In this document: piece by piece, positions 1 through 64,000 of the stretch | How positions within the stretch are numbered: the first letter of the stretch is position 1 | Layout of the letters: each line of letters starts with the position of its first letter | NCBI GenBank assembly: GCA_019187105.1 | Contig: JABAQM010000001.1 | Location: forward strand, 1,364,001-1,428,000 | Length of the DNA: 64,000 bases | Origin: Fimbriimonadaceae bacterium | GTDB lineage: Bacteria; Armatimonadota; Fimbriimonadia; Fimbriimonadales; Fimbriimonadaceae | Direction of reading: 5' to 3' | Translations under genes and position numbers: made by a program | Notes under the pieces: model-generated | The model's database searches: none | Seen by the model: only the letters and a program-made list of their open reading frames with translations | What the model was told of the DNA's origin: nothing

Positions 1-1
1 G

Positions 2-349
2 GGATGCCCGATCGGCAACCTGGCTCTGGAAGTCGCCAATTCGCATCCCCAAGCTCGTGAACGGCTGACCGAGAACTTCCGACAATGGGCCAATGAAATC
101 GAAAAGTGCCTTGAAGCAGCAAGTGGCCGGCTACCGGAAGAAATCAACCGCGGTCGCCTAGCCGACTACGTGCTTGCAGTGATGGAGGGCGCAATCATGC
201 TGGCGAGGACCTACCGGAACCTTGAGCCGTATGACAACGCAATCGAGCACGTGCGGGACTACTTCGATCGATTGATCAAGGATGGCACGGACTGGTCCGT
301 TCAAGTCAGAGCAAGAAATAGTGGCTACGGCGAACTTCGCTATGAATAA
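2..349 (+). CDS. TetR/AcrR-family regulator, C-terminal part (5' end outside window)
   Basis: The reading frame is open from base 2 to a TAA at 347-349, giving about 115 residues. It starts GCPIGNLALE and continues through an all-helical stretch ending YDNAIEHVRDYFDRLI. This is the pattern of the ligand-binding domain of TetR/AcrR regulators of the LmrA/YxaF type, where a G-C-x-x-G-N motif opens the C-terminal domain. The DNA-binding helix-turn-helix lies upstream of the window, so operator and ligand cannot be guessed. The YHS-domain gene begins 15 bases downstream behind a strong AGGAGG, so the two are probably co-transcribed. Family assignment is fairly sure; specific function is unknown. 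Confidence 0.8.
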   Translation, partial: GCPIGNLALEVANSHPQARERLTENFRQWANEIEKCLEAASGRLPEEINRGRLADYVLAVMEGAIMLARTYRNLEPYDNAIEHVRDYFDRLIKDGTDWSVQVRARNSGYGELRYE

Positions 350-364
350 CAGGAGGAATGACAA

Positions 365-1384
365 TTGACGGCGATGATAGCGATGATCTTGGTTCAGGGC
401 CAAGCCGTTTTGGTGTTAAAGGGACTCGATCCCATCGACCTGGTCGCGGGCAAAGAGGTTCTCGGTAAGCAGGAGCTTTCGGCAACCTATCTTCGGCACG
501 AATACCGATTCAGCTCGAAGGCTCACGTCGACGAGTTTCGAAGGAACCCAGTCAAGTACGCCGTCCAGGACGGTGGCGCTTGTGGAAAGATGGGGGCGTT
601 GACCGGTAAGGGGAGCCCGGATCGGTTCGCAGTCGTGCGAGGGAAGATCTACCTCTTCGCTTCGGATCGTTGCCGATCGGTCATGCTTGCGAGTCAGGAC
701 AGTTACTTTGCTGAGCTTCGAAAACCGCCACGAGCTTCGCTTAACGAGCGAAATCAGGCAGCGACGACCTATGCCTCCATGGTGAAGGCACATGGTGGAG
801 CAGCGGTCAGCAGCAGCAAGTTCATTGGTTGGGTCTATGAAACGGCCTACAAGGACGACGGCAAAAACAAAATCTGGCTAACCCACTTTGCGCTTGCGGG
901 CCGCGACAAGTTTGCCCAATGGGAAAGCTGGGACTTAGGGCGTGCCTTTTTCGTCGTAGACGGTCACAGGGACGCAGAGGGATACCCCAATGATTTCTAC
1001 GGCATCCACCCCCGAGAGCGCAGGGCCTTGACAGCCCTTTTCGCTCGGCACCCGGCCGGAATCCTTCGGGGACTGGCCGGGACTCCCGTTGCGCCACTCA
1101 AGGACGGCCTTACACTGGTAAGGGATGACATCGTTTTGGACGTTCACCTCGATGCCAAAACCCGGCGAATCACTCAAGTCGCATTTCGCGACCGTCATGC
1201 CGGCCCCGTGTCCGATGTGATCATCGAGTACAGCGACTATGAGGAGGTTAACGGGATCTGGCTACCCATGAAGAGCCGGCATCAGATCAACGGCGGCGAA
1301 TGGTCCGCGCCCAAGGTTGTTGCGCGCTACACGGTCGATGACGCCACTCCCCAGCCGCTCTTGGACGCCTTCGGGAGACGATAA
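365..1384 (+). CDS. YHS-domain protein, tandem YHS-like halves plus C-terminal domain
   Basis: 339 residues. The TTG start at 365 is chosen because AGGAGG (351-356) sits 8 bases upstream; the nearby ATG at 358 is in another frame. Residues about 20-115 hold two YHS-like units: GLDPIDLVAGKEVLG...YRFSSKAHVDEFRRNPVKY, then a Cys-Gly-Lys-Met motif and a second Y-L-F-A-S-D-x-C unit. YHS domains are small, often metal-associated modules. The remaining 220 residues have alternating beta-rich stretches with no motif I recognise; the end (IEYSDYEEVNGIWLPMKSRH) resembles the beta-strand repeats of periplasmic lipoprotein-carrier-like folds, a weak resemblance only. The N-terminus is short and hydrophobic (IAMILVQGQAVLVL) and could be a poor signal peptide. 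Probably in one unit with the TetR gene upstream. Confidence 0.7.
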   Translation: MTAMIAMILVQGQAVLVLKGLDPIDLVAGKEVLGKQELSATYLRHEYRFSSKAHVDEFRRNPVKYAVQDGGACGKMGALTGKGSPDRFAVVRGKIYLFASDRCRSVMLASQDSYFAELRKPPRASLNERNQAATTYASMVKAHGGAAVSSSKFIGWVYETAYKDDGKNKIWLTHFALAGRDKFAQWESWDLGRAFFVVDGHRDAEGYPNDFYGIHPRERRALTALFARHPAGILRGLAGTPVAPLKDGLTLVRDDIVLDVHLDAKTRRITQVAFRDRHAGPVSDVIIEYSDYEEVNGIWLPMKSRHQINGGEWSAPKVVARYTVDDATPQPLLDAFGRR

Positions 1385-1398
1385 CCAGGAAATGAAGA

Positions 1399-1428
1399 GG
1401 GCTCCTTCGCCTCACGGCGGAGGAGCTC
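1399..1428. terminator. Bidirectional hairpin between convergent genes
   Basis: A 13-bp stem (1399-1411 with 1416-1428, two G-T pairs) with loop TCAC lies between the convergent YHS gene and the last gene of the secretion operon. Read on the minus strand the stem is followed by TCTTCATTTCC, a weak T-rich tail, so it is most likely the terminator of the long minus-strand operon. On the plus strand the tail is less T-rich. Confidence 0.65.
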
Positions 1429-1448
1429 GTTACTGTCGTGCCTAGGCC

Positions 1449-2159
1449 TTATCGGCCGATTCCGCCGCCACCGCCGCGGGGTTGCTCGGTTGCCTTAAAG
1501 GGCTTGCCACCCATGGTCTTCAGCTTGGCTGCCTGATCGGCAGTGAGAACCTTGCCAAGCTCGGTGTTCATGGTTTCGCTGTTCTTGGTCTGGATCTCGC
1601 GCATTTGGTCGCGGTCGATCTCCTGATTGCGCATTCGCTCCATTAGGCTCTGCATGGCTTCCTGCTGCTTGGTTTGAAGATCCTTAACCTTGGTCTTCTG
1701 CTCAGCCGAGAAGCCCAGTTCGGTCTGTACCTTTTCATCCAGGATGGCGCGGTTGCCGTTGAGCTGGACCCAAATCTCTCGGATGCGCTTGTTCTGCTCT
1801 TCAGTGAGAATTGCGGCAACTGCCTTGTCGTTCTTCTCCTGCATCTCGCGGAACTGCTTCATCATCTCTTCTCGGTCGCCGCCACCACCGCGCATGTTCT
1901 CCATGTTCGCGCGCATTTCTTCCTGCTGCTTTTCGCGCAGGGCGGTGAGCTTGCTCTTCTGATCGGCGGTGAGGTTTAGGTCGGCCTGAACGTCGGTTCG
2001 GTTGACGAGCGCCAGCGGAGTTCCGCCACGGCCCTGCATGCCACGCATGCCAAATCCGCCGCCACGACCACCGCGACCGCCGCCCTGATCCTGGGCGAAC
2101 GCTACGGCTCCGAGAACCAGAACCGCGCTAACGACGAGTGCTTTAAGTGTGTTTTTCAA
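1449..2159 (-). CDS. Spy/CpxP-like periplasmic LTxxQ-repeat protein
   Basis: 236 residues with a clear signal peptide (MKNTLKALVVSAVLVLGAVAFAQ). A Gly/Arg-rich linker (GGGRGGRGGGFGMRG) follows, then about four helical units each opening with an LTxxQ-type motif (LTADQKSKL, LTEEQNKRI, FSAEQKTKV, LTADQAAKL) and rich in Glu, Gln, Arg and Met. LTxxQ repeats are the signature of Spy/CpxP periplasmic chaperone-like proteins; the fold is inferred from that. The C-terminus is again Gly-rich. It lies one base after the secretin gene and is the last gene of the type II secretion operon, so a role in periplasmic handling of secretin or substrates is possible, but there is no direct evidence. Confidence 0.75.
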   Translation of the reverse strand: MKNTLKALVVSAVLVLGAVAFAQDQGGGRGGRGGGFGMRGMQGRGGTPLALVNRTDVQADLNLTADQKSKLTALREKQQEEMRANMENMRGGGGDREEMMKQFREMQEKNDKAVAAILTEEQNKRIREIWVQLNGNRAILDEKVQTELGFSAEQKTKVKDLQTKQQEAMQSLMERMRNQEIDRDQMREIQTKNSETMNTELGKVLTADQAAKLKTMGGKPFKATEQPRGGGGGIGR

Positions 2160-2160
2160 T

Positions 2161-4563
2161 TTACTTACCTCCTTCTTTGTCCTTGTCGACTTTCTCTTCC
2201 TTCTTCGAATCCTTGATGACGCGCTTCAGTTGATCCTGAGTTGGTTTGGACAGTCGCGTTCGCTGCTCCTCCGTCATCTTCGCAGCATCTTCCGGGTTCT
2301 TGACCACGCGCGGCGTCAGGAAAACCAAGAGCTCGGTTTTCTGATTCGTGCGATCGGTGGAACGGAAGATCTGCCCGAGAAGGGGAAGGTCGCCAAGGAT
2401 AGGAATCTTCTTAACGGTCGAGGAGACCGTACTTCGAATAATGCCGCCCAGGATGATCGTCTCACCATCCTTAACCGCAACTGTGGTGTCCGCCTGACGC
2501 TGGTTAACGATCGGGGCATTGAAGCTGGTGAACCCCTGAAGATCGTTCGCCGTTTGACTGACGTCCATCGTCACGTAGCCGCCTGCGGTGATGCGGGGGG
2601 TAACCGTCAATACGATGCCGACATCCTCGAAGTCGTAGTTGAACGTGAGGTTGCCGTTGGCGTCTTCCCGTTGGCTGACAACGAACGGTACGCGCTGGCT
2701 AATGTTGATTTGCGCCTCGACGTTGTTGCTCGTGAAAATCCGCGGTGTCGACAGGACGTTGAACTTCGTGTCGGTCTTCATCGCATTGACGAAGGCGGTG
2801 ACATTCGCGGTGTTTAACGTGTATCGGAAACCCTGGGGCAAAGTCGTGCCTTGTCGCAGGCCAAAGTCCTGGTTCCCCTGAGCGGTTCCGCCCGCTTGAT
2901 CGAATGGACGCGCCTCAAGGAACTGCCATTCAATGCCGAGCTTCGACTGCGCATCGAGGGACGCCTCAACGATGATCGTCTCGATCATCACCTGCTCCGG
3001 AATCTTGTCCAGCTGGGCAAGAATCTGCCTGAGCAATTCGGCATTTTCCGGAGTGGTGACCACGATGATGCTGTTCGTGTTCTGATCCGGAATGACCGTA
3101 ATCTGGTTCGTGAGGTCTTGAACCTGGATGAGGCGGCCACTCGCATCGCGGCCGGTTGCGCCCTGGTTTTGCCGGTTCTGCTGCTGTTGTTGCTGACCGC
3201 CGCCGAAGAACTGGGCGATCTGGTCTTGGACGTCGATCGACGTTGCGAGGTCTCCGGAATCGGCGTTCGGGTCGGACAAGGCGAGAACCATCTCATCGGG
3301 TGTCAGCGACGATTGGGTTCCCCCACCGCCCTGCAACGGGTTCGTCCGGTTCTGGTTGTTGCGATTTTGGTTGTTGCGGTTCTGGTTGTTGCGGTTGGCC
3401 GTACCGGTGTTTCCGCCACCACCGCGAGTTCCTTGCCTCGTGCCGAATGCCTGTTGGAACAGCGTTGAAATCTGGTCCGCGCGAGCGTTTTCAAGCGGGA
3501 ACACGAAGGTGGTCGCTTCCAACTTCACCTCGGTGTCCAGTTCCTTGATGACCGTTTCCACGAGCGACTGATTGGTATCCGTCGTGGTCACGATCAATGA
3601 GTTCGTCCGAAGCTCCGCCACGACCGATCCAGCCGCCTGGTTGTTGCGATTCTGGTTGCCGCCAAACGGGAAGAAGCTGAATTGCCGGTCAACCGGTTGA
3701 TTGGCATTGGCGCCACCGCGGCCACGCGGGACGTTCGACTGTAAGACGTTCTGGACCACAGGTTGAAGCAGGTCGGCGCCGGCATAGACCAGCTTGTACA
3801 CCTTCGACTTCATCGGGGTATCCGATTCCTTGTCGATCTGCTTCAGCAGGTCCGAAATCTGGCTGTGGGTCGACTTTGGAGCGTTAACGATGACCGTGTT
3901 GCTGTATTCGTCTGCCGATGCCCGTACCGTGGGCTGGCTGCCAAGGGAGAATCCGCCTCCCGGCTGACGGCCGCCCCGACCACCGAAGTTGCCACCGCCG
4001 AAGTTGCCCCGATTGAAGTTGCCGAACGGATTGTTCTGCTGGTTGAAGACATCGTTAATGACCCTGGCAACTTGGCTCGCGTTGGCGAATTCCAAGTCGT
4101 AGACCTTCAGCTCCGTATTCGAGTTTCCGCCGCCAAAGGCCTGCATCATCGCAGCAATGTCTTCGCTCGATCCGCCTCTGGACGATCCGCCTCGGCCTCC
4201 TTGCTGCTGCTTCTGGCGAATCAGGAGCAGGTTGCCTTCCTTTCGCATCTCGAAATTCCGCACGGAGAGCGCGGCATTGAGGATCTCGAACGCTTCATTC
4301 AGCGGCACCTGCTTGGCACTCGTCAAGGTGATCGGCTGGGTCAGGCTGGGGTCCTTGATGATCGTGATGCCGCTTGTCTTCGTGAACAGCGAAATCACCA
4401 TGTCGATGTTCGCGTTTCGAAAGTCCAGCTTCATCTTCTTCTTGGGAAGCTTGAACTGCGTCCACGCTTGGCGCGGCGCGCTCCCTCCGCCATCATCGAA
4501 CTGGGCGAAGGCGCCCAAGGAAAGGGTTGCGACCAGGGCAAATACGATCAGCTTGTTGTTCAT
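2161..4563 (-). CDS. gspD: Type II secretion outer-membrane secretin GspD
   Basis: 800 residues, signal peptide MNNKLIVFALVATLSLGAFAQ. Residues about 40-120 form the N0 domain (MKLDFRNANIDMVISLF). N1-N3-type repeats follow (LKVYDLEFANASQVARVIND; SKVYKLVYAGADLLQPVV; ATTFVFPLENARADQISTLF), each interrupted by Gly/Arg/Asn/Gln-rich inserts. The secretin core lies near residues 560-760, with VPFVVSQ, GIVLTVTPRI and the hallmark DGETIILGGI...VPILGDLP-type segment (here KKIPILGDLPLLGQIF). It forms the multimeric outer-membrane pore through which folded substrates leave the periplasm. It overlaps the PilP/GspC-like gene by 4 bases (ATGA). The low-complexity inserts (RGG-like, NQN repeats, a Q6 run) make it longer than typical GspD. 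Confidence 0.95.
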   Translation of the reverse strand: MNNKLIVFALVATLSLGAFAQFDDGGGSAPRQAWTQFKLPKKKMKLDFRNANIDMVISLFTKTSGITIIKDPSLTQPITLTSAKQVPLNEAFEILNAALSVRNFEMRKEGNLLLIRQKQQQGGRGGSSRGGSSEDIAAMMQAFGGGNSNTELKVYDLEFANASQVARVINDVFNQQNNPFGNFNRGNFGGGNFGGRGGRQPGGGFSLGSQPTVRASADEYSNTVIVNAPKSTHSQISDLLKQIDKESDTPMKSKVYKLVYAGADLLQPVVQNVLQSNVPRGRGGANANQPVDRQFSFFPFGGNQNRNNQAAGSVVAELRTNSLIVTTTDTNQSLVETVIKELDTEVKLEATTFVFPLENARADQISTLFQQAFGTRQGTRGGGGNTGTANRNNQNRNNQNRNNQNRTNPLQGGGGTQSSLTPDEMVLALSDPNADSGDLATSIDVQDQIAQFFGGGQQQQQQNRQNQGATGRDASGRLIQVQDLTNQITVIPDQNTNSIIVVTTPENAELLRQILAQLDKIPEQVMIETIIVEASLDAQSKLGIEWQFLEARPFDQAGGTAQGNQDFGLRQGTTLPQGFRYTLNTANVTAFVNAMKTDTKFNVLSTPRIFTSNNVEAQINISQRVPFVVSQREDANGNLTFNYDFEDVGIVLTVTPRITAGGYVTMDVSQTANDLQGFTSFNAPIVNQRQADTTVAVKDGETIILGGIIRSTVSSTVKKIPILGDLPLLGQIFRSTDRTNQKTELLVFLTPRVVKNPEDAAKMTEEQRTRLSKPTQDQLKRVIKDSKKEEKVDKDKEGGK
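3350..3394. repeat. 15-bp tandem repeat inside gspD (3 copies)
   Basis: Three consecutive 15-base units of the form TTYTGGTTGTTGCGR (3350-3364, 3365-3379, 3380-3394) differ only at the third base and at the final base. On the coding (minus) strand they encode an Asn-Asn-Gln-Asn-Arg repeat in a linker ahead of a later secretin N domain. The copy number could vary by slippage without breaking the frame. Confidence 0.85.
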
Positions 4564-5255
4564 TGTCCTTCCACCGATGGCGAGATGATAATCGGCGGCA
4601 TTCCACCGCCCTGCGGCATCGGCATCGCCGAATCAGGGCTCATGGAGAAGCTTCCGGGGCTCATGGTCATCATGTCCCTTCCCCGCCGAATGTCGCCCTG
4701 AAGGTTTTGTGGGACGTTCGGCCGGAGCGGAGTCGACGAATTGGTGCGAGAGTTCGGGAGGTCGTTAACGACGGAAAAGGTTTTGGTGCCGCTGGGACCC
4801 CGCATCACCACGCTATCCGGATAGATGCTGACGACGGCGGCACTCTTCCAGCGCTCGCCCGACTTCAAAAACACGCCTTCTCCGGTAGTCCGGTTCTCCA
4901 GCAGAGCCATCGCCACTCCGTCGATCTCAGCGCTGCCCGTATAGATCCACCCGGCGACGCCCCCGGTGAAATCCGTCGGCAAACCGTTCGCCGATCCTTC
5001 GCCAGAGCCGAAACCGCCAGATTTACGAGCAACTATAGGTTGAAACGCGTTTTTGAACGTGATGTTCACCGGAGCGAACTGGGCTTTACGGTCCTCATCG
5101 GTGAATGCGGATGCCTTTTTGGAGGTCGACACCTTCCTGGTTGCCACCTTTGGCACCACGTTCGGCTTTTTTGCCTCTCCCTCGGTCGCCATATAGCCTA
5201 TCCCTCCCACCGCGAGGACTCCCACCCAGAAAATTGGTTTCTTCAATATGCTCAT
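4560..5255 (-). CDS. PilP/GspC-like inner-membrane clamp protein
   Basis: 231 residues with one N-terminal membrane segment (IFWVGVLAVGGIGYMA), then a basic linker and a small beta domain around residues 85-165 (GWIYTGSAEIDGVAMALLENRTTGEGVFLKSGERW...VVMRGPSGTKTF). That pattern, with a 'display value / set value / generate prompt-like' two-sheet repeat ending in a short hydrophobic strand, resembles the homology region of GspC or PilP, which links the inner-membrane platform to the secretin N0 domain. The last 50 residues are Met/Pro-rich and disordered. It overlaps the genes on both sides by 4 bases, between the PilO-like gene and gspD, the position expected for PilP/GspC. Assignment rests on position and fold pattern more than on motif identity. 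Confidence 0.6.
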   Translation of the reverse strand: MSILKKPIFWVGVLAVGGIGYMATEGEAKKPNVVPKVATRKVSTSKKASAFTDEDRKAQFAPVNITFKNAFQPIVARKSGGFGSGEGSANGLPTDFTGGVAGWIYTGSAEIDGVAMALLENRTTGEGVFLKSGERWKSAAVVSIYPDSVVMRGPSGTKTFSVVNDLPNSRTNSSTPLRPNVPQNLQGDIRRGRDMMTMSPGSFSMSPDSAMPMPQGGGMPPIIISPSVEGQ

Positions 5256-5770
5256 GATTTCTTGCTCTCTCCCTCGCGATAGGCAACCAAACCTATGGTT
5301 GCATTGACGTGATCGCTCGCCCCGTCCGCTGAGGCCACCTGAACTAGGTTTACGGCGAGCTTCGTTCCCTTGGTTTCCATTGCCTGGAGAAAGCGAACCA
5401 CGTCGGGGAAACTGCCCTCCACAGAGAGTTGATACGGCAGCATCGTCAGATTTCCGTTGGGCTGCGGGCGCTGGGGCCGGAATGCCGCAACCTTCAGGTT
5501 GCGACCGTTCGCCATCTTCGTCGCGAATGCCATGGCGTGCGCGCTGATCTCATCCGCATCCAGTGCCCAAATCATCGGTTGATTCTTAGCTTTGGCTGCG
5601 CTGACCTGGTCTCTTAGCTTCCGTATTTCGCCGAGCATCGTGTTTTCCTGGATCGCGTATCGCGCCGCGCTCCCTGCCTTCGGCTTCGGCAGCAGGAGAT
5701 CTGCGACCACGACCAAGCCGCCGACAACAACGGCGGCGATACAAATTTGACGCCAGTTTCGCTCGGTCAT
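5252..5770 (-). CDS. PilO/GspM-like platform protein
   Basis: 172 residues: short cytoplasmic N-terminus, one membrane helix (CIAAVVVGGLVVVADLLL), a coiled-coil stretch (ENTMLGEIRKLRDQVSAAKAK) and a ferredoxin-like alpha/beta domain (YQLSVEGSFPDVVRFLQAME). The sequence 'L-x-V-E-G-x-F-x-x-V-x-x-F-L-x-x-M-E' is typical of PilO and of GspM equivalents, which pair with PilN/GspL to form the periplasmic platform. It sits directly behind the GspL/PilMN gene with a 4-base overlap, as in type IV pilus and type II secretion loci. Confidence 0.75.
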   Translation of the reverse strand: MTERNWRQICIAAVVVGGLVVVADLLLPKPKAGSAARYAIQENTMLGEIRKLRDQVSAAKAKNQPMIWALDADEISAHAMAFATKMANGRNLKVAAFRPQRPQPNGNLTMLPYQLSVEGSFPDVVRFLQAMETKGTKLAVNLVQVASADGASDHVNATIGLVAYREGESKKS

Positions 5771-7026
5771 CGACGCTTGTTTTCCTCCACTACCAGCGGT
5801 AAGTTGCCAATAACGTGAGCCGTGATCGAAAACTGAACAACGTTGGTGCCCTCGATGACGGCGTTGTTTGCGAAGGCTAGCTTGACGTCCCGGAAGCGAT
5901 CGAGGGCCGAGAGTTTCTCCAGGAATACCGCCACCGCTTCGCTGTTCATCGCCGTTCCTCGCATCGTCAGCGGCTTACCCCTCTCGATGGTGAAGCCAGT
6001 CATCCAAACGCCGTCAGGAGTCAACGCCGCCACGATCGCGGCGACGTCCACCATCCGCTGCTTGGGTTCAAAGCCTAACGCCAGCACTGACGCATTCCCA
6101 GCCAATTGGTTCAGCTTGCTTGTTGCCTGGGCCTTGGATGCTTTCAGGCTGGCCAGTTTCTTCTGCCAAGCGGCATCCTTCTTGGCGACCTCTTGGGTCT
6201 CCAGCCATCGGCTCGTCCAGACGATAGCAGCGAGCGTGATCACCGCAAACCATAGCCAGAAGGCATAGCGCTTGTATCGATCGACGCGCCTATGCTCCCG
6301 GCGAGTGACCACTTCGGGCAATTCCAGATTGACCGGCCATGGACCTGTTGCGAGCGCTTCCAAGCCGCTTTCGACGGATGCAAACTCGGCGCCGTCGATC
6401 TGCAGACCACCAAGCGCAAGCGAGGGTCCGCATGGCAGCTTTGCGACCGAAAAGCTCCGGCAGACCTCATCGGCAATAGAGTCGGTGGATCCCGCCGGAA
6501 CCACCCGCGAGGCTCTAAGCACACCACCAGACCAGATATCAATTGCAAATCCTTCCGGCACCGCTTCGACCACCGCCAGACTCGTGGCGCCAAGCTGCCG
6601 CACCCGTTGGCCGTTGCCCATTGCACTGGGCACGACGACCTCAGTCTCGATGCCTTCTGCCTCCAACTGCGCGATCGCTTGACGCAGGTGCTCGGACTTG
6701 ACCGCGCAAACCACTGCCAGCCTGCCCTCGGTATTGACGTCGTCGGCCAGCATGAAGTCGACCGATGCTTCCTCGGGCTGGATGGGAAGCAACGATCCCA
6801 ATTGGATCGTGAGAATCTTGGAGACTTCTTCTTTGGTGGCGTTCGGCAGCCGTACTGCCCGGACCAGCACAGAACGATGGGAAAGAGCGAGGACGACCCG
6901 CGTGCCCGTGATGACGTGACGAACGTCGGAGACGGACTTGCCAGTCCAGACCTTCTTCGTCGCCGGGTCGAAAACCCGAACGCTGTGCGGCGACCATTCG
7001 AGAACGGGGAGTATCGGTATTTGCAT
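5767..7026 (-). CDS. gspL: GspL-type PilM-PilN fusion protein
   Basis: 419 residues. Residues 1-240 resemble the actin-like cytoplasmic PilM/GspL domain (MQIPILPVLEWSPHSVRVFD; RVVLALSHRSVLVRAVRLP; Q-L-x-x-L-L-P-x-x-P-E-E near residue 75-87), although the nucleotide-binding residues look poorly conserved. A single membrane helix lies at about 255-272 (AFWLWFAVITLAAIVW). The C-terminal 140 residues are PilN-like: a coiled coil followed by a ferredoxin-like domain (GVWMTGFTIERGKPLTMRGTA, SEAVAVFLEKLSALDRF). In PilM/PilN systems these are two proteins; here, as in GspL, they are one. It links the GspE ATPase to the periplasmic platform. It starts at the last base of the GspK stop region (one-base overlap). 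Confidence 0.8.
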   Translation of the reverse strand: MQIPILPVLEWSPHSVRVFDPATKKVWTGKSVSDVRHVITGTRVVLALSHRSVLVRAVRLPNATKEEVSKILTIQLGSLLPIQPEEASVDFMLADDVNTEGRLAVVCAVKSEHLRQAIAQLEAEGIETEVVVPSAMGNGQRVRQLGATSLAVVEAVPEGFAIDIWSGGVLRASRVVPAGSTDSIADEVCRSFSVAKLPCGPSLALGGLQIDGAEFASVESGLEALATGPWPVNLELPEVVTRREHRRVDRYKRYAFWLWFAVITLAAIVWTSRWLETQEVAKKDAAWQKKLASLKASKAQATSKLNQLAGNASVLALGFEPKQRMVDVAAIVAALTPDGVWMTGFTIERGKPLTMRGTAMNSEAVAVFLEKLSALDRFRDVKLAFANNAVIEGTNVVQFSITAHVIGNLPLVVEENKRR

Positions 7027-8222
7027 CAGCTTCCTAGCGTTATGTCTCCCGTCGGGTCATCTGCCCATCCCCAAAGCACCCGCATATCGGATTCCAAGGG
7101 CGTCAGCACTTTGAGAATGCGGGGCCGATCTGCCGCCACGCGAACGACAACTTCCAGGGGGTAGCGGACCGCACCGCTGAAGCCCTCGATTCTCACCAAA
7201 AACACGTCGGTCTGGACGCTAAAGCGATCGACGGTCGCAGCCAACGTTTGCAAGGTGATGCCAGGCACCTGCAGCAACTCGCCAAGGTTCTGGAATCCGG
7301 CCGCTTGACGGCTGATGATCGCATCGGCGACATCCGGGGTGATCTCCGGGATCGTCGTCAATGCCTCCAAGCTCGCCGTATTGATGTTGAGTTTGCCCTC
7401 GGTTCGGGGCTGCGCGCCGACCTGATAGTTGTTGACGAGGACGGTTGCAGCCTGATTGGTCATTCCCACCACCCGAAGAACGTCCCCAAGGTTCGTAAAC
7501 TGGCCTTGGTTTCGACGAGCGATGATCGCAGCAGCCAGTTGAGGAGGAATTCCCGCCTGCTGAAGTTGCTGCTGAGTAACCGCATTTATGTTCTGGCCCG
7601 AGCTAGGGGAATAAGAATCCACCGTGGCGACGGAAGCGATCGGGATTGCGGTGACTCCGCTTGAATTCGCCTGCTCTGGCGACTGCATCAGCGTGGCGGC
7701 GTCAAAGCCTTTGACCTGCATCAGCTCGTCGAGACTGTCCAGGCGCCGCAGCTTCGCATTATAAGGATTCTCAAGGGTGTTGTAATACTCGTCTTTGGCG
7801 CCCTCGGTTCGGGGGGCGAGTCCATCTTCCCTCCAGTCGAGCAGGCTGTCGACTTGCTCCGTGGTGAGCCCCATGTTTAGGAGCTGCTGTTCGGTCGCGG
7901 TATTAAGGTTGACGAGACCGGCCGCATCGACGATTTGCATTCGAAACGACGCCTGGCCGGATAGGTACCGGTCGCTGGCTTCATTGCCGATCCCAAACCA
8001 CTCGTCCAGTTGGGTTGCCGGACCAGGAGCCTGCCGCTGAAGTATCGACAAGGCGTACGCGATGCCCGATTCGGCGGCGATTTTTGCCTTCAGCTTGTCG
8101 GTCCGTCCAATCGTGGCGCGAGCATCCGCATTCACTCCTGCCACGATCGTTGCGAGCATCGCCAGCAGAATCGCCAAGACCGCGATCGTCAGCACCATCA
8201 CACCACCGCGGCGCCGTCTCAA
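7026..8222 (-). CDS. gspK: Type II secretion minor pseudopilin GspK
   Basis: 398 residues. The N-terminus is a prepilin leader followed by a hydrophobic helix (RRRGG / VMVLTIAVLAILLAMLATIVAG), which lacks the usual Glu at position 5, as is known for GspK. The body holds several helix-hairpin-helix-like units (LVNLNTATEQQLLNMGLT; INAVTQQQLQQAGIPPQLA; INTASLEALTTIPEITPDVADAI), the known build of GspK. The last 60 residues form a beta domain. GspK is thought to cap the pseudopilus tip together with GspI and GspJ, whose genes lie directly upstream (4-base overlap with gspJ). Confidence 0.9.
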   Translation of the reverse strand: MRRRRGGVMVLTIAVLAILLAMLATIVAGVNADARATIGRTDKLKAKIAAESGIAYALSILQRQAPGPATQLDEWFGIGNEASDRYLSGQASFRMQIVDAAGLVNLNTATEQQLLNMGLTTEQVDSLLDWREDGLAPRTEGAKDEYYNTLENPYNAKLRRLDSLDELMQVKGFDAATLMQSPEQANSSGVTAIPIASVATVDSYSPSSGQNINAVTQQQLQQAGIPPQLAAAIIARRNQGQFTNLGDVLRVVGMTNQAATVLVNNYQVGAQPRTEGKLNINTASLEALTTIPEITPDVADAIISRQAAGFQNLGELLQVPGITLQTLAATVDRFSVQTDVFLVRIEGFSGAVRYPLEVVVRVAADRPRILKVLTPLESDMRVLWGWADDPTGDITLGS

Positions 8223-8953
8223 GTCTGGCCACCTGCGGGGTCAACGGTCGTGACATCACTATTGTTGAGTCGAATGATCATCGACCTTGTTGCCCCCTCC
8301 TCGTCGTCGATCAAAGCGTAGGTGATCCGGACCGCGGCAGGCAGCCTGCGCTCGCCAAGCTGCGTCGTCCACTCCGGCAGCCAATCCGTGCCGTCCCAAA
8401 ATTCGAAAGAGATGGACGTGACCCGCTCGTCAAACACCGACTCGTAGCCACCTTGGTTTGGATCCTCATCCGCTGGAATCTGCTCACGGACGAAGAGCCC
8501 GGTCGCCGCTCCGGGATCACCGATCGACGCAACGCCGAGCCGAATCTCGGAGATGCCACCGACGGGTCCGATTTCCGCGTTGCGGTCCTCGAAGGTGTCT
8601 CCCGACGATGCCGCTGCCGCTCCAGGCAGTTCCTTGCCAAGCACCGTAAAGATCAGCTCGGTGGCGGCCTCACCCGATCCAAGCGATGATGCCGCCTCGG
8701 GGTCGTTTTGCCCAATAAAGTAGGTGTTCGGATTGGCTTGGTCTTCGTCCACGAAAGCCCGGGCGAGCAGGTTTCGAAGCCGATCCTCGAATGAAATTTG
8801 TTTGAGGGCGGCGTCCCGCTTCGGCGGAACGTTCGCCTGATAATCCACCACGGCCCGGAACGAGGCCGTAACCGCCGTAACCAGAATCCCCCCGATGCCC
8901 AGCGCAAGCAGCGCCTCGATCAGCGTAATGCCCCTCCGTCGTCGGGACTTCAA
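8219..8953 (-). CDS. gspJ: Type II secretion minor pseudopilin GspJ
   Basis: 244 residues with leader MKSRRRRG and pseudopilin helix ITLIEALLALGIGGILVTAV; the +5 Glu is present and residue +1 is Ile instead of the usual Phe. The body has the GspJ-type repeat of short beta strands (EIRLGVASIGDPGA; SISFEFWDGTDWLPEW), with the W-D-G-x-x-W pattern common in GspJ. It is part of the tip complex with GspI and GspK. The overlaps with gspK and gspI (4 bases each) indicate tight translational coupling. Confidence 0.9.
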   Translation of the reverse strand: MKSRRRRGITLIEALLALGIGGILVTAVTASFRAVVDYQANVPPKRDAALKQISFEDRLRNLLARAFVDEDQANPNTYFIGQNDPEAASSLGSGEAATELIFTVLGKELPGAAAASSGDTFEDRNAEIGPVGGISEIRLGVASIGDPGAATGLFVREQIPADEDPNQGGYESVFDERVTSISFEFWDGTDWLPEWTTQLGERRLPAAVRITYALIDDEEGATRSMIIRLNNSDVTTVDPAGGQT

Positions 8954-9378
8954 GGACCTACCTCCGTAGATTGAGGCTGGAGATAGACAAAGCCGGTGAC
9001 AGATTCTTCGTGTTCCCGGGCTGAGTTGGAGAGGCGAACGGTGACCTCGAGCTGCGAGAGATTCTCCTCACCGGTCGGCGAAAACTCCGCGTCCCACAGG
9101 TACCGATCTTCTCCGAGATCTTCGAAGTTGCCGCCCATGCTCGTTGTCTGACCAGTCGCGATAAGATCGTCAAACTGCTGAGACGCCAGCCGCAGCATCC
9201 TTTCCTTCTCAGTCATCAGAGCTTGAGCCTTGGACGTTGACGAGATCCCCTGGACGGCAGCGACGATACCGACGCCGGCCAGGACGACAGCAACGAGAGC
9301 CTCAACGAGCGTAAACCCGCGCTTACCTTTGGATGCGATCGCCTGCCTCCCACCGCTCTTCCGGCTCCTCCTCAGCAT
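8950..9378 (-). CDS. gspI: Type II secretion minor pseudopilin GspI
   Basis: 142 residues from the ATG at 9378. Leader ends KGKRG, followed by FTLVEALVAVVLAGVGIVAAVQ with the +5 Glu. The body has the GspI layout: an extended helix, then strands (YLWDAEFSPTGE; LEVTVRLS). The start is uncertain. The longest frame begins at 9483, deep inside gspH. The ATG at 9378 gives a 21-residue leader, whereas a GGGAGG six bases ahead of an in-frame ATC at 9339 would give a more typical 8-residue leader, if ATC can start here. It overlaps gspH by 56 bases with the chosen start. Confidence 0.85.
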   Translation of the reverse strand: MLRRSRKSGGRQAIASKGKRGFTLVEALVAVVLAGVGIVAAVQGISSTSKAQALMTEKERMLRLASQQFDDLIATGQTTSMGGNFEDLGEDRYLWDAEFSPTGEENLSQLEVTVRLSNSAREHEESVTGFVYLQPQSTEVGP

Positions 9379-9838
9379 CTCCGCTGATAACCTCACCGCG
9401 CCCATCTTTCTTGTCGACTCGAAAAGTCCAGACCGCGGAACCTTCCTCGAAGCGCACGTTGCCGCCGGAGCTGGTGCCATCACGATAGAACGTCACCTCC
9501 CAGGAATTCGCATCCAAGCTGCCCGACCCCGAATTGAATGCCGTCGCGGAGATGCCTTCCACCGCCGACACCGTCCTAAGTGACTGCGGCTCAGCCTCGG
9601 CGTTGTCCTGCTGCAACTGAAAGCTTCCGTTTTCGCTGGCAATCAGTCGGACGGGTTGCCCTGATGTTTTGGCGATATTCACGGCTTCGAACGTCATGCG
9701 CTCCAAGCCGGCGAAGAAGTCTCGCTTGCGTTGCGACTTCAACATCGAAGGCAAACTTGGCACCACGATCGCCGCCGCCAGGGCGAGTACCGTGATGACG
9801 ACCAGCACTTCGATCAACGTAAAGCCGCGCTTGGGCAT
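9323..9838 (-). CDS. gspH: Type II secretion minor pseudopilin GspH
   Basis: 171 residues. Short leader MPKRG, then FTLIEVLVVITVLALAAAIVVPSLP with +5 Glu. The following 140 residues contain strands consistent with GspH (GQPVRLIASENGSFQLQQD; WEVTFYRDGTSSGGNV), and the C-terminus is acidic. GspH connects the minor pseudopilin tip to the GspG fibre. Its start abuts the gspG stop with no spacer (9838/9839). Confidence 0.88.
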   Translation of the reverse strand: MPKRGFTLIEVLVVITVLALAAAIVVPSLPSMLKSQRKRDFFAGLERMTFEAVNIAKTSGQPVRLIASENGSFQLQQDNAEAEPQSLRTVSAVEGISATAFNSGSGSLDANSWEVTFYRDGTSSGGNVRFEEGSAVWTFRVDKKDGRGEVISGDAEEEPEERWEAGDRIQR

Positions 9839-10288
9839 TTACTCGGTCGCTTCCTCCGCACCGACATCCATCGCCTCGCCTTCACCACCTGGCTGGCCAT
9901 CCTTGCCATACGACACCAAGTAATACGAATCGTCCCCGTCGGGGCCCGGCGACTCGTACACATAGGCGCTGCCCCATGGATCGGGCGGTAAGGATCGCTC
10001 GAGGTAAGGTCCCCGCCAGCCCTGGACGTCTCCCGGCTGGGATCTCAGGGCCTCAAGGCCCTCTTCGGTCGTTGGATAGCGATCGCAGTCCAATCGGAAC
10101 TGGTTGAGCGCCGAACCCAAGACTGCGATGTCGGAAGCCGCTTTCGCTCGCTTCGCGTCGCTGGCTCGGGTGATGACCCGCGGCACGATGAGCGCAGCAA
10201 GCACGGCCAGGATCAGGATGACGACGAGCAACTCGATTAGCGTAAATGCGCGACGACGACCCTTAACTCTTGTTTTCGAACGTTGCAT
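9839..10288 (-). CDS. gspG: Type II secretion major pseudopilin GspG
   Basis: 149 residues. Basic leader (MQRSKTRVKGRRRA) then FTLIELLVVILILAVLAALIVPRVI. Diagnostic GspG features follow: a helical region (AKAASDIAVLGSALNQFRLDCDRYPTTEEGLEAL), then WRGPYL...PPDPWGSAYVY and YLVSYGKDGQPGGEGE, the calcium-binding loop with its Gly-Asp-rich segment. It forms the pseudopilus fibre. The residue before the cleavage site is Ala where Gly is the rule. It lies 11 bases after gspF. Confidence 0.95.
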   Translation of the reverse strand: MQRSKTRVKGRRRAFTLIELLVVILILAVLAALIVPRVITRASDAKRAKAASDIAVLGSALNQFRLDCDRYPTTEEGLEALRSQPGDVQGWRGPYLERSLPPDPWGSAYVYESPGPDGDDSYYLVSYGKDGQPGGEGEAMDVGAEEATE

Positions 10289-10299
10289 GGATAACCCTC

Positions 10300-11508
10300 T
10301 TATTTCACCAACTCCTGCGCTTGGAAGATCGGCAGCGCAACCGATAGCACGACAAATCCCACAAAGACGCCCATAACGACAACAATGACCGGCTCTGCCA
10401 GTGCCGTCAGTCGCCGGACGCCGATGTCGACTTCGAAATCGAGGCTGTCCGAGACTCGGCCCAGCATTGTGGGCAGGTCGCCCGTCTCTTCGCCAACGGC
10501 AACCATGTGGATCAGTACGGGCGGGAACTCCCCGGCATCCCGCATCGCGGCGGCGATGGGTTGCCCTTCCCGCACCGATTCCGAAACCCTTTCACTCGTC
10601 GAGCGAAAGACTCGGTTTCCGGCTGAGAGCCCGGCGATCTGGAGTGCTTCCAGGATTGGCACACCACCGAACACAAGCGTACCGAGTACCCGGGCGTATC
10701 GAGATACGACAGCCTTCTGAATAATCGGACCAGCAACCGGAAGCTGCATGAGAAGTCTGTCCTTTGCCAGCGCGCCCTGCTCGGTCGCCACATATGCCCT
10801 CAGGGCGACCAAAACCGCCACGATTCCGAGTACCAGGACCATGGCGTTGCTCGTGATGAATTCGGTAAAGCCAAGCAGCATCTTGGTCGGGAGCGGTAAC
10901 TGGTTGCCAAGGTCTTGGAAGACGTCCTTCATGCGTGGCATGACAAACGTAAGGAGAAAAATGACCACCCCAATTGCCACCGTCGTGAGCACTCCCGGGT
11001 AGATCATGGCGGCCATGATCACGCTGCGGCGGGTCACCTCCTTTTCCTGAAAGTCCGCCAGCCTTGCCGCAACCTCGGGAAACTGGCCGCTTGCTTCACC
11101 CGCTCGGAGCGTTTGCGTGTAAACCTCGTTAAAGACCTTCGGATGCTTCGAGAGCGCCTGGGACACGCTTAAGCCAGCTCGAACATCGGTTAGGGCCTCG
11201 GCAACAATTGTCTGGAGTTGTCCGCTCTCCGACTGTTCGGCAACAACCTGAAGCGCGCGATCCAGCGGCAATCCTGATCCGGCAAGGTCTGCCAGCCGCC
11301 TGGTGAAGAGGGCCAGGTCGGCACGACCGATCTTTCCTCGCTTTCCAGACTCAGACGGCTTCTCGGTTTTTGAGGATGCGGCGATCTCGACGACGAAGCG
11401 TCCCTCTGCCACGATCTGGGCGACCGCCTGGTCCTTGCTCAGCGCCTCGACGAAGCCGGTCTTGCGCTTGCCGGAGGCGTCGAGGGCGACGTAGGAAAAG
11501 GTCGTCAC
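10300..11508 (-). CDS. gspF: Type II secretion inner-membrane platform protein GspF
   Basis: 402 residues, the family length. N-terminus TTFSYVALDASGKRKTGFVEA is the standard GspF/PilC opening. Two GspF domains follow, each with conserved helical motifs (FTRRLADLAGSGLPLDRALQ, and RYARVLGTLVFGGVPILEALQ), and three membrane segments near residues 170-195, 220-240 and 370-395. It is the polytopic platform protein that the GspE ATPase works on. It lies 3 bases after gspE. Confidence 0.95.
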   Translation of the reverse strand: MTTFSYVALDASGKRKTGFVEALSKDQAVAQIVAEGRFVVEIAASSKTEKPSESGKRGKIGRADLALFTRRLADLAGSGLPLDRALQVVAEQSESGQLQTIVAEALTDVRAGLSVSQALSKHPKVFNEVYTQTLRAGEASGQFPEVAARLADFQEKEVTRRSVIMAAMIYPGVLTTVAIGVVIFLLTFVMPRMKDVFQDLGNQLPLPTKMLLGFTEFITSNAMVLVLGIVAVLVALRAYVATEQGALAKDRLLMQLPVAGPIIQKAVVSRYARVLGTLVFGGVPILEALQIAGLSAGNRVFRSTSERVSESVREGQPIAAAMRDAGEFPPVLIHMVAVGEETGDLPTMLGRVSDSLDFEVDIGVRRLTALAEPVIVVVMGVFVGFVVLSVALPIFQAQELVK

Positions 11509-11511
11509 CCT

Positions 11512-13074
11512 TTAGATTTCCTCCCGCTGGCAAACCCGAAGCACTTCGGTGGGCGTTGTCTTACCAAGCAGAACGTTGAGCTTGCCATCGCCGATCAGCG
11601 TCCTCAGACCGCCATGCTCAATCGCATACTGTTTGATCACGCCGGATGACTCCTGGGCCACGGTCATGTGCTTGATCTTTTCGTCGAGCACCAGAAGCTC
11701 GTAGAGCCCTTGCCGCCCCTTGAATCCGCTGCCACCGCACTTGTCGCAGCCCTTGCCCTCTTTGAACGTTGCCGTGGCCGCTTCTTCGGCAGTAATGCCA
11801 ATCGCACCGAGAGCATCAGAGTCGAACATTGCGGGAGCGGAGCAGTTAGGGCAGTTGCGCCGCACGAGTCGTTGCGCTGCAACGCCAACCAGCGACGAGG
11901 CCACCAGATACGGCTCGACACCCATATCCAGTAGCCGGGTAATCGCACCGGCGCTGTCGTTGGTATGCAGTGTGCTGAAGACCAGGTGCCCCGTCAAGGC
12001 GGCGTGGATCGCGATCTCTGCCGTCTCGTGGTCACGGATTTCGCCAACCATGATGATGTCAGGGTCCTGGCGCAGGAACGAGCGGAGGCCATTGGCGAAG
12101 GATAAACCGATGTTGGGACGCACCTGAACCTGACCGATACCGGGAACCTGGTACTCGACGGGATCTTCGATGGTCAGGATGTTCGTCGTTGGCGAATAAA
12201 TCTCCTGCAATGAAGCGTAGAGGGTTGTCGACTTGCCCGAACCGGTGGGACCCGTTACCAAGATGATGCCGTAAGGAATGCTAATCAGCTTCCGAAACCG
12301 CTCAAACGTGTCGGCAAACATACCGAGCTCCTGGAGCCCCATCATCGCGGTTCCCTTGTCGAGAATTCGCATGACCGCTCGCTCGCCGAATACGCTCGGC
12401 ACGATCGAAACACGCACGTCGATCGAGCGTCCGGCTATGGTGAGTTTGATGCGGCCGTCCTGCGGCAGTCGCCGTTCGGCGATGTTCATCTCGCCAAGAA
12501 TTTTGATCCGCGAGACGAGCGCGGCATGCATTCGCTTGGGTGGCCGCATGAGGTCGCGCAAGAGGCCGTCGATGCGATACCGGATCTTGACTTCCCGCTC
12601 GTAGGGCTCGATGTGGATGTCGCTCGCTCCGTCGCGTACGGCTTGTGCGAACAACAGGTTGACCATCTGGACCACAGCGGTTTCGCCCGCCATCTTCTGG
12701 AGGTCGGCGAGGTCCGTCGAATCGTCGATCTCGGTAACCGGACCGCCGGCATCCTCGCTCGGTATCTGGGACAAGATGTCTTCGAGAAAACGCTCTTCGA
12801 TGCGGTCTCGAATGAGTAAGGGGTCGGCGAGGACGGGTCGAATGCCGCGGTCGATGACGATGCCGAGATCGTCGACGGCTGAAAGAGAATCGATTCCGCC
12901 AATCGCGCACACGAGGACTTCGCCTTCCAAAGCCATCGGCAGAATCTGGTGCTTGAGCGCATAGTCTCCAGGCACCAAATCGAGTGCAGCCGGCTCCGGC
13001 TTTGCCTCTGACAAGTCAATGAAGGGGAGACCCAGGGGTTCCCCTTCATTTCGAATTTCTGTTACAGCCAACAA
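11512..13074 (-). CDS. gspE: Type II secretion ATPase GspE
   Basis: 520 residues. The N-terminal domain (residues 1-140) is GspE_N-like. The ATPase core has a Walker A (GPTGSGKSTTLYAS), Asp box, Walker B-type DPDIIMVGEIRD and the His box (GHLVFSTLHTND). A tetracysteine zinc site (CPNC...CDKC) lies near the C-terminus. It powers pseudopilus assembly. The start is TTG at 13074 (a second TTG follows at 13071) behind AAGGGG; no in-frame ATG is available. As first gene of the operon it would be transcribed from the 159-base gap shared with ileS. Confidence 0.95.
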   Translation of the reverse strand: MLAVTEIRNEGEPLGLPFIDLSEAKPEPAALDLVPGDYALKHQILPMALEGEVLVCAIGGIDSLSAVDDLGIVIDRGIRPVLADPLLIRDRIEERFLEDILSQIPSEDAGGPVTEIDDSTDLADLQKMAGETAVVQMVNLLFAQAVRDGASDIHIEPYEREVKIRYRIDGLLRDLMRPPKRMHAALVSRIKILGEMNIAERRLPQDGRIKLTIAGRSIDVRVSIVPSVFGERAVMRILDKGTAMMGLQELGMFADTFERFRKLISIPYGIILVTGPTGSGKSTTLYASLQEIYSPTTNILTIEDPVEYQVPGIGQVQVRPNIGLSFANGLRSFLRQDPDIIMVGEIRDHETAEIAIHAALTGHLVFSTLHTNDSAGAITRLLDMGVEPYLVASSLVGVAAQRLVRRNCPNCSAPAMFDSDALGAIGITAEEAATATFKEGKGCDKCGGSGFKGRQGLYELLVLDEKIKHMTVAQESSGVIKQYAIEHGGLRTLIGDGKLNVLLGKTTPTEVLRVCQREEI

Positions 13075-13216
13075 CGACCCCTTACGTAATCAGGACGGAC
13101 GACCGTGCCCGCATTTCGTTCACCGCCTCGGCTTTCTTTGGAATCCCTTGCCGAGCCGCGGTCAAACTTGGCAGGTACCCAACCTCCGGGTCCGGGGTGG
13201 AAAGGGGGTGGCCAGG

Positions 13217-13222
13217 TACAAT
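13217..13222 (+). promoter_or_regulatory. Possible -10 element of ileS
   Basis: TACAAT lies 11 bases ahead of the ileS ATG. No convincing -35 is found 16-18 bases upstream, where the sequence is G-rich. If used, the transcript would have almost no 5' leader. Two similar words, GGCAGGTAC (13170-13178) and GGCCAGGTAC (13210-13219), lie in the same gap and may bind a regulator. Confidence 0.3.
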
Positions 13223-13233
13223 TTTAGGTTCGA

Positions 13234-15990
13234 ATGGACCTTAAAGCCACCCTGAATCTGCCCGATGCCGAATTCACCATCCCGATGAAGGCAGACCTCG
13301 CGATTCGGGAACCGCAGATCCAAGCGGAGTGGGCAAAGAGGCGCCTTTACCACGAAATCCAGGAGTCGAGAAGGGGTCGGCCCGCCTTCGTGCTTCACGA
13401 CGGCCCGCCCTATACGAACAGTCCGATCCACCTGGGAACCGCGATGAACAAGCTCCTAAAGGACTTCGTGGTAAAGAGCCGCACCATGATGGGCTTTCGA
13501 GCGCCATACGTGCCAGGCTACGACAACCACGGCCTTCCTATCGAGCAGGCAGTTGCCAAGAAGCTCGCCGAAAAGAAGATCACACCGGACGTGATCACCC
13601 TCCGGAAAGCCTGCCGTGAACACGCCGCGGAGTACATCGAGATCCAAACCCGGCAGTTTCAGCGCCTGGGCGTCTTCGGGCTATGGGAAAAGCCATACAC
13701 CACGATGGACTACCGGTTCGAGGCCGGCATCGTCCGAGTCTTCGGCCACCTGATGAAGGATGGTTACATCTACCGTGGCCTGAGGCCGACGCTGTGGAGC
13801 CCCACCAGCCGCACGGCTCTTGCCGACACCGAGATCATCTACAAGGACCACGTTAGCAAGGCCATCCACGTGGCCTTTCAACTCGCTGAGGACCTCAATG
13901 GCTTTAGCAACAACCTGCCGAACGTCCACACGATCATCTGGACGACGACCCCTTGGACCATTCCCGCCAACCTCGCCGTGGCGTTTCACCCAAGCTTGGA
14001 CTATTCGATGGTACGCGTCGATGACCGCCACTTCCTCATCTATAGCGGTCTGGTGCAGCAAGTTGCCGAGAAGCTCGGATGGCAGTCCTTTGAGGTGCTC
14101 TATGAGGTCCTCGGTGCCAGCCTCGAGGGGAGCAAATTCAAGCACCCCATCTTCGACCGTCCGTCTCTGGCGGTACTCGCCGACTACGTTACGACCGAGG
14201 ACGGAACCGGAGTCGTACATACGGCTCCCGGACACGGCCGCGACGACTTCTTTACTGGCCAGAAGTACGGCCTCCCCATTCTATGTCCGGTCGATGAGCG
14301 CGGTGTCCTCACGGCCGAAGCTGGGGAGTTTGACGGCCTCTCTTACAAGGATTGCGACACGTTTGTCGTCGACCGTCTACGCCAGGTTGGCATGCTGCTC
14401 CACGAGGAGGATCATCAGCACTCCTACCCTTACGCCGAACGCGATGAGAAACCAGTGATCTTCCGTGCGACGGAGCAGTGGTTCGTCGGTCTGGATCGCC
14501 ACGACCTGCGCGAGCGCATGATGAAAGCGATCGACGAAGTCCAGTGGCACCCGGCTACGGCCAAGAACCGTATTCAAGCCATGGTATCGGGTCGACCAGA
14601 CTGGTGCATCTCAAGGCAACGGCCCTGGGGCGTCGGCCTACCCGTTCTCTACGCGATGCCCAGCCGTACCCCTGTCTCCGATCCCGACATCGTGGAAGGC
14701 ATTGCCCAAGCCATCGAACAGCACGGATCGGATATCTGGTTTGATTGGCCGGCCGGTGACTTCCTCCCTGCTGGTTATGCCCACCGCCAGACAGGAGAAA
14801 CAACTTTCGAGAAAGAGACCGACGTCCTTGATGTCTGGTTCGACAGCGGTTCGACCCATTACAACGTCTTCACCGCGCCGGTCGAGACCGAGTGGCACGA
14901 AGAGCTTCCCGTCGACCTTTATCTGGAAGGCTCTGATCAGCATCGAGGCTGGTTCAACAGTTCGCTCGTGATCAGCACCGCCATTCGCGGCCAAGCGCCC
15001 TACCGTGAGGTCCTGACCCACGGCTTCGTTAACGACGAAAAGGGACAAAAAATGTCGAAGCGACTTGGCAACGTGGTCGATCCCGAAAAGGCCTGCGAAA
15101 CGTACGGCGCCGATGTGGTCCGCTACTGGCTGGCGAGCGTGGATTACGCCTACGACGTTCCGTGTAGCGACAATCTTCTGAAGCAATTCGGCGAGCAATA
15201 TCGCAAGGTCCGAAATACGCTCCGCTTTCTGTTATCCAATCTTGACGATTACGACCTTAACGATCAGCCCGAGCTCCTTGATGTTGATCGGTGGATGGTC
15301 GAGCAGGTGGATCTGCTGGTCGCGGATTGCGTAGCGGCCTACCAGGATTACGACTTCAACCGAGTCATCCAAGGCCTCCACAACTTTTGCGTGAACGAGC
15401 TGTCTGCTTTCTATGTGGACGCCATCAAGGACCGAATGTACTGCGATGGCAAAGAATGGCCGAGCCGCAGATCAGCTCAGCGGGCTTCGCATTACGCCTT
15501 GCTCCAGCTGGTCCGGCTGATCGCACCCCTGCTCCCACATACTGCCGAGGAGGTCTACGCCAAGATTCCCCTTGAGGGCAAGCTCGGATCGGTTCATATG
15601 GAGGAATTTGCCGCGATTTCCAAGGAGCGACTCTTGGAAATCGAAGGCAACGAGCTTCAGCAACGTGTGGCGGTTCTTCTGGCGATGCGAAGCGAAGTGT
15701 TCGCGGCCTTCGAGGCGTTTAAGGCCGGGAGCGAGATTCGCGACTCCCAGGACGTAGTGGTAAACATCACGACGAACGCGGACACAATCTCGACACTCCG
15801 TTCCTTCGGGACCGATCTGGCCAACCTCATGAAGGTCAGCGAAGTGAATTTCGTGGAAGGTGAACCTCTCATTACCTTCGTAGCGAGCCCGCACCCCAAG
15901 TGCGACCGCAGCCGATTGCGGCGACCCGACGTCGCCCAGCTGAATGGATTCATGCTTTCGGCCCGAGATCGGCAGGTGCTCGGCTGGTGA
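13234..15990 (+). CDS. ileS: Isoleucine--tRNA ligase
   Basis: 918 residues, close to the bacterial IleRS length. HIGH motif as HLGT at 66-69 inside [19 protein letters not shown] at about 607-611 ([11 protein letters not shown]), and the class-I IleRS text GWFNSSL and [10 protein letters not shown] between. An editing domain lies between the two halves. The C-terminal zinc ribbon seen in most bacterial IleRS is degenerate: the HPKC-x-x-S...LSARD tail keeps one Cys. No T-box leader is seen upstream. lspA overlaps the stop by 4 bases (GTGA). It charges tRNA-Ile; one tRNA-Ile(GAT) gene is in this window. Confidence 0.97.
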
Positions 15991-16571
15991 ACGACACCCG
16001 GACGGTCAACCGAGGCTTCCGACTATTCATCGTCATCGTCGTTCTCGGCCTGATCATCGACCAAGCGGTCAAGGTGTGGATCCGTCAAACCCTGCCGATC
16101 GGCGGTTCCCTGGAAGGGAAGCCGTGGCCGGGCGTTTTTGAAATCACTCACACCGAGAATCTGGGCATCGCCTTCGGCATGATGCAGGGACTTGGCGCCT
16201 ACCTGACGCCTATCGCGATCGTCATCGCCGTAGCTGCCACGGCCTATAGCTACCGGTCCCCTGAGGACGGCGCCTATTCACACCTGACGATGGCTTTGTT
16301 GGCGAGCGGCGCGCTCGGCAACATGATCGATCGGCTCTTCCTCGGCAAGGTAACCGACATGTTCCGGGCCCGGTTCATCGACTTCCCGGTCTTCAACGTT
16401 GCCGACACCTGGATAACGATCGCCGCCGTGCTATTGATTGCGAAGTGGGGTGCCGAGAGCCTGTCTGGGCACCGCCACGAAGAACCCGCCGCCCCTACCG
16501 AGCCGGAAGCTCCGTATAGATCAATCGACTCGGATACCGACTCGAGTGATAAATCGTCTGCTTTGACTTGA
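15987..16571 (+). CDS. lspA: Lipoprotein signal peptidase (signal peptidase II)
   Basis: 194 residues from GTG at 15987, which overlaps the ileS stop as GTGA; the longer frame from 15900 lies inside ileS. Four membrane helices ([72 protein letters not shown]). Catalytic aspartates lie in GNMIDR and FNVAD. It removes signal peptides from lipoproteins at the inner membrane; several lipobox proteins are in this window (ActE, the 54958 gene). The tail is a 40-residue acidic extension, not usual for LspA, and its last 77 bases overlap the convergent gene. Confidence 0.93.
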
Positions 16572-18810
16572 CCATCTTGGTCGCCGTGGCATCTGGTTCC
16601 GCCGTGCCCAGATTGCGGGCAAACATCGGAAAATAGCCGGCCGTCATCATGATTGCGATCCGGTGTCCCTTCTTGAACTCGTGGGCAAAGTCCCAGTGGT
16701 CAAGTGTCATGCGGTACACCTCGCCGGGCTTGAGCGGCTTCGGGTTGTCGAATCCCTCCCGGTAACGTGCCCGCATCTTGCCGGGCTGGCCGATGATGCG
16801 CGCCTTCCCGCTCGTGTCAATGTCGAGCATCCAGAAGAACAGGTCGCAGTCCTTCGCGGTACTGGAAAAATGGACATCCAACTTGATCGGACCCCCGATT
16901 GAAGTCGGCTTGGCCAGAGGCGCCGACCGAAACACTAGGCTCTCACTCTTTTGCTCGTCAAGATTGACCGTGGTGTTGGAATCGGCTTCAAGCAGATTTT
17001 CCACGTTCTGCAGTGCTTTCGGTACCACAGCGGCGCCAGGATCGAACGGCAGGATCGAGCCCTTAAGCTTCGAGCTGATCTTCGGCGAGAGCGTGCCCGT
17101 CGACTTGGAGCCGCTGGCAGCGCCGCTTGCCCCAAGGTACATCGATCGTTGGGTGCCGTCGGGCCAATCTCTTAGGTGGACCCACTTGTTGGCGCCCGTG
17201 ACAAACATCTTGACCTTCGGCTGTTCTTCCCATGCGACAGCCTTACCCTTCAGATAGGTATCGAAGAACCGCAGATACACGCTGTCCAGCTCTAGGATCG
17301 CAGCCTTGCCGTAGTCGACATCGCCGAGCTTGCTCGAGGTGTTGAATGCGTGAGTCCAGGGGCCATAAATCATCCACTGGTCGGCCTTGCCGGCCCTTTG
17401 AACCGCCTCCCAGTTCTTCTTCGTGCCAACGGAGTCTCCATCCCAAATGCCGCTGATATGGAGCACCGGAATCCGGACTTTGGGCACGTCCTTCAGAAAG
17501 TTTGCCGCGCCAAAATCGGACCACTTGGTTGCCTGCCACCAGCGATCGTAGAACGGGATCGACTTGCCGATCGTGACGTCGTCGATCTTCGTCATCGGAA
17601 GCTGGGTAAGTCCGTCGGTCTTCTTGATACCGACGAGACCTGTCGGATTCGATTCGCGATCCTTGACCAACCCCGTCCACCAGACCGAGCCGTAGAGCAT
17701 TGGAATGCCGTGGTCGATCGGAAAGTTGAAGAACGGGTCCGTTGGGGAAACCTGCGGGACGATGCATTTGAGGGCCTTGTGTCCGGTAACCGCTGCATAC
17801 CACTGCACCCAACCCAGGTAGCTCCCGCCAATCATGCCGATATTGCCGTCGCACCAAGACTGCTTGGAGATCCATTCAAGCGTGTCATAACCGTCCTGGC
17901 GTTCGAAGAAGGGGGGATAGAATTCGCCTTCGCTATCGCCTCTTCCTCTGACATCCTGGCTGACGAGGACATACCCTCGGGTTGCCCAAAAGCCGCCCTC
18001 TGCAGCGGACGCCTTGCGACCGTAGGGAGTGCGAATGAGGATGACAGGGTGTTTCCCATCACCTTTAGGCTTGACCACGTCGGCCGCCAGCTGAACCTTG
18101 TCGCGCATTGGCGCCATCTCCTTGTCGAGCCTTTCCGTCTCGAATTCGGGTTGGCTGAGCCGTTTGTCCTTGGTTGTCGGATCCTCAAAGATCTCACCCC
18201 ATCCGGTTGCGAGATAGGAGAATTTCTGGCTCGGAACATCGATCAGGGCGGCCTGTCCGCTCGGCTGAATCTGGAACTTCAGTTCCAAGCCCGTACCCAA
18301 ACGGATTGTAAACGTGTCCAATGAGACATTGGCGCCCTTGACCAAAGCGGTACGTGATTTGTAGTCGGCCACGCTGGCGTCAATCGTGACCCCGGCGTCG
18401 GCGATGAACATCGTGAACTTCCCTTCGGGGGAGGCTTTCATTGCGCCTGAGAGCAAGCTGCCCAACCCTGGGTGGAAATTCGCAAAAACCTGCCTGGTGG
18501 GTTTGAACGTGAACTCGCGCTTGGCGGCGCCCGCTTCCGCAACGCCTTTGCCTTCCTTCACCGTCACCGTTCCCTTGTTCGCTCCGACCGACTCCGTCAG
18601 GGTGTATTCAAACAGCATGCCGTTGCGCAGCTTGCCAGTCAAGGAGCTTGAGATCTTCATCCCCTGCATTTCGAGGTTGGACGTCGAGGTAAAGGCGCCA
18701 TCCTCCTTCAGAACCCACTCGCTGGATCCAACCTTAGATCCGGCGAATCGAAATTCGAACGTGTCGGCGGGCATCCATGCGGCCGCAGCAATCAGGCACA
18801 GGGTCAGCAT
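16495..18810 (-). CDS. Secreted CocE/NonD-type hydrolase (X-Pro dipeptidyl-peptidase-like)
   Basis: 771 residues. Signal-like N-terminus (MLTLCLIAAAAWMPADT). Residues about 15-230 are a beta-rich extension (FEFRFAGSKVGSSEWVLKED) of a kind often seen on exported proteins of this group. An alpha/beta hydrolase fold follows: RTPYGRKASAAEGGFWATRGYVLVSQDVRGRG, nucleophile Ser in GGSYLGW, Asp in HISGIWDGDS, His in YGPWTHAFNT. A C-terminal jelly-roll (DLFFWMLDIDTSG; YRMTLDHWDFAHEFKKGHRIAI) completes the CocE/NonD layout. Family members are peptidases or esterases; the substrate is not predictable. It converges with lspA and overlaps it by 77 bases. Confidence 0.85.
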   Translation of the reverse strand: MLTLCLIAAAAWMPADTFEFRFAGSKVGSSEWVLKEDGAFTSTSNLEMQGMKISSSLTGKLRNGMLFEYTLTESVGANKGTVTVKEGKGVAEAGAAKREFTFKPTRQVFANFHPGLGSLLSGAMKASPEGKFTMFIADAGVTIDASVADYKSRTALVKGANVSLDTFTIRLGTGLELKFQIQPSGQAALIDVPSQKFSYLATGWGEIFEDPTTKDKRLSQPEFETERLDKEMAPMRDKVQLAADVVKPKGDGKHPVILIRTPYGRKASAAEGGFWATRGYVLVSQDVRGRGDSEGEFYPPFFERQDGYDTLEWISKQSWCDGNIGMIGGSYLGWVQWYAAVTGHKALKCIVPQVSPTDPFFNFPIDHGIPMLYGSVWWTGLVKDRESNPTGLVGIKKTDGLTQLPMTKIDDVTIGKSIPFYDRWWQATKWSDFGAANFLKDVPKVRIPVLHISGIWDGDSVGTKKNWEAVQRAGKADQWMIYGPWTHAFNTSSKLGDVDYGKAAILELDSVYLRFFDTYLKGKAVAWEEQPKVKMFVTGANKWVHLRDWPDGTQRSMYLGASGAASGSKSTGTLSPKISSKLKGSILPFDPGAAVVPKALQNVENLLEADSNTTVNLDEQKSESLVFRSAPLAKPTSIGGPIKLDVHFSSTAKDCDLFFWMLDIDTSGKARIIGQPGKMRARYREGFDNPKPLKPGEVYRMTLDHWDFAHEFKKGHRIAIMMTAGYFPMFARNLGTAEPDATATKMVKSKQTIYHSSRYPSRLIYTELPAR

Positions 18811-18856
18811 TGCATTGAACTTACCGCGAAAGGAAGCACCGGGTTTCGCAGCCCGG

Positions 18857-20530
18857 CTACCTGAGCAAGCTATCGATCTCGCGAAAGGTCTCGCTGGCCA
18901 TCGGGCACAGGGTTTTCAGGTCGTGAAGGAAGGCTCGGCGGTCTACCGTGCGAATGTCGCCAATCGCTCGAAGCGCATCTCTGGCGCGGGACTCGGTATC
19001 GCCCGTCGTGGTGCCGTACTTCATCGCCTCCCGCCAAGCCCTCGCGGCTTTCGTCCAATTACTGGATCCGTTTTCACCCTGAGCCTCATGCCGGTACGAA
19101 TCGCCGATAAGCAAGTACGCCTCGAAGTGATTGGGAACGTCGGCAACGATTTCCTCGGCAAGCCTGCGAGCGACGGAAGGGTCGCTGGCCAGCATCGTCT
19201 TGGCCCGGAGAAGCTTTGCCTGCACCGCCGAGAGGACGCGCTCCTGTTCAGCATCCTGGCCCCCGCCGGGGACCAGTCCGCGGGCTCGAGCCTCTTCCTG
19301 CAGGCGCTGCTGCTCGACGATCTTGGAGACGCTGTTGAGCGCGCTCAACAGCAGAACGAAGAGGGTTACCAGCAAGATCAGGGCTCCGAAAAACCGAACC
19401 AGGAAGGCTTTGGTCGCGGGCTTGAGGAGCGGCGGACGCGGCAACGGCGGATAGTAGATCGGCGCGACGGGCATTCCCGGCTGATACACGCCCGGCGGCA
19501 GGTACGGTGGCGGCGCCTGCTGTTGCTGCGGATACCCATAGGGCGTCGGCGGCATTGGATAGTTTGGATAGGGATAGGGATGCTGGGGCGGCGGCCCGGC
19601 TACCGGCATCCCGGTCGGCATCGTCGGAGGATACGGATACGGCATCGGCTGCTGCGGATACGGCATCATGGTCGGATTGCCCAGGTTCGGGAGGACAACC
19701 GCCCCCGGCTTGGTCGTCTCGATTGCCTGGTCGACCGCCTGTCGCATCTCTCCCGCACTGCTGAATCGCAAGGCGGAGCTCTTCTCGATCGCGCGCTCCA
19801 CCACCTGCCATACCGCGTGGTTGGCTTGGGCCGGCACGTCCGGCGTCTTGTTCATGATCGCGTAGGTGATCGTGACGACGCTGTCTCCGGCGAAGGGCTT
19901 CTGCCCGCTCAGCATCTCGTACATCACGACCCCGACGCTGAAGATGTCGCTCCGGGCGTCGATATCGCGACCAACGACCTGCTCCGGCGACATGTAGCTC
20001 GGGGTGCCGAAGACTTGCCCATCCATGGTGAGATTCGGCTCGAAAGTCAGCCGGGCGATGCCGAAATCAGTGAGTTTGATCGCCCCGCTTTCGCAGAGCT
20101 GGATGTTCTCCGGCTTGATGTCGCGATGGATGACCCCGTGGTTATGGGCATAATCGAGCGCCTTGAGCACTTCGTCTGCGATATGGAGCGCTCGATCCTG
20201 GGGCAGGAATCCGTGAGTGTCCAGCTCGTTGCGCAGGGTGCGGCCATCCAGATACTCCATCGCGATGAAGAACCGGCCCGCCTCCTCGCCGAACTCGAAG
20301 ATGGTGACGATGTTGGGGTGTGTGAGCGAGCCCGCCGCCCGGGCTTCCCGCAGGAACCGGTTCTTTCGATCCTCCTTCTGCTGGTCGGTCGAGCCGCTCG
20401 GCACCGCCAGTTCCTTCAGCGCCACCCGGCGGTTCATCACGGGGTCATAGGCCTCGTAGACGATATCGTTCGACCGCGCGATCTCGCGGATGATCTGATA
20501 TTTGCCCAGCGTGGTTGGCGTCTGACTCAT
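18857..20530 (-). CDS. Membrane-anchored Ser/Thr protein kinase
   Basis: 557 residues. The kinase domain spans about residues 8-270: Lys39 in VALKEL, HRDIKPEN at 135-142, DFG at 155-157, SPEQ at 181-184. The ATP loop reads EIARSNDIVYEA and lacks the Gly-x-Gly-x-x-Gly of normal kinases. Residues 289-370 are Pro/Tyr-rich and probably disordered, and a membrane helix spans about 377-397 (FLVRFFGALILLVTLFVLLL). The last 150 residues are outside the cell membrane and helical, with TPR-like repeats (AYLLIGDSYRHEA, WTKAARAWREAMKYG). It probably senses an envelope signal through this part. It stands alone, with its own promoter at 20543-20572. Confidence 0.88.
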   Translation of the reverse strand: MSQTPTTLGKYQIIREIARSNDIVYEAYDPVMNRRVALKELAVPSGSTDQQKEDRKNRFLREARAAGSLTHPNIVTIFEFGEEAGRFFIAMEYLDGRTLRNELDTHGFLPQDRALHIADEVLKALDYAHNHGVIHRDIKPENIQLCESGAIKLTDFGIARLTFEPNLTMDGQVFGTPSYMSPEQVVGRDIDARSDIFSVGVVMYEMLSGQKPFAGDSVVTITYAIMNKTPDVPAQANHAVWQVVERAIEKSSALRFSSAGEMRQAVDQAIETTKPGAVVLPNLGNPTMMPYPQQPMPYPYPPTMPTGMPVAGPPPQHPYPYPNYPMPPTPYGYPQQQQAPPPYLPPGVYQPGMPVAPIYYPPLPRPPLLKPATKAFLVRFFGALILLVTLFVLLLSALNSVSKIVEQQRLQEEARARGLVPGGGQDAEQERVLSAVQAKLLRAKTMLASDPSVARRLAEEIVADVPNHFEAYLLIGDSYRHEAQGENGSSNWTKAARAWREAMKYGTTTGDTESRARDALRAIGDIRTVDRRAFLHDLKTLCPMASETFREIDSLLR

Positions 20531-20542
20531 TGAGGGAGGCTT

Positions 20543-20572
20543 ATTCTATTGTAGGACGCCCGGCCCGTTCAA
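20543..20572 (-). promoter_or_regulatory. Candidate sigma-70-type promoter of the kinase gene
   Basis: On the minus strand TTGAAC (20572-20567) and TAGAAT (20548-20543) are 18 bases apart, close to TTGACA/TATAAT. The kinase ATG (20530) is only 12 bases after the -10 box, and no Shine-Dalgarno sequence is seen, so the mRNA may be nearly leaderless. Confidence 0.5.
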
Positions 20573-20692
20573 CTTTGTTGAGGATCACTTTTCGTCGGGC
20601 TGATGTTGTGCTGTTTGGCAATCAAGGGTAGCACTGCAGGCCGACATCCAACAGCGAAGGGCGAAGCCCTGGCATCAAGGAATCGCGAGAAC

Positions 20693-20714
20693 GTGCGGCC
20701 CGGTTGGGCCGCGC
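20693..20714 (-). terminator. Hairpin after the respiratory operon
   Basis: GCGGCCC-GGTT-GGGCCGC (20695-20712), extendable by a G-C and a G-T pair, starts 26 bases after the stop of the last oxidase gene. There is no T-run after it, so termination would be weak or Rho-assisted. A smaller hairpin, AGGGC-GAA-GCCCT (20658-20670), lies nearby. The rest of the 209-base gap holds no gene and may carry a dispersed palindromic repeat. Confidence 0.4.
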
Positions 20715-20739
20715 TACCCGACCCTAAGGCACTGCGAGA

Positions 20740-21159
20740 TTAGTGGCCCTTCACTTCGGCCGGAGCTTGGAACTCGGGCTTTTCGCGCGGATAGGCGCTT
20801 TCAGGCGCCCCCGAGAAGGTCGGGACGGGTTCCATGCTGCGGGTCATGTAGTCGCACAGCACGAAGAACATCGTGAGGAACCAGATGAACCCGGCCGCCG
20901 CCCAGAGCTTGGTGAGCTTGCTGCTGTACCAAACGCCCATGAAGATCGCCACGACGAGCGTGGCCTTCACGATCGCGATCGTCATCGCGATGATGTTGTT
21001 GATGAAGCTGCCTGCCGCCTGGTTGCCGACGACGTTGCCGAAGTTCACCTGCGCAGCCGCGATGGTCAGGACCATCAAGATCAGCAACGCAAACAAGTTG
21101 AGCGTCATGACCTTGACCGAAGGGCCGTGGATGTGGTGACCGTGTGATTCAGTAGCCAT
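20740..21159 (-). CDS. ctaF: Cytochrome c oxidase subunit IV (caa3 type)
   Basis: 139 residues with three membrane helices (VMTLNLFALLILMVLTIAAA; IIAMTIAIVKATLVVAIFMGV; LWAAAGFIWFLTMFFVLCDY) and His-rich N-terminus. This matches the small prokaryotic subunit IV (caa3_sub_IV), which follows subunit III in caa3 operons. It is the last gene of the respiratory operon and starts 4 bases after ctaE. Confidence 0.88.
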   Translation of the reverse strand: MATESHGHHIHGPSVKVMTLNLFALLILMVLTIAAAQVNFGNVVGNQAAGSFINNIIAMTIAIVKATLVVAIFMGVWYSSKLTKLWAAAGFIWFLTMFFVLCDYMTRSMEPVPTFSGAPESAYPREKPEFQAPAEVKGH

Positions 21160-21163
21160 GGGA

Positions 21164-21855
21164 TTAGCGCGGGATGAGATAGAACAGCGGATACAGGAAG
21201 ATCCAGACGAGGTCGACGAAGTGCCAGTACAGGCCGATCATTTCGGTTGGGATGTAGCTCTCCACCTGCGGATACTTCTTCCACGTCATGTACATCAGCG
21301 TGCCGATGACGAGGATGCCGGCGGCGACGTGGATGCCATGAAGGCCGGTCATGCAGAAGTACAGCAGGAAAAAGATCTGCGGAATGTTGGCTGGGATGCC
21401 TTCGACATTCCACTGGAAGTTCGGACCCGGAATGAGGTGGTGTTCGATCTTGGCGCTGTACTCGAAGTACTTGATGATCAAGAATCCGAAGGCGCACGCC
21501 ACCGTTATGCCCAAGCACAGCAGCTGGTTCCGCCTGTCTTTTAGCTGGGCGTAACGAACCGCGCGTGCCACTGTGTAGCTGGAAATAAGCAGGATGACGG
21601 TGTTAACGCCACCAAGCTTCCAGTCAAGCTCGTTATGAGCGACCCAGAATACGGTTTGATACTTCCACCGGTAGAGCACGTACGCCAGGAAGAGGGCGCC
21701 GAAGAACATGACTTCCGTAACCAGGAAGGTCCACATCCCGACGATGTAGCTTTCGTTCTGCTGCTCAAGGTCGTGGTACTGCTCGAACACTTCATCCGGC
21801 TCGATCTCCGGATGGTGCCCGGCAGGCACATGGGTCGGGGTCGTATCAATCGCCA

Positions 21856-21862
<7 letters not shown>
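21164..21862 (-). CDS. ctaE: Cytochrome c oxidase subunit III
   Basis: 232 residues. The N-terminal 35 residues are soluble; then helices with the COX3 motifs ([65 protein letters not shown]). The G-L-H-x-x-H-V and Y-W-H-x-V-D-x-V-W segments are diagnostic. It overlaps ctaD by 7 bases, so the start of ctaE may be translationally coupled to ctaD. Confidence 0.95.
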
Positions 21863-23552
<1,690 letters not shown>

Positions 23553-23556
<4 letters not shown>

Positions 23557-24566
23557 TCAGTGGTTCCTTTACCGTCGATTCGATCGATCTTCGCCACCGT
23601 CGTGGGGTTGGAGGCAGCGGGCGTCGCTTGTTGGGTTACGCCCAGCGACCGAATATACGCCGTCAGTTTCATGATTTCGTCTTCGGTGAATCCGTAGTTC
23701 ACCGGCATGATCTTCTCGAAGCCCTTCACGACCTTGTTGTAAGGGTTGAGAATCGAGTCCCGGATATAAGTGTTGTCGGCTATGGCACTGGAGCCGTCCG
23801 CAAAATCGCGCTTGCGGCCGAACAGGCCGTGGAGGGTCGGCGCCCGCAGAGAGTTTTCGGTGCCGTGGCAGTTCGAACAGTTCATGCGGTCGAAGATCTC
23901 TTTGCCCTGCTGAGCCATGGTCAGGTTCGTCTTGGGATCGTCTCCGCCGTTGGCAAGCCACTTCTCGAAGTCCTTGTCCGGCATGACGTAAACGAAGCCG
24001 CCCATCTTGCTGTGCTGGGTACCGCAGTACATGTTGCAGAACAAGTTGTACTTACCCACCTTGGTCGGTGTGAACCAGATCTGCGTGTAACGGCCCGGCA
24101 CGACGTGGTACTGAACCCGCATCGCCGGCAGATACATGGCATGGATCACATCCTGCGAGATCATGATCAGCTTGATCGGCTTGCCCACAGGCACGTGAAG
24201 CGTGTTGTTTTCACGGACGCCGTTGGCGTGCTGGATATGCCACATCCACTGCTTGCCGATCACGAAGATCTCGGTGCAGTCGGGTGGTGGCTTGTGCTCT
24301 TCGACAAACACCAGCGCGCTCCAGAAGAAGATGCCGACACCCAGAATCAGGGGCGGAATCGACCATCCGAGTTCCAGCTTCAGGTTATGATGCTGCGGAT
24401 TGGAGCGGTCGATCTTCCGACCTCGACGGTAAAGCACTGCGAACAAGACGACCGCAATGCAAACACCCAGGGTGAAGAAGATCGTCAGCGCCGTAATCGT
24501 GTAGAAAATGGCGTCGTGCTTCGCCGCAAAGTTGGAGGCTTGTTCAGGTGCAAGTTGAAAGTTCAT
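23553..24566 (-). CDS. ctaC: Cytochrome c oxidase subunit II with fused cytochrome c (caa3)
   Basis: 337 residues. Two membrane helices (about 20-45 and 68-89), then the cupredoxin domain with CuA ligands His142, Cys177, Cys181, His185 and Met188 ([13 protein letters not shown]). From about residue 220 a cytochrome c domain follows with CSNCH at 230-234 and a likely distal Met in KIMPVNYGF. No signal peptide apart from the first helix. Electrons thus pass from complex III through the fused heme to CuA without a free cytochrome c. ATGA overlaps with ctaD and with the Sco gene. Confidence 0.97.
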
Positions 24567-25435
24567 AGAACGCTAGGTGTGTCCTCCATCAGAGAAGGCG
24601 GGCCATCTTGACGGCCCTTTCGGCGAGACATCCAGCCGATACTGGCAACAAGGACCAAAACGGTAATGAGCCCACCCACTTGCATGGTCCGCAACACATT
24701 CATGGTCAGCCGGCCCGTACGAGGATCGAGCGACATGCAACCCAACAGAATCGGCTTGGGAACGGCCTCGCCAATATGCTCTCGCGAAGCCGCCATGATT
24801 GAATCCTGGACAAACTTCGTGGGGTACTGGACGCCGAAGTAGTACATCGACATCTTGCCCGAAGGAGTGGCGATGAAAAGTCCCGAAGGATGCGCGATGC
24901 GATCGGCCTTCTTGTCGTAAACGAAGCGGTAGCCGATCGCGTTCGACACCTTCAGGATGTTCGCTTCGGTTCCCGTCAAGAAATGCCAGCCCTTGTCCGC
25001 AGCTTGCTGGCGGAGTTCGGTTTCGTTGCCTCGGTCCCGAGGTCGGCGAAGTTCCCCGATGTAGGCTTCCTTCTTTTCGATGGCCAGGTCGGGCTTCTCC
25101 TCCGGGTGAATGCTAATGATCACGTACTCGAAATCGCGGCCAATCAGCGTCGCCTTCATATCCTTCAGCATCTCGGCGCCGCCATCCAACATTTGGGTGC
25201 ACGTTCCCGCGCAACGGTAGAAGAGCAACTGGACCAAGACGGGCTTCTTGCCGAAGTAATCGCCGAGCTTGACCGATTTGCCATCCTCGTCGAGGAACGG
25301 CGTGTCGAGCGGCAGCTCCGCGCCGAGCTTCTGATCGATGCCCATATCGTCGGATGGTCTATTCGGGTCCACCAAGCTCTGGGCAACCGCCATCGATGCG
25401 AACAGCGCACCAAGGAAAACCGCTAGCCGTCTCAT
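24563..25435 (-). CDS. Sco1/SenC-type copper chaperone for oxidase assembly
   Basis: 290 residues with a signal peptide (MRRLAVFLGALFASMAVAQ) and thioredoxin-like domain. The CxxxC copper site is in LFYRCAGTC, and a later His in RIAHPSGLFIATPSG matches the third ligand. A C-terminal membrane helix (VGGLITVLVLVASIGWM) anchors it, which is not seen in all Sco proteins. It is likely to deliver copper to the CuA site of CtaC, encoded directly downstream. Confidence 0.92.
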   Translation of the reverse strand: MRRLAVFLGALFASMAVAQSLVDPNRPSDDMGIDQKLGAELPLDTPFLDEDGKSVKLGDYFGKKPVLVQLLFYRCAGTCTQMLDGGAEMLKDMKATLIGRDFEYVIISIHPEEKPDLAIEKKEAYIGELRRPRDRGNETELRQQAADKGWHFLTGTEANILKVSNAIGYRFVYDKKADRIAHPSGLFIATPSGKMSMYYFGVQYPTKFVQDSIMAASREHIGEAVPKPILLGCMSLDPRTGRLTMNVLRTMQVGGLITVLVLVASIGWMSRRKGRQDGPPSLMEDTPSVL

Positions 25436-25890
25436 CGTGTTGGCTCCTTTTCCGGCTCTCGATGAGCCTCCGAGGCCGCAGCTTTCTCTGCTGAAGCCTG
25501 TGGCAGACCATCCCGCGCGACGATGTCGATGGCTTCGTCGACCGGGATGTGGACCTTGCCCTTCTCGGCATCCACCCAGCCCTTGGTATTCAGCTTTTCG
25601 TTCTCCTGCTGCCGAAGGGCATGGATATCGCCCGCGGCGGTGATATTGGTTTGAACCACCGGTGCAGGAGGCATCTTTCTAACCGTGATCGGGGGCTGGT
25701 CCTCACCGACAACCTTGACGAGCAGCCAATAGAAGCCGAAGCAGATAGGCACGGAGCCGATCATGAAGATGAAATGCCAAACAACACCCCAGGCGATCGG
25801 CTTGAGCTTGATGTCGCGCCGATCGTAGCCCATGGCGCTGAGTTCGTCATGAGAGAACTCGTCTACGAAACCATGATGGTCGTCACGCAT
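25432..25890 (-). CDS. Small membrane protein of the ACIII/oxidase operon
   Basis: 152 residues: acidic N-terminus, one membrane helix (GVVWHFIFMIGSVPICFGFYWLLV), then a periplasmic tail with LNTKGWVDAEKGKVHIPVDEAIDIVARDGL. The pattern of a Gly-Trp-Val-Asp turn followed by V-x-I-P-V/I-D-x-A-x-x is one I associate with small proteins near complex III loci, but no function is known to me. It lies between actF and the Sco gene with overlaps of 8 and 4 bases. It could help assembly or link ACIII with the oxidase. Confidence 0.7.
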   Translation of the reverse strand: MRDDHHGFVDEFSHDELSAMGYDRRDIKLKPIAWGVVWHFIFMIGSVPICFGFYWLLVKVVGEDQPPITVRKMPPAPVVQTNITAAGDIHALRQQENEKLNTKGWVDAEKGKVHIPVDEAIDIVARDGLPQASAEKAAASEAHREPEKEPTR

Positions 25891-27055
25891 TTTCTATAGC
25901 CTCCTCCATGATCTCTTCCTTGAGAACCTCGTGACTCGGCACGAGCGCAGCCTTGGCAAGTTCTTGAACGTAGATAAAGGCCCAGGCCCCGCCAAGCAAT
26001 AAGAGCGATCCTACTTCGCCGACGAGAGCCGATGTGAAGGGCATCCCCCGGAAAAAGGGGATAACGATGACAAAGACGTCGATAATGTGGACGATAAAGA
26101 TCCACGTCGCAATCGATCTGAGCCGGCCACCGACCCGCTTGTTGGTCGGGGCCAACAGGGCAAGGAACGGCACAAAGAACCCTCCGAAAACCACCGCGAA
26201 TACCGCCACGTTCCAGCCCGGTTGAGACCGGATGTGATAGTACGGGATGAACTCGGGAAGGTTTGCGGACCACGTGATCAGGAATTGCGATAGCGTGAGG
26301 TAGGTCCAGAACATCGTGAGGGCCAGCAGCATGTTGCCATGGTCCTTGGTCATGTCTGGGCTGCTCCATGAACGATAGGGTTCGTGGCCCGAGTTGTAAT
26401 TGAACAGGGTCACTGCGAGCGCCAACGACGTGAGCGCTCCGTTCACGACGAACCAAGCCCCGAAGATCGTGGAGAACCAGTGCGGATCCAGCGACATCAC
26501 CCAGTCCGTGTAGGCCAGGGAGCAAAGGATGATATGCACCACCATGCCAATCGAAGACCAGTCCTTTCGCCGTTGACCCAGGCCGGTATCGCCGTTTTGG
26601 TCTTCGGCAAGCGACCAAGCCCGCAGTCGCATCGACAGGAATATCCAAAACGCGAAGTAAATGACCTGCCGAATCAGAAAACGGTTCTGGTCGAGCCACC
26701 ACTGCTTTTCTTTGAGGACCGCGTCGATGTGGTCGGCATGCGTCCACGGATAGATGTCCTGCATGCTCAGAGCAATCGGCAGGAAGCCAACCGCCAGCAA
26801 TACGAAAGACACGGGGCTGCCGCCCGCTTCGAACATTCGCAGCAGGGGCATGCTCCACCGAGCCTGTGTGATGTGGTGAAGCAGCGTGAGACTGAACGAG
26901 CCGATCACGAGAACCGACAAGAAGGCCCAGCCGAAGACGTACGACTTCATGAAGGTCGACTTGTCCGTGATGGCCATGATCGCGCACATAACGAGACCGA
27001 TGATGCCAAGCATCATGCCCAGTCCTCGAAGTCGCTGTTGATAAGGCGTGATCAT
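25883..27055 (-). CDS. actF: Alternative complex III subunit ActF
   Basis: 390 residues from the ATG at 27055 (MITPYQQRLRGL), which shares one base with the actE stop; the longer frame from 27169 would run inside actE. About ten membrane helices (LGIIGLVMCAIMAI; VFGWAFLSVLVIGSFSLTLLHH; WNVAVFAVVFGGFFVPFLALL; TWIFIVHIIDVFVIVIPFF). These are the NrfD-like ActF layout, with Trp/His-rich loops (TDWVMSLDPHWFSTIFGAWFV). It is one of two NrfD-like subunits of the quinol:cytochrome c oxidoreductase and may take part in proton movement. Confidence 0.9.
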   Translation of the reverse strand: MITPYQQRLRGLGMMLGIIGLVMCAIMAITDKSTFMKSYVFGWAFLSVLVIGSFSLTLLHHITQARWSMPLLRMFEAGGSPVSFVLLAVGFLPIALSMQDIYPWTHADHIDAVLKEKQWWLDQNRFLIRQVIYFAFWIFLSMRLRAWSLAEDQNGDTGLGQRRKDWSSIGMVVHIILCSLAYTDWVMSLDPHWFSTIFGAWFVVNGALTSLALAVTLFNYNSGHEPYRSWSSPDMTKDHGNMLLALTMFWTYLTLSQFLITWSANLPEFIPYYHIRSQPGWNVAVFAVVFGGFFVPFLALLAPTNKRVGGRLRSIATWIFIVHIIDVFVIVIPFFRGMPFTSALVGEVGSLLLLGGAWAFIYVQELAKAALVPSHEVLKEEIMEEAIENA

Positions 27056-27684
27056 CAGTGAGCGGCCTCCTGCTTCGGCTCTTCCGTTTCGGCTTGAGGC
27101 GGACCCACCTCGCTCACCGCAGCGTTTTGACTCAGTTGAAGTGCCCGTATATAGGCCGCAACGGCCCACCGGTCGTCCGGTTCGAGCCGAGAGGCATAGC
27201 TAAACATGGTTCCGTACCCGTTGGTCATCACATCGAAAAAGTGCCCGATCGGCATGTTCCGCAGCCGGTCGTCGTGGTAGCTCGCAGGCTTTCTGCGAAG
27301 TGCCAGACCGCGCTGCGTGATCATGCCATTGCCGTCACCGACGGCGCCGTGGCAGTGGGTGCAGAACACCATGAACCGGTCCTTGCCCCGTTTCAGCACG
27401 GCTTTGAGATCAGCTCGTGTATCGACTTCCTTGCCGTCGATGTTGAGCGTGGGTGGCAGGTCACGGACGAGCTTGCCATCCGAGAAGCCGCGATAGCGAG
27501 CCTCGTCGAGCCTTAACCCACTGCGAGCAATCGTTCCCTCGACCGGCGCACGGCTGGCCCGGCGATCTCCGTAGAAATTATTCTCTTCCAGCGGTCCGCT
27601 TCGGGGCTGAACCCACATATCGGTATGGCAGCCCGCTACGAGGATGCCCGCTGCCGCAATCCAGATTGGGAAGCTTCGCCTCAC
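27055..27684 (-). CDS. actE: Alternative complex III subunit ActE, mono-heme cytochrome c lipoprotein
   Basis: 209 residues from GTG at 27684, which overlaps the actD stop as GTGA; the ORF from 27906 would run inside actD. Lipoprotein signal (FPIWIAAAGILVAGC) with the lipid Cys at residue 19. One heme motif, CTHCH, in FMVFCTHCHG, and a distal Met probably in MTNGYGTMFSY. It is the membrane-tethered mono-heme subunit that passes electrons out of the complex. The gene order D-E-F matches known ACIII loci. Confidence 0.92.
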   Translation of the reverse strand: MRRSFPIWIAAAGILVAGCHTDMWVQPRSGPLEENNFYGDRRASRAPVEGTIARSGLRLDEARYRGFSDGKLVRDLPPTLNIDGKEVDTRADLKAVLKRGKDRFMVFCTHCHGAVGDGNGMITQRGLALRRKPASYHDDRLRNMPIGHFFDVMTNGYGTMFSYASRLEPDDRWAVAAYIRALQLSQNAAVSEVGPPQAETEEPKQEAAH

Positions 27685-28238
27685 TTCTCCACCTCGCTCA
27701 CGCGTTCGGCTCCGAGCCCTTGGAGGAAGCTCGTCGTTTTGTCCTTGTCGTACAGCGGATCGTCGGCTTCGATCGAAAGAAAGAACCGATCCTGGCTGGA
27801 GCGTTCGAATTCCGGGGTATTGAACACACTGTGGTAAGGGCGCGGAAGCCCATTGAGGCCGAGCATTCCGAAGACCGCGCCGAAGGCCGCGAACAGCACC
27901 GTACACTCGAAAGTGACCGGGATGAACGAAACCCAGCTATGCAGCGGACGTCCTCCCGCGTTGTGCGGATAGACCATCACCGCGGTCCAATACTGTAGCC
28001 CATAGCCGACGGCGGCGCCCGTCAAGCCGGAGAGAAACACGATCCATTTCACCCGCACGTCGGTTTCGCCCATCGCATCGCTCAGACCATGCACTGGAAA
28101 CGGCGTGTAGCAATCGGTCTTCGTATATCCCTCGAGCCGAACCGCATCGGCCGCCGCGATCAGCTTGTCCGGACTGTCGAACTGGGCAACGACGCCGTAC
28201 GTCCCGTACTCCTCTTCTGCGTGGATGTAATCGCTCAT
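27681..28238 (-). CDS. actD: Alternative complex III subunit ActD (DUF3341)
   Basis: 185 residues. N-terminal soluble domain (YGVVAQFDSPDKLIAAADAVRLEGYTK), two membrane helices (KWIVFLSGLTGAAVGYGLQYW; VTFECTVLFAAFGAVFGMLGL) and a C-terminal soluble part (DRFFLSIEADDPLYD). The opening 'GVVAxF xSPxxLixAAxxxRxxGYxxxdxyTPFPVHG' pattern is characteristic of ActD/DUF3341. It is small and holds no cofactor site; its role is structural. Confidence 0.93.
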   Translation of the reverse strand: MSDYIHAEEEYGTYGVVAQFDSPDKLIAAADAVRLEGYTKTDCYTPFPVHGLSDAMGETDVRVKWIVFLSGLTGAAVGYGLQYWTAVMVYPHNAGGRPLHSWVSFIPVTFECTVLFAAFGAVFGMLGLNGLPRPYHSVFNTPEFERSSQDRFFLSIEADDPLYDKDKTTSFLQGLGAERVSEVEK

Positions 28239-29683
28239 CAGTTGTCTCCCTTGCCGCCAGGCACGTGAGCGACATCGGCGCCGTGGGGTGCGGGAGCATG
28301 GTGCTCCTTATGGCCATGGTGATGCCGGTGTGTCAACGTGTGCCACAGCTCCCGGATTTCGAAGATCGAGATCACCGGGATGAAGCGCATGAACAGGAAC
28401 ATCATCATGATGAAGAACCCGATCGTGCCGAGGAACATCGACCAGTCCCAGAACGTCGGCGAGTACATTCCCCAGCTCGACGGAAGGAAGTCGCGGTGAA
28501 GGCTGACCGGGATGATGATGAATCGTTCCAGCCACATGCCAACGCTGACGATGATCGAGATCACGAAAACGAGCGGCAGATTGCGCCGGTTCTTGCGTAG
28601 CCAAAGCACCTGAGGTGCGACGCCGTTGCAGAAGAGCAGCGCCCAGTAATACGGTGCGTACGGTCCCGACAGCCGGTTCTTCATCATGTAGGTCTCGTAC
28701 ACGTTCCCGCTGTAGAACGCATAAAAGATTTCCATGATGTAGCCGTAGAACACGACCAACCCGGTGGTGAGCATGATCTTGCACATCCAGTCGATGTGCT
28801 TCATCGTGATGAACGCCTTGAGCCCGTACCACCACCGCATTGGCAGCGCGAAGGTCAACACCATCGCGAAGCCGGCATAGACGGCGCCGGCGACGAAGTA
28901 GGGCGGGAAAATCGTGGTGTGCCATCCGGGCAAGATCGAGACCGCAAAGTCGAAGGACACGATCGTGTGCACGGATAGAACGAGCGGGGTCGAAAGACCG
29001 GCCAAAAGGAGGTACGCCTGATCATATCGGTGCCAGTGCCTTGCCGATCCGCGCCATCCCATCGCAAGGCTGCCATAGACCATCTTCGATACCTTCGACT
29101 TGGCCTTGTCCCGGAGCGTGGCAAGGTCTGGAATCAAGCCCATCGCCCAGAAGAGGATGGAAACGGTCATGTAGGTCGAAACCGCAAAGACGTCCCAGAC
29201 TAGCGGGCTGCGGAACTGGGGCCACAGGTTGAGCGTGTCCGGACCAAGGGGCATCAACCAATAGGCGACCCAAGGCCGGCCCGTATGTAGCAGCGGGAAC
29301 ATGCCCGCGCACATGACGGCGAAGATCGTCATCGCTTCCGCGAACCGGTTGATCGACATGCGCCACTTCTGGCGCATCAGGAGAAGGATCGCCGAAATCA
29401 GGGTTCCGGCGTGACCGATGCCGATCCACCAAACGAAGTTGATGATGTCGAAGCCCCAGCCGACCGGCTGGTTATTTCCCCATAGACCAATGCCGTTGTA
29501 GACCAGCCAGAAGATCGTGACCAGCAGCGCGTTGGCGCCGAAGAATCCGATGCCAAACATCACGAACCAGAACCGGCCGTGGCGCTTCGGGTCCATGGCG
29601 ACGTCGCCGATGCGGTCGGTGATCGTCTGGTAACTCTGTTGACCTTCGATCAACGGCTCGTACGGAACTGTTTCATTCGCCAT
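28238..29683 (-). CDS. actC: Alternative complex III subunit ActC (NrfD-like quinol-binding)
   Basis: 481 residues with about ten helices. The NrfD family motif is clear (GFDIINFVWWIGIGHAGTLISAILLL; RFAEAMTIFAVMCAGMFPLLHTGRPW; SVHTIVSFDFAVSILPGWHTTIFPPYFVAGA). ActC is the likely quinol site, taking electrons to the Fe-S centres of ActB. The C-terminus is His-rich (HRHHHGHKEHHAPAPHG). It starts 2 bases after actB stops. Confidence 0.95.
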   Translation of the reverse strand: MANETVPYEPLIEGQQSYQTITDRIGDVAMDPKRHGRFWFVMFGIGFFGANALLVTIFWLVYNGIGLWGNNQPVGWGFDIINFVWWIGIGHAGTLISAILLLMRQKWRMSINRFAEAMTIFAVMCAGMFPLLHTGRPWVAYWLMPLGPDTLNLWPQFRSPLVWDVFAVSTYMTVSILFWAMGLIPDLATLRDKAKSKVSKMVYGSLAMGWRGSARHWHRYDQAYLLLAGLSTPLVLSVHTIVSFDFAVSILPGWHTTIFPPYFVAGAVYAGFAMVLTFALPMRWWYGLKAFITMKHIDWMCKIMLTTGLVVFYGYIMEIFYAFYSGNVYETYMMKNRLSGPYAPYYWALLFCNGVAPQVLWLRKNRRNLPLVFVISIIVSVGMWLERFIIIPVSLHRDFLPSSWGMYSPTFWDWSMFLGTIGFFIMMMFLFMRFIPVISIFEIRELWHTLTHRHHHGHKEHHAPAPHGADVAHVPGGKGDN

Positions 29684-29685
29684 GG

Positions 29686-32600
29686 TTAAGCGGTCACCTC
29701 GCGGTTCGGGTTCGAAACCTTGCCTTTGTACGTTGTTCGGGGCATCGTGTTCAGATCGGTCAGGACGCCATAGTTGCGCGGATCTTCATTCTTGGAAGCG
29801 TAGACCTCGCTCTTGGGGTCGCGAATGTTGCCAAAGATGATCACTTTCGTCGGACAGGCTTGCTGGCAGGCCGTCACGATCTCACCGTCTCGGATCGGTC
29901 GGCCCTCGATCTTGGCCTTCACCCGTGCGGCGGAGATGCGCTGGACGCAGTACGTGCACTTCTCCATAACGCCTCGGCCCCGCACCGTCACATCGGGGTT
30001 ATTCAGCATCTTCAGCATCTGTCGTCCCAGGGGCTTTTGGCTGGTGGCATTGCCCATCATCATCGCCTCTAGAGGCTTGCGTTCGGCAAACTGCTCCATG
30101 TTGTCGGTGTAGTTGTAGTAGTTGAATCGCCGCACCTTGTAAGGGCAGTTGTTGCTGCAATAGCGAGTGCCGACGCACCGGTTGTAGACCATCTGGTTCA
30201 AGCCGTCCTTGCTATGCACGGTAGCGGCGACGGGGCAGACCGGCTCGCACGGCGCCGTCTCGCAGTGCTGGCAAAGCATCGGCATGAAGTTGTGGGACGG
30301 ATTGTCCATGGTTGGCTTGCCGTCGCGCGGGCCGTGGTATCGGTCGATCCGCAGCCAATGCATTTCGCGGCCCCGCCTAACCTCGTCCTTGCCAACCACC
30401 GGGATGTTGTTCTCGGCTTGGCACGCGATGACGCAGGCGTTGCAGCCCGTACACAGATTGAGGTCGATCGTCATGCCCCACTGATCGCCTTCCTGCAAGA
30501 ACTCCTTCGGATTGTAGAGGGTTAGCGGCTTGTGTTCAGGATGGTCCTTGGGAGCCAGGTTTGGATTGGAAGCCAAGTCCTCCAAAGTTCCCGATCGCAG
30601 AATGTCGCGGACATGCAGCCCGTCGTCGATGCTGAAGTGCTGCTGGGTCTGCGCGACCATATACGTGTCGCCGGTCTTCACCAAGTCCGCCTTGACGACC
30701 GTATCCCGCGTCGCCAGCTTTCGGAACCGGAAGGCGTCGAAGCCGACCCCGTTGCCGACTGTTCCCGCCGAGGTCCGGCCGAATCCGACGTGCACGGTGA
30801 TCGCGTCGTCGGCATGGCCCGGGAGAACCCAAACCGGGACCTTGATCGTGGCACCGTTTGCAGTCAGACTTGCGACATCGGCGATACCCTCTTCCATGCG
30901 AATGCCGAGCCGCTCGGCCGTCTTGACGCTCACGATCGCGAAATTGTCCCAAACCGTTTTCGTCAGAGGTTTGGGCAGCTCTTGGAGCCACCCGTTGTTT
31001 GCCCAGCGTCCGTCGAACAACGTCGGGTCAGGGAGAATGCTGAGCTCCATCCCTCCACCACCAGCGGCCGGCGTTAAGGAAGCGGCTGCCGACGCGTTCG
31101 CGGTTAGCGTTGCGGCAGGGATGTTGCCCCCGGCTAAGACGCCGTCGTGCAACGCATTCGCCCACGTGGTCTTGAATCCCTCCGGCGCGACACCCCAGTA
31201 GTGGTTTTCGAGCGCTTCGCGGCCCGACCACGGTCGGTTAAGCATGCCGGCCAGTACTTCGAGGATGGAGCGTGACTCGTGCAGCCGGTCGATAATCGGT
31301 TGACAGAAGCTGACGGTACCGTCGTGGGCAACCGCATCTCCCCAAGCCTCGAAGAAATGGGTGTCGGGCAAATACCACGTGCAGAGTTGCGCGGTCTCGT
31401 CCCGATACAGGCCATGCCGCACCTTGAAGGGCACCTTCGTCATCGCCTCCCGGAAGTTCACATCGGCGGGTGCGTCATAGACGGGGTTGCCGCCGAAGAC
31501 CCACAGCGACTGCACTTCGCCGGCGTTCATCTCCTCGACGAGCTGACGGAAGGCAGTCGTTTGGTCGGCGGGGCCGGTGATAATGGGCTCGGTAGCCAAC
31601 ACCGTTTCACCGAGGTTGCCCAAGGCCGCATTCATTAGATAGGCCAAGGCATGAATCGAAGCCGGCATGTTGTCTCCAACGACAACGACGGAACGCCCCC
31701 GGTTGGCCTGCAGGTCCTTGGCTGCTGTTGCAACGAGGTTGCCGCCCGAACTTCCCGCGGAGACCGAAACGCCGACCTGTGCGGCGAGTGCAAAAGCAGC
31801 TGCCTGCAGCTCGCTCGGTTTCATGGGTTGGCGATGGTCGGCCATCGATCCCGCCAGGCTGGGCATGGTTTCGAACGCATACAGGCGGTTCATGGAATCG
31901 CCCGCCTTGCTCACCTTGCGCTTGGCCGCGAAGTCGTGCATGTAGCGGACGCTGCCCGGCCCTTCCGACATGAAGTCACAGTCCAATGAGACCACGACAT
32001 CGGCCTTGGAGAAATCGTAGTGGATCGAATAGGGCTTCCCAAAGACCATTTCGGCCGCAATCCGGGCGTTTTCAGAGCTGACGCCGTCGTATTGGATCCA
32101 TTTGGTTCCGGGATACGCTTCGATGATCTGGTTAATCAGGCCGATCGCCGCCGGCGAGCTGGTCGATTCGGAGAGAATCCGCAGACCGCCTCTCGCGGCT
32201 TTCGCCGCGTTAAGGTTCGACAATGCCGCCTTCCAGAAGGCGTCCCAGGTCGCGATTTCCTCGTCGTTGATGACGTTGATCCCGCGATCCGGGTCGTACA
32301 TCGTGAGGAGTGACGCCTGCGAGAACACGTCGGTCGCCCCGAGCGACGAGGGGTGCATCGGGTTTCCTTCAACCTTTATCGGTCGACCCTCGTACTGGTC
32401 GACCAATACGCCGAAGCCGTAACCGAATCGGGTCATCGTCGTGGCATAGGACAAGCGCTGCCCCGGCACGACGCCTTCGGGCGCCTTCACGTACGGGACG
32501 ATTTTCTCCGCCGGCAGGCTTCTGCATCCGGCAGAGGTCAAGCCGGCCAGCGCCAAACCTGCACCCATGAGCTTCAGCATGCTGCGGCGGTCGATCTGAG

Positions 32601-32736
32601 GAATCGATTCCCGATGGGGGAACTCATCCTCGACCCAAGCCTGGAATTCAGGCGTGCCCTCAAGCTGTCCTTGGCCGGACCAGAGACCATTCGTCTGGTC
32701 GAGCTTTTCCCGGAGCTTTGCGTAGTTCGTACTCAT
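29686..32736 (-). CDS. actB: Alternative complex III subunit ActB (molybdopterin-like plus Fe-S)
   Basis: 1016 residues. Tat-type leader with twin Arg at 50-51 (DRRSMLKLMGAGLALAGLTSAGC); the final Cys suggests lipidation as well. Residues 75-720 are homologous to molybdopterin oxidoreductases, but known ActB proteins do not bind Mo. From about residue 760 come the cysteine motifs of a [4Fe-4S]/[3Fe-4S] ferredoxin-like subunit (CTGCNACVIAC; CQHCETAPCEPVCP; CVGTRYCSNNCP; CTYCVQR; CQQACP). In some complexes these two parts are separate; in ActB they are fused. It relays electrons from the quinol site to the hemes of ActA. Confidence 0.95.
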   Translation of the reverse strand: MSTNYAKLREKLDQTNGLWSGQGQLEGTPEFQAWVEDEFPHRESIPQIDRRSMLKLMGAGLALAGLTSAGCRSLPAEKIVPYVKAPEGVVPGQRLSYATTMTRFGYGFGVLVDQYEGRPIKVEGNPMHPSSLGATDVFSQASLLTMYDPDRGINVINDEEIATWDAFWKAALSNLNAAKAARGGLRILSESTSSPAAIGLINQIIEAYPGTKWIQYDGVSSENARIAAEMVFGKPYSIHYDFSKADVVVSLDCDFMSEGPGSVRYMHDFAAKRKVSKAGDSMNRLYAFETMPSLAGSMADHRQPMKPSELQAAAFALAAQVGVSVSAGSSGGNLVATAAKDLQANRGRSVVVVGDNMPASIHALAYLMNAALGNLGETVLATEPIITGPADQTTAFRQLVEEMNAGEVQSLWVFGGNPVYDAPADVNFREAMTKVPFKVRHGLYRDETAQLCTWYLPDTHFFEAWGDAVAHDGTVSFCQPIIDRLHESRSILEVLAGMLNRPWSGREALENHYWGVAPEGFKTTWANALHDGVLAGGNIPAATLTANASAAASLTPAAGGGGMELSILPDPTLFDGRWANNGWLQELPKPLTKTVWDNFAIVSVKTAERLGIRMEEGIADVASLTANGATIKVPVWVLPGHADDAITVHVGFGRTSAGTVGNGVGFDAFRFRKLATRDTVVKADLVKTGDTYMVAQTQQHFSIDDGLHVRDILRSGTLEDLASNPNLAPKDHPEHKPLTLYNPKEFLQEGDQWGMTIDLNLCTGCNACVIACQAENNIPVVGKDEVRRGREMHWLRIDRYHGPRDGKPTMDNPSHNFMPMLCQHCETAPCEPVCPVAATVHSKDGLNQMVYNRCVGTRYCSNNCPYKVRRFNYYNYTDNMEQFAERKPLEAMMMGNATSQKPLGRQMLKMLNNPDVTVRGRGVMEKCTYCVQRISAARVKAKIEGRPIRDGEIVTACQQACPTKVIIFGNIRDPKSEVYASKNEDPRNYGVLTDLNTMPRTTYKGKVSNPNREVTA

Positions 32737-33515
32737 CGGTGACAGATCCAGCAGTCGGCAAGCTGCTTCACGTTGATGCCTCGTTCCTTGACCAGTTCCT
32801 TTCCTTCCTTGATTTCAGCCGGGGAGGCCGTTCGAGGCAGGCCGTTGAGCAGCAGCCTCTCCGAAACCGTTAGATTGGCCGACCCGGACATGTATTTGCC
32901 GTACAGTTCGAACACCTGCTCCTTCGGCGACAGCTTCTCTCCGGACTCCGACTTGACGTCGAGCAAGAATTTCTCTGGAGCGTTGTGGCAGTCCAAGCAC
33001 CACTTCATCTCGAAGGTAGCGCCCTTGTAGGTGAGGTGCATCTTCTGCACGGGGCCGTGGCAGGTATTGCAGTTGATGCCGCGGTTGACATGGATGCTGT
33101 GGTTGAAATACACGAACGCGGGAGTCTTGTTGACCTTGTTCCAACCCACTTGGCCCGATCCATCCTGCCACTTGATCGGGGTCCCGGTTTCATAGCTGTC
33201 TCGCACGGGCTTGAGCAGTGGGCTGTTCGTCCAAATCTGCGAATGGCAGGTCATGCAGGTCTCGGTGGGCGGTATTCCCGCGTAGGCGGCCTTTTCGACG
33301 GCCGTATGGCAGTACCGACAGTCGATGCCCAGTTCAAAGGCATGGTGCTGGTGGCTGAACGGAATCGGTTGATCGACGGGAACGCCGACGTTCGTGTTGA
33401 AGGGTGATCGCGAGAAGGTAGATCCGGCCCAGATCACCATCCAAGGGACAGTTGCCGCTGCCACCACGCTGATCTTGGCAAGTGAATTTGAACTGGGTCT
33501 GAAGATATTGGGCAT
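32733..33515 (-). CDS. actA: Alternative complex III subunit ActA, pentaheme cytochrome c
   Basis: 260 residues. N-terminal membrane anchor (LAKISVVAAATVPWMVIWAG). Five CxxCH motifs start at residues 66, 87, 149, 173 and 255 (CRYCH, CMTCH, CNTCH, CLDCH, CWICH), the last two residues from the C-terminus, together with extra His for bis-His ligation (FSHQHH; YFNHSIHV). This is the pentaheme ActA of alternative complex III. It is the first act gene, overlapping the heme-synthase fusion by one base and actB by 4. Confidence 0.96.
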   Translation of the reverse strand: MPNIFRPSSNSLAKISVVAAATVPWMVIWAGSTFSRSPFNTNVGVPVDQPIPFSHQHHAFELGIDCRYCHTAVEKAAYAGIPPTETCMTCHSQIWTNSPLLKPVRDSYETGTPIKWQDGSGQVGWNKVNKTPAFVYFNHSIHVNRGINCNTCHGPVQKMHLTYKGATFEMKWCLDCHNAPEKFLLDVKSESGEKLSPKEQVFELYGKYMSGSANLTVSERLLLNGLPRTASPAEIKEGKELVKERGINVKQLADCWICHR

Positions 33516-35698
33516 TACCGAGCTACCTGTCCGTATCCGTTGGTTGAGTCATTCATAAGCCTCGCCGTCATCGCCGGCCGCTGTTGAGCCTCGATCGGCT
33601 CCGAGCGCTCCGCACGCCAATCCAATGCGACGATGACAAAGAGGATGGCCAAGTAGGCCATCGAGTATTTGAAAAGAGACCTCGCTTGAGGGCGGTCGGT
33701 GTCCCGCAGCAGCTGCAGGCACCGCACGATGAGTCCTATGTTGAGCAGACTGGCGCCGACCAAATAGATGGTGCCAACTCCTGGCTGCAGCACGGGAAGG
33801 ATCGATACGATCGCCGTAACGATGCCGTAAAACACGATCTGGACCACCGTGGCCCGTTCACCGATCGCAATCGGCGCCATCGGCACGCCTGCGGCTGCAT
33901 AGTCGTCCTTGATCAGAATGGCCAGCGCCCAGAAATGCACTGGAGTCCAGACGAAGATGATGGCGAACAAGTACCAAGCCAGTGGTGTGAGCTCGCCGGT
34001 CACTGAGGCCCAACCCACCAAAGGCGGGAAGGCTCCCGCTGCCCCGCCGATGACGATGTTCTGCCACGTCCGGCGCTTTAGCAGCAGCGTATAGATGACC
34101 ACGTAAAACGCGAGCCCCGCTAAGGCGAGCATCGCCGCCATGAGATTCGCCGCCCACCACAAGATGCCAAAGGACGCCGACGCCAGGATGAAGGCGAACC
34201 GCAGGGCGGTTTGCGCCGAAAGAACGTGCGAAACGATCGGCCGTTTGGACGTTCGCTCCATCTTCACGTCCAGATCCTGTTCGACGACCATATTGATCGC
34301 GTTAGCGGCGCCAGCTGCGAAGTAGCCACCGACGAGTACAGCGAGGAACAAGCCAAGTCCGGGCCAGCCGCCGGCAGCCGGAAACATCGCCATCACCGTG
34401 GTGAAGAGCAGGAGGCTGACTACGCGCGGCTTCGTCAAGCCCACATAGGCTCGAATCAAGTCGCCAACCGGACGGCGCTCGAGCGGCTCGGACGCAGCCA
34501 CGTCGGTCTTGCTGGCTCGGAACACGTACAGCGACGTTGCGCAGATCGCGATCCAGAGCAGATCCGCCATCAGCAGGTGGACAAGCTGCATACCAACCGG
34601 CGCATGAAGCAGCAGGTTGACCAGCCCCAACGCCATCTCGGCGATAAAGATGCCCACTACCCAGCGGGCGGCATATCGAAGGCGATCGTCCTTCCGCAGG
34701 TGAACCGCCAGCCCGGCCAGGAGGACAAGGAGCAGTCCGACTGACACCGCAATCATCGGATGCAGGATGCGGAGGCGGATGAGAAAGTGTGCCGTTGGCG
34801 AAAGGTCGCGCTGGATCGCTTCGGCAATGTTGGTTTCCGGAAAAAGGGTGCCGCCGAGCGCCGTCACCGCGCCGCTGATCCCCAGCAGCATGGTCGCCGA
34901 TAGCCCGACCCACATCCCCGCACCGAGCGCTCCGTTTCCGGTCAGCCGTATCCTTCCCAACCCGTTGCCGGCAAGGATCATCCAGGTAATCGCTGCCAGC
35001 AGGAGGAACGTGGTGGCAAGGTGCGAAGCCATCGCAATCGCACGATGAACGGAATCGTCATCGGCCACCCATCCCATTTTCACCAGCATCATCCCGAGCA
35101 GGGCTTCAGCGACGCCGAGCCCTAGCACGACAACCGATGCGGTTCTCGCCTGGTGACCTTTCGGGAATGCGCGGAACGCGAAGACCACCCCGACGAGCAC
35201 CCAAAGTCCAAAGATGCCGCTCGTCGCCCGGTGGGTGAATTCGATCAGAGTTTCTTGCGATGGGGTTCGAGGGATAACTTCGCCGTTGCAGTCGGGCCAA
35301 TGGCTGCCGCAGCCTGCCCCCGATCCGGTGGCGCGGACGAACGCTCCCCACAGAATGACAAGAAGGGTATAGACAAGCAGGGCTTTGGAGAAGCTTACAA
35401 ACCTCTTGCTGGACAGCAGCCGATTTCCCCATTCGACGCCGCCAAAACTTTCCGACCGAACCGGCGCGATTCCAGGCGAATCGTCAGCTTCCTCGCCGGC
35501 GGACGGAGCAAGAGTTGATACAGACCCGTCGGGATTCGTGTCCCGATGCGATGTGCTGCCCACGCTCGACGTAAAAGGGTATCCGATATCGAAAACCGTG
35601 TCAACAACCTCACCTGCCATATCCGGGCGCTTGTCGAACGCATAACGGGCAACTATGGGGAGATTTGCTTTAAAATTCGCGGATTGCCGCGATTTCAT
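33515..35698 (-). CDS. ctaA-ctaB: Fused heme A synthase and heme O synthase (CtaA-CtaB)
   Basis: 727 residues. Residues about 100-400 are CtaA/COX15: LVILWGAFVRATGSGAGCGSHWPDCNGE, then E-F-T-H-R and later S-V-H-R and I-L-H-P His motifs for heme. Residues about 420-690 are CtaB/COX10: LTKPRVVSLLLFTTVMAMF, the Asp-rich prenyl site NMVVEQDLDVKMERTSKRP, VIYTLLLKRRTWQNIVIGG, and IFVWTPVHFWALAI. Heme B would be farnesylated to heme O and oxidised to heme A by one polypeptide. The first 95 residues are soluble and not conserved. ATG at 35698 gives the longest frame; ATG at 35620 is an alternative and neither has a clear Shine-Dalgarno. Confidence 0.93.
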   Translation of the reverse strand: MKSRQSANFKANLPIVARYAFDKRPDMAGEVVDTVFDIGYPFTSSVGSTSHRDTNPDGSVSTLAPSAGEEADDSPGIAPVRSESFGGVEWGNRLLSSKRFVSFSKALLVYTLLVILWGAFVRATGSGAGCGSHWPDCNGEVIPRTPSQETLIEFTHRATSGIFGLWVLVGVVFAFRAFPKGHQARTASVVVLGLGVAEALLGMMLVKMGWVADDDSVHRAIAMASHLATTFLLLAAITWMILAGNGLGRIRLTGNGALGAGMWVGLSATMLLGISGAVTALGGTLFPETNIAEAIQRDLSPTAHFLIRLRILHPMIAVSVGLLLVLLAGLAVHLRKDDRLRYAARWVVGIFIAEMALGLVNLLLHAPVGMQLVHLLMADLLWIAICATSLYVFRASKTDVAASEPLERRPVGDLIRAYVGLTKPRVVSLLLFTTVMAMFPAAGGWPGLGLFLAVLVGGYFAAGAANAINMVVEQDLDVKMERTSKRPIVSHVLSAQTALRFAFILASASFGILWWAANLMAAMLALAGLAFYVVIYTLLLKRRTWQNIVIGGAAGAFPPLVGWASVTGELTPLAWYLFAIIFVWTPVHFWALAILIKDDYAAAGVPMAPIAIGERATVVQIVFYGIVTAIVSILPVLQPGVGTIYLVGASLLNIGLIVRCLQLLRDTDRPQARSLFKYSMAYLAILFVIVALDWRAERSEPIEAQQRPAMTARLMNDSTNGYGQVAR

Positions 35699-35736
35699 AA
35701 ATAGGTCATCAGAAATTTCCGATATATTCGATGACT
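35699..35736. promoter_or_regulatory. Divergent promoter region, respiratory operon and phosphodiester glycosidase
   Basis: Only 32 bases separate the longest two divergent frames. CGATATATTCG (35720-35730) is close to palindromic and offers TATATT on the plus strand and TATATC on the minus strand as possible -10 boxes. A perfect inverted repeat TCGCGG-ATTG-CCGCGA (35677-35692) lies next to it, inside the 5' end of the heme-synthase frame, and could be an operator if the real start is downstream. Confidence 0.35.
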
Positions 35737-36477
35737 ATGGCGGGATGGACGGCGATTCTAGTTTGCGCTACGGCGATAGGTCATCCGGGCGGGAGCACCG
35801 CTGCTCCCATCAGCTATTCCAAATTCAAGAACGGCAAGGCCTGGTACCACACCATCTTCGCCGACCTCTCCTGCGGGAGGGTCAGCCCGCAAACCATCGT
35901 CTCGCCTCGCCTAAGGTCGCCTCGCAGCCTCGTGGCATCGGCGAACCCGACGGCGGCGATTACGGGCACCTTCTTCTCCCCCGCCCATGAGCGGCCGGTC
36001 GGGGAGATCCTCGTCAACGGGGAATTGCGTTCCCGGGGACGGCGGGGAAGCATCCTTGCCATCGATTGGCGTGGCAAGGCGCACATCTTCGATCTGGACT
36101 ACGGACAGCGAGTCCCTTGGATGGATTACCGATTCGGGCTTCGGGCGACAGTTCGGGTTGTACGAAACGGCAATGTCAGCCCTAATCCTAGGGCACAGAA
36201 GTTCAAGGATCGCCGTATCTGGAGCAGGGCGCCTCGGACCGCTGCTGGCATCGACCGGCATGGCAACCTTCACCTCTTCACCACCCGGAATTCGGTTTCG
36301 CTCAATGAGCTGGGGTGGGCCATGGTCAAGCGAGGCATCGTCGATGGCGTGAATCTCGATGGTGGCGGGTCGACGTTGATGTACTACCGAGGAACCTACG
36401 TTGTCTCGACCCAGCGGCGCCTCAGCAACCTCTTCGTCCTGCACGAGCGCTCGCCTCTCGAATCGGCTAACCGATAG
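35731..36477 (+). CDS. Secreted phosphodiester glycosidase (NAGPA domain)
   Basis: 248 residues. ATG at 35731, with a second in-frame ATG at 35737 (MAGWTAILVCATAIG) that suits the TATATT box better. Weak signal peptide. The domain is the PF09992 family: AITGTFFSPA near the start of the fold, RTAAGIDRHGNLHLF, and the signature VNLDGGGSTLMYY near the end. Family members hydrolyse glycosyl phosphodiesters (the human model uncovers mannose-6-phosphate); in bacteria they are often wall or exopolysaccharide related. First gene of the plus-strand run that continues with a glycosyltransferase. Confidence 0.85.
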   Translation: MTMAGWTAILVCATAIGHPGGSTAAPISYSKFKNGKAWYHTIFADLSCGRVSPQTIVSPRLRSPRSLVASANPTAAITGTFFSPAHERPVGEILVNGELRSRGRRGSILAIDWRGKAHIFDLDYGQRVPWMDYRFGLRATVRVVRNGNVSPNPRAQKFKDRRIWSRAPRTAAGIDRHGNLHLFTTRNSVSLNELGWAMVKRGIVDGVNLDGGGSTLMYYRGTYVVSTQRRLSNLFVLHERSPLESANR

Positions 36478-36494
36478 GTAACATCCGGGGACCC

Positions 36495-37235
36495 TTGTCC
36501 CAGCCGCATCTGGCCGTGATCGTCCCGGCCTATAACGAAGCCGACCGCATCGTTCCCAGCTTGACGCGCATGGTCGAGTACTTCTCTGGTGCGCCCTATA
36601 GCTGGACGATTACTGTTGTCAGCGACGGCAGCACCGATGACACCGCCAAACTGGTCGCCGCCTTCTCGGACGAGGAGCCGCGCGTCTCGCTGATCGAATA
36701 CCAGCCGAACCGGGGAAAGGGGTTCGCGGTGAGAACCGGAATGCTCCAGGCTCCAGGAGCGTGGAAGCTGTTGTCCGATGCCGACCTCGCCACACCGATC
36801 GAGGAGGTTGAAAAGCTGTTCGCCGCCGTCGAACAGGATAACCCTGTGGCCATCGGATCCCGTCCGCTGCGAGAAAGCAGCCTCGAAATCCGGCAGCCCT
36901 TCTATCGCGAATGGCTTGGCCGCTCTTTCAACTTCGCCGTACAATCGCTTGGCATACGCGGCATTCATGACACTCAGTGCGGATTCAAGCTCTTCAAGGG
37001 TGAAATCGCCGAGGAGATCTTCCAGCGAGTCAAGCTCGATGGCTTCGGCTACGACTTTGAGGCCCTCATGATCGCCCGAGACCTCGGCTATCCAATCGCG
37101 GAAATCCCCATCCGTTGGCGGCACCAGGAGGGGTCCAAGGTCCGTGTCGTGAGGGATGGGCTGCGGATGCTTCGCGATCTCGTCAGGCTCCGGCTATGGG
37201 GAAAGAACAAGCGATTGGAGCCGCGTGCAGACTGA
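36495..37235 (+). CDS. GT2 glycosyltransferase, polyprenyl-phosphate glucosyl/mannosyltransferase type
   Basis: 246 residues. TTG start at 36495 (no in-frame ATG before LAVIVPAYNE). GT-A fold motifs: IVPAYNEADRI, VVSDGSTDDT, LSDADLATPIEEVEKL (the DxD), GIRGIHDTQCGFKLFKG, and a C-terminal region GYPIAEIPIRWRHQEGSKV. The last motif is typical of dolichyl/undecaprenyl-phosphate sugar synthases. It probably makes a lipid-linked sugar for cell-surface glycans. The methyltransferase start overlaps its last 11 bases. Confidence 0.87.
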   Translation: MSQPHLAVIVPAYNEADRIVPSLTRMVEYFSGAPYSWTITVVSDGSTDDTAKLVAAFSDEEPRVSLIEYQPNRGKGFAVRTGMLQAPGAWKLLSDADLATPIEEVEKLFAAVEQDNPVAIGSRPLRESSLEIRQPFYREWLGRSFNFAVQSLGIRGIHDTQCGFKLFKGEIAEEIFQRVKLDGFGYDFEALMIARDLGYPIAEIPIRWRHQEGSKVRVVRDGLRMLRDLVRLRLWGKNKRLEPRAD

Positions 37236-37953
37236 CGAGTACGCTCGCCTCTTCGAGGCCGAAAACAACTACTGGTGGTACGTGGCGCGCAGACACTGTG
37301 CGGCAACCTTGCTGAGCAGGCACACTGCTCCCGACGCAACGGTTCTCGACCTTGGCTGCGGCACCGGCGCCCTCATGACGGAATTGTCGGCGAAGGGAAT
37401 GAAGCCGGTCGGCATCGACATGAGCCCGCAAGCGCTCGGATTCTCGAAAAGTCGGGGTCTTCCCGGCCTGGTTCTCGCACGAGGCGAGGCGATTCCGATC
37501 AAATCAGATGCCGTTCCAGCGGTTATCGCGCTCGACGTCTACGAGCATATCCAAGACGACTGCGCCGCCCTCGCCGAAACGTTCCGCATTCTCCAACCCG
37601 GTGGAAGCCTCGTCCTCAGCGTCCCCGCGTTCCGCTGGCTTTGGGGACCGCACGATGTCGCCCTGATGCATTACCGCCGTTACTCGAAGAAGGAGATTCT
37701 GGGAAAGTTATCCACAGCCGGCTTTTCAATCGAGTCGGCATCTTACGCCATATTCTTTCTTTTTCCTGCAGTCGTGCTCTCAAGGTTGATCGACCGTGCA
37801 CTCAACCGGAACGCAGAAGTTAGGTTACCGAAGGTTCCCGCCTGGGCCAATCGCTGGCTGATTGCGCTGCAAAGGCTGGAAACCCGTCTTCTTCTCAGTT
37901 TTCCACTGCCATGGGGCAGCTCCGTGGTGGTTGTCGCCAAGAAGCCTGGGTAA
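37225..37953 (+). CDS. SAM-dependent class I methyltransferase
   Basis: 242 residues from GTG at 37225, just inside the GT2 end, behind TTGGAG; the frame open from 37156 would cover GT2 coding sequence. Motif I VLDLGCGTGALMTEL, motif II VGIDMSPQAL, post-motif ALDVYEHIQDD, and motif III-like LQPGGSLVLSVPA. After the Rossmann domain comes HYRRYSKKEI, a phrase of Ubi/Coq-type and sugar-linked methyltransferases, and a hydrophobic segment (YAIFFLFPAVVLSRLID). Operon with the GT2 gene suggests a lipid or glycan substrate, not proven. Confidence 0.85.
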   Translation: MQTDEYARLFEAENNYWWYVARRHCAATLLSRHTAPDATVLDLGCGTGALMTELSAKGMKPVGIDMSPQALGFSKSRGLPGLVLARGEAIPIKSDAVPAVIALDVYEHIQDDCAALAETFRILQPGGSLVLSVPAFRWLWGPHDVALMHYRRYSKKEILGKLSTAGFSIESASYAIFFLFPAVVLSRLIDRALNRNAEVRLPKVPAWANRWLIALQRLETRLLLSFPLPWGSSVVVVAKKPG

Positions 37954-37966
37954 CTTAGTAAAGAAC

Positions 37967-38761
37967 GTGAGTTACACCGTAGGGTGCGTTCCATATCTCA
38001 ACGCCAAGCCTCTTGTAAGGTTGTTCCGTGACTTAGGTGATCGGTCTCCTGTACGGGTCAAATTCGATGTCCCCTCCGCCCTCCCGTCCCTCCTGACGTC
38101 GGGGCAGGCCGAAGCCATTCTCGTTTCCTCGATCGACTACCTCAGGTTCGGCAATCGCACGATGGTCGATGGCGTATCGATCTCGAGCAACGGCCCCGTT
38201 ATGAGCGTCCGACTGTTCAGCAGGCGACCGTTCAGGGAAATTCGATCACTCGCCTTGGACCAGTCGAGCATGACGAGCAACGCACTGGTTCGCCTCGTCC
38301 TCCGCGAACAGTATCAGGTCGATCCGGTATGCCGACTCGATCTTCCCGACCTTGATGCCATGCTCTCGGAGGCCGATGCCTGCGTCCTGATCGGCGACAA
38401 CGGCATGCGCTACACCCGAGAGGATCTCCATGTGCTGGACTTGGGAGAGGCGTGGAAGAAAATGACCGGCTTCCCGTTTGTCTGGGCCTTGTGGGTTGGA
38501 ACCAAGTCCTTGCCCGCCGACCTGTCGGCATGGCTGCGCGCTGCTCGCCAATACGGCGAAGAGTGGCTGGACACCATCATCGCGGATGCAGCCGAGGAAA
38601 CGGGCTTTCCGAGCACCACATGCGACCGCTATCTGAGGTCCGTGATGCGATATGACTTCGGGGCGGAAGAGCGAAAGGGCCTTCGCAAATTTGCGCGGAT
38701 GCTTGATGCCCACGGACTCCTCCATACAAGCGCGGCGCCACCCTCGGCAGTTATGGCTTAA
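37967..38761 (+). CDS. mqnA: Chorismate dehydratase MqnA (futalosine pathway)
   Basis: 264 residues from GTG at 37967 (VSYTVGCVPYLNAKPLV). The opening V-G-x-V-x-Y-L-N-A-x-P-L and later SVRLFSRRPFREIRSLALDQSSMTSNALVRL match MqnA/MqnD family periplasmic-binding-like enzymes; the overall length and the phrases LIGDNGM and DLGEAWKKMTGFPFVWALW are MqnA-like. It makes 3-(1-carboxyvinyloxy)benzoate from chorismate, the first step of menaquinone synthesis by the futalosine route. The quinone feeds complex I and ACIII encoded nearby. Confidence 0.88.
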   Translation: MSYTVGCVPYLNAKPLVRLFRDLGDRSPVRVKFDVPSALPSLLTSGQAEAILVSSIDYLRFGNRTMVDGVSISSNGPVMSVRLFSRRPFREIRSLALDQSSMTSNALVRLVLREQYQVDPVCRLDLPDLDAMLSEADACVLIGDNGMRYTREDLHVLDLGEAWKKMTGFPFVWALWVGTKSLPADLSAWLRAARQYGEEWLDTIIADAAEETGFPSTTCDRYLRSVMRYDFGAEERKGLRKFARMLDAHGLLHTSAAPPSAVMA

Positions 38762-38799
38762 GGCAGTCGGAACCCGCCGAAGCCTGGATTGCGGTAGAA

Positions 38800-40398
38800 A
38801 TGGAGGTCATGCCCTTGGTTTCCCGGCTCGTCGTGGCTCTCGCCTGCCCGATCCTCTCTCCGCCGCTCCTCGCTCAACCGAAGGCCGCTGCAAAACCAGA
38901 TGTCAAGCTGATCACAGCGTCCCGCCTGAAGGCTCACCTTGAATTCATTGCCCATGACCTCCTTGAGGGTCGTGATACGCCGTCCAGGGGCCTCGACATT
39001 GCCGCACACTACATCTCGACCCAACTCAAACTTTGGGGCGTCAAGCCCGGCGGGGTGGACGGAACGTTCTTCCAGCCGGTCAGTATCCAGAAGCCGGGGG
39101 TCGACCCCAATAAGACAAATCTGACGATTCATGGTCGGGCGGTGGCGATCGAGCGAGATTTTTTTGCCCAGCCGACCCAGGGAACAGCCAACGGCAATCT
39201 TGTGTTTGTCGGCCATGGCTGGGAGTGCCCCTCGAAGGGGCTTGATCCCTACCAAGGATTGGACGTCAAAGGCAAGATCGTGGTTGCGCTAACTGGCGAG
39301 CCCGCAGGACTGACGGCCAATGACCTCTTTAGCGGCGCCGTCAAAGACGGCATAATGACCTATCCCGCCGCTGCCAAACGGGGAGCCGCCGGCATCATTT
39401 TCATAGCAAGCGATGATATGGAAAGGGGATGGGAAAACGTCGTACGGGCGAACATGTCTTCTCCGTATCCCTCTCTCGGGGACGGCCAGCTTCCTGCCGG
39501 TCTGCCCACGGTGACTGTTCGGAAGTCGGTAGCCGCGGACATTCTGGGTGGCGCGGGCCTCACCGCCGCGTCCCTGGACGAGCAGTTCAAAAACCGCAAG
39601 GCGGTTCCCTCCTTCGCGCTGCCGGCCGATGTCAAGGCCGATGTCGCCGTAGGCATGAAGAGGAATTCGACGACGTTTAACAACGTTATCGGAATCATCG
39701 ATGGAACCGATCCAAAGCTGAAAGCAGAGTTTGTGGCAGTCGGATGTCACTACGACCATGTCGGCATGGATCCGAATCGAACCGGCGATCAAATCTACAA
39801 TGGCGCCGACGATGATGGCAGCGGTACCGTCGCGCTGCTCGAAATGGCCCATGCCCTGGCACAAGGAACAAAACCCAAGCGCTCCGTCATCTTGGTCTGG
39901 CACGGAGGGGAGGAAAAGGGGTTGTGGGGCTCGCAATACTTCGTCAACAAGCCCACGGTTCCCATCACCTCCATCGTCGCCCAACTTAACATCGACATGA
40001 TCGGTCGGTCCAAGACGCCGGCAGACGGGCAGGCCCGTGTGGGGAGCCCTAACGAGATTTTCGTCATCGGGTCAAAGATGATGAGCACGGAACTTGGCCA
40101 GATCAGCGAGAAAGTCAATGCCGGGCTACACAAGCTCAGCTTCGACTATTGGTACGACCGTCCCAACGACCCCGAGATGCTGTTCTATCGAAGCGACCAC
40201 TACAACTATGCTCAGAAGGGAATTCCGATCATTTTCTACTTCGACGGGATCCATGCCGATTACCACCAGGTCTCGGACGAAGTATCGAAAATCGACTTCG
40301 GAAAGATCGCCAGGGTGACCCAAACCGTTCTGGCAACCGCATTTGAGGTCGGCATGCGACCAACCCGGCCAAAGGTCGACAAACCACTCAAGAAATAA
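38800..40398 (+). CDS. Secreted M28 metallopeptidase with PA-like insert
   Basis: 532 residues. Signal peptide MEVMPLVSRLVVALACPILSPPLLAQ (ATG at 38800; a second ATG at 38809). Residues about 110-240 hold a PA-like insert (VFVGHGWECPSKGL; DVKGKIVVALTGEPAG; AAKRGAAGIIFIASD). The catalytic part has M28 zinc motifs: His-Asp in CHYDHVG, GADDDGSGTVALLEMAHA, the Glu pair in HGGEEKGLWGSQYF, LNIDMIGR, and the final His in DGIHADYHQ. Probably an aminopeptidase in the periplasm or outside the cell. Ends just ahead of the tRNA-Thr on the other strand. Confidence 0.92.
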   Translation: MEVMPLVSRLVVALACPILSPPLLAQPKAAAKPDVKLITASRLKAHLEFIAHDLLEGRDTPSRGLDIAAHYISTQLKLWGVKPGGVDGTFFQPVSIQKPGVDPNKTNLTIHGRAVAIERDFFAQPTQGTANGNLVFVGHGWECPSKGLDPYQGLDVKGKIVVALTGEPAGLTANDLFSGAVKDGIMTYPAAAKRGAAGIIFIASDDMERGWENVVRANMSSPYPSLGDGQLPAGLPTVTVRKSVAADILGGAGLTAASLDEQFKNRKAVPSFALPADVKADVAVGMKRNSTTFNNVIGIIDGTDPKLKAEFVAVGCHYDHVGMDPNRTGDQIYNGADDDGSGTVALLEMAHALAQGTKPKRSVILVWHGGEEKGLWGSQYFVNKPTVPITSIVAQLNIDMIGRSKTPADGQARVGSPNEIFVIGSKMMSTELGQISEKVNAGLHKLSFDYWYDRPNDPEMLFYRSDHYNYAQKGIPIIFYFDGIHADYHQVSDEVSKIDFGKIARVTQTVLATAFEVGMRPTRPKVDKPLKK

Positions 40399-40443
40399 GG
40401 GAGCGGAACACTCAACGGCTTCCGAGTTGGTTTGAGTAGGAAA

Positions 40444-40518
40444 TGGAGCCTTTGACGGGAATTGAACCCGTGACCTTCCCCTTACCAAGGGGATGCTCTA
40501 CCTCTGAGCTACAAAGGC
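40444..40518 (-). tRNA. tRNA-Thr (anticodon GGT)
   Basis: 75 bases on the minus strand with the CCA end encoded (40444-40446). The acceptor GCCTTTG pairs with CAAAGGC, the D arm is AGCTCAGAGGTAGAGC, the anticodon stem CCCCT...AGGGG encloses TTGGTAA with anticodon GGT, and the T arm reads ACGGGTTCAATTCCCGT. It reads the Thr codons ACC and ACT. Confidence 0.97.
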
Positions 40519-40577
40519 CCGCTCGGGATGAACAGTTATACCTCGGACGGAACCGCGCCGGGCAATAGGGCGGACCG

Positions 40578-41156
40578 TCATTGAGCCCATGGCGCGCCTG
40601 CCAATCGAACCTGCTCATAAACCGGGCAATGTGGCACATGCGACCCCGGCAAATAGCCGGTGCTCATTAAGAACTCCCCGACAATCTCCCCGCCCGTGAA
40701 CACGAAAGTCTTCTTGAACAGCTTCACCCACTCCTCCTTTGGAAGCGGGTGATGGTTCCTCAACCAAGCCGAGAACGAGCCGAACTCCCTCTGAAGGCCC
40801 AGTAGGCGATTGGCGTTCTCAATCGCCGCATTCACCTTGAGGCGATTCCTGATAATGCCCGCATCGGAAAGCAGGCGAGCTCGATCCTCCTCTCCATAGG
40901 CCGCCACGACCGGAATGCGGAACCCCCCATAGGCCTCGCGAAAAGACTCCTGCTTCTTGAGGATCGTGTCCCATGAAAGGCCGGCTTGGTTGATCTCGAG
41001 TATCAGACGCTCGAACAGCAAGTCGTCATCCTCAATTGGGAACCCGTACGCGGTGTCGTGATAGACCCGATGACGGTTGTCGGTCGGAAGATTTGCCACG
41101 TAGTCGCAGTAGCTGGTAAACGCCGGTGTATCCGCCATGGCAGTTGATGATGGCAT
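40578..41156 (-). CDS. tag: DNA-3-methyladenine glycosylase I
   Basis: 192 residues. ATG at 41156; ATG at 41138 (MADTPAFTSYC) is an alternative. Zinc-snap residues typical of Tag are seen: Cys in SYCDYV, His in RVYHDTAYG, and His and Cys in SHVPHCP near the C-terminus. Other family text: EDDDLLFERLILEINQAGLSWDTILKK, FGSFSAWLRNHHP. It removes 3-methyladenine from alkylated DNA. It stands alone, divergent from the propeller gene. Confidence 0.9.
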   Translation of the reverse strand: MPSSTAMADTPAFTSYCDYVANLPTDNRHRVYHDTAYGFPIEDDDLLFERLILEINQAGLSWDTILKKQESFREAYGGFRIPVVAAYGEEDRARLLSDAGIIRNRLKVNAAIENANRLLGLQREFGSFSAWLRNHHPLPKEEWVKLFKKTFVFTGGEIVGEFLMSTGYLPGSHVPHCPVYEQVRLAGAPWAQ

Positions 41157-41193
41157 GCGATACCGGAGATTTCGTCCTCCGTTCTGAACTTTC

Positions 41194-41235
41194 CTGACAT
41201 CCCGCCAGCGTCATAGCATAAACTGCATCGCAGTT
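41194..41235 (+). promoter_or_regulatory. Candidate promoter with a palindrome near the start site
   Basis: CTGACA (41194-41199) and CATAAA (41217-41222) are 17 bases apart. A 15-base inverted repeat AACTGC-ATC-GCAGTT (41221-41235) overlaps the -10 end and the expected start of transcription, the classic place for an operator or a 5' hairpin. The gene starts at 41283 with AAGGAG ahead of it. Confidence 0.4.
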
Positions 41236-41282
41236 ACGGGGGTTGCTGGCCATTGGGCACGGCAGCATACGGAAGGAGTGGG

Positions 41283-44200
41283 ATGAAACTACAACGGGGA
41301 TTTCTAGCGTGCGGCGTCGCCGCGATGCTCTCGGTGGCCGCATACGCGCAGCCAATTCAGCCGACCATTCGCCACAAAGGGCAAGAGGTCAAACTCAACT
41401 CGGTCAGTTCAATTGCAAGGCACGTCGAGCGTCTTAAGGCCGAGCATGCCAAACAGGCTCGGGAATCCGGCAAGGAAGAGTCGGCCCTCGGCAAGCACGA
41501 GGAAATGGAAGAAGCCGGGACAGACTATTGGGAGGCTTACCTCCATTGGCTGAAGCTGCGTGCGTATCCCAACGATTCGGTTGACTGGACCGCCTATCAA
41601 CGCGCCGTCCAACAGCGAGCGGTGATGGAACCGGCGCCACTCGGCAAGGCTCGCCGCGACAACAAGGGTCCGATCGGCGACTGGATCGAGCAGGGACCCA
41701 AAAACCTCGATGTTCCTTATCGCGTTTACTACGGCATCCGGCCCACGACCGGTCGAATCAACGCCGTCGCGGTCCATCCGACCGACTCCAATACGGTTTA
41801 TGTCGGCGGTGCGACCGGAGGCGTTTGGAAAACCACAGACGGAGGCGGTAACTGGCTGCCCCTGAGCGACGCTTGGGAACATCTGGCGGTGAACCGCATC
41901 GCCATCGATCCTGTGACGCCGAACACGATTTATGTCGGAACCGGTGATTTCCACGGTGGATACGGCTATGTGAATGGCCTGATGAAGTCCACCGACGCCG
42001 GTGCAACCTGGACCAAGTTGGGCGCCGAGTTCGCCGGCCTTGGCGTTACCGGCATCATCGTGGATCCGGAAACTCCCGCCAATGTCACCGTTACCACCGG
42101 GGGCGGACCTGTCTATTACGGAAAGATCTATCGCTCAACCGATGGTGGTGCCACGTTTACCGCCACCAATTCGGTGACAACAGCATGGTCCAACGTACGG
42201 TACGGAATTCCTTCCGGCCAGGACCGAACCTATTACGCGGTCGGGTCCGGCAACAACGGTGGGACGATCCAGCGATCTGCTGATCGAGGTGCCACGTGGG
42301 AGACGGTCGCAGCTCCCGCCGCCGGTGGAGTCGGTGCGATCGATGTCGCGCCGTCGATGGTGGATGCTAACACGGTCTATCTGCTCCAGAGCGATGCCAA
42401 CAAGATCTTCAAGAGCACCGATCGGGGCACCAACTGGACGGACATCACCAACAACTTCCCAGGTGGATACAACTGGTCGCAGGCTTGGTACAACTACCAC
42501 ATCGAATGCTCGTCAAGGACGGTTGGCAACCAAACCAATGACGTCCTCTACGTCGGGCAAATCGATATCATCCAGTCCGAGGATGGCGGCACGACGTGGC
42601 GAAGCGTTGGTGGACCGACTTATACCGACCAGGCCATCACTCACAACGACCAGCACAGCGGCGCGTTCGCCCCGTCAAATCCGAACCTCTACTACTTCGG
42701 CTGCGATGGCGGCATCTTTCGCCTGAATTACGATCCAACGAACGGATCCTTCACCGTTGACCGGCTGAGCGCGAAACTCAACACGACTCAGTTCTACGAG
42801 GCCGATTGGCATCCTTCGAATCCGAAGATCATGATTGGCGGAACCCAAGACAATGCCACCCCGGTGTCCAAGGGTGACACCGCGAACTGGGCAAACCAGG
42901 GAGGTGGCGACGGTGGCGGGTGCGCGATCAATCCGTCGAACCCGAACATCCAGTACGCCACGTCGCAGTTCTACGGCATCTACCGCACGACCGACCTCTG
43001 GAATACCACCCAATACATCGCCCCCAACTTTGGCGGCGACCGGATGCCGTTTATTGGCGCGATGTACGTGGACCCGAATCCGCCGCACGACATGTACGTC
43101 GGCACCAACTACCTATGGCGCTGGAACGAAACGCTCCAAACCTGGCAACCGCGGCTGGGCAACCAGATCCTGTCGCCGGGAAGCGTCGTCATCAGCTTCG
43201 CAATCGCCCAGGGCGATAGCAACATGATCGTCACCGGCTCCGGCGACGGACAGCTTTGGTGGTCCCAGGACGCTGGCCTGAGTTGGACGCAGATCAACAC
43301 GGGAGCTTCGCCCCTGCCCAATCGCGCCATCACCGGAATCAGCATCAATCCGAAGGACAAGAAGGATGTTCTCGTCAGCCTGAGTGGAACTGGCACCGCC
43401 CACGTCTGGCGGTGTCGCGACATTACCGCCGGCGGTCGCACTTGGAGCACTGCGGACGGAAGCGGCAACGCAACGCTCCCCGACATTCCCGTCAACGACA
43501 TTTGCCGCGATATCGACGACGATCAGAACACGTGGTACGTGGGAAATGACGTCGGCGTGTTCATGACAACCGATGGCGGAGTCACGTGGACGAATGCGAC
43601 CAATACGATCGGGCTTCCGAACGTGGGCGTTACCGCAATCAAAGCGGTCAAGGGCAGCCGCACGCTGAACGTCGCCACGTGGGGTCGTGGCTTCTGGCAA
43701 ATCCCCCTCAACACGTCTACGATCAAGGGCCTGACGCTGCAGTTCAACCAGATCACTGGCGGCACCAGCGTAACCGGCACCGTCACCCTGGATGAGGCCG
43801 CGCCCACCGGTGGAACGAAGATCGACCTGTCGGTCGATAAGGCCAACATTGCGAGTGTTCCCAGCAGCATCGTCATCCCCGAGGGTTCCGACCAAGGGTC
43901 CTTTACGGTCCAGACGGTGGCGGTCAAGGCCAAGAACACCGTGACGATCATGGGCAAGCAGGGCTCGATCGTCAAGACCGTTCAGCTCGACGTCCTGCCA
44001 CCGCAAATCTCGTTCATCGGCCTGAAGCCGCCGATGGTTACCGGCGGCAACTCCTCTCAAGGCACCGTCACGCTAACCGGCCCGGCTGGATCTGGAGGTC
44101 TCGAGGTCGCACTCTCGTCCAACACCGACAAGGCGATCGTCCCGGCTAAGGTTGTCGTACCGGCAGATGGCACGACGGTCAACTTCGTGATAACCACCAA

Positions 44201-44567
44201 GTCGGTAGGCGGCCAAACGACGGCGACGATCACCGGTACCACTTCCGACAGCTCAAGCTCGGCCGCGCTGGTCATCAATCCGCCGAAGCTGCGCACGTTG
44301 ACGGTTACCCCGAGGCGGTTCAAGAGCGGGAAGATCGCCAACGCCTTGATCAAGATCGCCGGTAAGGCTCCAGATGGCGGCCTGCAAATCACGGCATCGT
44401 CGAGCGACGCCTCGGTAACCGTGCCGGCGACCGTTTCCGTGCCAGCAGGTAAAGACCGCGCTCGGTTTACGATCAAGTCCAAAAAGGTGAGTGCGCTGCG
44501 CGACGTGACGATCACGCTCACGCTCGGTGGCGACGCGATGGTCTACAAGATCACGCTAAGGCCATAG
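41283..44567 (+). CDS. Large secreted VPS10/BNR-type beta-propeller protein with Ig-like repeats
   Basis: 1094 residues from ATG at 41283 (AAGGAG ahead, signal MKLQRGFLACGVAAMLSVAAYAQ); the frame open from 41253 lacks this signal. Residues about 120-810 hold sortilin/VPS10-like propeller repeats with BNR motifs: TDGGGNW, TDAGATWTKLG, DRGATWETV, EDGGTTWRSVGG, QDAGLSWTQI, TDGGVTWTNA. Three Ig-like repeats follow, each ending in a V-x-V-P-A-x-x-x-x-x-F-x-I-x-S/T-K pattern. No anchor is seen at the end. Function is unknown; such proteins bind or cleave carbohydrate or act in adhesion. Followed by a 9-bp stem hairpin. Confidence 0.8.
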   Translation: MKLQRGFLACGVAAMLSVAAYAQPIQPTIRHKGQEVKLNSVSSIARHVERLKAEHAKQARESGKEESALGKHEEMEEAGTDYWEAYLHWLKLRAYPNDSVDWTAYQRAVQQRAVMEPAPLGKARRDNKGPIGDWIEQGPKNLDVPYRVYYGIRPTTGRINAVAVHPTDSNTVYVGGATGGVWKTTDGGGNWLPLSDAWEHLAVNRIAIDPVTPNTIYVGTGDFHGGYGYVNGLMKSTDAGATWTKLGAEFAGLGVTGIIVDPETPANVTVTTGGGPVYYGKIYRSTDGGATFTATNSVTTAWSNVRYGIPSGQDRTYYAVGSGNNGGTIQRSADRGATWETVAAPAAGGVGAIDVAPSMVDANTVYLLQSDANKIFKSTDRGTNWTDITNNFPGGYNWSQAWYNYHIECSSRTVGNQTNDVLYVGQIDIIQSEDGGTTWRSVGGPTYTDQAITHNDQHSGAFAPSNPNLYYFGCDGGIFRLNYDPTNGSFTVDRLSAKLNTTQFYEADWHPSNPKIMIGGTQDNATPVSKGDTANWANQGGGDGGGCAINPSNPNIQYATSQFYGIYRTTDLWNTTQYIAPNFGGDRMPFIGAMYVDPNPPHDMYVGTNYLWRWNETLQTWQPRLGNQILSPGSVVISFAIAQGDSNMIVTGSGDGQLWWSQDAGLSWTQINTGASPLPNRAITGISINPKDKKDVLVSLSGTGTAHVWRCRDITAGGRTWSTADGSGNATLPDIPVNDICRDIDDDQNTWYVGNDVGVFMTTDGGVTWTNATNTIGLPNVGVTAIKAVKGSRTLNVATWGRGFWQIPLNTSTIKGLTLQFNQITGGTSVTGTVTLDEAAPTGGTKIDLSVDKANIASVPSSIVIPEGSDQGSFTVQTVAVKAKNTVTIMGKQGSIVKTVQLDVLPPQISFIGLKPPMVTGGNSSQGTVTLTGPAGSGGLEVALSSNTDKAIVPAKVVVPADGTTVNFVITTKSVGGQTTATITGTTSDSSSSAALVINPPKLRTLTVTPRRFKSGKIANALIKIAGKAPDGGLQITASSSDASVTVPATVSVPAGKDRARFTIKSKKVSALRDVTITLTLGGDAMVYKITLRP

Positions 44568-44578
44568 CGAACAAGGAG

Positions 44579-44606
44579 GGGTTCCCTGGCGCCTGCTAGG
44601 GAACCC
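44579..44606 (+). terminator. Hairpin after the propeller gene
   Basis: GGGTTCCCT (44579-44587) and AGGGAACCC (44598-44606) make a perfect 9-bp stem with a 10-base loop, 11 bases after the stop. It is followed by TTACATCCC only, so it may act as a weak terminator or as mRNA end protection. Confidence 0.5.
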
Positions 44607-44688
44607 TTACATCCCACTCTGGATAACCCGGTGGAAAAGGTGTGTAGGACCCCGGAAAATTCTTTGCAGGAGTAACGAGGTTCTGGCA

Positions 44689-44814
44689 TATCATACTCAT
44701 GTACCCAGCGTGGTTAAGCGTAAAGCGAGCGTGGTGAGAGCCGAAAGGCAATCAGTGAAAGCTCGTACAGTACACGGGCCAGGTTCCGAAAGGAAGTTGG
44801 CCCCATGATTTTTT
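44689..44814 (+). ncRNA. Candidate small structured RNA with its own terminator
   Basis: Between the convergent genes at 44567 and 44813 lies a stretch with a possible promoter (TTGCAG 44664-44669; TATCAT 44689-44694, 19-base spacer), then an internal fold CGAGC...GCTCG enclosing GCC-GAAA-GGC, and a strong intrinsic terminator (44776-44814): GGGCCAGGTTCC-GAAA-GGAAGTTGGCCC followed by six T. The terminator must serve a plus-strand transcript, but the plus-strand gene already ended at 44567. So it is either a long 3' UTR or a small RNA. No match to an RNA family is recognised. Confidence 0.3.
44776..44814 (+). terminator. Intrinsic terminator with T-run
   Basis: A 12-bp stem (one G-T and one G-G) closed by a GAAA tetraloop, then CATGA and six T (44809-44814). 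It overlaps the stop codon of the minus-strand hydrolase gene by 2 bases. Confidence 0.75.
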
Positions 44815-45457
44815 ATTGGAGCCATTCGCGCAGGGCCGCACTGATTTCCGCCTCGACGTCTGTCCGTGTTCGGCCCGATGACCGCTGGACAGAATAGCTG
44901 TGGTCTGCCCCCTCGATCCACTTCATCGTCCACAGGGAAGGATCCAGTCTTTCCAGGACCGCATCCATCAAGGGCTTGCTACAAAACTCATCCCGCGTCC
45001 CGTTGACTTGCAGCACGGGAACAGTAATCAAACCCAAATGCGCATCCCGCAGCTTCTCAGGTTGCTTAGGAGGATGAAGCGGATAGCCGAAGAGAATCAA
45101 GCCATCGGCAGTGTTCTGCTCTGACTCCGCCATGCTCGCCACCCGTCCGCCCATCGAATGGCCGCCAATCAGGAGGCGCCGTGGATGGAATCGCAAACGC
45201 ACGTCCTCAATCACTGCCCGATAGGTGTCGATCAGTAGGGGTATGCGATCCGGCATGCCTTTCCCGAGCGCACGGTATAGGAAATTGAACCGCACAACCT
45301 GGGCTCCGGCTTCGGTCAGCAGCTTTGAGAGCCATAGCATCGTGGGATGCTCAGCGTGACTACCGGCACCGTGAGCGAGAATCACGACACACGAACCTGC
45401 GGAGGCATCCGCGAACAACGGAAATTCGCCCTGAGGCATTTTCAGGGAGTACTGCAT
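44813..45457 (-). CDS. Small alpha/beta hydrolase (KANL3/Tex30-like)
   Basis: 214 residues. Oxyanion-type HGAGSH motif, catalytic Ser in IGGHSMGGR, Asp in NGTRDEFC, and His in GADHSYSV. The phrases 'A-H-G-A-G...M...L...G..VvRFNFPY' match the family known as alpha/beta hydrolase of the KANL3/Tex30 type. It ends the nad operon, sharing one base with the start of nadC's stop region; the link with NAD synthesis is only positional. Substrate unknown. Confidence 0.82.
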   Translation of the reverse strand: MQYSLKMPQGEFPLFADASAGSCVVILAHGAGSHAEHPTMLWLSKLLTEAGAQVVRFNFLYRALGKGMPDRIPLLIDTYRAVIEDVRLRFHPRRLLIGGHSMGGRVASMAESEQNTADGLILFGYPLHPPKQPEKLRDAHLGLITVPVLQVNGTRDEFCSKPLMDAVLERLDPSLWTMKWIEGADHSYSVQRSSGRTRTDVEAEISAALREWLQ

Positions 45458-46302
45458 CAGCTTCCGGCAAAGTCCAGAGCGACGTCAAAGGAGGGGGCGG
45501 AGTGAGTCAGGGCGCCAACGCTGATGACGTCGACCCCGGTCTCGGCGTACTCCCTCACGTTCTCAAGCCGAATTCCGCCGCTCGCTTCGAGAACCACCCT
45601 CCCGGCCGCCTCGGCAACCGCCACGCGACAATCTGCGGGCGCAAAGTTATCAAGCATGACGACATCGGCTCCGGCCAGGATGGCATCTTGCAGTTGATCG
45701 ACGCGGGTGATCTCGACCTCCACCTTCACGAGATGTCCGGCAGCCGCTTTTGCTCGGCGGACCGCTTCGCCGACTCCACCGCACGCAGCAACGTGGTTGT
45801 CTTTGATGAGTACCGCGTCGAACAGACCCATCCGGTGGTTGATTCCGCCTCCGCACCGGACCGCATATTTTTCGGCCATTCGCAAGCTGGGGCTCGTTTT
45901 CCGCGTGTCGGTGATCCGGACTTGTGTTCCCGCGACCGCATCGACGAAGCGCGACGTCAAGGTTGCGATTCCACTCAGGCGACCCAAGAAGTTGAGGGCC
46001 ACGCGCTCCGCAGAGACGATCCCCCTTGCCAAACCGGACACGCTGGCGATCTTCGTTCCCGGCTCCACGACCTCACCGTCTTGCACCGTGATGACGATAT
46101 TGGAAACGCACCTCTGTGCCATCGCGGAGACGAGAAAAGGAATTCCACACAGCACGCCCCGTTCCTTGCCAACGATGGTGGCTTTCCAGTTCAGGTCAGC
46201 CGGAATCGTGGCTTCGCCGGTCAGGTCGCCCCGAGAGCCCAAGTCCTCTTCGAGCGCTGCTCGAACCAGGTTCTCGACCAATAAGGGATCGAGCCCGTTC
46301 AT
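45457..46302 (-). CDS. nadC: Nicotinate-nucleotide pyrophosphorylase (carboxylating)
   Basis: 281 residues. NadC text: LVRAALEEDLGSRGDLTGEATIP, VALNFLGRLSGIATLTSRFVDAV, RITDTRKTSPSLR, HRMGLFDAVLIKDNH, VEVEITRVDQLQDAI, and the C-terminal LEASGGIRLENVREYAETGVDVISVGALTHS. It turns quinolinate and PRPP into nicotinate mononucleotide, the last step of this pathway part. It overlaps nadB by 4 bases and the hydrolase by one. Confidence 0.96.
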   Translation of the reverse strand: MNGLDPLLVENLVRAALEEDLGSRGDLTGEATIPADLNWKATIVGKERGVLCGIPFLVSAMAQRCVSNIVITVQDGEVVEPGTKIASVSGLARGIVSAERVALNFLGRLSGIATLTSRFVDAVAGTQVRITDTRKTSPSLRMAEKYAVRCGGGINHRMGLFDAVLIKDNHVAACGGVGEAVRRAKAAAGHLVKVEVEITRVDQLQDAILAGADVVMLDNFAPADCRVAVAEAAGRVVLEASGGIRLENVREYAETGVDVISVGALTHSAPSFDVALDFAGS

Positions 46303-47894
46303 ACTGCTGCCTCCGAACGATCAGCTTCCATACCGACCCAGGGTTTACCTTCGGCCCATACCACCAGCGAGTGGTGCCTGAACGCAGGACTGGGCTCTGG
46401 AAAATCGGACCGAAAATGGGCCCCGCGGCTTTCCTTACGGGCCGCCGCGCACGCAGTCATGAGTTTGGCGAGCAGCCAGCGAACGTGCTCCTCGTACCCA
46501 TCGCCCGCGGGCGACTCTCCCAGAAACGCTTCGGCGACGGCACAGCCGTCCTCGTTTCGAACTAGGCCGAGGAAGTCCCACATCGTCTGCCGATAGGCCA
46601 GCCGCCGCTCTTCGCTTATCGTCGTCCCGATCCGTTTATGAATCCCGGCCGCAGGCAGGGCGGAGAACCCGACGTCCCCCTCGTCTCTGGTGACCGCTAT
46701 GACGCTCCTCGCAACATGTCCGCCAAACACGACCGCCTCCAAGAGGGAATTGCTCGCCAGACGGTTCGCGCCGTGGACGCCGGTTGAACTAACTTCCCCA
46801 CATGCCCACAACCCTGGGATGCTTGTCCTTCCCTCGAGATCCACGTCGATCCCACCCATGTGGAAGTGAGCTGCAGGAACGACGGGGATCATCGACTGGG
46901 AAGGATCCACACCGGCATCCCGGCAAAGCTCCAAGACGGTTGGGAACGATTCCGAGCGGGTGCGAAACACGTTGCGCGCGTCCAAGAACACGCGCCGCCC
47001 GGCATCCAGCTCCGACCAGACGCCTCGCGCCACCACGTCTCTCGGGGCGAGGTCGCCGAGTTCATGCCGGGCCAGCATGAATCGCTCACCGACGTCATTT
47101 ACTAGCTCCGCTCCGGCACCTCTGATCGCTTCGGTTACCAGAGGCAAGGGATCCTGAGCCGTATGAAGTGCAGTCGGGTGGAACTGCACAAACTCCATGT
47201 CCGACAGCCTTGCGCCGGCCCTGGCCGCCATTGCTAGCCCGTCTCCAGTGGCTTCCGGAGGATTGGTGGTGTACCGATAGAGCTGGCCGATTCCACCGGT
47301 TGCGACAACGATCCGTGAACACCGGTACAAGCGAGATTGACCCTCGCCGAACGCGAGCAGCCCGGCCACGGCGCCGTGGGCATCGAGAACGAGTTCGCAC
47401 GCAACGGTATTTTCGTGAACGGTGATGCGATCATCTTCCCGGACGGCTTCGGCGAGAGCGCGCATAAGCTCGGCGCCGGTCGCATCCTGATTCGCATGCA
47501 ATACCCTGGCCTGTTTATGAGCAGCCTCTCGGGACAGTTGGAATCGGCCCTTCTCATCGACATCGAAACGCATGCCGATCCGCGAGAGCAGTTCCACGGC
47601 CGCCTTCGCGTTCCTGGTGAGCACGCGGGTCACGTCGGGATCACTGATCCCCGCGCCCGCCGCAAGGGTGTCTTCTGCATGTTGCCTAGGAGAGTCATCC
47701 CGACCGATCGCCGCGGCAATGCCACCTTGAGCCCAAAGCGAATTCGCCCCCCGATCCAAAGTGGCCTTGGTGACCACCGTCACCCCTGCCTCCGCCGCGC
47801 TAAGGGCGGTTACCAGCCCCGCCGCTCCCGCACCGATGACGAGCACCTCTGAATGAAGGATTTCGTCGACATCGGATTCCAGAACTGGGTGCAT
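46299..47894 (-). CDS. nadB: L-aspartate oxidase
   Basis: 531 residues. FAD dinucleotide-binding site VLVIGAGAAGLVTALSAAEAG, the succinate-dehydrogenase-like core GGIAAAIGRDDSPRQHAEDTLAAG, HANQDATGAELMRAL, FVQFHPTALH, VVPAAHFHMGGIDVDLEGRTSIPGLWACGE, and TGVHGANRLASNSLLEAVVFG. It oxidises L-aspartate to iminosuccinate, using O2 or fumarate. Start at 47894, one base shared with the nadA stop. Middle gene of the nadA-nadB-nadC operon. Confidence 0.96.
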   Translation of the reverse strand: MHPVLESDVDEILHSEVLVIGAGAAGLVTALSAAEAGVTVVTKATLDRGANSLWAQGGIAAAIGRDDSPRQHAEDTLAAGAGISDPDVTRVLTRNAKAAVELLSRIGMRFDVDEKGRFQLSREAAHKQARVLHANQDATGAELMRALAEAVREDDRITVHENTVACELVLDAHGAVAGLLAFGEGQSRLYRCSRIVVATGGIGQLYRYTTNPPEATGDGLAMAARAGARLSDMEFVQFHPTALHTAQDPLPLVTEAIRGAGAELVNDVGERFMLARHELGDLAPRDVVARGVWSELDAGRRVFLDARNVFRTRSESFPTVLELCRDAGVDPSQSMIPVVPAAHFHMGGIDVDLEGRTSIPGLWACGEVSSTGVHGANRLASNSLLEAVVFGGHVARSVIAVTRDEGDVGFSALPAAGIHKRIGTTISEERRLAYRQTMWDFLGLVRNEDGCAVAEAFLGESPAGDGYEEHVRWLLAKLMTACAAARKESRGAHFRSDFPEPSPAFRHHSLVVWAEGKPWVGMEADRSEAAV

Positions 47895-48880
47895 CAGCCG
47901 GCCTTATTGAGGCGAACGGCCAGCATCGCTTCGATGGCAGCCTTGGCTCGAATACGGATGTCTTCGGGCACAGTGATTTCGTACTGCTCCTTTTCCAGGC
48001 TCTCGACAATATTGGACAGCGTAATCCGCCGCATATGGGGGCATAGATTGCAGGGCCGCACGAAATCCACGTCGGGATACATCTGGGTCACATTCGAGCT
48101 CATGCTGCATTCCGTGATGAGCGCTATCTGCGATTTTCGGCTCTCGCCGATATGCTTGACCATCCCGCTCGTCGATCCAACAAAGTCGGCTTCGTCCAGA
48201 ACGTCGGGCGGACATTCGGGATGGGCCATCACATGCAGCCCCGGATACTGGGTCCGCAGCGCGAGAATGTCCTGGCGGGTGAAGCGCTCGTGCACCTCGC
48301 AGGCGCCATCCCACGAGACAATCTCCACCTTCGTGTTCTTTGCCACCCATTTCGCCAGGTAGCGGTCGGGAATGAAAATGACCTTGGGTACGCCGAGGGA
48401 TTCAACGACCTCGACCGCGTTGGAGCTGGTGCAGCAAATGTCGCTTTCGGCCTTGACGTCCGCATTCGTGTTGACATAGGTGACGACCGGGAGGCCGGGA
48501 TGCTGCTCCCGGAGCCGACGAACATCCTCACCGGTAATGCTCTCTGCTAAGGAGCATCCGGCCCGCAGGTCGGGTATCAAGACCTTCCGATCGGGATTCA
48601 GGATTTTGCTGGTATCGGCCATGAACTTGACGCCGGCCTGGACAATAATCGCTGCGTCCACTTGTGTGGCCATCCGCGCGAGCTGCAGCGAATCACCCAC
48701 GAAGTCCGCCACCGTGAAGTAAATTTCGGGCGCCTGGTAGGTGTGGGCAAGGATGACGGCATTCTTCTGCTGCTTGAGTTCAAGAATCCGCTCGACCTGG
48801 AGGGCGATCGCCGGCCATTCCACCGGTGGCACCACCTTTGCCACTTTATCGTACAGTTCGGGAAGCGGCAAGGCGGCCAT
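47894..48880 (-). CDS. nadA: Quinolinate synthase A
   Basis: 328 residues, close to the bacterial NadA length. Motifs: ILAHTYQAPEIYFTVADFVGDSLQLAR, IIVQAGVKFMADTSKIL, LIPDLRAGCSLAES, VVTYVNTNADVKAESDICCTSSN, VMAHPECPPDV, and CNLCPHMRRI near the end. Three Cys that bind the [4Fe-4S] cluster are present (in AGCSLA, ICCTSSN and PCNLCP). It condenses iminosuccinate with dihydroxyacetone phosphate. It starts 9 bases after nuoD. Confidence 0.96.
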   Translation of the reverse strand: MAALPLPELYDKVAKVVPPVEWPAIALQVERILELKQQKNAVILAHTYQAPEIYFTVADFVGDSLQLARMATQVDAAIIVQAGVKFMADTSKILNPDRKVLIPDLRAGCSLAESITGEDVRRLREQHPGLPVVTYVNTNADVKAESDICCTSSNAVEVVESLGVPKVIFIPDRYLAKWVAKNTKVEIVSWDGACEVHERFTRQDILALRTQYPGLHVMAHPECPPDVLDEADFVGSTSGMVKHIGESRKSQIALITECSMSSNVTQMYPDVDFVRPCNLCPHMRRITLSNIVESLEKEQYEITVPEDIRIRAKAAIEAMLAVRLNKAG

Positions 48881-48889
48881 GGCTTCGTT

Positions 48890-50104
48890 TTAGCGGTCGA
48901 TTTCGCCGAGAACGATGTCGATCGAGCCGATGATGGCAATGACGTCGGCGATCAGCCGTCCTATCGCCAAAACTTCGAGCGACTTCAAATTCATAAACGA
49001 CGACGGACGCTCGTGCCAGCGGTACGGCCGATTCGAGCCGTCGCTGACGATGTAGAAGCCGAGTTCGCCCTTCGAACCCTCGATCCCCGCATAGGCCTCG
49101 CCGACCGGAGGGTGAAATCCTTCGGTGTAGAGCTTGAAGTGATGGATCAGGGATTCCATCGAAGTGTCGAGCTCGTGCCTGGGCGGCGGAGCGATTTTTC
49201 GATCAGACGTGTTGTACGGCCCTTCCGGCAAGCCGTCGATCGCCTGGTGGATGATCTTCACGCTTTCCTTCATCTCAGCAAGGCGAACGAGGAAGCGGTC
49301 GTAGACGTCGCCTTCCTTGCCGACCGGGATGAGGAAATCGAATTCGTCGTAGCTGCAATACGGGTTGGATTTCCGCAGGTCCCAAGCCACACCGCTCGCG
49401 CGGGCGATCGGTCCCGAACAGCCGAGCTCCAAGGCCTGCTCTCCGGTCAGCACGCCGACGCCTTGCGTCCGCTCCATCCAGATCGGATTCTCCACCAGCA
49501 TGTTCTCGACAACGTCGAGTTCCTTGGGGAAGCCCTCCAGGAACTTGCGGAGCTTGACCTCGAAGCCGAGTGGCATATCGCCTCTCAGGCCACCGGGGAC
49601 GATCCAGGACGGCATCATCCGAACCCCGGAGAACATCTCGAACAGGTCGAGGATGAGCTCCCGCTGTTGCATGATGTAGAAGAAGGGCGTCATCGCGCCG
49701 AGGTCCAGCGCATGGGTGCCGAGCCAGACGCAGTGGCTCGCGACGCGGCTGAGCTCGGCCAGCATCACCCGCAGATACTGCCCACGGCGGGGAATCTCGC
49801 ACCCGAGCAGCTTTTCGACCGCCAGCGCGTGGGCAAGGTTGTTGCCGTTCGCATTGAGGTAATCCATGCGGTCGGTCATGACCACGCACTTGTGGTACTG
49901 CTGAAACTCGGCTTCCTTCTCCATGCCGGTATGCAGATAGCCGATCTGGCATTTGCACTGGATGATCGTCTCGCCCTCGAGCTCGCACACGACCCGAAGG
50001 ACGCCGTGGGTGCTGGGGTGCTGCGGCCCCATATTGACGATCATCGTGTTCTCGCCGGTCCGTTCAAAGACGGTTTCGGTCGATGGCATGAAGGTTTGGC
50101 TCAC
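48890..50104 (-). CDS. nuoD: NADH-quinone oxidoreductase subunit D
   Basis: 404 residues, starting GTG at 50104. NuoD signatures: NMGPQHPSTHGVLR, GYLHTGMEKEAE, DRMDYLNANGNNLAHALAVEKLLG, ASHCVWLGTHALDLGA, GGLRGDMP, and the closing IADVIAIIGSIDIVLGEIDR. It is the 49-kDa-type subunit at the quinone site of complex I. No other nuo gene is in this window; it lies directly ahead of nadA, so the complex I genes are scattered here or the rest of the locus is elsewhere. Confidence 0.96.
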   Translation of the reverse strand: MSQTFMPSTETVFERTGENTMIVNMGPQHPSTHGVLRVVCELEGETIIQCKCQIGYLHTGMEKEAEFQQYHKCVVMTDRMDYLNANGNNLAHALAVEKLLGCEIPRRGQYLRVMLAELSRVASHCVWLGTHALDLGAMTPFFYIMQQRELILDLFEMFSGVRMMPSWIVPGGLRGDMPLGFEVKLRKFLEGFPKELDVVENMLVENPIWMERTQGVGVLTGEQALELGCSGPIARASGVAWDLRKSNPYCSYDEFDFLIPVGKEGDVYDRFLVRLAEMKESVKIIHQAIDGLPEGPYNTSDRKIAPPPRHELDTSMESLIHHFKLYTEGFHPPVGEAYAGIEGSKGELGFYIVSDGSNRPYRWHERPSSFMNLKSLEVLAIGRLIADVIAIIGSIDIVLGEIDR

Positions 50105-50274
50105 GGCTTACTTCAAGATACCGCTTCGAAGTGGTTCCGGTTCGAGACTCAACTGAAGTACGAAGGACGTTGACGCTGGCGCAGAAGACTAGCTGTCCGA
50201 GGAAACAGAGTGGATACGACCTTACTCCGTGCGAAGGAGCGCAAGCCTGGAAAATGCGCCAGGTAGTCCGAGGG

Positions 50275-51486
50275 TCACCTTTTCCGCCGATCTTCAAGTC
50301 GGATGGCGCGGGGAGTAAGGTTGTCAGCGATAACCGCACCGGAAACCTCAGCGGCCAAGCGCACATGTGACTTGTCTTCCCGAAATTCGCAGCCCCGAAC
50401 GATCAGCTTGCCGCCGAGGGCCTCAATGGCCGGCTTGCCCTTGCCGGACCGGTCCCATTGGACGAATGTGCAGTCGCTGAAACCAACGGTTCCGGTGCCT
50501 TCCACGCGCGCGATCTGCTCGCAGGGCCCCCAGAAGGCGCAATTGCTGAACCGAACGGATCCGGCATGAGAAGCCGCTGCCCGCACCATGACCGGATCCG
50601 GCCCCTCGAAGCTCACGAACTCCCCGTTGGTGATCAACAGACCATAGGGTGCAGACTGGTCCACTTGCACCGCCGTTTGGCAAAGATCCGCGCCGATGCC
50701 CAAGAAGTTCCCGTTGCAGACGCCCGCCTTGGTTTCGATAAAGCGGTATCCGATTCCATAACCGAAACAGAACGTGTTGGTCACGTACTGCCAATCGGTT
50801 CGTCCAAACACGAACCCTTCACCGTGAGTTTTCTGCCACGCGAAGAGTTTGGGCGACATGCTCCACCAAGGGTTCCAGTGGACGTTTTCGATTCTCCCGA
50901 TATCGGTCACGCCATCGACATACACGCCGAGTCGCAGGGGTTGCCCCTGCACGTTGCGGACCAGGTGCCGGTGCGCCCCGACCAAGTCGATCGCCCGGTA
51001 AGGATTCAGCAGTTCCACATCGGTAACCGCGGCATTGTTGCCCTTTAGGGACAGGGTGAAGGGATAAGGGACCGGAACGTCATCTCGTTTCTGGTCCGGA
51101 TACGAAATCACGACGCCCTTCAGTGTGGCGTTTCCGCTTATCGTCATGAACGCTTCGCTGCTCTCTTTTCCTCTATCGCCGACGACGAGGAACGTCGTGC
51201 CATCGTCGGTGGGCTTGGCCTCGCTAGCGTCTCTCAAGCCGGCGTGGCTGGGAACGCTTTCCCAGACCCCCTTGAGCGTGACTCCGCGGGGAACCCGAAG
51301 CCGACCTTCGAACCGGTAGTTGCCCCTTGGAGCGAAAACCACCTGGCTGCTCTGCGCAGCGGCATCAAGGGCGCGCTGAAAGGCGACGGTGTTATCGGTC
51401 GCACCGTCGCCCTTCGCGCCAAAGTCGAGGACACTAATCTGATTCAGAAAAATGGCGAGCGAGAGGATGGCGGACATGGCGTCCAA
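50275..51486 (-). CDS. Secreted right-handed beta-helix protein (pectate-lyase-3-like)
   Basis: 403 residues. Signal-type N-terminus (MDAMSAILSLAIFLNQ). The domain opens ISVLDFGAKGDGATDNTVAFQRALDAAAQSSQVVFAPRGNYRF, the standard entry of pectate_lyase_3 / glycoside hydrolase 28-related beta helices. The coils continue with repeats like LLITNGEFVSFEG, VRFSNCAFWGPC, VGFSDCTFVQWD and LIVRGCEFREDKS. Acidic catalytic residues cannot be pinned down, so it may be an inactive or sugar-binding helix. Alone; a 115-base gap separates it from fabH. Confidence 0.82.
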   Translation of the reverse strand: MDAMSAILSLAIFLNQISVLDFGAKGDGATDNTVAFQRALDAAAQSSQVVFAPRGNYRFEGRLRVPRGVTLKGVWESVPSHAGLRDASEAKPTDDGTTFLVVGDRGKESSEAFMTISGNATLKGVVISYPDQKRDDVPVPYPFTLSLKGNNAAVTDVELLNPYRAIDLVGAHRHLVRNVQGQPLRLGVYVDGVTDIGRIENVHWNPWWSMSPKLFAWQKTHGEGFVFGRTDWQYVTNTFCFGYGIGYRFIETKAGVCNGNFLGIGADLCQTAVQVDQSAPYGLLITNGEFVSFEGPDPVMVRAAASHAGSVRFSNCAFWGPCEQIARVEGTGTVGFSDCTFVQWDRSGKGKPAIEALGGKLIVRGCEFREDKSHVRLAAEVSGAVIADNLTPRAIRLEDRRKR

Positions 51487-51601
51487 ACAGCTTAACCCTG
51501 TGGCGTCAGCTTCGTGGGAAAGTGGACGCCGCGATTCGCGGGGCGACCCTCGCGTGGAGTTTCAACAGTTTGTGAATGGCGGGCCCAGGCCGCCCCACGT
51601 T

Positions 51602-52588
51602 CTACCAGCGGATGAGGTTTGCGCCCCAGACAAGGCCGGCGCCGAAGCCCACCGTCATCACCGTCATACCCTTTCGCAACCGCCCCTCCTTCTCCGCCTC
51701 ATAGAGACCGATGGGTATCGAGCCGCCGCTCGTGTTGCCGTACTTCTGCACGTTGATCATCACCTTCTCCGGCGGCAAGTGCAGGCGGTGGGCGGCGGAT
51801 TCGATAATGCGCAGGTTGGCCTGATGGGGAACAAAGAGGTCGATCTGGGACGCTTCCATGCCGAGCCGGTCGAGGAGCTTGCAGCAGGCATCCCCCATCG
51901 ACGTCACGGCGAAACGGTAGACCTCCGCCCCGGCCATGAAGATCTTCGTGTAGGCATCAGGCGGGTTGGTCGGCGCGCCAAACGGATACTTGGAGCCGCC
52001 AATGTCGATCCGAATATGCTTTCCGCCGGAACCGTCCGCAAGCATGACCGTGCCGAGCACGCCTCTGTCAGTATTGGATTCGCCCCGCACCACCACCGCG
52101 CCGGCGCCGTCGCCGAACAGGACGCAGGTCGAGCGGTCGGACCAGTCCATGAATTTTGTGAGGGAGTCCGCGCCGATCACCAGGGCGGTCTTGATTTGGC
52201 CCGACTCGATCATCGCCGTGGCCACGCTCAGAGAATAGATAAACCCCGCGCAGGCGGCGCCGATGTCCATCGCGCCTGCATAGCGGGCGCCGATCGCATC
52301 CTGGATGATGCAGCTGGTGCTCGGAAACGGCATGTCGCCGGTCACCGTGCCGCAAACGACCATGTCGAGTTCTTCAGCCGGGATTCCGGAACGCGAAAGG
52401 GCTTCGCGCGATGCCGCCAGGGCAAGGCTGCTGGTCGTGTCGTTCTCGCCGGACACTCTGCGCTCGACGATGCCCGTTCGCTGGACGATCCAGTCGTGAC
52501 TGGTCGCCACGACCTTCTCCAGATCGTAGTTGGTGACGACCCGCTCCGGCACCGACATTCCGATGCCTTGGATGACGGCGCGCGTCAC
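51602..52588 (-). CDS. fabH: Beta-ketoacyl-ACP synthase III
   Basis: 328 residues from GTG at 52588, which overlaps the plsX stop as GTGA; the frame open from 52705 lies within plsX. Thiolase-fold KAS III with catalytic Cys in IGAACAGF, His in FVPHQANLR and Asn in KYGNTSGGS. Other text: GIGMSVPERVVTNYDLEK, QRTGIVERRV, FGDGAGAVVV. It starts fatty-acid elongation from acetyl-CoA and malonyl-ACP. Gene order yceD-plsX-fabH is a classic lipid cluster. Confidence 0.96.
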   Translation of the reverse strand: MTRAVIQGIGMSVPERVVTNYDLEKVVATSHDWIVQRTGIVERRVSGENDTTSSLALAASREALSRSGIPAEELDMVVCGTVTGDMPFPSTSCIIQDAIGARYAGAMDIGAACAGFIYSLSVATAMIESGQIKTALVIGADSLTKFMDWSDRSTCVLFGDGAGAVVVRGESNTDRGVLGTVMLADGSGGKHIRIDIGGSKYPFGAPTNPPDAYTKIFMAGAEVYRFAVTSMGDACCKLLDRLGMEASQIDLFVPHQANLRIIESAAHRLHLPPEKVMINVQKYGNTSGGSIPIGLYEAEKEGRLRKGMTVMTVGFGAGLVWGANLIRW

Positions 52589-53565
52589 GGCTGAGAAAAC
52601 GTCTCCCGAATGGTCTCGACGAGGCGACTGTCCATGGCGGTCTGGGCGACGAGCAGCGCGTTCATGATGGCGCGCGCATTGCTTCGCCCATGGCAGATGA
52701 TACACAGTCCGTTAAGACCAAGGAGCGGAGAGCCGCCATATTCAGCGTAGTCGAGCTTCTTTCGCAGGGGGCCGAATACTTTCGGGAGCATTAGATACGG
52801 CAGTTGGGCCAGCTTGGAGGTCGGAATCTGCTCCTTAACGGACTGCATGATGAACTCGGCGACACCTTCACAAGTTTTCAGCACGATGTTGCCGACAAAG
52901 GCATCGCAGACGATCACGTCGCATTCATTGCGGAACAGGTCCTTGCCCTCGATGTTGCCGCTGAACCAGTCGAATCGAGATAGCAGCTGGTGCGCTTGCT
53001 TGGCAAACGCGTTTCCCTTGCCCTCTTCTTCGCCGATGTTCAGCAGGTGGACTTTCGGACAGTCGCGCTTCAGCACCTTTTGCGCGTAGGCGCGTCCCAT
53101 CAGGCCGAACTCCACGAGGTGCTCGGGCTCGACGTCTGGACTTGCGCCGGCATCCAGCAGCAGGAAGCCGCCGAACTTGTTCGGAATGATGCTGGCAATT
53201 GCGGGCCGGTGCACGCCGGGTATCTGACGCCATCGCAAAAGCGATCCCGCCGTGGCCGCACCCGTGTTGCCGGCCGAGACGACTGCCCCCGCATGGCCTT
53301 CGGCGACCAGATCGATGGCCACCACCAGCGAGGCGTCCTTCTTCTTTCGGATCGCGTCGATCGGCTTTTCGGCCATTTCGATAACCTGGGAAGCCGGATG
53401 GATGACGATGTTATGCGGAACCGGGGTCGGCAGGAAGGGCTGGATCCTCGTGGGCTCCCCAACCAGGGCAATCGTGTGCTTAACGCTTGGCGCCGCCATG
53501 ACCGCCCCGGCGACGATTTCCTTGGGAGCCTGGTCGCCTCCCATGGCGTCGAGCGCGATCGTCAA
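52585..53565 (-). CDS. plsX: Phosphate acyltransferase PlsX
   Basis: 326 residues. Text of the family: TIALDAMGGDQAPKEIVAGAV, VSAGNTGAATAGSLL, RPAIASIIPN, LLDAGASPDVEPEHLVEFGLMG, LLNIGEEEGKGN, and DVIVCDAFVGNIVLKTCEG. It makes acyl-phosphate from acyl-ACP, feeding PlsY in phospholipid synthesis. It overlaps the yceD-like gene by 4 bases and fabH by 4. Confidence 0.97.
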   Translation of the reverse strand: MTIALDAMGGDQAPKEIVAGAVMAAPSVKHTIALVGEPTRIQPFLPTPVPHNIVIHPASQVIEMAEKPIDAIRKKKDASLVVAIDLVAEGHAGAVVSAGNTGAATAGSLLRWRQIPGVHRPAIASIIPNKFGGFLLLDAGASPDVEPEHLVEFGLMGRAYAQKVLKRDCPKVHLLNIGEEEGKGNAFAKQAHQLLSRFDWFSGNIEGKDLFRNECDVIVCDAFVGNIVLKTCEGVAEFIMQSVKEQIPTSKLAQLPYLMLPKVFGPLRKKLDYAEYGGSPLLGLNGLCIICHGRSNARAIMNALLVAQTAMDSRLVETIRETFSQP

Positions 53566-54095
53566 GGTTCGCCGTCCTCGCGTTTCAGAGGAATGTGCAG
53601 GCGCTGCGTTTCATGCGGGCCGCTACCCTCTTCGTGCGGCAGCCGTTTTGCCGCCTCCGGGCACGGCCCCTCCCAACCAAAGGTGCAGAGCGGTTGGATC
53701 GGCATGTTCAGCAGCAGACCTTGGCGAAGCAGGGCCTCCACCATGAGGCTATTGCCCTCGAAGAGCGGATAGTCTTCTTCGGGCACGACCCTGGCATAAT
53801 CGTCGCTCGCATAGGCGCTGGGTACCCCTTCCACCGGAAACTGCTCCTCCATCCGATACGAGACATCGTTCTCCAACGGTGCACCGCATCGGGCGCACTC
53901 CACCACGCATCGGGTTTGGAACTCGCCCTCGATAAGCAGCATGTTGCCGGTGCTGACGGCCTCCAAAAAGCCCGTCACCGGCGAAACGAGGTCGATCTCC
54001 GCCTCCTCCGGGAGCTCAGTTTCCAGATCGACGGCAATACGCTTACCCGGATGCTGAAGCGCCTCGCTCAGGTCGAGCAGGTCGTCCCGTTTCAT
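53562..54095 (-). CDS. YceD/DUF177-family protein
   Basis: 177 residues. YceD (DUF177) proteins affect 23S rRNA accumulation in some bacteria. The family signs are the central ECARCGAP motif (CxxC), the following acidic segment (YARVVPEEDYPLFEGNSLMVEALLRQGLLLNMPIQPLC) and the final Cys pair (PLC...PC). In most genomes rpmF (ribosomal protein L32) lies between this gene and plsX; here plsX follows with an ATGA overlap and no rpmF is seen. A TACACT word 10 bases ahead of the start may be its -10 box. Confidence 0.85.
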   Translation of the reverse strand: MKRDDLLDLSEALQHPGKRIAVDLETELPEEAEIDLVSPVTGFLEAVSTGNMLLIEGEFQTRCVVECARCGAPLENDVSYRMEEQFPVEGVPSAYASDDYARVVPEEDYPLFEGNSLMVEALLRQGLLLNMPIQPLCTFGWEGPCPEAAKRLPHEEGSGPHETQRLHIPLKREDGEP

Positions 54096-54146
54096 GGGTT
54101 GGCCGAGTGTACCTATCGGTTCAGCAGGTAAAAATGGAGCGAGGTG

Positions 54147-54827
54147 ATGATGAGGTCGATTGGTTTTGGATTGGCATTGGCGCTTACGGCGCTAAGTTTC
54201 GCACAGGACAAGGTGAAGCTCGAGCCGACGGCGAAGGCCGGAGAATCGGTCAAACAGGCGTTGGAAGTGGACTATGACTTTGGAGGCACGGTGGCGAAAC
54301 TCTCCTGCCGAATGCTGACCAAGTTCAAAAAGTCGACCGGCTCCAACGTCGACAAAACTATCGATTACGAGGACCTCAAGGTCGTCGCGGACGAGAACGA
54401 ACTGCCCCTCCAGGTCTCCCAGGTCGAGTTCTCGCTTGCCGCAAACGGAGAGCTCAAGGAGCTGACCGGAGGGGTCGAGGGCAACGACAATGCCCGCACC
54501 TATCTCCTCATCATGTTCATTGCTCCCGACAAGGAGCTCGCCGCAAACGAGAAATGGACGTTCGAGTCCAAGGGCAATGACAAGTCAGGGATACCGGGTT
54601 ACAAGTACGAAGCCACCTTTGTGGGGATGGAGAAGGTTGGCGCAGACGACGCCTACAAGTACACCACCAAGCTAGGCGAGTCAGGCGGAGGCTTTAGCGT
54701 CAAGGGAACCTACTGGGTGACCAAGGACGGCAAGGTCCTGAAAGCCGACAATGAATTCACGGCCCTGATGATCCCTGCCGCCGGCGCAGAGGCAAGCGGA
54801 AAAGTGCGATTGTCCCTCGTCAAGTGA
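54147..54827 (+). CDS. Secreted protein of unknown function
   Basis: 226 residues. Three start codons lie close together (GTG 54144, ATG 54147, ATG 54150); ATG at 54147 is chosen for its distance from GGAG. Signal peptide MMRSIGFGLALALTALSFAQ. The mature part is beta-rich with regular charged strands (KLEPTAKAGESVKQALEVDYDFGG; KWTFESKGNDKSG; GTYWVTKDGKVLKAD) and no motif I know. Base use fits its neighbours. It lies just ahead of the Dop/UBact group, in the same direction, but with a 130-base gap, so a link is uncertain. Confidence 0.7.
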   Translation: MMRSIGFGLALALTALSFAQDKVKLEPTAKAGESVKQALEVDYDFGGTVAKLSCRMLTKFKKSTGSNVDKTIDYEDLKVVADENELPLQVSQVEFSLAANGELKELTGGVEGNDNARTYLLIMFIAPDKELAANEKWTFESKGNDKSGIPGYKYEATFVGMEKVGADDAYKYTTKLGESGGGFSVKGTYWVTKDGKVLKADNEFTALMIPAAGAEASGKVRLSLVK

Positions 54828-54957
54828 GGTCTCAGGCAATTCGCCGATAACGTCGCGGGAGTCCAAACGTCGTAAGTTCGTACAAACGCGGCGGCTCCGT
54901 TCCAGCTATACTGGGCGAACGAACCGGGTGTCTGCTGCGGTCTTGCGTGAAGAGAAG

Positions 54958-56340
54958 ATGATGTTGAAGAAATGGCTCTATGCCGCGCCATTTGCGGCCA
55001 TGATCGGCGTGATCGGGTGCGGCGGTCTGAATTCAGGAACAGATGGGACGACGGGCACCGGTGGGGGAACCGGATCCACGGGTGGCGGTGGCAGCGGTGG
55101 AACCACATCGGGACCTGGCCTCGGACCGGTCTTCAGGTTCACCGGTGTTGGTGAAGTTCAAGTCGCCTTCTTGACCGGCCAGGGCCGCGAGATTGGCTCG
55201 CTCATTGCGGTCATCCGAAACATCGAATTCACCGATACCATCGGTCGAGTCCCGACCCTCGACCAACAGTCGTTCCCGCCACTTAGACTCCAGCTGGACG
55301 GCTACACCTACAATTCTCGAACCTTCACGGTGGACGTACCATCGACCCAACAGACCCGGTACTTCCCGACGTTCCCGTTCGAGGTCTATTCGATGGAGGA
55401 GATCGTCGACGAGACCGGCGCGACCCGCCCGGTTACGAACGAGCTTCCGGCCTTCGTTTATCGAGATATCAACGCCGATCTTCGCGTCTTCCCGGGCCGG
55501 CAAGTCTCTCTCCAGATCTTCTTGGACGACGACATGCTCGGCTTCGACGGCACGGACGTCACCTTCGATGAGGCCAATTTCATCGCCAAGAACTACACCG
55601 ACGGAAAGGTCGGCAGCTTTTTCAGCGACTACGTTTCCTTCGACCTGACCCAAATGGCCGATGCCGATCGCCCGACTATGTTCAATGGCTCGAAAGCCAA
55701 GCATGTGCTGTTCAGCGGCGATGCGATCGCCGTTGCCAGCGAGTATGGGATCGAGGGCGGTCTCGAAGTCCTCCAGCCGGTCCGCGCCACCAACGGCACG
55801 ATCAACCTGCCCACGCTGATCGGCAGCGACCCGACGATCGAGGGCGGCAAGTCTCCGGGATCGTACTCGCTGTTCCAAGGCGACCCGCGCGACCTTTCCG
55901 GACAAGCCAAGCTAACCTCGCTCTCCGGCAACTGGCGCAGCGTAACCGATGTGATTTCGAACATCCCCGAGTGGATGTTCCTCACGATGCCGACCAGCAA
56001 CGACATCGACACCGAGTCGGACATTACCAACGAGCAGCAGGTCATCCTGTTCCGGCAGCAGTCCGGAAAGGTGCTCGCCATGTGGCAGGGCAAGATCACC
56101 TACCGCGACGTGAATGGCGATGGCGTGCAGGACGAAGGCAGCTTCTCGGTCTGGCCCATTAATCAGGTTGTCGACGCGACCGCCGTCAATCAAGTTGATG
56201 GCACGGTTTCCAACCTCGTCGTCCGGTCCGACGCTGCCACGGTTGGCAAGTTCAACGTCTTCGGCGGCAACTTTACGATCACCACTAACGTTCCCGCAGC
56301 CGCTCCGGCGGCCGGCACCTTCTACGTCTTCAGGAGGTAA
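54958..56340 (+). CDS. Secreted lipoprotein with Gly/Thr-rich linker, unknown function
   Basis: 460 residues from ATG at 54958 (a second ATG at 54961 is equally possible; an upstream in-frame GTG at 54928 is less likely). Signal AAPFAAMIGVIGC has a lipobox, with the lipid Cys near residue 21. A flexible linker (GTDGTTGTGGGTGSTGGGG) leads into a beta-rich domain (FRFTGVGEVQVAFLTGQGREIGS) and later strands. An EF-hand-like DVNGDGVQDEG calcium motif is near residue 390. No family recognised. It ends TAATG with the dop start inside, so translation of dop is coupled to it; a functional link is possible but unproven. Confidence 0.75.
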   Translation: MMLKKWLYAAPFAAMIGVIGCGGLNSGTDGTTGTGGGTGSTGGGGSGGTTSGPGLGPVFRFTGVGEVQVAFLTGQGREIGSLIAVIRNIEFTDTIGRVPTLDQQSFPPLRLQLDGYTYNSRTFTVDVPSTQQTRYFPTFPFEVYSMEEIVDETGATRPVTNELPAFVYRDINADLRVFPGRQVSLQIFLDDDMLGFDGTDVTFDEANFIAKNYTDGKVGSFFSDYVSFDLTQMADADRPTMFNGSKAKHVLFSGDAIAVASEYGIEGGLEVLQPVRATNGTINLPTLIGSDPTIEGGKSPGSYSLFQGDPRDLSGQAKLTSLSGNWRSVTDVISNIPEWMFLTMPTSNDIDTESDITNEQQVILFRQQSGKVLAMWQGKITYRDVNGDGVQDEGSFSVWPINQVVDATAVNQVDGTVSNLVVRSDAATVGKFNVFGGNFTITTNVPAAAPAAGTFYVFRR

Positions 56341-57809
56341 TGAACCGAATCCTCGCCGGGATTGAGACCGAGTATGGGTTCTCGATCCCGGGACGGGGAG
56401 CGGTCGATCAGATCGACGACGCCGTAGGGCTGGTCTCGTCGTATCCAGGTCCATCCTTCATCGGCTGGGACTACCGTTTTGAATCCCCGCGCTCCGATCT
56501 TCGGGGCTTTACCGTCGAGCGGTTGGCCGAAGACCCCATCGACAGGGAATTCGATCGCGCGGCACCGCCTCGGCGGATGGAAGAAGTGCGGGCTGACCGA
56601 GTGCTCGCCAACGGCGCCCGCTTTTACAACGATCACGGCCATCCCGAATATGCCACGCCGGAATGCTGGAGTCTCGCCGGGCTTGCCGCCCACGACCGGG
56701 CCGGTGAATTCGTCGTGCTGCGTTCGGCTGAAGCCCTCGGCAAGCAGATCGGCGCGGAAATCGATGTCTACAAGAACAACACGGACTACCATGGGGCGTC
56801 CTATGGGACCCATGAGAACTACCTCGTTCCCAGAAGCATTGGGTTCGAGAACCTGGTACAAGCGCTGCTTCCGCTCTTTGTCGTTAGACCCCTGCTGTGC
56901 GGAGCAGGCAAGGTCGGGTCAGAGCACGGCGCTTGGGTGGACTTTCAGGCCAGCCAACGTGCCGACTTCTTTGCCGAGCCCGTCAACGCGGAAACCCTCT
57001 ACCGCCGACCGATCTTCAATACTCGCGACGAGCCGCATGCCGATCCGAGCACATGGATCCGGCTGCATGTGATCTGCGGTGACGCCAATCGCATCGAGGG
57101 TTGCACTCGTCGAAAGGCGGCGCTAGTGAAGATCGCCCTGATGCTGGCGCTCATCGGCGAGATACCCAACTGGGCCCTCGCCGACCCCGTTCACGCCGCC
57201 CAGATCGTCAGCCGCCGCTTGGATTTCGGGGCGAGGATCGATCTGCAAGGCGGAAGCTGGACAACGGCCCGCCACATCGTCGAGTCCTATCTGGACCACG
57301 CGGACCGCTTACTGGACCTTGACGACGAGCTTCGCCAGGAAGTTGACCTTTGCCGCCGCCTGATGGACGCCTTCGACGAGAACTTCCAGGAGTTTTCTCG
57401 ATCAGTCGATTGGGCGGCCAAGTACAACCTGCTGCTCCATTACCGCGAAGAAGAAGGTATCGAATGGCGCGATCCCGCCATGCAGGCCGTCGATCTGGAG
57501 TACCACGAGCTCGATCCCGTAAATGGACTGTTCGAGGCGATGGTTGAAAGTGGCGCTATCGAGCCCCAAGTGGGGATCGACATCGGGACGCTGCTTACTC
57601 AACCTGAGAGCACGCGAGCGATGGCGCGCAGCCAGGCGGTCACCAACTTTCGCCAGAGCCTCGTGAGCTGCTGCTGGCGTAGCCTGACGTTGGATGTTGG
57701 TGGTCGGTCCCTCACCGTGGACCTCGAACCGGACCGAGAATACAAATCGGAACAGCCGGATACTCAAGACGTATTAGAATGGATAAGGAGCATTGCCCCA
57801 GCAAAATGA
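56340..57809 (+). CDS. dop: Dop, deamidase/depupylase of the ubiquitin-like tag
   Basis: 489 residues. Carboxylate-amine/glutamine-synthetase-like fold: catalytic GIETEYG at 7-13, NGARFYNDHGHPEYATPE, YKNNTDYHGASYGTHENYL (Dop-type; PafA has a Cys or Ser in place of Thr in that His-Glu-Asn segment), RLHVICGDANR and FEFS-type text. By these it is Dop rather than PafA. It deamidates the C-terminal Gln of the tag and removes tags from proteins. UBact ends in Gln, which agrees. It begins at the last base of the lipoprotein gene and overlaps ubact by 4 bases. Confidence 0.93.
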   Translation: MNRILAGIETEYGFSIPGRGAVDQIDDAVGLVSSYPGPSFIGWDYRFESPRSDLRGFTVERLAEDPIDREFDRAAPPRRMEEVRADRVLANGARFYNDHGHPEYATPECWSLAGLAAHDRAGEFVVLRSAEALGKQIGAEIDVYKNNTDYHGASYGTHENYLVPRSIGFENLVQALLPLFVVRPLLCGAGKVGSEHGAWVDFQASQRADFFAEPVNAETLYRRPIFNTRDEPHADPSTWIRLHVICGDANRIEGCTRRKAALVKIALMLALIGEIPNWALADPVHAAQIVSRRLDFGARIDLQGGSWTTARHIVESYLDHADRLLDLDDELRQEVDLCRRLMDAFDENFQEFSRSVDWAAKYNLLLHYREEEGIEWRDPAMQAVDLEYHELDPVNGLFEAMVESGAIEPQVGIDIGTLLTQPESTRAMARSQAVTNFRQSLVSCCWRSLTLDVGGRSLTVDLEPDREYKSEQPDTQDVLEWIRSIAPAK

Positions 57810-57991
57810 GTTTTCAAGCCGACCGAACGACACGACCGACCGCTCCCGAGCCCGAGCGCAAGCTCGGTGATGAAGGCGGGCCCAGCAAGCCAGACCTTAA
57901 CCGGCCGGTGCCTCCCAATGAGCTAATGCGACGGCTGAAGAAGGTCGACCCTGACCAAGCGAAGCGGTATCGACAACGAAGCGGCCAATGA
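57806..57991 (+). CDS. UBact, prokaryotic ubiquitin-like protein
   Basis: 61 residues from the ATG at 57806, an ATGA overlap with dop; AAGGAG (57785-57790) is 15 bases upstream. The first half is hydrophilic and disordered (EPERKLGDEGGPSKPDLNRPV); the second half is the UBact core, NELMRRLKKVDPDQAKRYRQRSGQ. The L-x-x-R-x-x-K-V-D-P-x-Q-A-x-R-Y-R-Q-R-S-G-Q end is the hallmark of UBact, a Pup relative known from Nitrospirota, Armatimonadota and others. It ends in Gly-Gln, so Dop must convert Gln to Glu before ligation. Confidence 0.92.
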   Translation: MSFQADRTTRPTAPEPERKLGDEGGPSKPDLNRPVPPNELMRRLKKVDPDQAKRYRQRSGQ

Positions 57992-58728
57992 TCGCTCCCA
58001 GTCCAAAGACTTTCGCCGAGTTGGTCGGCTATAGCCCGAGCCCGATCTCGACTGAGCACACGCACGGAACAACCGTTATCATGCTCCGATACGATGAGGG
58101 GGTCCTGACCCTTGCCGACCGTCGGGCGACCATCGGCAATCTCATCATGTTTGAGCAAGCCGACAAAGTGATGGCGCTAGACGATCAAACCGTCGTGGCC
58201 ATCAGCGGCTCCTATGCCAAGGCCTTTGAAGTTTGCCGGTTCCTGAAGCACAGCTTCAAGTACTACGCTCGTATGCACCTTCAGCCCATGTCGCTTGACG
58301 GCAAACTGCAAGAGATCTCGCGGACGCTGGTTAGCAATCTCGGTTCGGCAATGGAAGGCATTGGGCTGTTTCTGCCGATCCTCGGCGCGTACGATCCCAG
58401 GCTCGACGACTTTCGAGTCTTCTTCTTCGATGCGGCCGGTGCTAAATTCGACGGCGACGAGTACGCCGCTGCCGGAAGTGGCTCGGAGCGCATCCGCGGC
58501 ATTTTCGAATACCAGGCGCGCACGAAAGGGCCGTGGTCCAAGCGGAAGCTGAAGGATGCCTTGTTCGACGGTTTGACCATGCTGGACATCGCGGCCGACC
58601 TCGACTCCGCGACCGGCGGCTTTGTCAAAATCCCTCCGATCGCGCGGGTTCTCGACCGACAGGGAACGCGACCTCTGCCCAACGCGATGGTCGACGAGAC
58701 CGTGAAGCGCGTTCTCGCCATTCAATAG
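57988..58728 (+). CDS. prcB: Proteasome beta subunit PrcB
   Basis: 246 residues. A 27-residue propeptide ends HTHG and cleavage frees Thr28 (TTVIMLRYDEG). Counting from Thr1, Asp17 and Lys33 are in place (LADRRATIG and DKVM), so the active site is complete. Later text: VVAISGSYAKAFEVCRFL, LPILGAYDP, FFDAAGAKFDGDEYAAAGSGS, and a C-terminal tail. 20S proteasome beta-type protease. It overlaps ubact by 4 bases. The alpha subunit (prcA), usually next, is not here. Confidence 0.93.
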   Translation: MIAPSPKTFAELVGYSPSPISTEHTHGTTVIMLRYDEGVLTLADRRATIGNLIMFEQADKVMALDDQTVVAISGSYAKAFEVCRFLKHSFKYYARMHLQPMSLDGKLQEISRTLVSNLGSAMEGIGLFLPILGAYDPRLDDFRVFFFDAAGAKFDGDEYAAAGSGSERIRGIFEYQARTKGPWSKRKLKDALFDGLTMLDIAADLDSATGGFVKIPPIARVLDRQGTRPLPNAMVDETVKRVLAIQ

Positions 58729-58753
58729 GAACGCGAAGTATCCTCATAGCGCC

Positions 58754-60025
58754 TTGATCAAACAAAAGCTTGCCATTCGGATCGCGATCTGGCTCTTTTC
58801 CATCGCCGTCCTGTTCGGCGTCTACCAATGGTATCGAGGCCTTGGTCACGACATCGACTTGCCCGTCCAAGTGGACACCAACGGCTACATCGCCGCGATT
58901 GAGCGAAAGGAGGAGGGCTCCGTCGCCGTTATCTTCAAGCCGGACGGCACCAAGATCGAAGCGCCCGGCTACAAGCCTGGGGTCGAAGATAAGGAGATCG
59001 TCTGGCGACCGGACGGAAACAGGCTGTTCTTTTCGAGCGACCGCATCGACGGAAGCTTCAATATCTACCGCTGGAATACGGACCGTGGGGTCGCCGAGCG
59101 ACGGTCGCTCGGCTCGAGGAGCCAAAGCAACGCCACGTTCGGTCCCAAGGGGTATTCGGGCGACCTTTCCAAGCCATTGATCATCGCCGGCGGATTCGTC
59201 CTCGAGCTCGATCCCAAGGAAGGCGCGGCGAACCAGATCCTCCCTCCCATTCAGCGCGAGATCGCTCAGGCAGGAGAAGAGCAGACGACGGCTGACCAGT
59301 TCTCCACGCTTTACAGCCGGATCGGCACGAGCTTCAAGGATGCCAGGTGGGGAAAGAACCGGGAGTACATCGTGGCGGTCATGCGACGGGAAGGCGGCGA
59401 GGTTCTCGTCATCCAGCCAACCGGCACCGTTAAGGCCGAGGACGGAACCGAGAAGCAGGCCCCACCTGTGCTAATCGAGGCTGGCGATAAGGTCGAAATC
59501 GATGTGGCAGCGAGCGGCCTAGTCGTGGCTGCAATTACGGGCTACCAATTCCCCAATCCCCACGACATCCCGGAGGAATTCATCAAGAACAACCGCGTCG
59601 TGCCGCCGTTCCGCCACGCGATGGTGATTGTCGACCCCTCGATGCTTCAAAAGGGGGGAACGTCCCAAGCTGTCTACCTCAGCAAAGACGACCAGCTTTG
59701 CTTGCAGCAGCCCAGGTTTTCACCCGATGGCTCCAAGGTGCTTGCCGTTGGTGGATCCATCGTCGACGGGGCCAACTTCGTTCCAAAGGCCCTGGTTTCG
59801 ATGCCGGCCGTCGCGAATGGGTTCGAAAATCAGTCCGCTCTCGTGTTGGGCGAAGTTCGAGATCCATCCTGGCATCCGCAAGGGCGCGAGATTGTTTACG
59901 TCAAGAAGGACGCTGAAAGTCCTCGAGCGATTTACCGAGTCGGCGCAGATGGGTCCAACGAGAAGCGAGTTAGTCAGGGCACCGCATCCTATGTGGGTCC
60001 GTCCTTCAGCCCCCAATCTCGGTAA
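58754..60025 (+). CDS. TolB-like membrane-anchored beta-propeller protein
   Basis: 423 residues; TTG start at 58754 (no nearby ATG). One N-terminal membrane helix (IRIAIWLFSIAVLFGVYQWY) then WD40/TolB-like repeats with W-x-P-D-G and F-S-x-D-G signs: IVWRPDGNRLFFSSDRIDGSF, PRFSPDGSKVLAVGG, PSWHPQGREIVYVKKD, SFSPQSR at the end. It follows prcB by 25 bases in the same direction, so it may belong to the same unit. Function is unknown. The end overlaps the oxidoreductase gene by 20 bases. Confidence 0.75.
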   Translation: MIKQKLAIRIAIWLFSIAVLFGVYQWYRGLGHDIDLPVQVDTNGYIAAIERKEEGSVAVIFKPDGTKIEAPGYKPGVEDKEIVWRPDGNRLFFSSDRIDGSFNIYRWNTDRGVAERRSLGSRSQSNATFGPKGYSGDLSKPLIIAGGFVLELDPKEGAANQILPPIQREIAQAGEEQTTADQFSTLYSRIGTSFKDARWGKNREYIVAVMRREGGEVLVIQPTGTVKAEDGTEKQAPPVLIEAGDKVEIDVAASGLVVAAITGYQFPNPHDIPEEFIKNNRVVPPFRHAMVIVDPSMLQKGGTSQAVYLSKDDQLCLQQPRFSPDGSKVLAVGGSIVDGANFVPKALVSMPAVANGFENQSALVLGEVRDPSWHPQGREIVYVKKDAESPRAIYRVGADGSNEKRVSQGTASYVGPSFSPQSR

Positions 60026-61142
60026 GCGGTCGAACTCGAACGGTCTCGCCTGATTCCAGCGCCCTCACGATCGCATTCATAACCAGAACGGTTTGCAGGC
60101 CCTCTTCGAGGTCCGGACTATTGGGCTCTCCGGAAATCAGCTTTGCCGCAAAGTAATCGGCATAGTTGCAGAACTCCCCGTAATGCATGCCCTTGAGCTC
60201 GTGGCGATAGTAGTAGCCGGCCATTGCATGGTGGTAGTCCTCCTCCACCTCGATGCCCTGCTCGTCGTGATAGGTGAACCGCAGATCGGGATATCGAGCC
60301 AGGGACGTGCCCTCGCCACCCATCAGGAAGCACTCGATTAGCGCTCGGGCTCGGCCAAGCTCGTGAATACCGTAGTGGCCGAAGGCCCTCCCTATCTTCC
60401 CATTGGCGCCGACCAGATTGACGGCGATGACATCGGGTGTCGGTAAACCGTACCGATTAGCCAGAGCGGAATTCGTCCCGACTGCCTGGACCGCGCTGAT
60501 CTCGCCCAGATACCAGCGGACTAGGTCCACCGGATGACTGAGGCCGAGGTAAGCCCAGTGGGTGGTGTCGACGGTCCAAGGACTCTTTTCGTAATACCAG
60601 TCCATCCTGTGGTGATAGTGGGCGTCCACCGCCTCGACTTCCCCTTGCAGGCCGGCTTCATAACGTTCACGTTGACGCAGAAAAGGCTCATAGAACCGCG
60701 TGGATTGTCCCACCTGAAGCCGCCTTCCGGATTGTCGTGCGGCTTGAAGGAGCTCAGGTATGGAGACGATGTCATTGATCAGCGGTTTGGTGCAGATGAC
60801 ATGCTTTCCGGCTTCAAAAGCGCGCCTGATTTGATCGGCATGCAGCGAGTCCGGCGTGTAGATTGCGACGATCTGGACCGCCTCGTTGGCGAGCAACTCG
60901 CCATAGTCGGCCGTTGTGGGCAGGCCGGGGCAAGCTTCTTCCGCCAAGAGGCGCTTTTCTTCCGAGAGATCGCATCCCATAACCGGCCGGCACAGGCCGC
61001 TCGACCGCAGGGCGACAAGCAGCGTGTGACCTTCGTGCAAACCGACGATGCCGATGCCGAACCTTTCCTGCTCATGCAGGGTGCCGAACGAACGACGGTG
61101 CCCAACGACGGGGTTGCCGGTTGGAAGCTGGTCGAGGTGCAT
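60006..61142 (-). CDS. Gfo/Idh/MocA-family NAD(P)-dependent oxidoreductase
   Basis: 378 residues. Rossmann opening FGIGIVGLHEGHTLLVAL, later DSLHADQIRRAFEAGKHVICTKPLIND (the C-T-K-P-L segment in place of the usual E-K-P), and a C-terminal beta-sheet domain (DAHYHHRMDWYYEKSPW; FGHYGIHELGRARALIE). A family of sugar and inositol dehydrogenases; the substrate cannot be predicted. The ATG at 61142 is the only start near the fold. Converges with the TolB-like gene. Confidence 0.87.
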   Translation of the reverse strand: MHLDQLPTGNPVVGHRRSFGTLHEQERFGIGIVGLHEGHTLLVALRSSGLCRPVMGCDLSEEKRLLAEEACPGLPTTADYGELLANEAVQIVAIYTPDSLHADQIRRAFEAGKHVICTKPLINDIVSIPELLQAARQSGRRLQVGQSTRFYEPFLRQRERYEAGLQGEVEAVDAHYHHRMDWYYEKSPWTVDTTHWAYLGLSHPVDLVRWYLGEISAVQAVGTNSALANRYGLPTPDVIAVNLVGANGKIGRAFGHYGIHELGRARALIECFLMGGEGTSLARYPDLRFTYHDEQGIEVEEDYHHAMAGYYYRHELKGMHYGEFCNYADYFAAKLISGEPNSPDLEEGLQTVLVMNAIVRALESGETVRVRPLTEIGG

Positions 61143-61145
61143 GTC

Positions 61146-61478
61146 CTATCCCGGCGGCCAGTTCATCTTGCGCCCTCCGAGAAGGTGCATGTGCAGGTGC
61201 GGAACGGTTTGCCCGCCATCCTCTCCCTGATTTATGACGAGCCGATATCCGTCCGTGAGACCGAACTCTTCGGCGATCTTTTTGGCCGCATTGATGAGAT
61301 ACATGTGCTCGCCTTCGAGTGGCACATCGGCCACGCCCGGAATCTCTCGCCGCGGCACAATGAGGATATGCACCGGAGCCTGAGGATTGATGTCCTTGAA
61401 GGCGACGACGTAGGCATCCTCATACACGATTTCAGCGGGGATCTCGCGCTCGATGATCTTGGTGAACAGCGTGGGCAT
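61146..61478 (-). CDS. HIT-family protein (HinT-like)
   Basis: 110 residues from ATG at 61478 (MPTLFTKIIEREIPAEIVYED); a longer frame starts at 61508. The HIT motif is HLHMHLLGG at the end (His-x-His-x-His). Typical text: VYEDAYVVAFKDINPQAPVHILIVPRREI and RLVINQGEDGGQTVPHLHMH. HinT proteins hydrolyse nucleotide-phosphoramidates; a purine nucleotide substrate is likely. It lies next to the tRNA-Ile gene. Confidence 0.93.
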   Translation of the reverse strand: MPTLFTKIIEREIPAEIVYEDAYVVAFKDINPQAPVHILIVPRREIPGVADVPLEGEHMYLINAAKKIAEEFGLTDGYRLVINQGEDGGQTVPHLHMHLLGGRKMNWPPG

Positions 61479-61586
61479 TAGATTGCGCAGGAGGTTACCG
61501 CGCAACACTTTTACAAAGCCCTAGTGGCCACTAAAGGTTCAAACCGGAGCCAGTAGACGGCATCGGCCACGCCGGAACAGTGGGAT

Positions 61587-61663
<77 letters not shown>

Positions 61664-61681
61664 GGACCCAGAGAATGTACC

Positions 61682-62383
61682 TCACGCAAGGTAGTCGGCG
61701 CGATGTTTCAGGGTAGGGAGCAGGGGCCGAAGCCAAATCCTGTAAATGAGCCCGGGCAGCCGGTCCGAGTAGCCAACAACGATTCGAGGCAAAAGCCTTG
61801 GATCGTCCGACCTATTCGCGGCACGCCGCCCGAGACCGAGGCCGACTAAGAATCCGGCTTGCTCGATCGCCGCCCGGGAATGCTCATTACGGCTGCCATA
61901 GGGCAGGCAGCAAGACCGGGCAGGAAGCCCCTCAGCCTTTAGTCGGCTATTCGCCAAGTTCCACTCGTCCAACTGCTCTTCCAGCGAGAGGTTGCCCATC
62001 GCCGCGTGCGTGGAAGTGTGGTTCCCGATCTCGAAACCAAGCCGGGCCAGGTTCCTGAGTGAGTCCCAGCATGCGAGAGGCCGTGCATTGGAACTTTCCC
62101 AAGCCGAAGTCAGGCCCACCAGCGATGGCACCGCGTAGACCGATGCGGTGAAGCGGTCGGCCACGCCCTCCAGGTGATGGACTGCCGCAGCGTAGGCGTC
62201 GTCGAACGTGAAACAGACCGTTCGCTCTGCGTCGAGCGAGAGATTTTCCGCACGTACGAATCGCCAACCCCTCCGGCGGAAGAAGTTGATGTGGCTATTC
62301 AGGGTCTCAGGCTCGATATTGAGCCGGCGTCCCCATTCAGAGGCGGTTCCAACTTGGTGGTAGCACAGGATCGGCAAGGCCAT
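61682..62383 (-). CDS. Polysaccharide deacetylase (NodB-like)
   Basis: 233 residues. NodB-domain signs: LCYHQVG near the start, CFTFDDAY (motif 1), GFEIGNHTSTHAAM with H-x-x-x-H (metal-binding), LPYGSRNEHS (motif 3). No signal peptide is seen, so it is cytoplasmic or uses another route. It removes N- or O-acetyl groups from sugars of peptidoglycan or exopolysaccharide. Divergent from the PQQ gene at the window end. Confidence 0.87.
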   Translation of the reverse strand: MALPILCYHQVGTASEWGRRLNIEPETLNSHINFFRRRGWRFVRAENLSLDAERTVCFTFDDAYAAAVHHLEGVADRFTASVYAVPSLVGLTSAWESSNARPLACWDSLRNLARLGFEIGNHTSTHAAMGNLSLEEQLDEWNLANSRLKAEGLPARSCCLPYGSRNEHSRAAIEQAGFLVGLGLGRRAANRSDDPRLLPRIVVGYSDRLPGLIYRIWLRPLLPTLKHRADYLA

Positions 62384-62432
62384 GGGGTGACATTAGTGCC
62401 TCGGGCGAGCGTCTTAGAGTTGGGGCGTCTTC

Positions 62433-62462
62433 TGGACAAACCGAACGTGATCGAACTATACT
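62433..62462 (+). promoter_or_regulatory. Strong sigma-70-type promoter
   Basis: TGGACA (62433-62438) and TATACT (62457-62462) are 18 bases apart, each one base off the consensus. The TTG start at 62490 is 27 bases after the -10 box, so the leader would be about 20 bases. Confidence 0.6.
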
Positions 62463-62489
62463 CGGATGACTCCCACAGGTGGTGAAGGC

Positions 62490-64000
62490 TTGTTGAATTC
62501 TCGTTTGATGCGACCCTTGGCGGCAATGCTGGTCCTTACTGCGCTTTCGGGCGCCTGGGCACAATTCGAGGGCCCAGCTCCCTTGGCCTGGCGTTGGGCC
62601 CAGCCGACCTCGGTCACGCCAGGTGGCATGCCGGTGGTGCAAGGCGAATCGGTATTCGTCGCGGTTGGCTCCCGCATCTATTGCATCGACCGCGCAACCG
62701 GTAACCAGAAGTGGCGATACCCGGCCGGCGAACCCCTCGATGGGGCGTTTCGGCATGGCTTGATCGCCTCTGACGGCACCGTTGTCGCCGCCGCAGACAA
62801 CCGCACGGCCTACGCCGTCGACATGGCAACCGGACAGGGCAAATGGCAAGTCAGCCTTCCTGCCACTCCCCGAGCCATGCCCGTGATCGCTGGCGGCGCC
62901 GTCGTCATCGCGCTTGCCGATGACAGCCTGATATCGATCGGAATCGCGGATGGCAAGCCCCTGTGGGCCAACCCTGAGCGGATCTTCGACGGAATTCTCG
63001 GCGAGATCGCCGGCTACGGCAGCAGCGTGCTCGTATTCAACCAGAACTACGAGCTGTTCTCCATCGACGTCAACACCAAGAAGGTCAATTGGAAGCTCCG
63101 TTTCTCCAGCTTGGGTCCGGAAGCTCGTCCAACCGTAAACGGAGACACGGTGTACATCGTCAATGGCGACTTCATTAGCGCGCTCCATGCGGGCACCGGC
63201 CGACGAAAGTGGGAACGCGATGTGCGCGAGCCTTTGACGCTAAACCCCTCCGTCAGCCAGGAAGGGATTCTAACCGTGACTCGGGATGGCAAACTGATGA
63301 CCTTCGACCCCAGTGGCCGTCCGACCTCGAAGAAGCCCATCGATTTGGGTACCACGCCGATCACCGACCCCTCCGGGATTGGACGCCTGGTCGCGGTTCC
63401 GACTTCTAACGGAGCCCTGAACCTGATCGACGTTCGCGACGGAAAGACGGTCTGGAGCTACATCGTTCGCCCCATTACGAACTACATCTCATCGTCGGGC
63501 GGGTCCAGTGGCGGCAACGGCAGCAGCGGACAGAGCCTTCCGACGTTTGTAACGGCAGCGAGCCCACCCGTGCTCGCCGGTCAGACCCTGCTACTGCTTG
63601 CGGCGGATGGCAGCCTGCTCGCATTCGACCGTACCCTGGGCGTCGACCTGACCGCACCATCGGTCAAGCTCCTTTGGCCCCGTCCGGGCGATCAAACTTC
63701 TGGTCAATCCGGACTCGAGATATTCTGGCGGCTTGCTGACGAGGCTTCCGGTGTGAACCCGGACACCATCGTCGTCAAGGTCGGCGACCAAGTGCTTGAG
63801 CACGCTTACACCGGAGATGGAATCCTCCACGTTAGAATCGGCAGCGGCAAAAACCAGCCCCTGACCGAGGGACGAAAGGAACTTGCCGTCACGTGCACCG
63901 ACTGGATGGGCAATACGGCCACCCACAAGGTTGCTCTGATCATCGACAATACGCTTCCTGTCTTGCGGCCCCCGACGGATGCCACCGGCACTGGTGGTAC
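62490..64000 (+). CDS. Secreted PQQ-type beta-propeller protein (3' end outside window)
   Basis: The frame is open from 62490 to the end of the window, at least 503 residues, with no stop. TTG start at 62490 (a second TTG at 62493, an ATG at 62508); AGGTGG lies about 8 bases ahead of the first TTG. Signal peptide MRPLAAMLVLTALSGAWAQ. The PQQ/outer-membrane-protein-assembly-type propeller has repeats with the ATGNQKWRYP, ADGKPLWANPER, AGTGRRKWERD and DGKTVWSYIV pattern. After about residue 330 a Ser/Gly linker leads to another domain (SVKLLWPRPGD; EIFWRLADEASGVNPDT), which looks like an Ig-type fold. Binds or organises envelope proteins; the exact role is unknown. Confidence 0.82.
   Translation, partial: MLNSRLMRPLAAMLVLTALSGAWAQFEGPAPLAWRWAQPTSVTPGGMPVVQGESVFVAVGSRIYCIDRATGNQKWRYPAGEPLDGAFRHGLIASDGTVVAAADNRTAYAVDMATGQGKWQVSLPATPRAMPVIAGGAVVIALADDSLISIGIADGKPLWANPERIFDGILGEIAGYGSSVLVFNQNYELFSIDVNTKKVNWKLRFSSLGPEARPTVNGDTVYIVNGDFISALHAGTGRRKWERDVREPLTLNPSVSQEGILTVTRDGKLMTFDPSGRPTSKKPIDLGTTPITDPSGIGRLVAVPTSNGALNLIDVRDGKTVWSYIVRPITNYISSSGGSSGGNGSSGQSLPTFVTAASPPVLAGQTLLLLAADGSLLAFDRTLGVDLTAPSVKLLWPRPGDQTSGQSGLEIFWRLADEASGVNPDTIVVKVGDQVLEHAYTGDGILHVRIGSGKNQPLTEGRKELAVTCTDWMGNTATHKVALIIDNTLPVLRPPTDATGTGG

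Follow-up and report, generated by a model that had tools for sequence, protein, structure and literature searches.

Proposed capture of a dop-ubact-prcB operon remnant by a family-specific lipoprotein gene in Fimbriimonadaceae

Introduction

UBact-proteasome systems have reportedly been described in Gram-negative phyla (Lehmann et al. 2017, BBRC 483:946, as listed in the references of PMC12751074), and they seem to have been little studied since their discovery, as few papers on them were found. The Pup-proteasome of Actinobacteria, which consists of Mpa, PafA, Dop and PrcBA, works with the tag Pup. The mycobacterial ATPase of this system, Mpa, carries GQYL as its C-terminal docking motif (PMC12288473).

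We have analyzed a dop-ubact-prcB locus in a 3.3-Mb genome of Fimbriimonadaceae (phylum Armatimonadota), located inside a stretch of 64,000 nucleotides that we call the window, and compared it with 80 UBact loci drawn from families of the phylum, in which UBact was detected in 168 of 291 genomes.

Results and discussion

Gene content of the locus

The three tagging genes are preceded by a lipoprotein gene and followed by a TolB-like gene (Table 1). The dop product belongs to the Pup_ligase family of Pfam (PF03136, E 1.3e-126) and scored higher with the Dop model (356 bits, below the equivalog cut-off) than with the PafA model (273 bits). It could be aligned over its full length with the solved Dop structure 4b0r (E 3.3e-84), and the alignment spans the Dop-loop region, WDYRFESPRSDLRGF and YNDHGHPEYATPE. 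UBact was recognized by PF20513 (E 9.6e-20) and, above the cut-off, by NF033388; its C-terminus was RSGQ in 36 Fimbriimonadaceae loci and RSGE in 10. PrcB matched the Proteasome family (PF00227, E 7e-23) and 20S_bact_beta (E 7.7e-37), with the residues T28, D44 and K60, which are Thr1, Asp17 and Lys33 of the mature subunit, invariant across 21 sequences. A sequence-only reading of this DNA had named the locus UBact-Dop-PrcB, with a Gly-Gln end on UBact and active sites in Dop and PrcB. The Pup_ligase, UBact and Proteasome models agree with that identification, the 61-aa translation has the RSGQ end, and the active sites are borne out by the 4b0r alignment and the three PrcB residues.

The genes are tightly packed, as that reading had also described. 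The lipoprotein TAA (56338-56340) and the dop ATG (56340-56342) share the junction TAATG, the dop TGA (57807-57809) overlaps the ubact ATG at 57806 in an ATGA step, and a second ATGA joins the end of ubact (57991) to the prcB ATG at 57988. The TolB-like reading frame starts with a TTG at 58754, 25 nt past the end of prcB (58728) and on the same strand, at the distance previously given.

Table 1. Features of the dop-ubact-prcB locus, in positions of the window.
Feature	Position	Strand	Basis or remark
Secreted DUF6263-like protein, 227 aa, looser associate	54144..54827	+	Partial recurrence; possibly its own transcription unit
Candidate -10-like hexamer TATACT	54907..54912	+	Likely operon promoter, upstream of the lipoprotein gene
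Lipoprotein gene, 460 aa, leader gene of the operon	54958..56340	+	Sequence, family alignment, AF2 model, dop linkage
dop, UBact deamidase/de-tagging enzyme, 489 aa	56340..57809	+	PF03136, Dop model above PafA model, 4b0r
ubact, ubiquitin-like tag, 61 aa, C-terminus RSGQ	57806..57991	+	NF033388, PF20513, translation
prcB, 20S proteasome beta subunit, 246 aa, catalytic Thr28	57988..58728	+	PF00227, 20S_bact_beta, T28/D44/K60
TolB-like PD40 membrane protein, judged a neighbour outside the system	58754..60025	+	Single-copy, unlinked ortholog; def-fmt context

The rest of the system and the break-up of the operon

The ligase, the alpha subunit and the unfoldase had been reported missing, which holds for the window and would fit a stripped-down system that does without them. 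We give this reading practically no chance, as searching the genome for pafA, prcA and arc/mpa recovered all three, dispersed and unlinked to dop-ubact-prcB; a minimal system lacking ligase and unfoldase was thus rejected. The compact, "minimal"-looking locus is misleading in this respect. PafA is a second Pup_ligase at C1:2336241, with 286 bits for the PafA model vs 274 for the Dop model, and this gene is the best match of the pafA gene from intact operons. A single-sequence search with its product puts Dop structures first, so the PafA call is based on the model score, the operon position and the absence of the loop. PrcA is encoded at C1:502121 (20S_bact_alpha, E 2.4e-24, below the equivalog cut-off) and an ARC/Mpa-type ATPase at C1:960890 (pup_AAA, 453 bits with a cut-off of 505), whose closest solved relative is a proteasome-associated ATPase. 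The genome also codes for HslV (C1:3023335), which is separate from PrcA and PrcB. Among 85 Fimbriimonadaceae genomes, 83 have Pup_ligase, 78 have PrcA and 80 have ARC; G132 and G133, both of 1.5 Mb and from one reduced genus, are without UBact, Dop, PafA, PrcA, ARC and the lipoprotein.

Where pafA, prcA and arc have moved to, no conserved partners were found; the pairs HxlR-pafA, pgk-prcA and MFS-arc seen in this genome were absent from the roughly 20 relatives compared for each. The HxlR-type regulator (L002:1116-1475) ends 4 nt before pafA here and is absent before pafA in 19 relatives.

Most other families of the phylum keep arc-dop-ubact-prcB-prcA-pafA as one operon. Families f3 and f4 have a dop-ubact-prcB-prcA-pafA run, the operon of the sister family f2 is more broken, and only dop-ubact-prcB are still together in Fimbriimonadaceae. 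A second, independent collection gave the same gene layouts, including the lipoprotein gene before dop. Judged by family models and gene order, the UBact-proteasome system here is complete and its ancestral six-gene operon was broken up in Fimbriimonadaceae; the phylum documents a path from one operon of six genes to four scattered units.

The TolB-like gene

The sequence-only reading had also proposed that both flanking genes belong to the system. For the TolB-like gene, the distance of 25 nt to prcB on the same strand is what speaks for such a role, which we nevertheless consider very improbable. The gene was beside UBact in 0 of the 80 other loci. Of 113 genomes of the order, 111 have it as a single-copy ortholog, and none but this one has it linked to UBact; the two genomes without the tagging system also have it (weak matches there). 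In 11 of the 17 relatives whose gene context could be read, it lies directly after an fmt-like gene, mostly as def-fmt-TolB-like, with the names def and fmt being our reading of those sequences. As a system component it was therefore ruled out, and from these gene contexts its position beside prcB is best explained as a local rearrangement that made it a chance neighbour. The protein shares with TolB of the Tol-Pal system a WD40-like PD40 repeat, which matches the TolB model towards its C-terminal end, but differs from it in its score (TIGR02800, 53.6 bits vs a cut-off of 343), its membrane anchor and the def-fmt linkage.

The lipoprotein and its linkage to dop

The lipoprotein contains a lipobox (VIGC, with the cysteine at position 21 of the 460-aa form), a Gly-rich linker and an exported part predicted to form two all-beta domains. 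Lipobox and linker are present in nearly all copies, and the residues G20, C21 and G23 (Gly-Cys-x-Gly) are invariant in an alignment of 39 sequences. Pfam gave no family for the window protein and none common to 45 members. The AlphaFold2 model is all-beta, with a pLDDT of 84.5 for the whole and 90.8 for the C-terminal domain. Searching the PDB with the lipoprotein models returned no Foldseek match at E below 0.001, and a sequence-profile search against the PDB returned nothing convincing. The best VIA matches were a Bacteroides fimbrial protein for domain 1 (Z 5.9) and the factor H-binding protein barrel for domain 2 (Z 5.0), both below the level of kinship. Our literature search found no paper on the lipoprotein or on Fimbriimonas proteasomes. 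The protein probably works in the envelope and would have no direct part in tagging, which is cytoplasmic.

A strong relative of the lipoprotein is present in 77 of the 85 Fimbriimonadaceae genomes; outside the family no true relative was found, the matches being signal-peptide or glycine-rich scraps only. The gene is immediately upstream of dop in 44 of the 46 Fimbriimonadaceae loci read. Listed positions place the two together in 67 of the 77 carrier genomes, and inspection added G110, G111, G112 and G114, so the linkage holds in at least 71. This recurrence makes the lipoprotein gene part of the operon within Fimbriimonadaceae, so that half of the proposal on the flanking genes stands, restricted to this family; the half concerning the TolB-like gene falls, as the latter did not recur beside UBact in related loci.

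On a tree of Dop and PrcB, the junction of lipoprotein and dop requires one change within the family, and the junction of lipoprotein and YceD requires six. G108 is sister to the remaining Fimbriimonadaceae, on a long branch, and therefore the cassette either came to the lipoprotein gene once this split had occurred or has moved away from it in the G108 genus. The lipoprotein gene of G108 and G109 is found beside YceD-plsX, away from dop, while genus g31 has dop without the lipoprotein (in L130, dop adjoins SUF-like genes). These exceptions indicate that neither gene needs the other.

Several other arrangements were noted. The ARC gene of G108 (G108:C1, L209) is 0.8 kb downstream of the lipoprotein gene on the same strand, which is not so in G109. 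G134 (L214, C1:388293), and also G135, encodes the lipoprotein a second time, in a divergent form (E about 1e-55) and unlinked to tagging genes. The contig JADZEW010000030.1 (L153), titled as a Methanoregulaceae archaeon, bears a Fimbriimonadaceae lipoprotein-dop-ubact-prcB set and looks mislabelled or contaminated.

Could the lipoprotein be a working partner, a sensor or client in the envelope that sets the capacity for tagging and de-tagging, so that disposal follows envelope load? The linkage to dop has been kept over many genera while the neighbouring link to YceD broke several times, and G132 and G133 lack both the lipoprotein and the whole tagging system. However, that shared absence is a single event in a 1.5-Mb genome, the lipobox places the protein outside the cytoplasm, away from Dop, and the system persists without the lipoprotein in g31, as does the lipoprotein without dop linkage in G108 and G109. 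We consider a working partnership unlikely.

A DUF6263-like gene further upstream, which the sequence-only reading did not mention, recurs in part near lipoprotein or dop loci. Eight Fimbriimonadaceae loci have a homologue before the lipoprotein gene, and in family f2 four loci (L298, L300, L302 and L304) have one immediately before dop; the best DUF6263 E value in relatives was 3.7e-5. A single ancient dop-linked gene was not supported. As these genes form a multi-copy family whose linked copies are not one clade, we leave this gene as a lead.

Start signals at the lipoprotein and dop genes

In 30 of 38 loci, the distance from the lipoprotein stop to the dop start is between -4 and +12 nt. 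Shine-Dalgarno (SD)-like 4-mers precede 33 of 43 lipoprotein starts in Fimbriimonadaceae vs 4 of 40 dop starts, with a background of 10%. Outside the family an SD motif was found before dop in 7 of 26 cases, so this contrast is partly ancestral, as dop is mostly without such motifs there too. The window has the reverse pattern, with AGGAGG 2 nt before the dop ATG and a lipoprotein gene without an SD-like 4-mer.

The contrast in -10 boxes is a stronger sign than the SD contrast. At the leaderless position before dop, a -10 box was found in 0 of 37 Fimbriimonadaceae loci vs 6 of 33 outside the family, 5 of those 6 being in f2 to f4. Most of the dop genes read from the sister families thus have a -10 box of their own there. 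The dop genes of f3 and f4 (L088, L089, L090 and L091) carry a TATAAT or TATACT whose first base is exactly 12 nt upstream of the GTG start, an exact spacing that points to a putative leaderless mRNA, and several f2 loci have -10 matches at or near this position. The lipoprotein gene has a -10 box within 90 nt upstream in 28 of 43 Fimbriimonadaceae loci, nearly always TATACT (background 5%), and these putative promoters share the consensus TTGCTATACT. The TATACT of the window is the only one in 54800-54960 and one of two on its plus strand; a consensus scan gave no sigma-70 -35/-10 pair.

A block similar to CGTCnnACACAAGG was seen about 20 nt upstream of TTGCTATACT in many of the putative lipoprotein promoters (for example, L051, L053, L055 and L044).

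A possible takeover by the lipoprotein gene

Starting from what is observed, namely the parts, their order and recurrence, the gap sizes and the loss of the dop -10 box, we propose that the start signals of dop-ubact-prcB were lost and that the lipoprotein gene captured these genes, for both promoter and translation, with the TolB-like gene excluded. We hold this to be probable, with considerable room for doubt. Against it stand the reversed SD pattern of the window, the failure of the consensus scan to give a -35/-10 pair, and the exceptions G108, G109 and g31. The remnant of the broken operon would have lost its signals, and transcription would begin at the lipoprotein promoter. Having finished the lipoprotein, ribosomes may then reinitiate at the dop start codon, which overlaps the lipoprotein stop codon. 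By analogy with the known Pup pathway, Dop would convert the C-terminal Gln of UBact to Glu and also remove the tag, PafA would join UBact to lysines, ARC would unfold the tagged proteins and the 20S core of PrcA and PrcB would degrade them.

The proximity of the two genes might also be inherited neighbourhood only, the cassette having landed behind the lipoprotein gene once, with nothing forcing a separation. The single origin on the Dop and PrcB tree agrees with this, as do the confinement of the lipoprotein to one family and the upstream plsX-YceD, which is likewise often retained. Inertia, however, predicts neither a junction fused to a few nucleotides in most loci nor the loss of the -10 box by dop, and the lipoprotein-dop junction outlasts that with YceD, so we regard it as unlikely that neighbourhood is the whole explanation.

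If the lipoprotein gene did capture the cassette, a stronger version would have Dop, UBact and PrcB made only in step with translation of the exported lipoprotein, wiring tagging to the envelope throughout the family. Tag recycling and degradation would then fall immediately whenever the synthesis of envelope proteins is blocked. We think it quite unlikely that the coupling goes this far. What the family-specific gene probably takes over is control of the tag and of its recycling enzyme.

Comparison with known systems

The arrangement is new and family-wide in a system of a known kind, in which the promoter of the tag operon and, probably, its translation would have been taken over by the lipoprotein gene. 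As in the UBact-proteasome systems of Gram-negative phyla, UBact, Dop, PafA, PrcA, PrcB and ARC are all present by family model; Fimbriimonadaceae differ in having a broken operon, with dop-ubact-prcB led by the family-specific lipoprotein gene. With the Pup-proteasome of Actinobacteria the system shares the enzyme families, the Dop-loop and active-site motifs and the full 20S active site, although the tag here is UBact and the ATPase tail differs, with SPII at the C-terminus of this ARC in place of GQYL. Relatives of this genome end in KSVI, KTII or RRNII and other families mostly in RRNII or RNVI; the ARC ATPases of Armatimonadota (L006 and L238-L257 in this family, L092-L118 in others) have a conserved R-R/K-N-I/V-I-like tail where the mycobacterial ATPase has its own motif.
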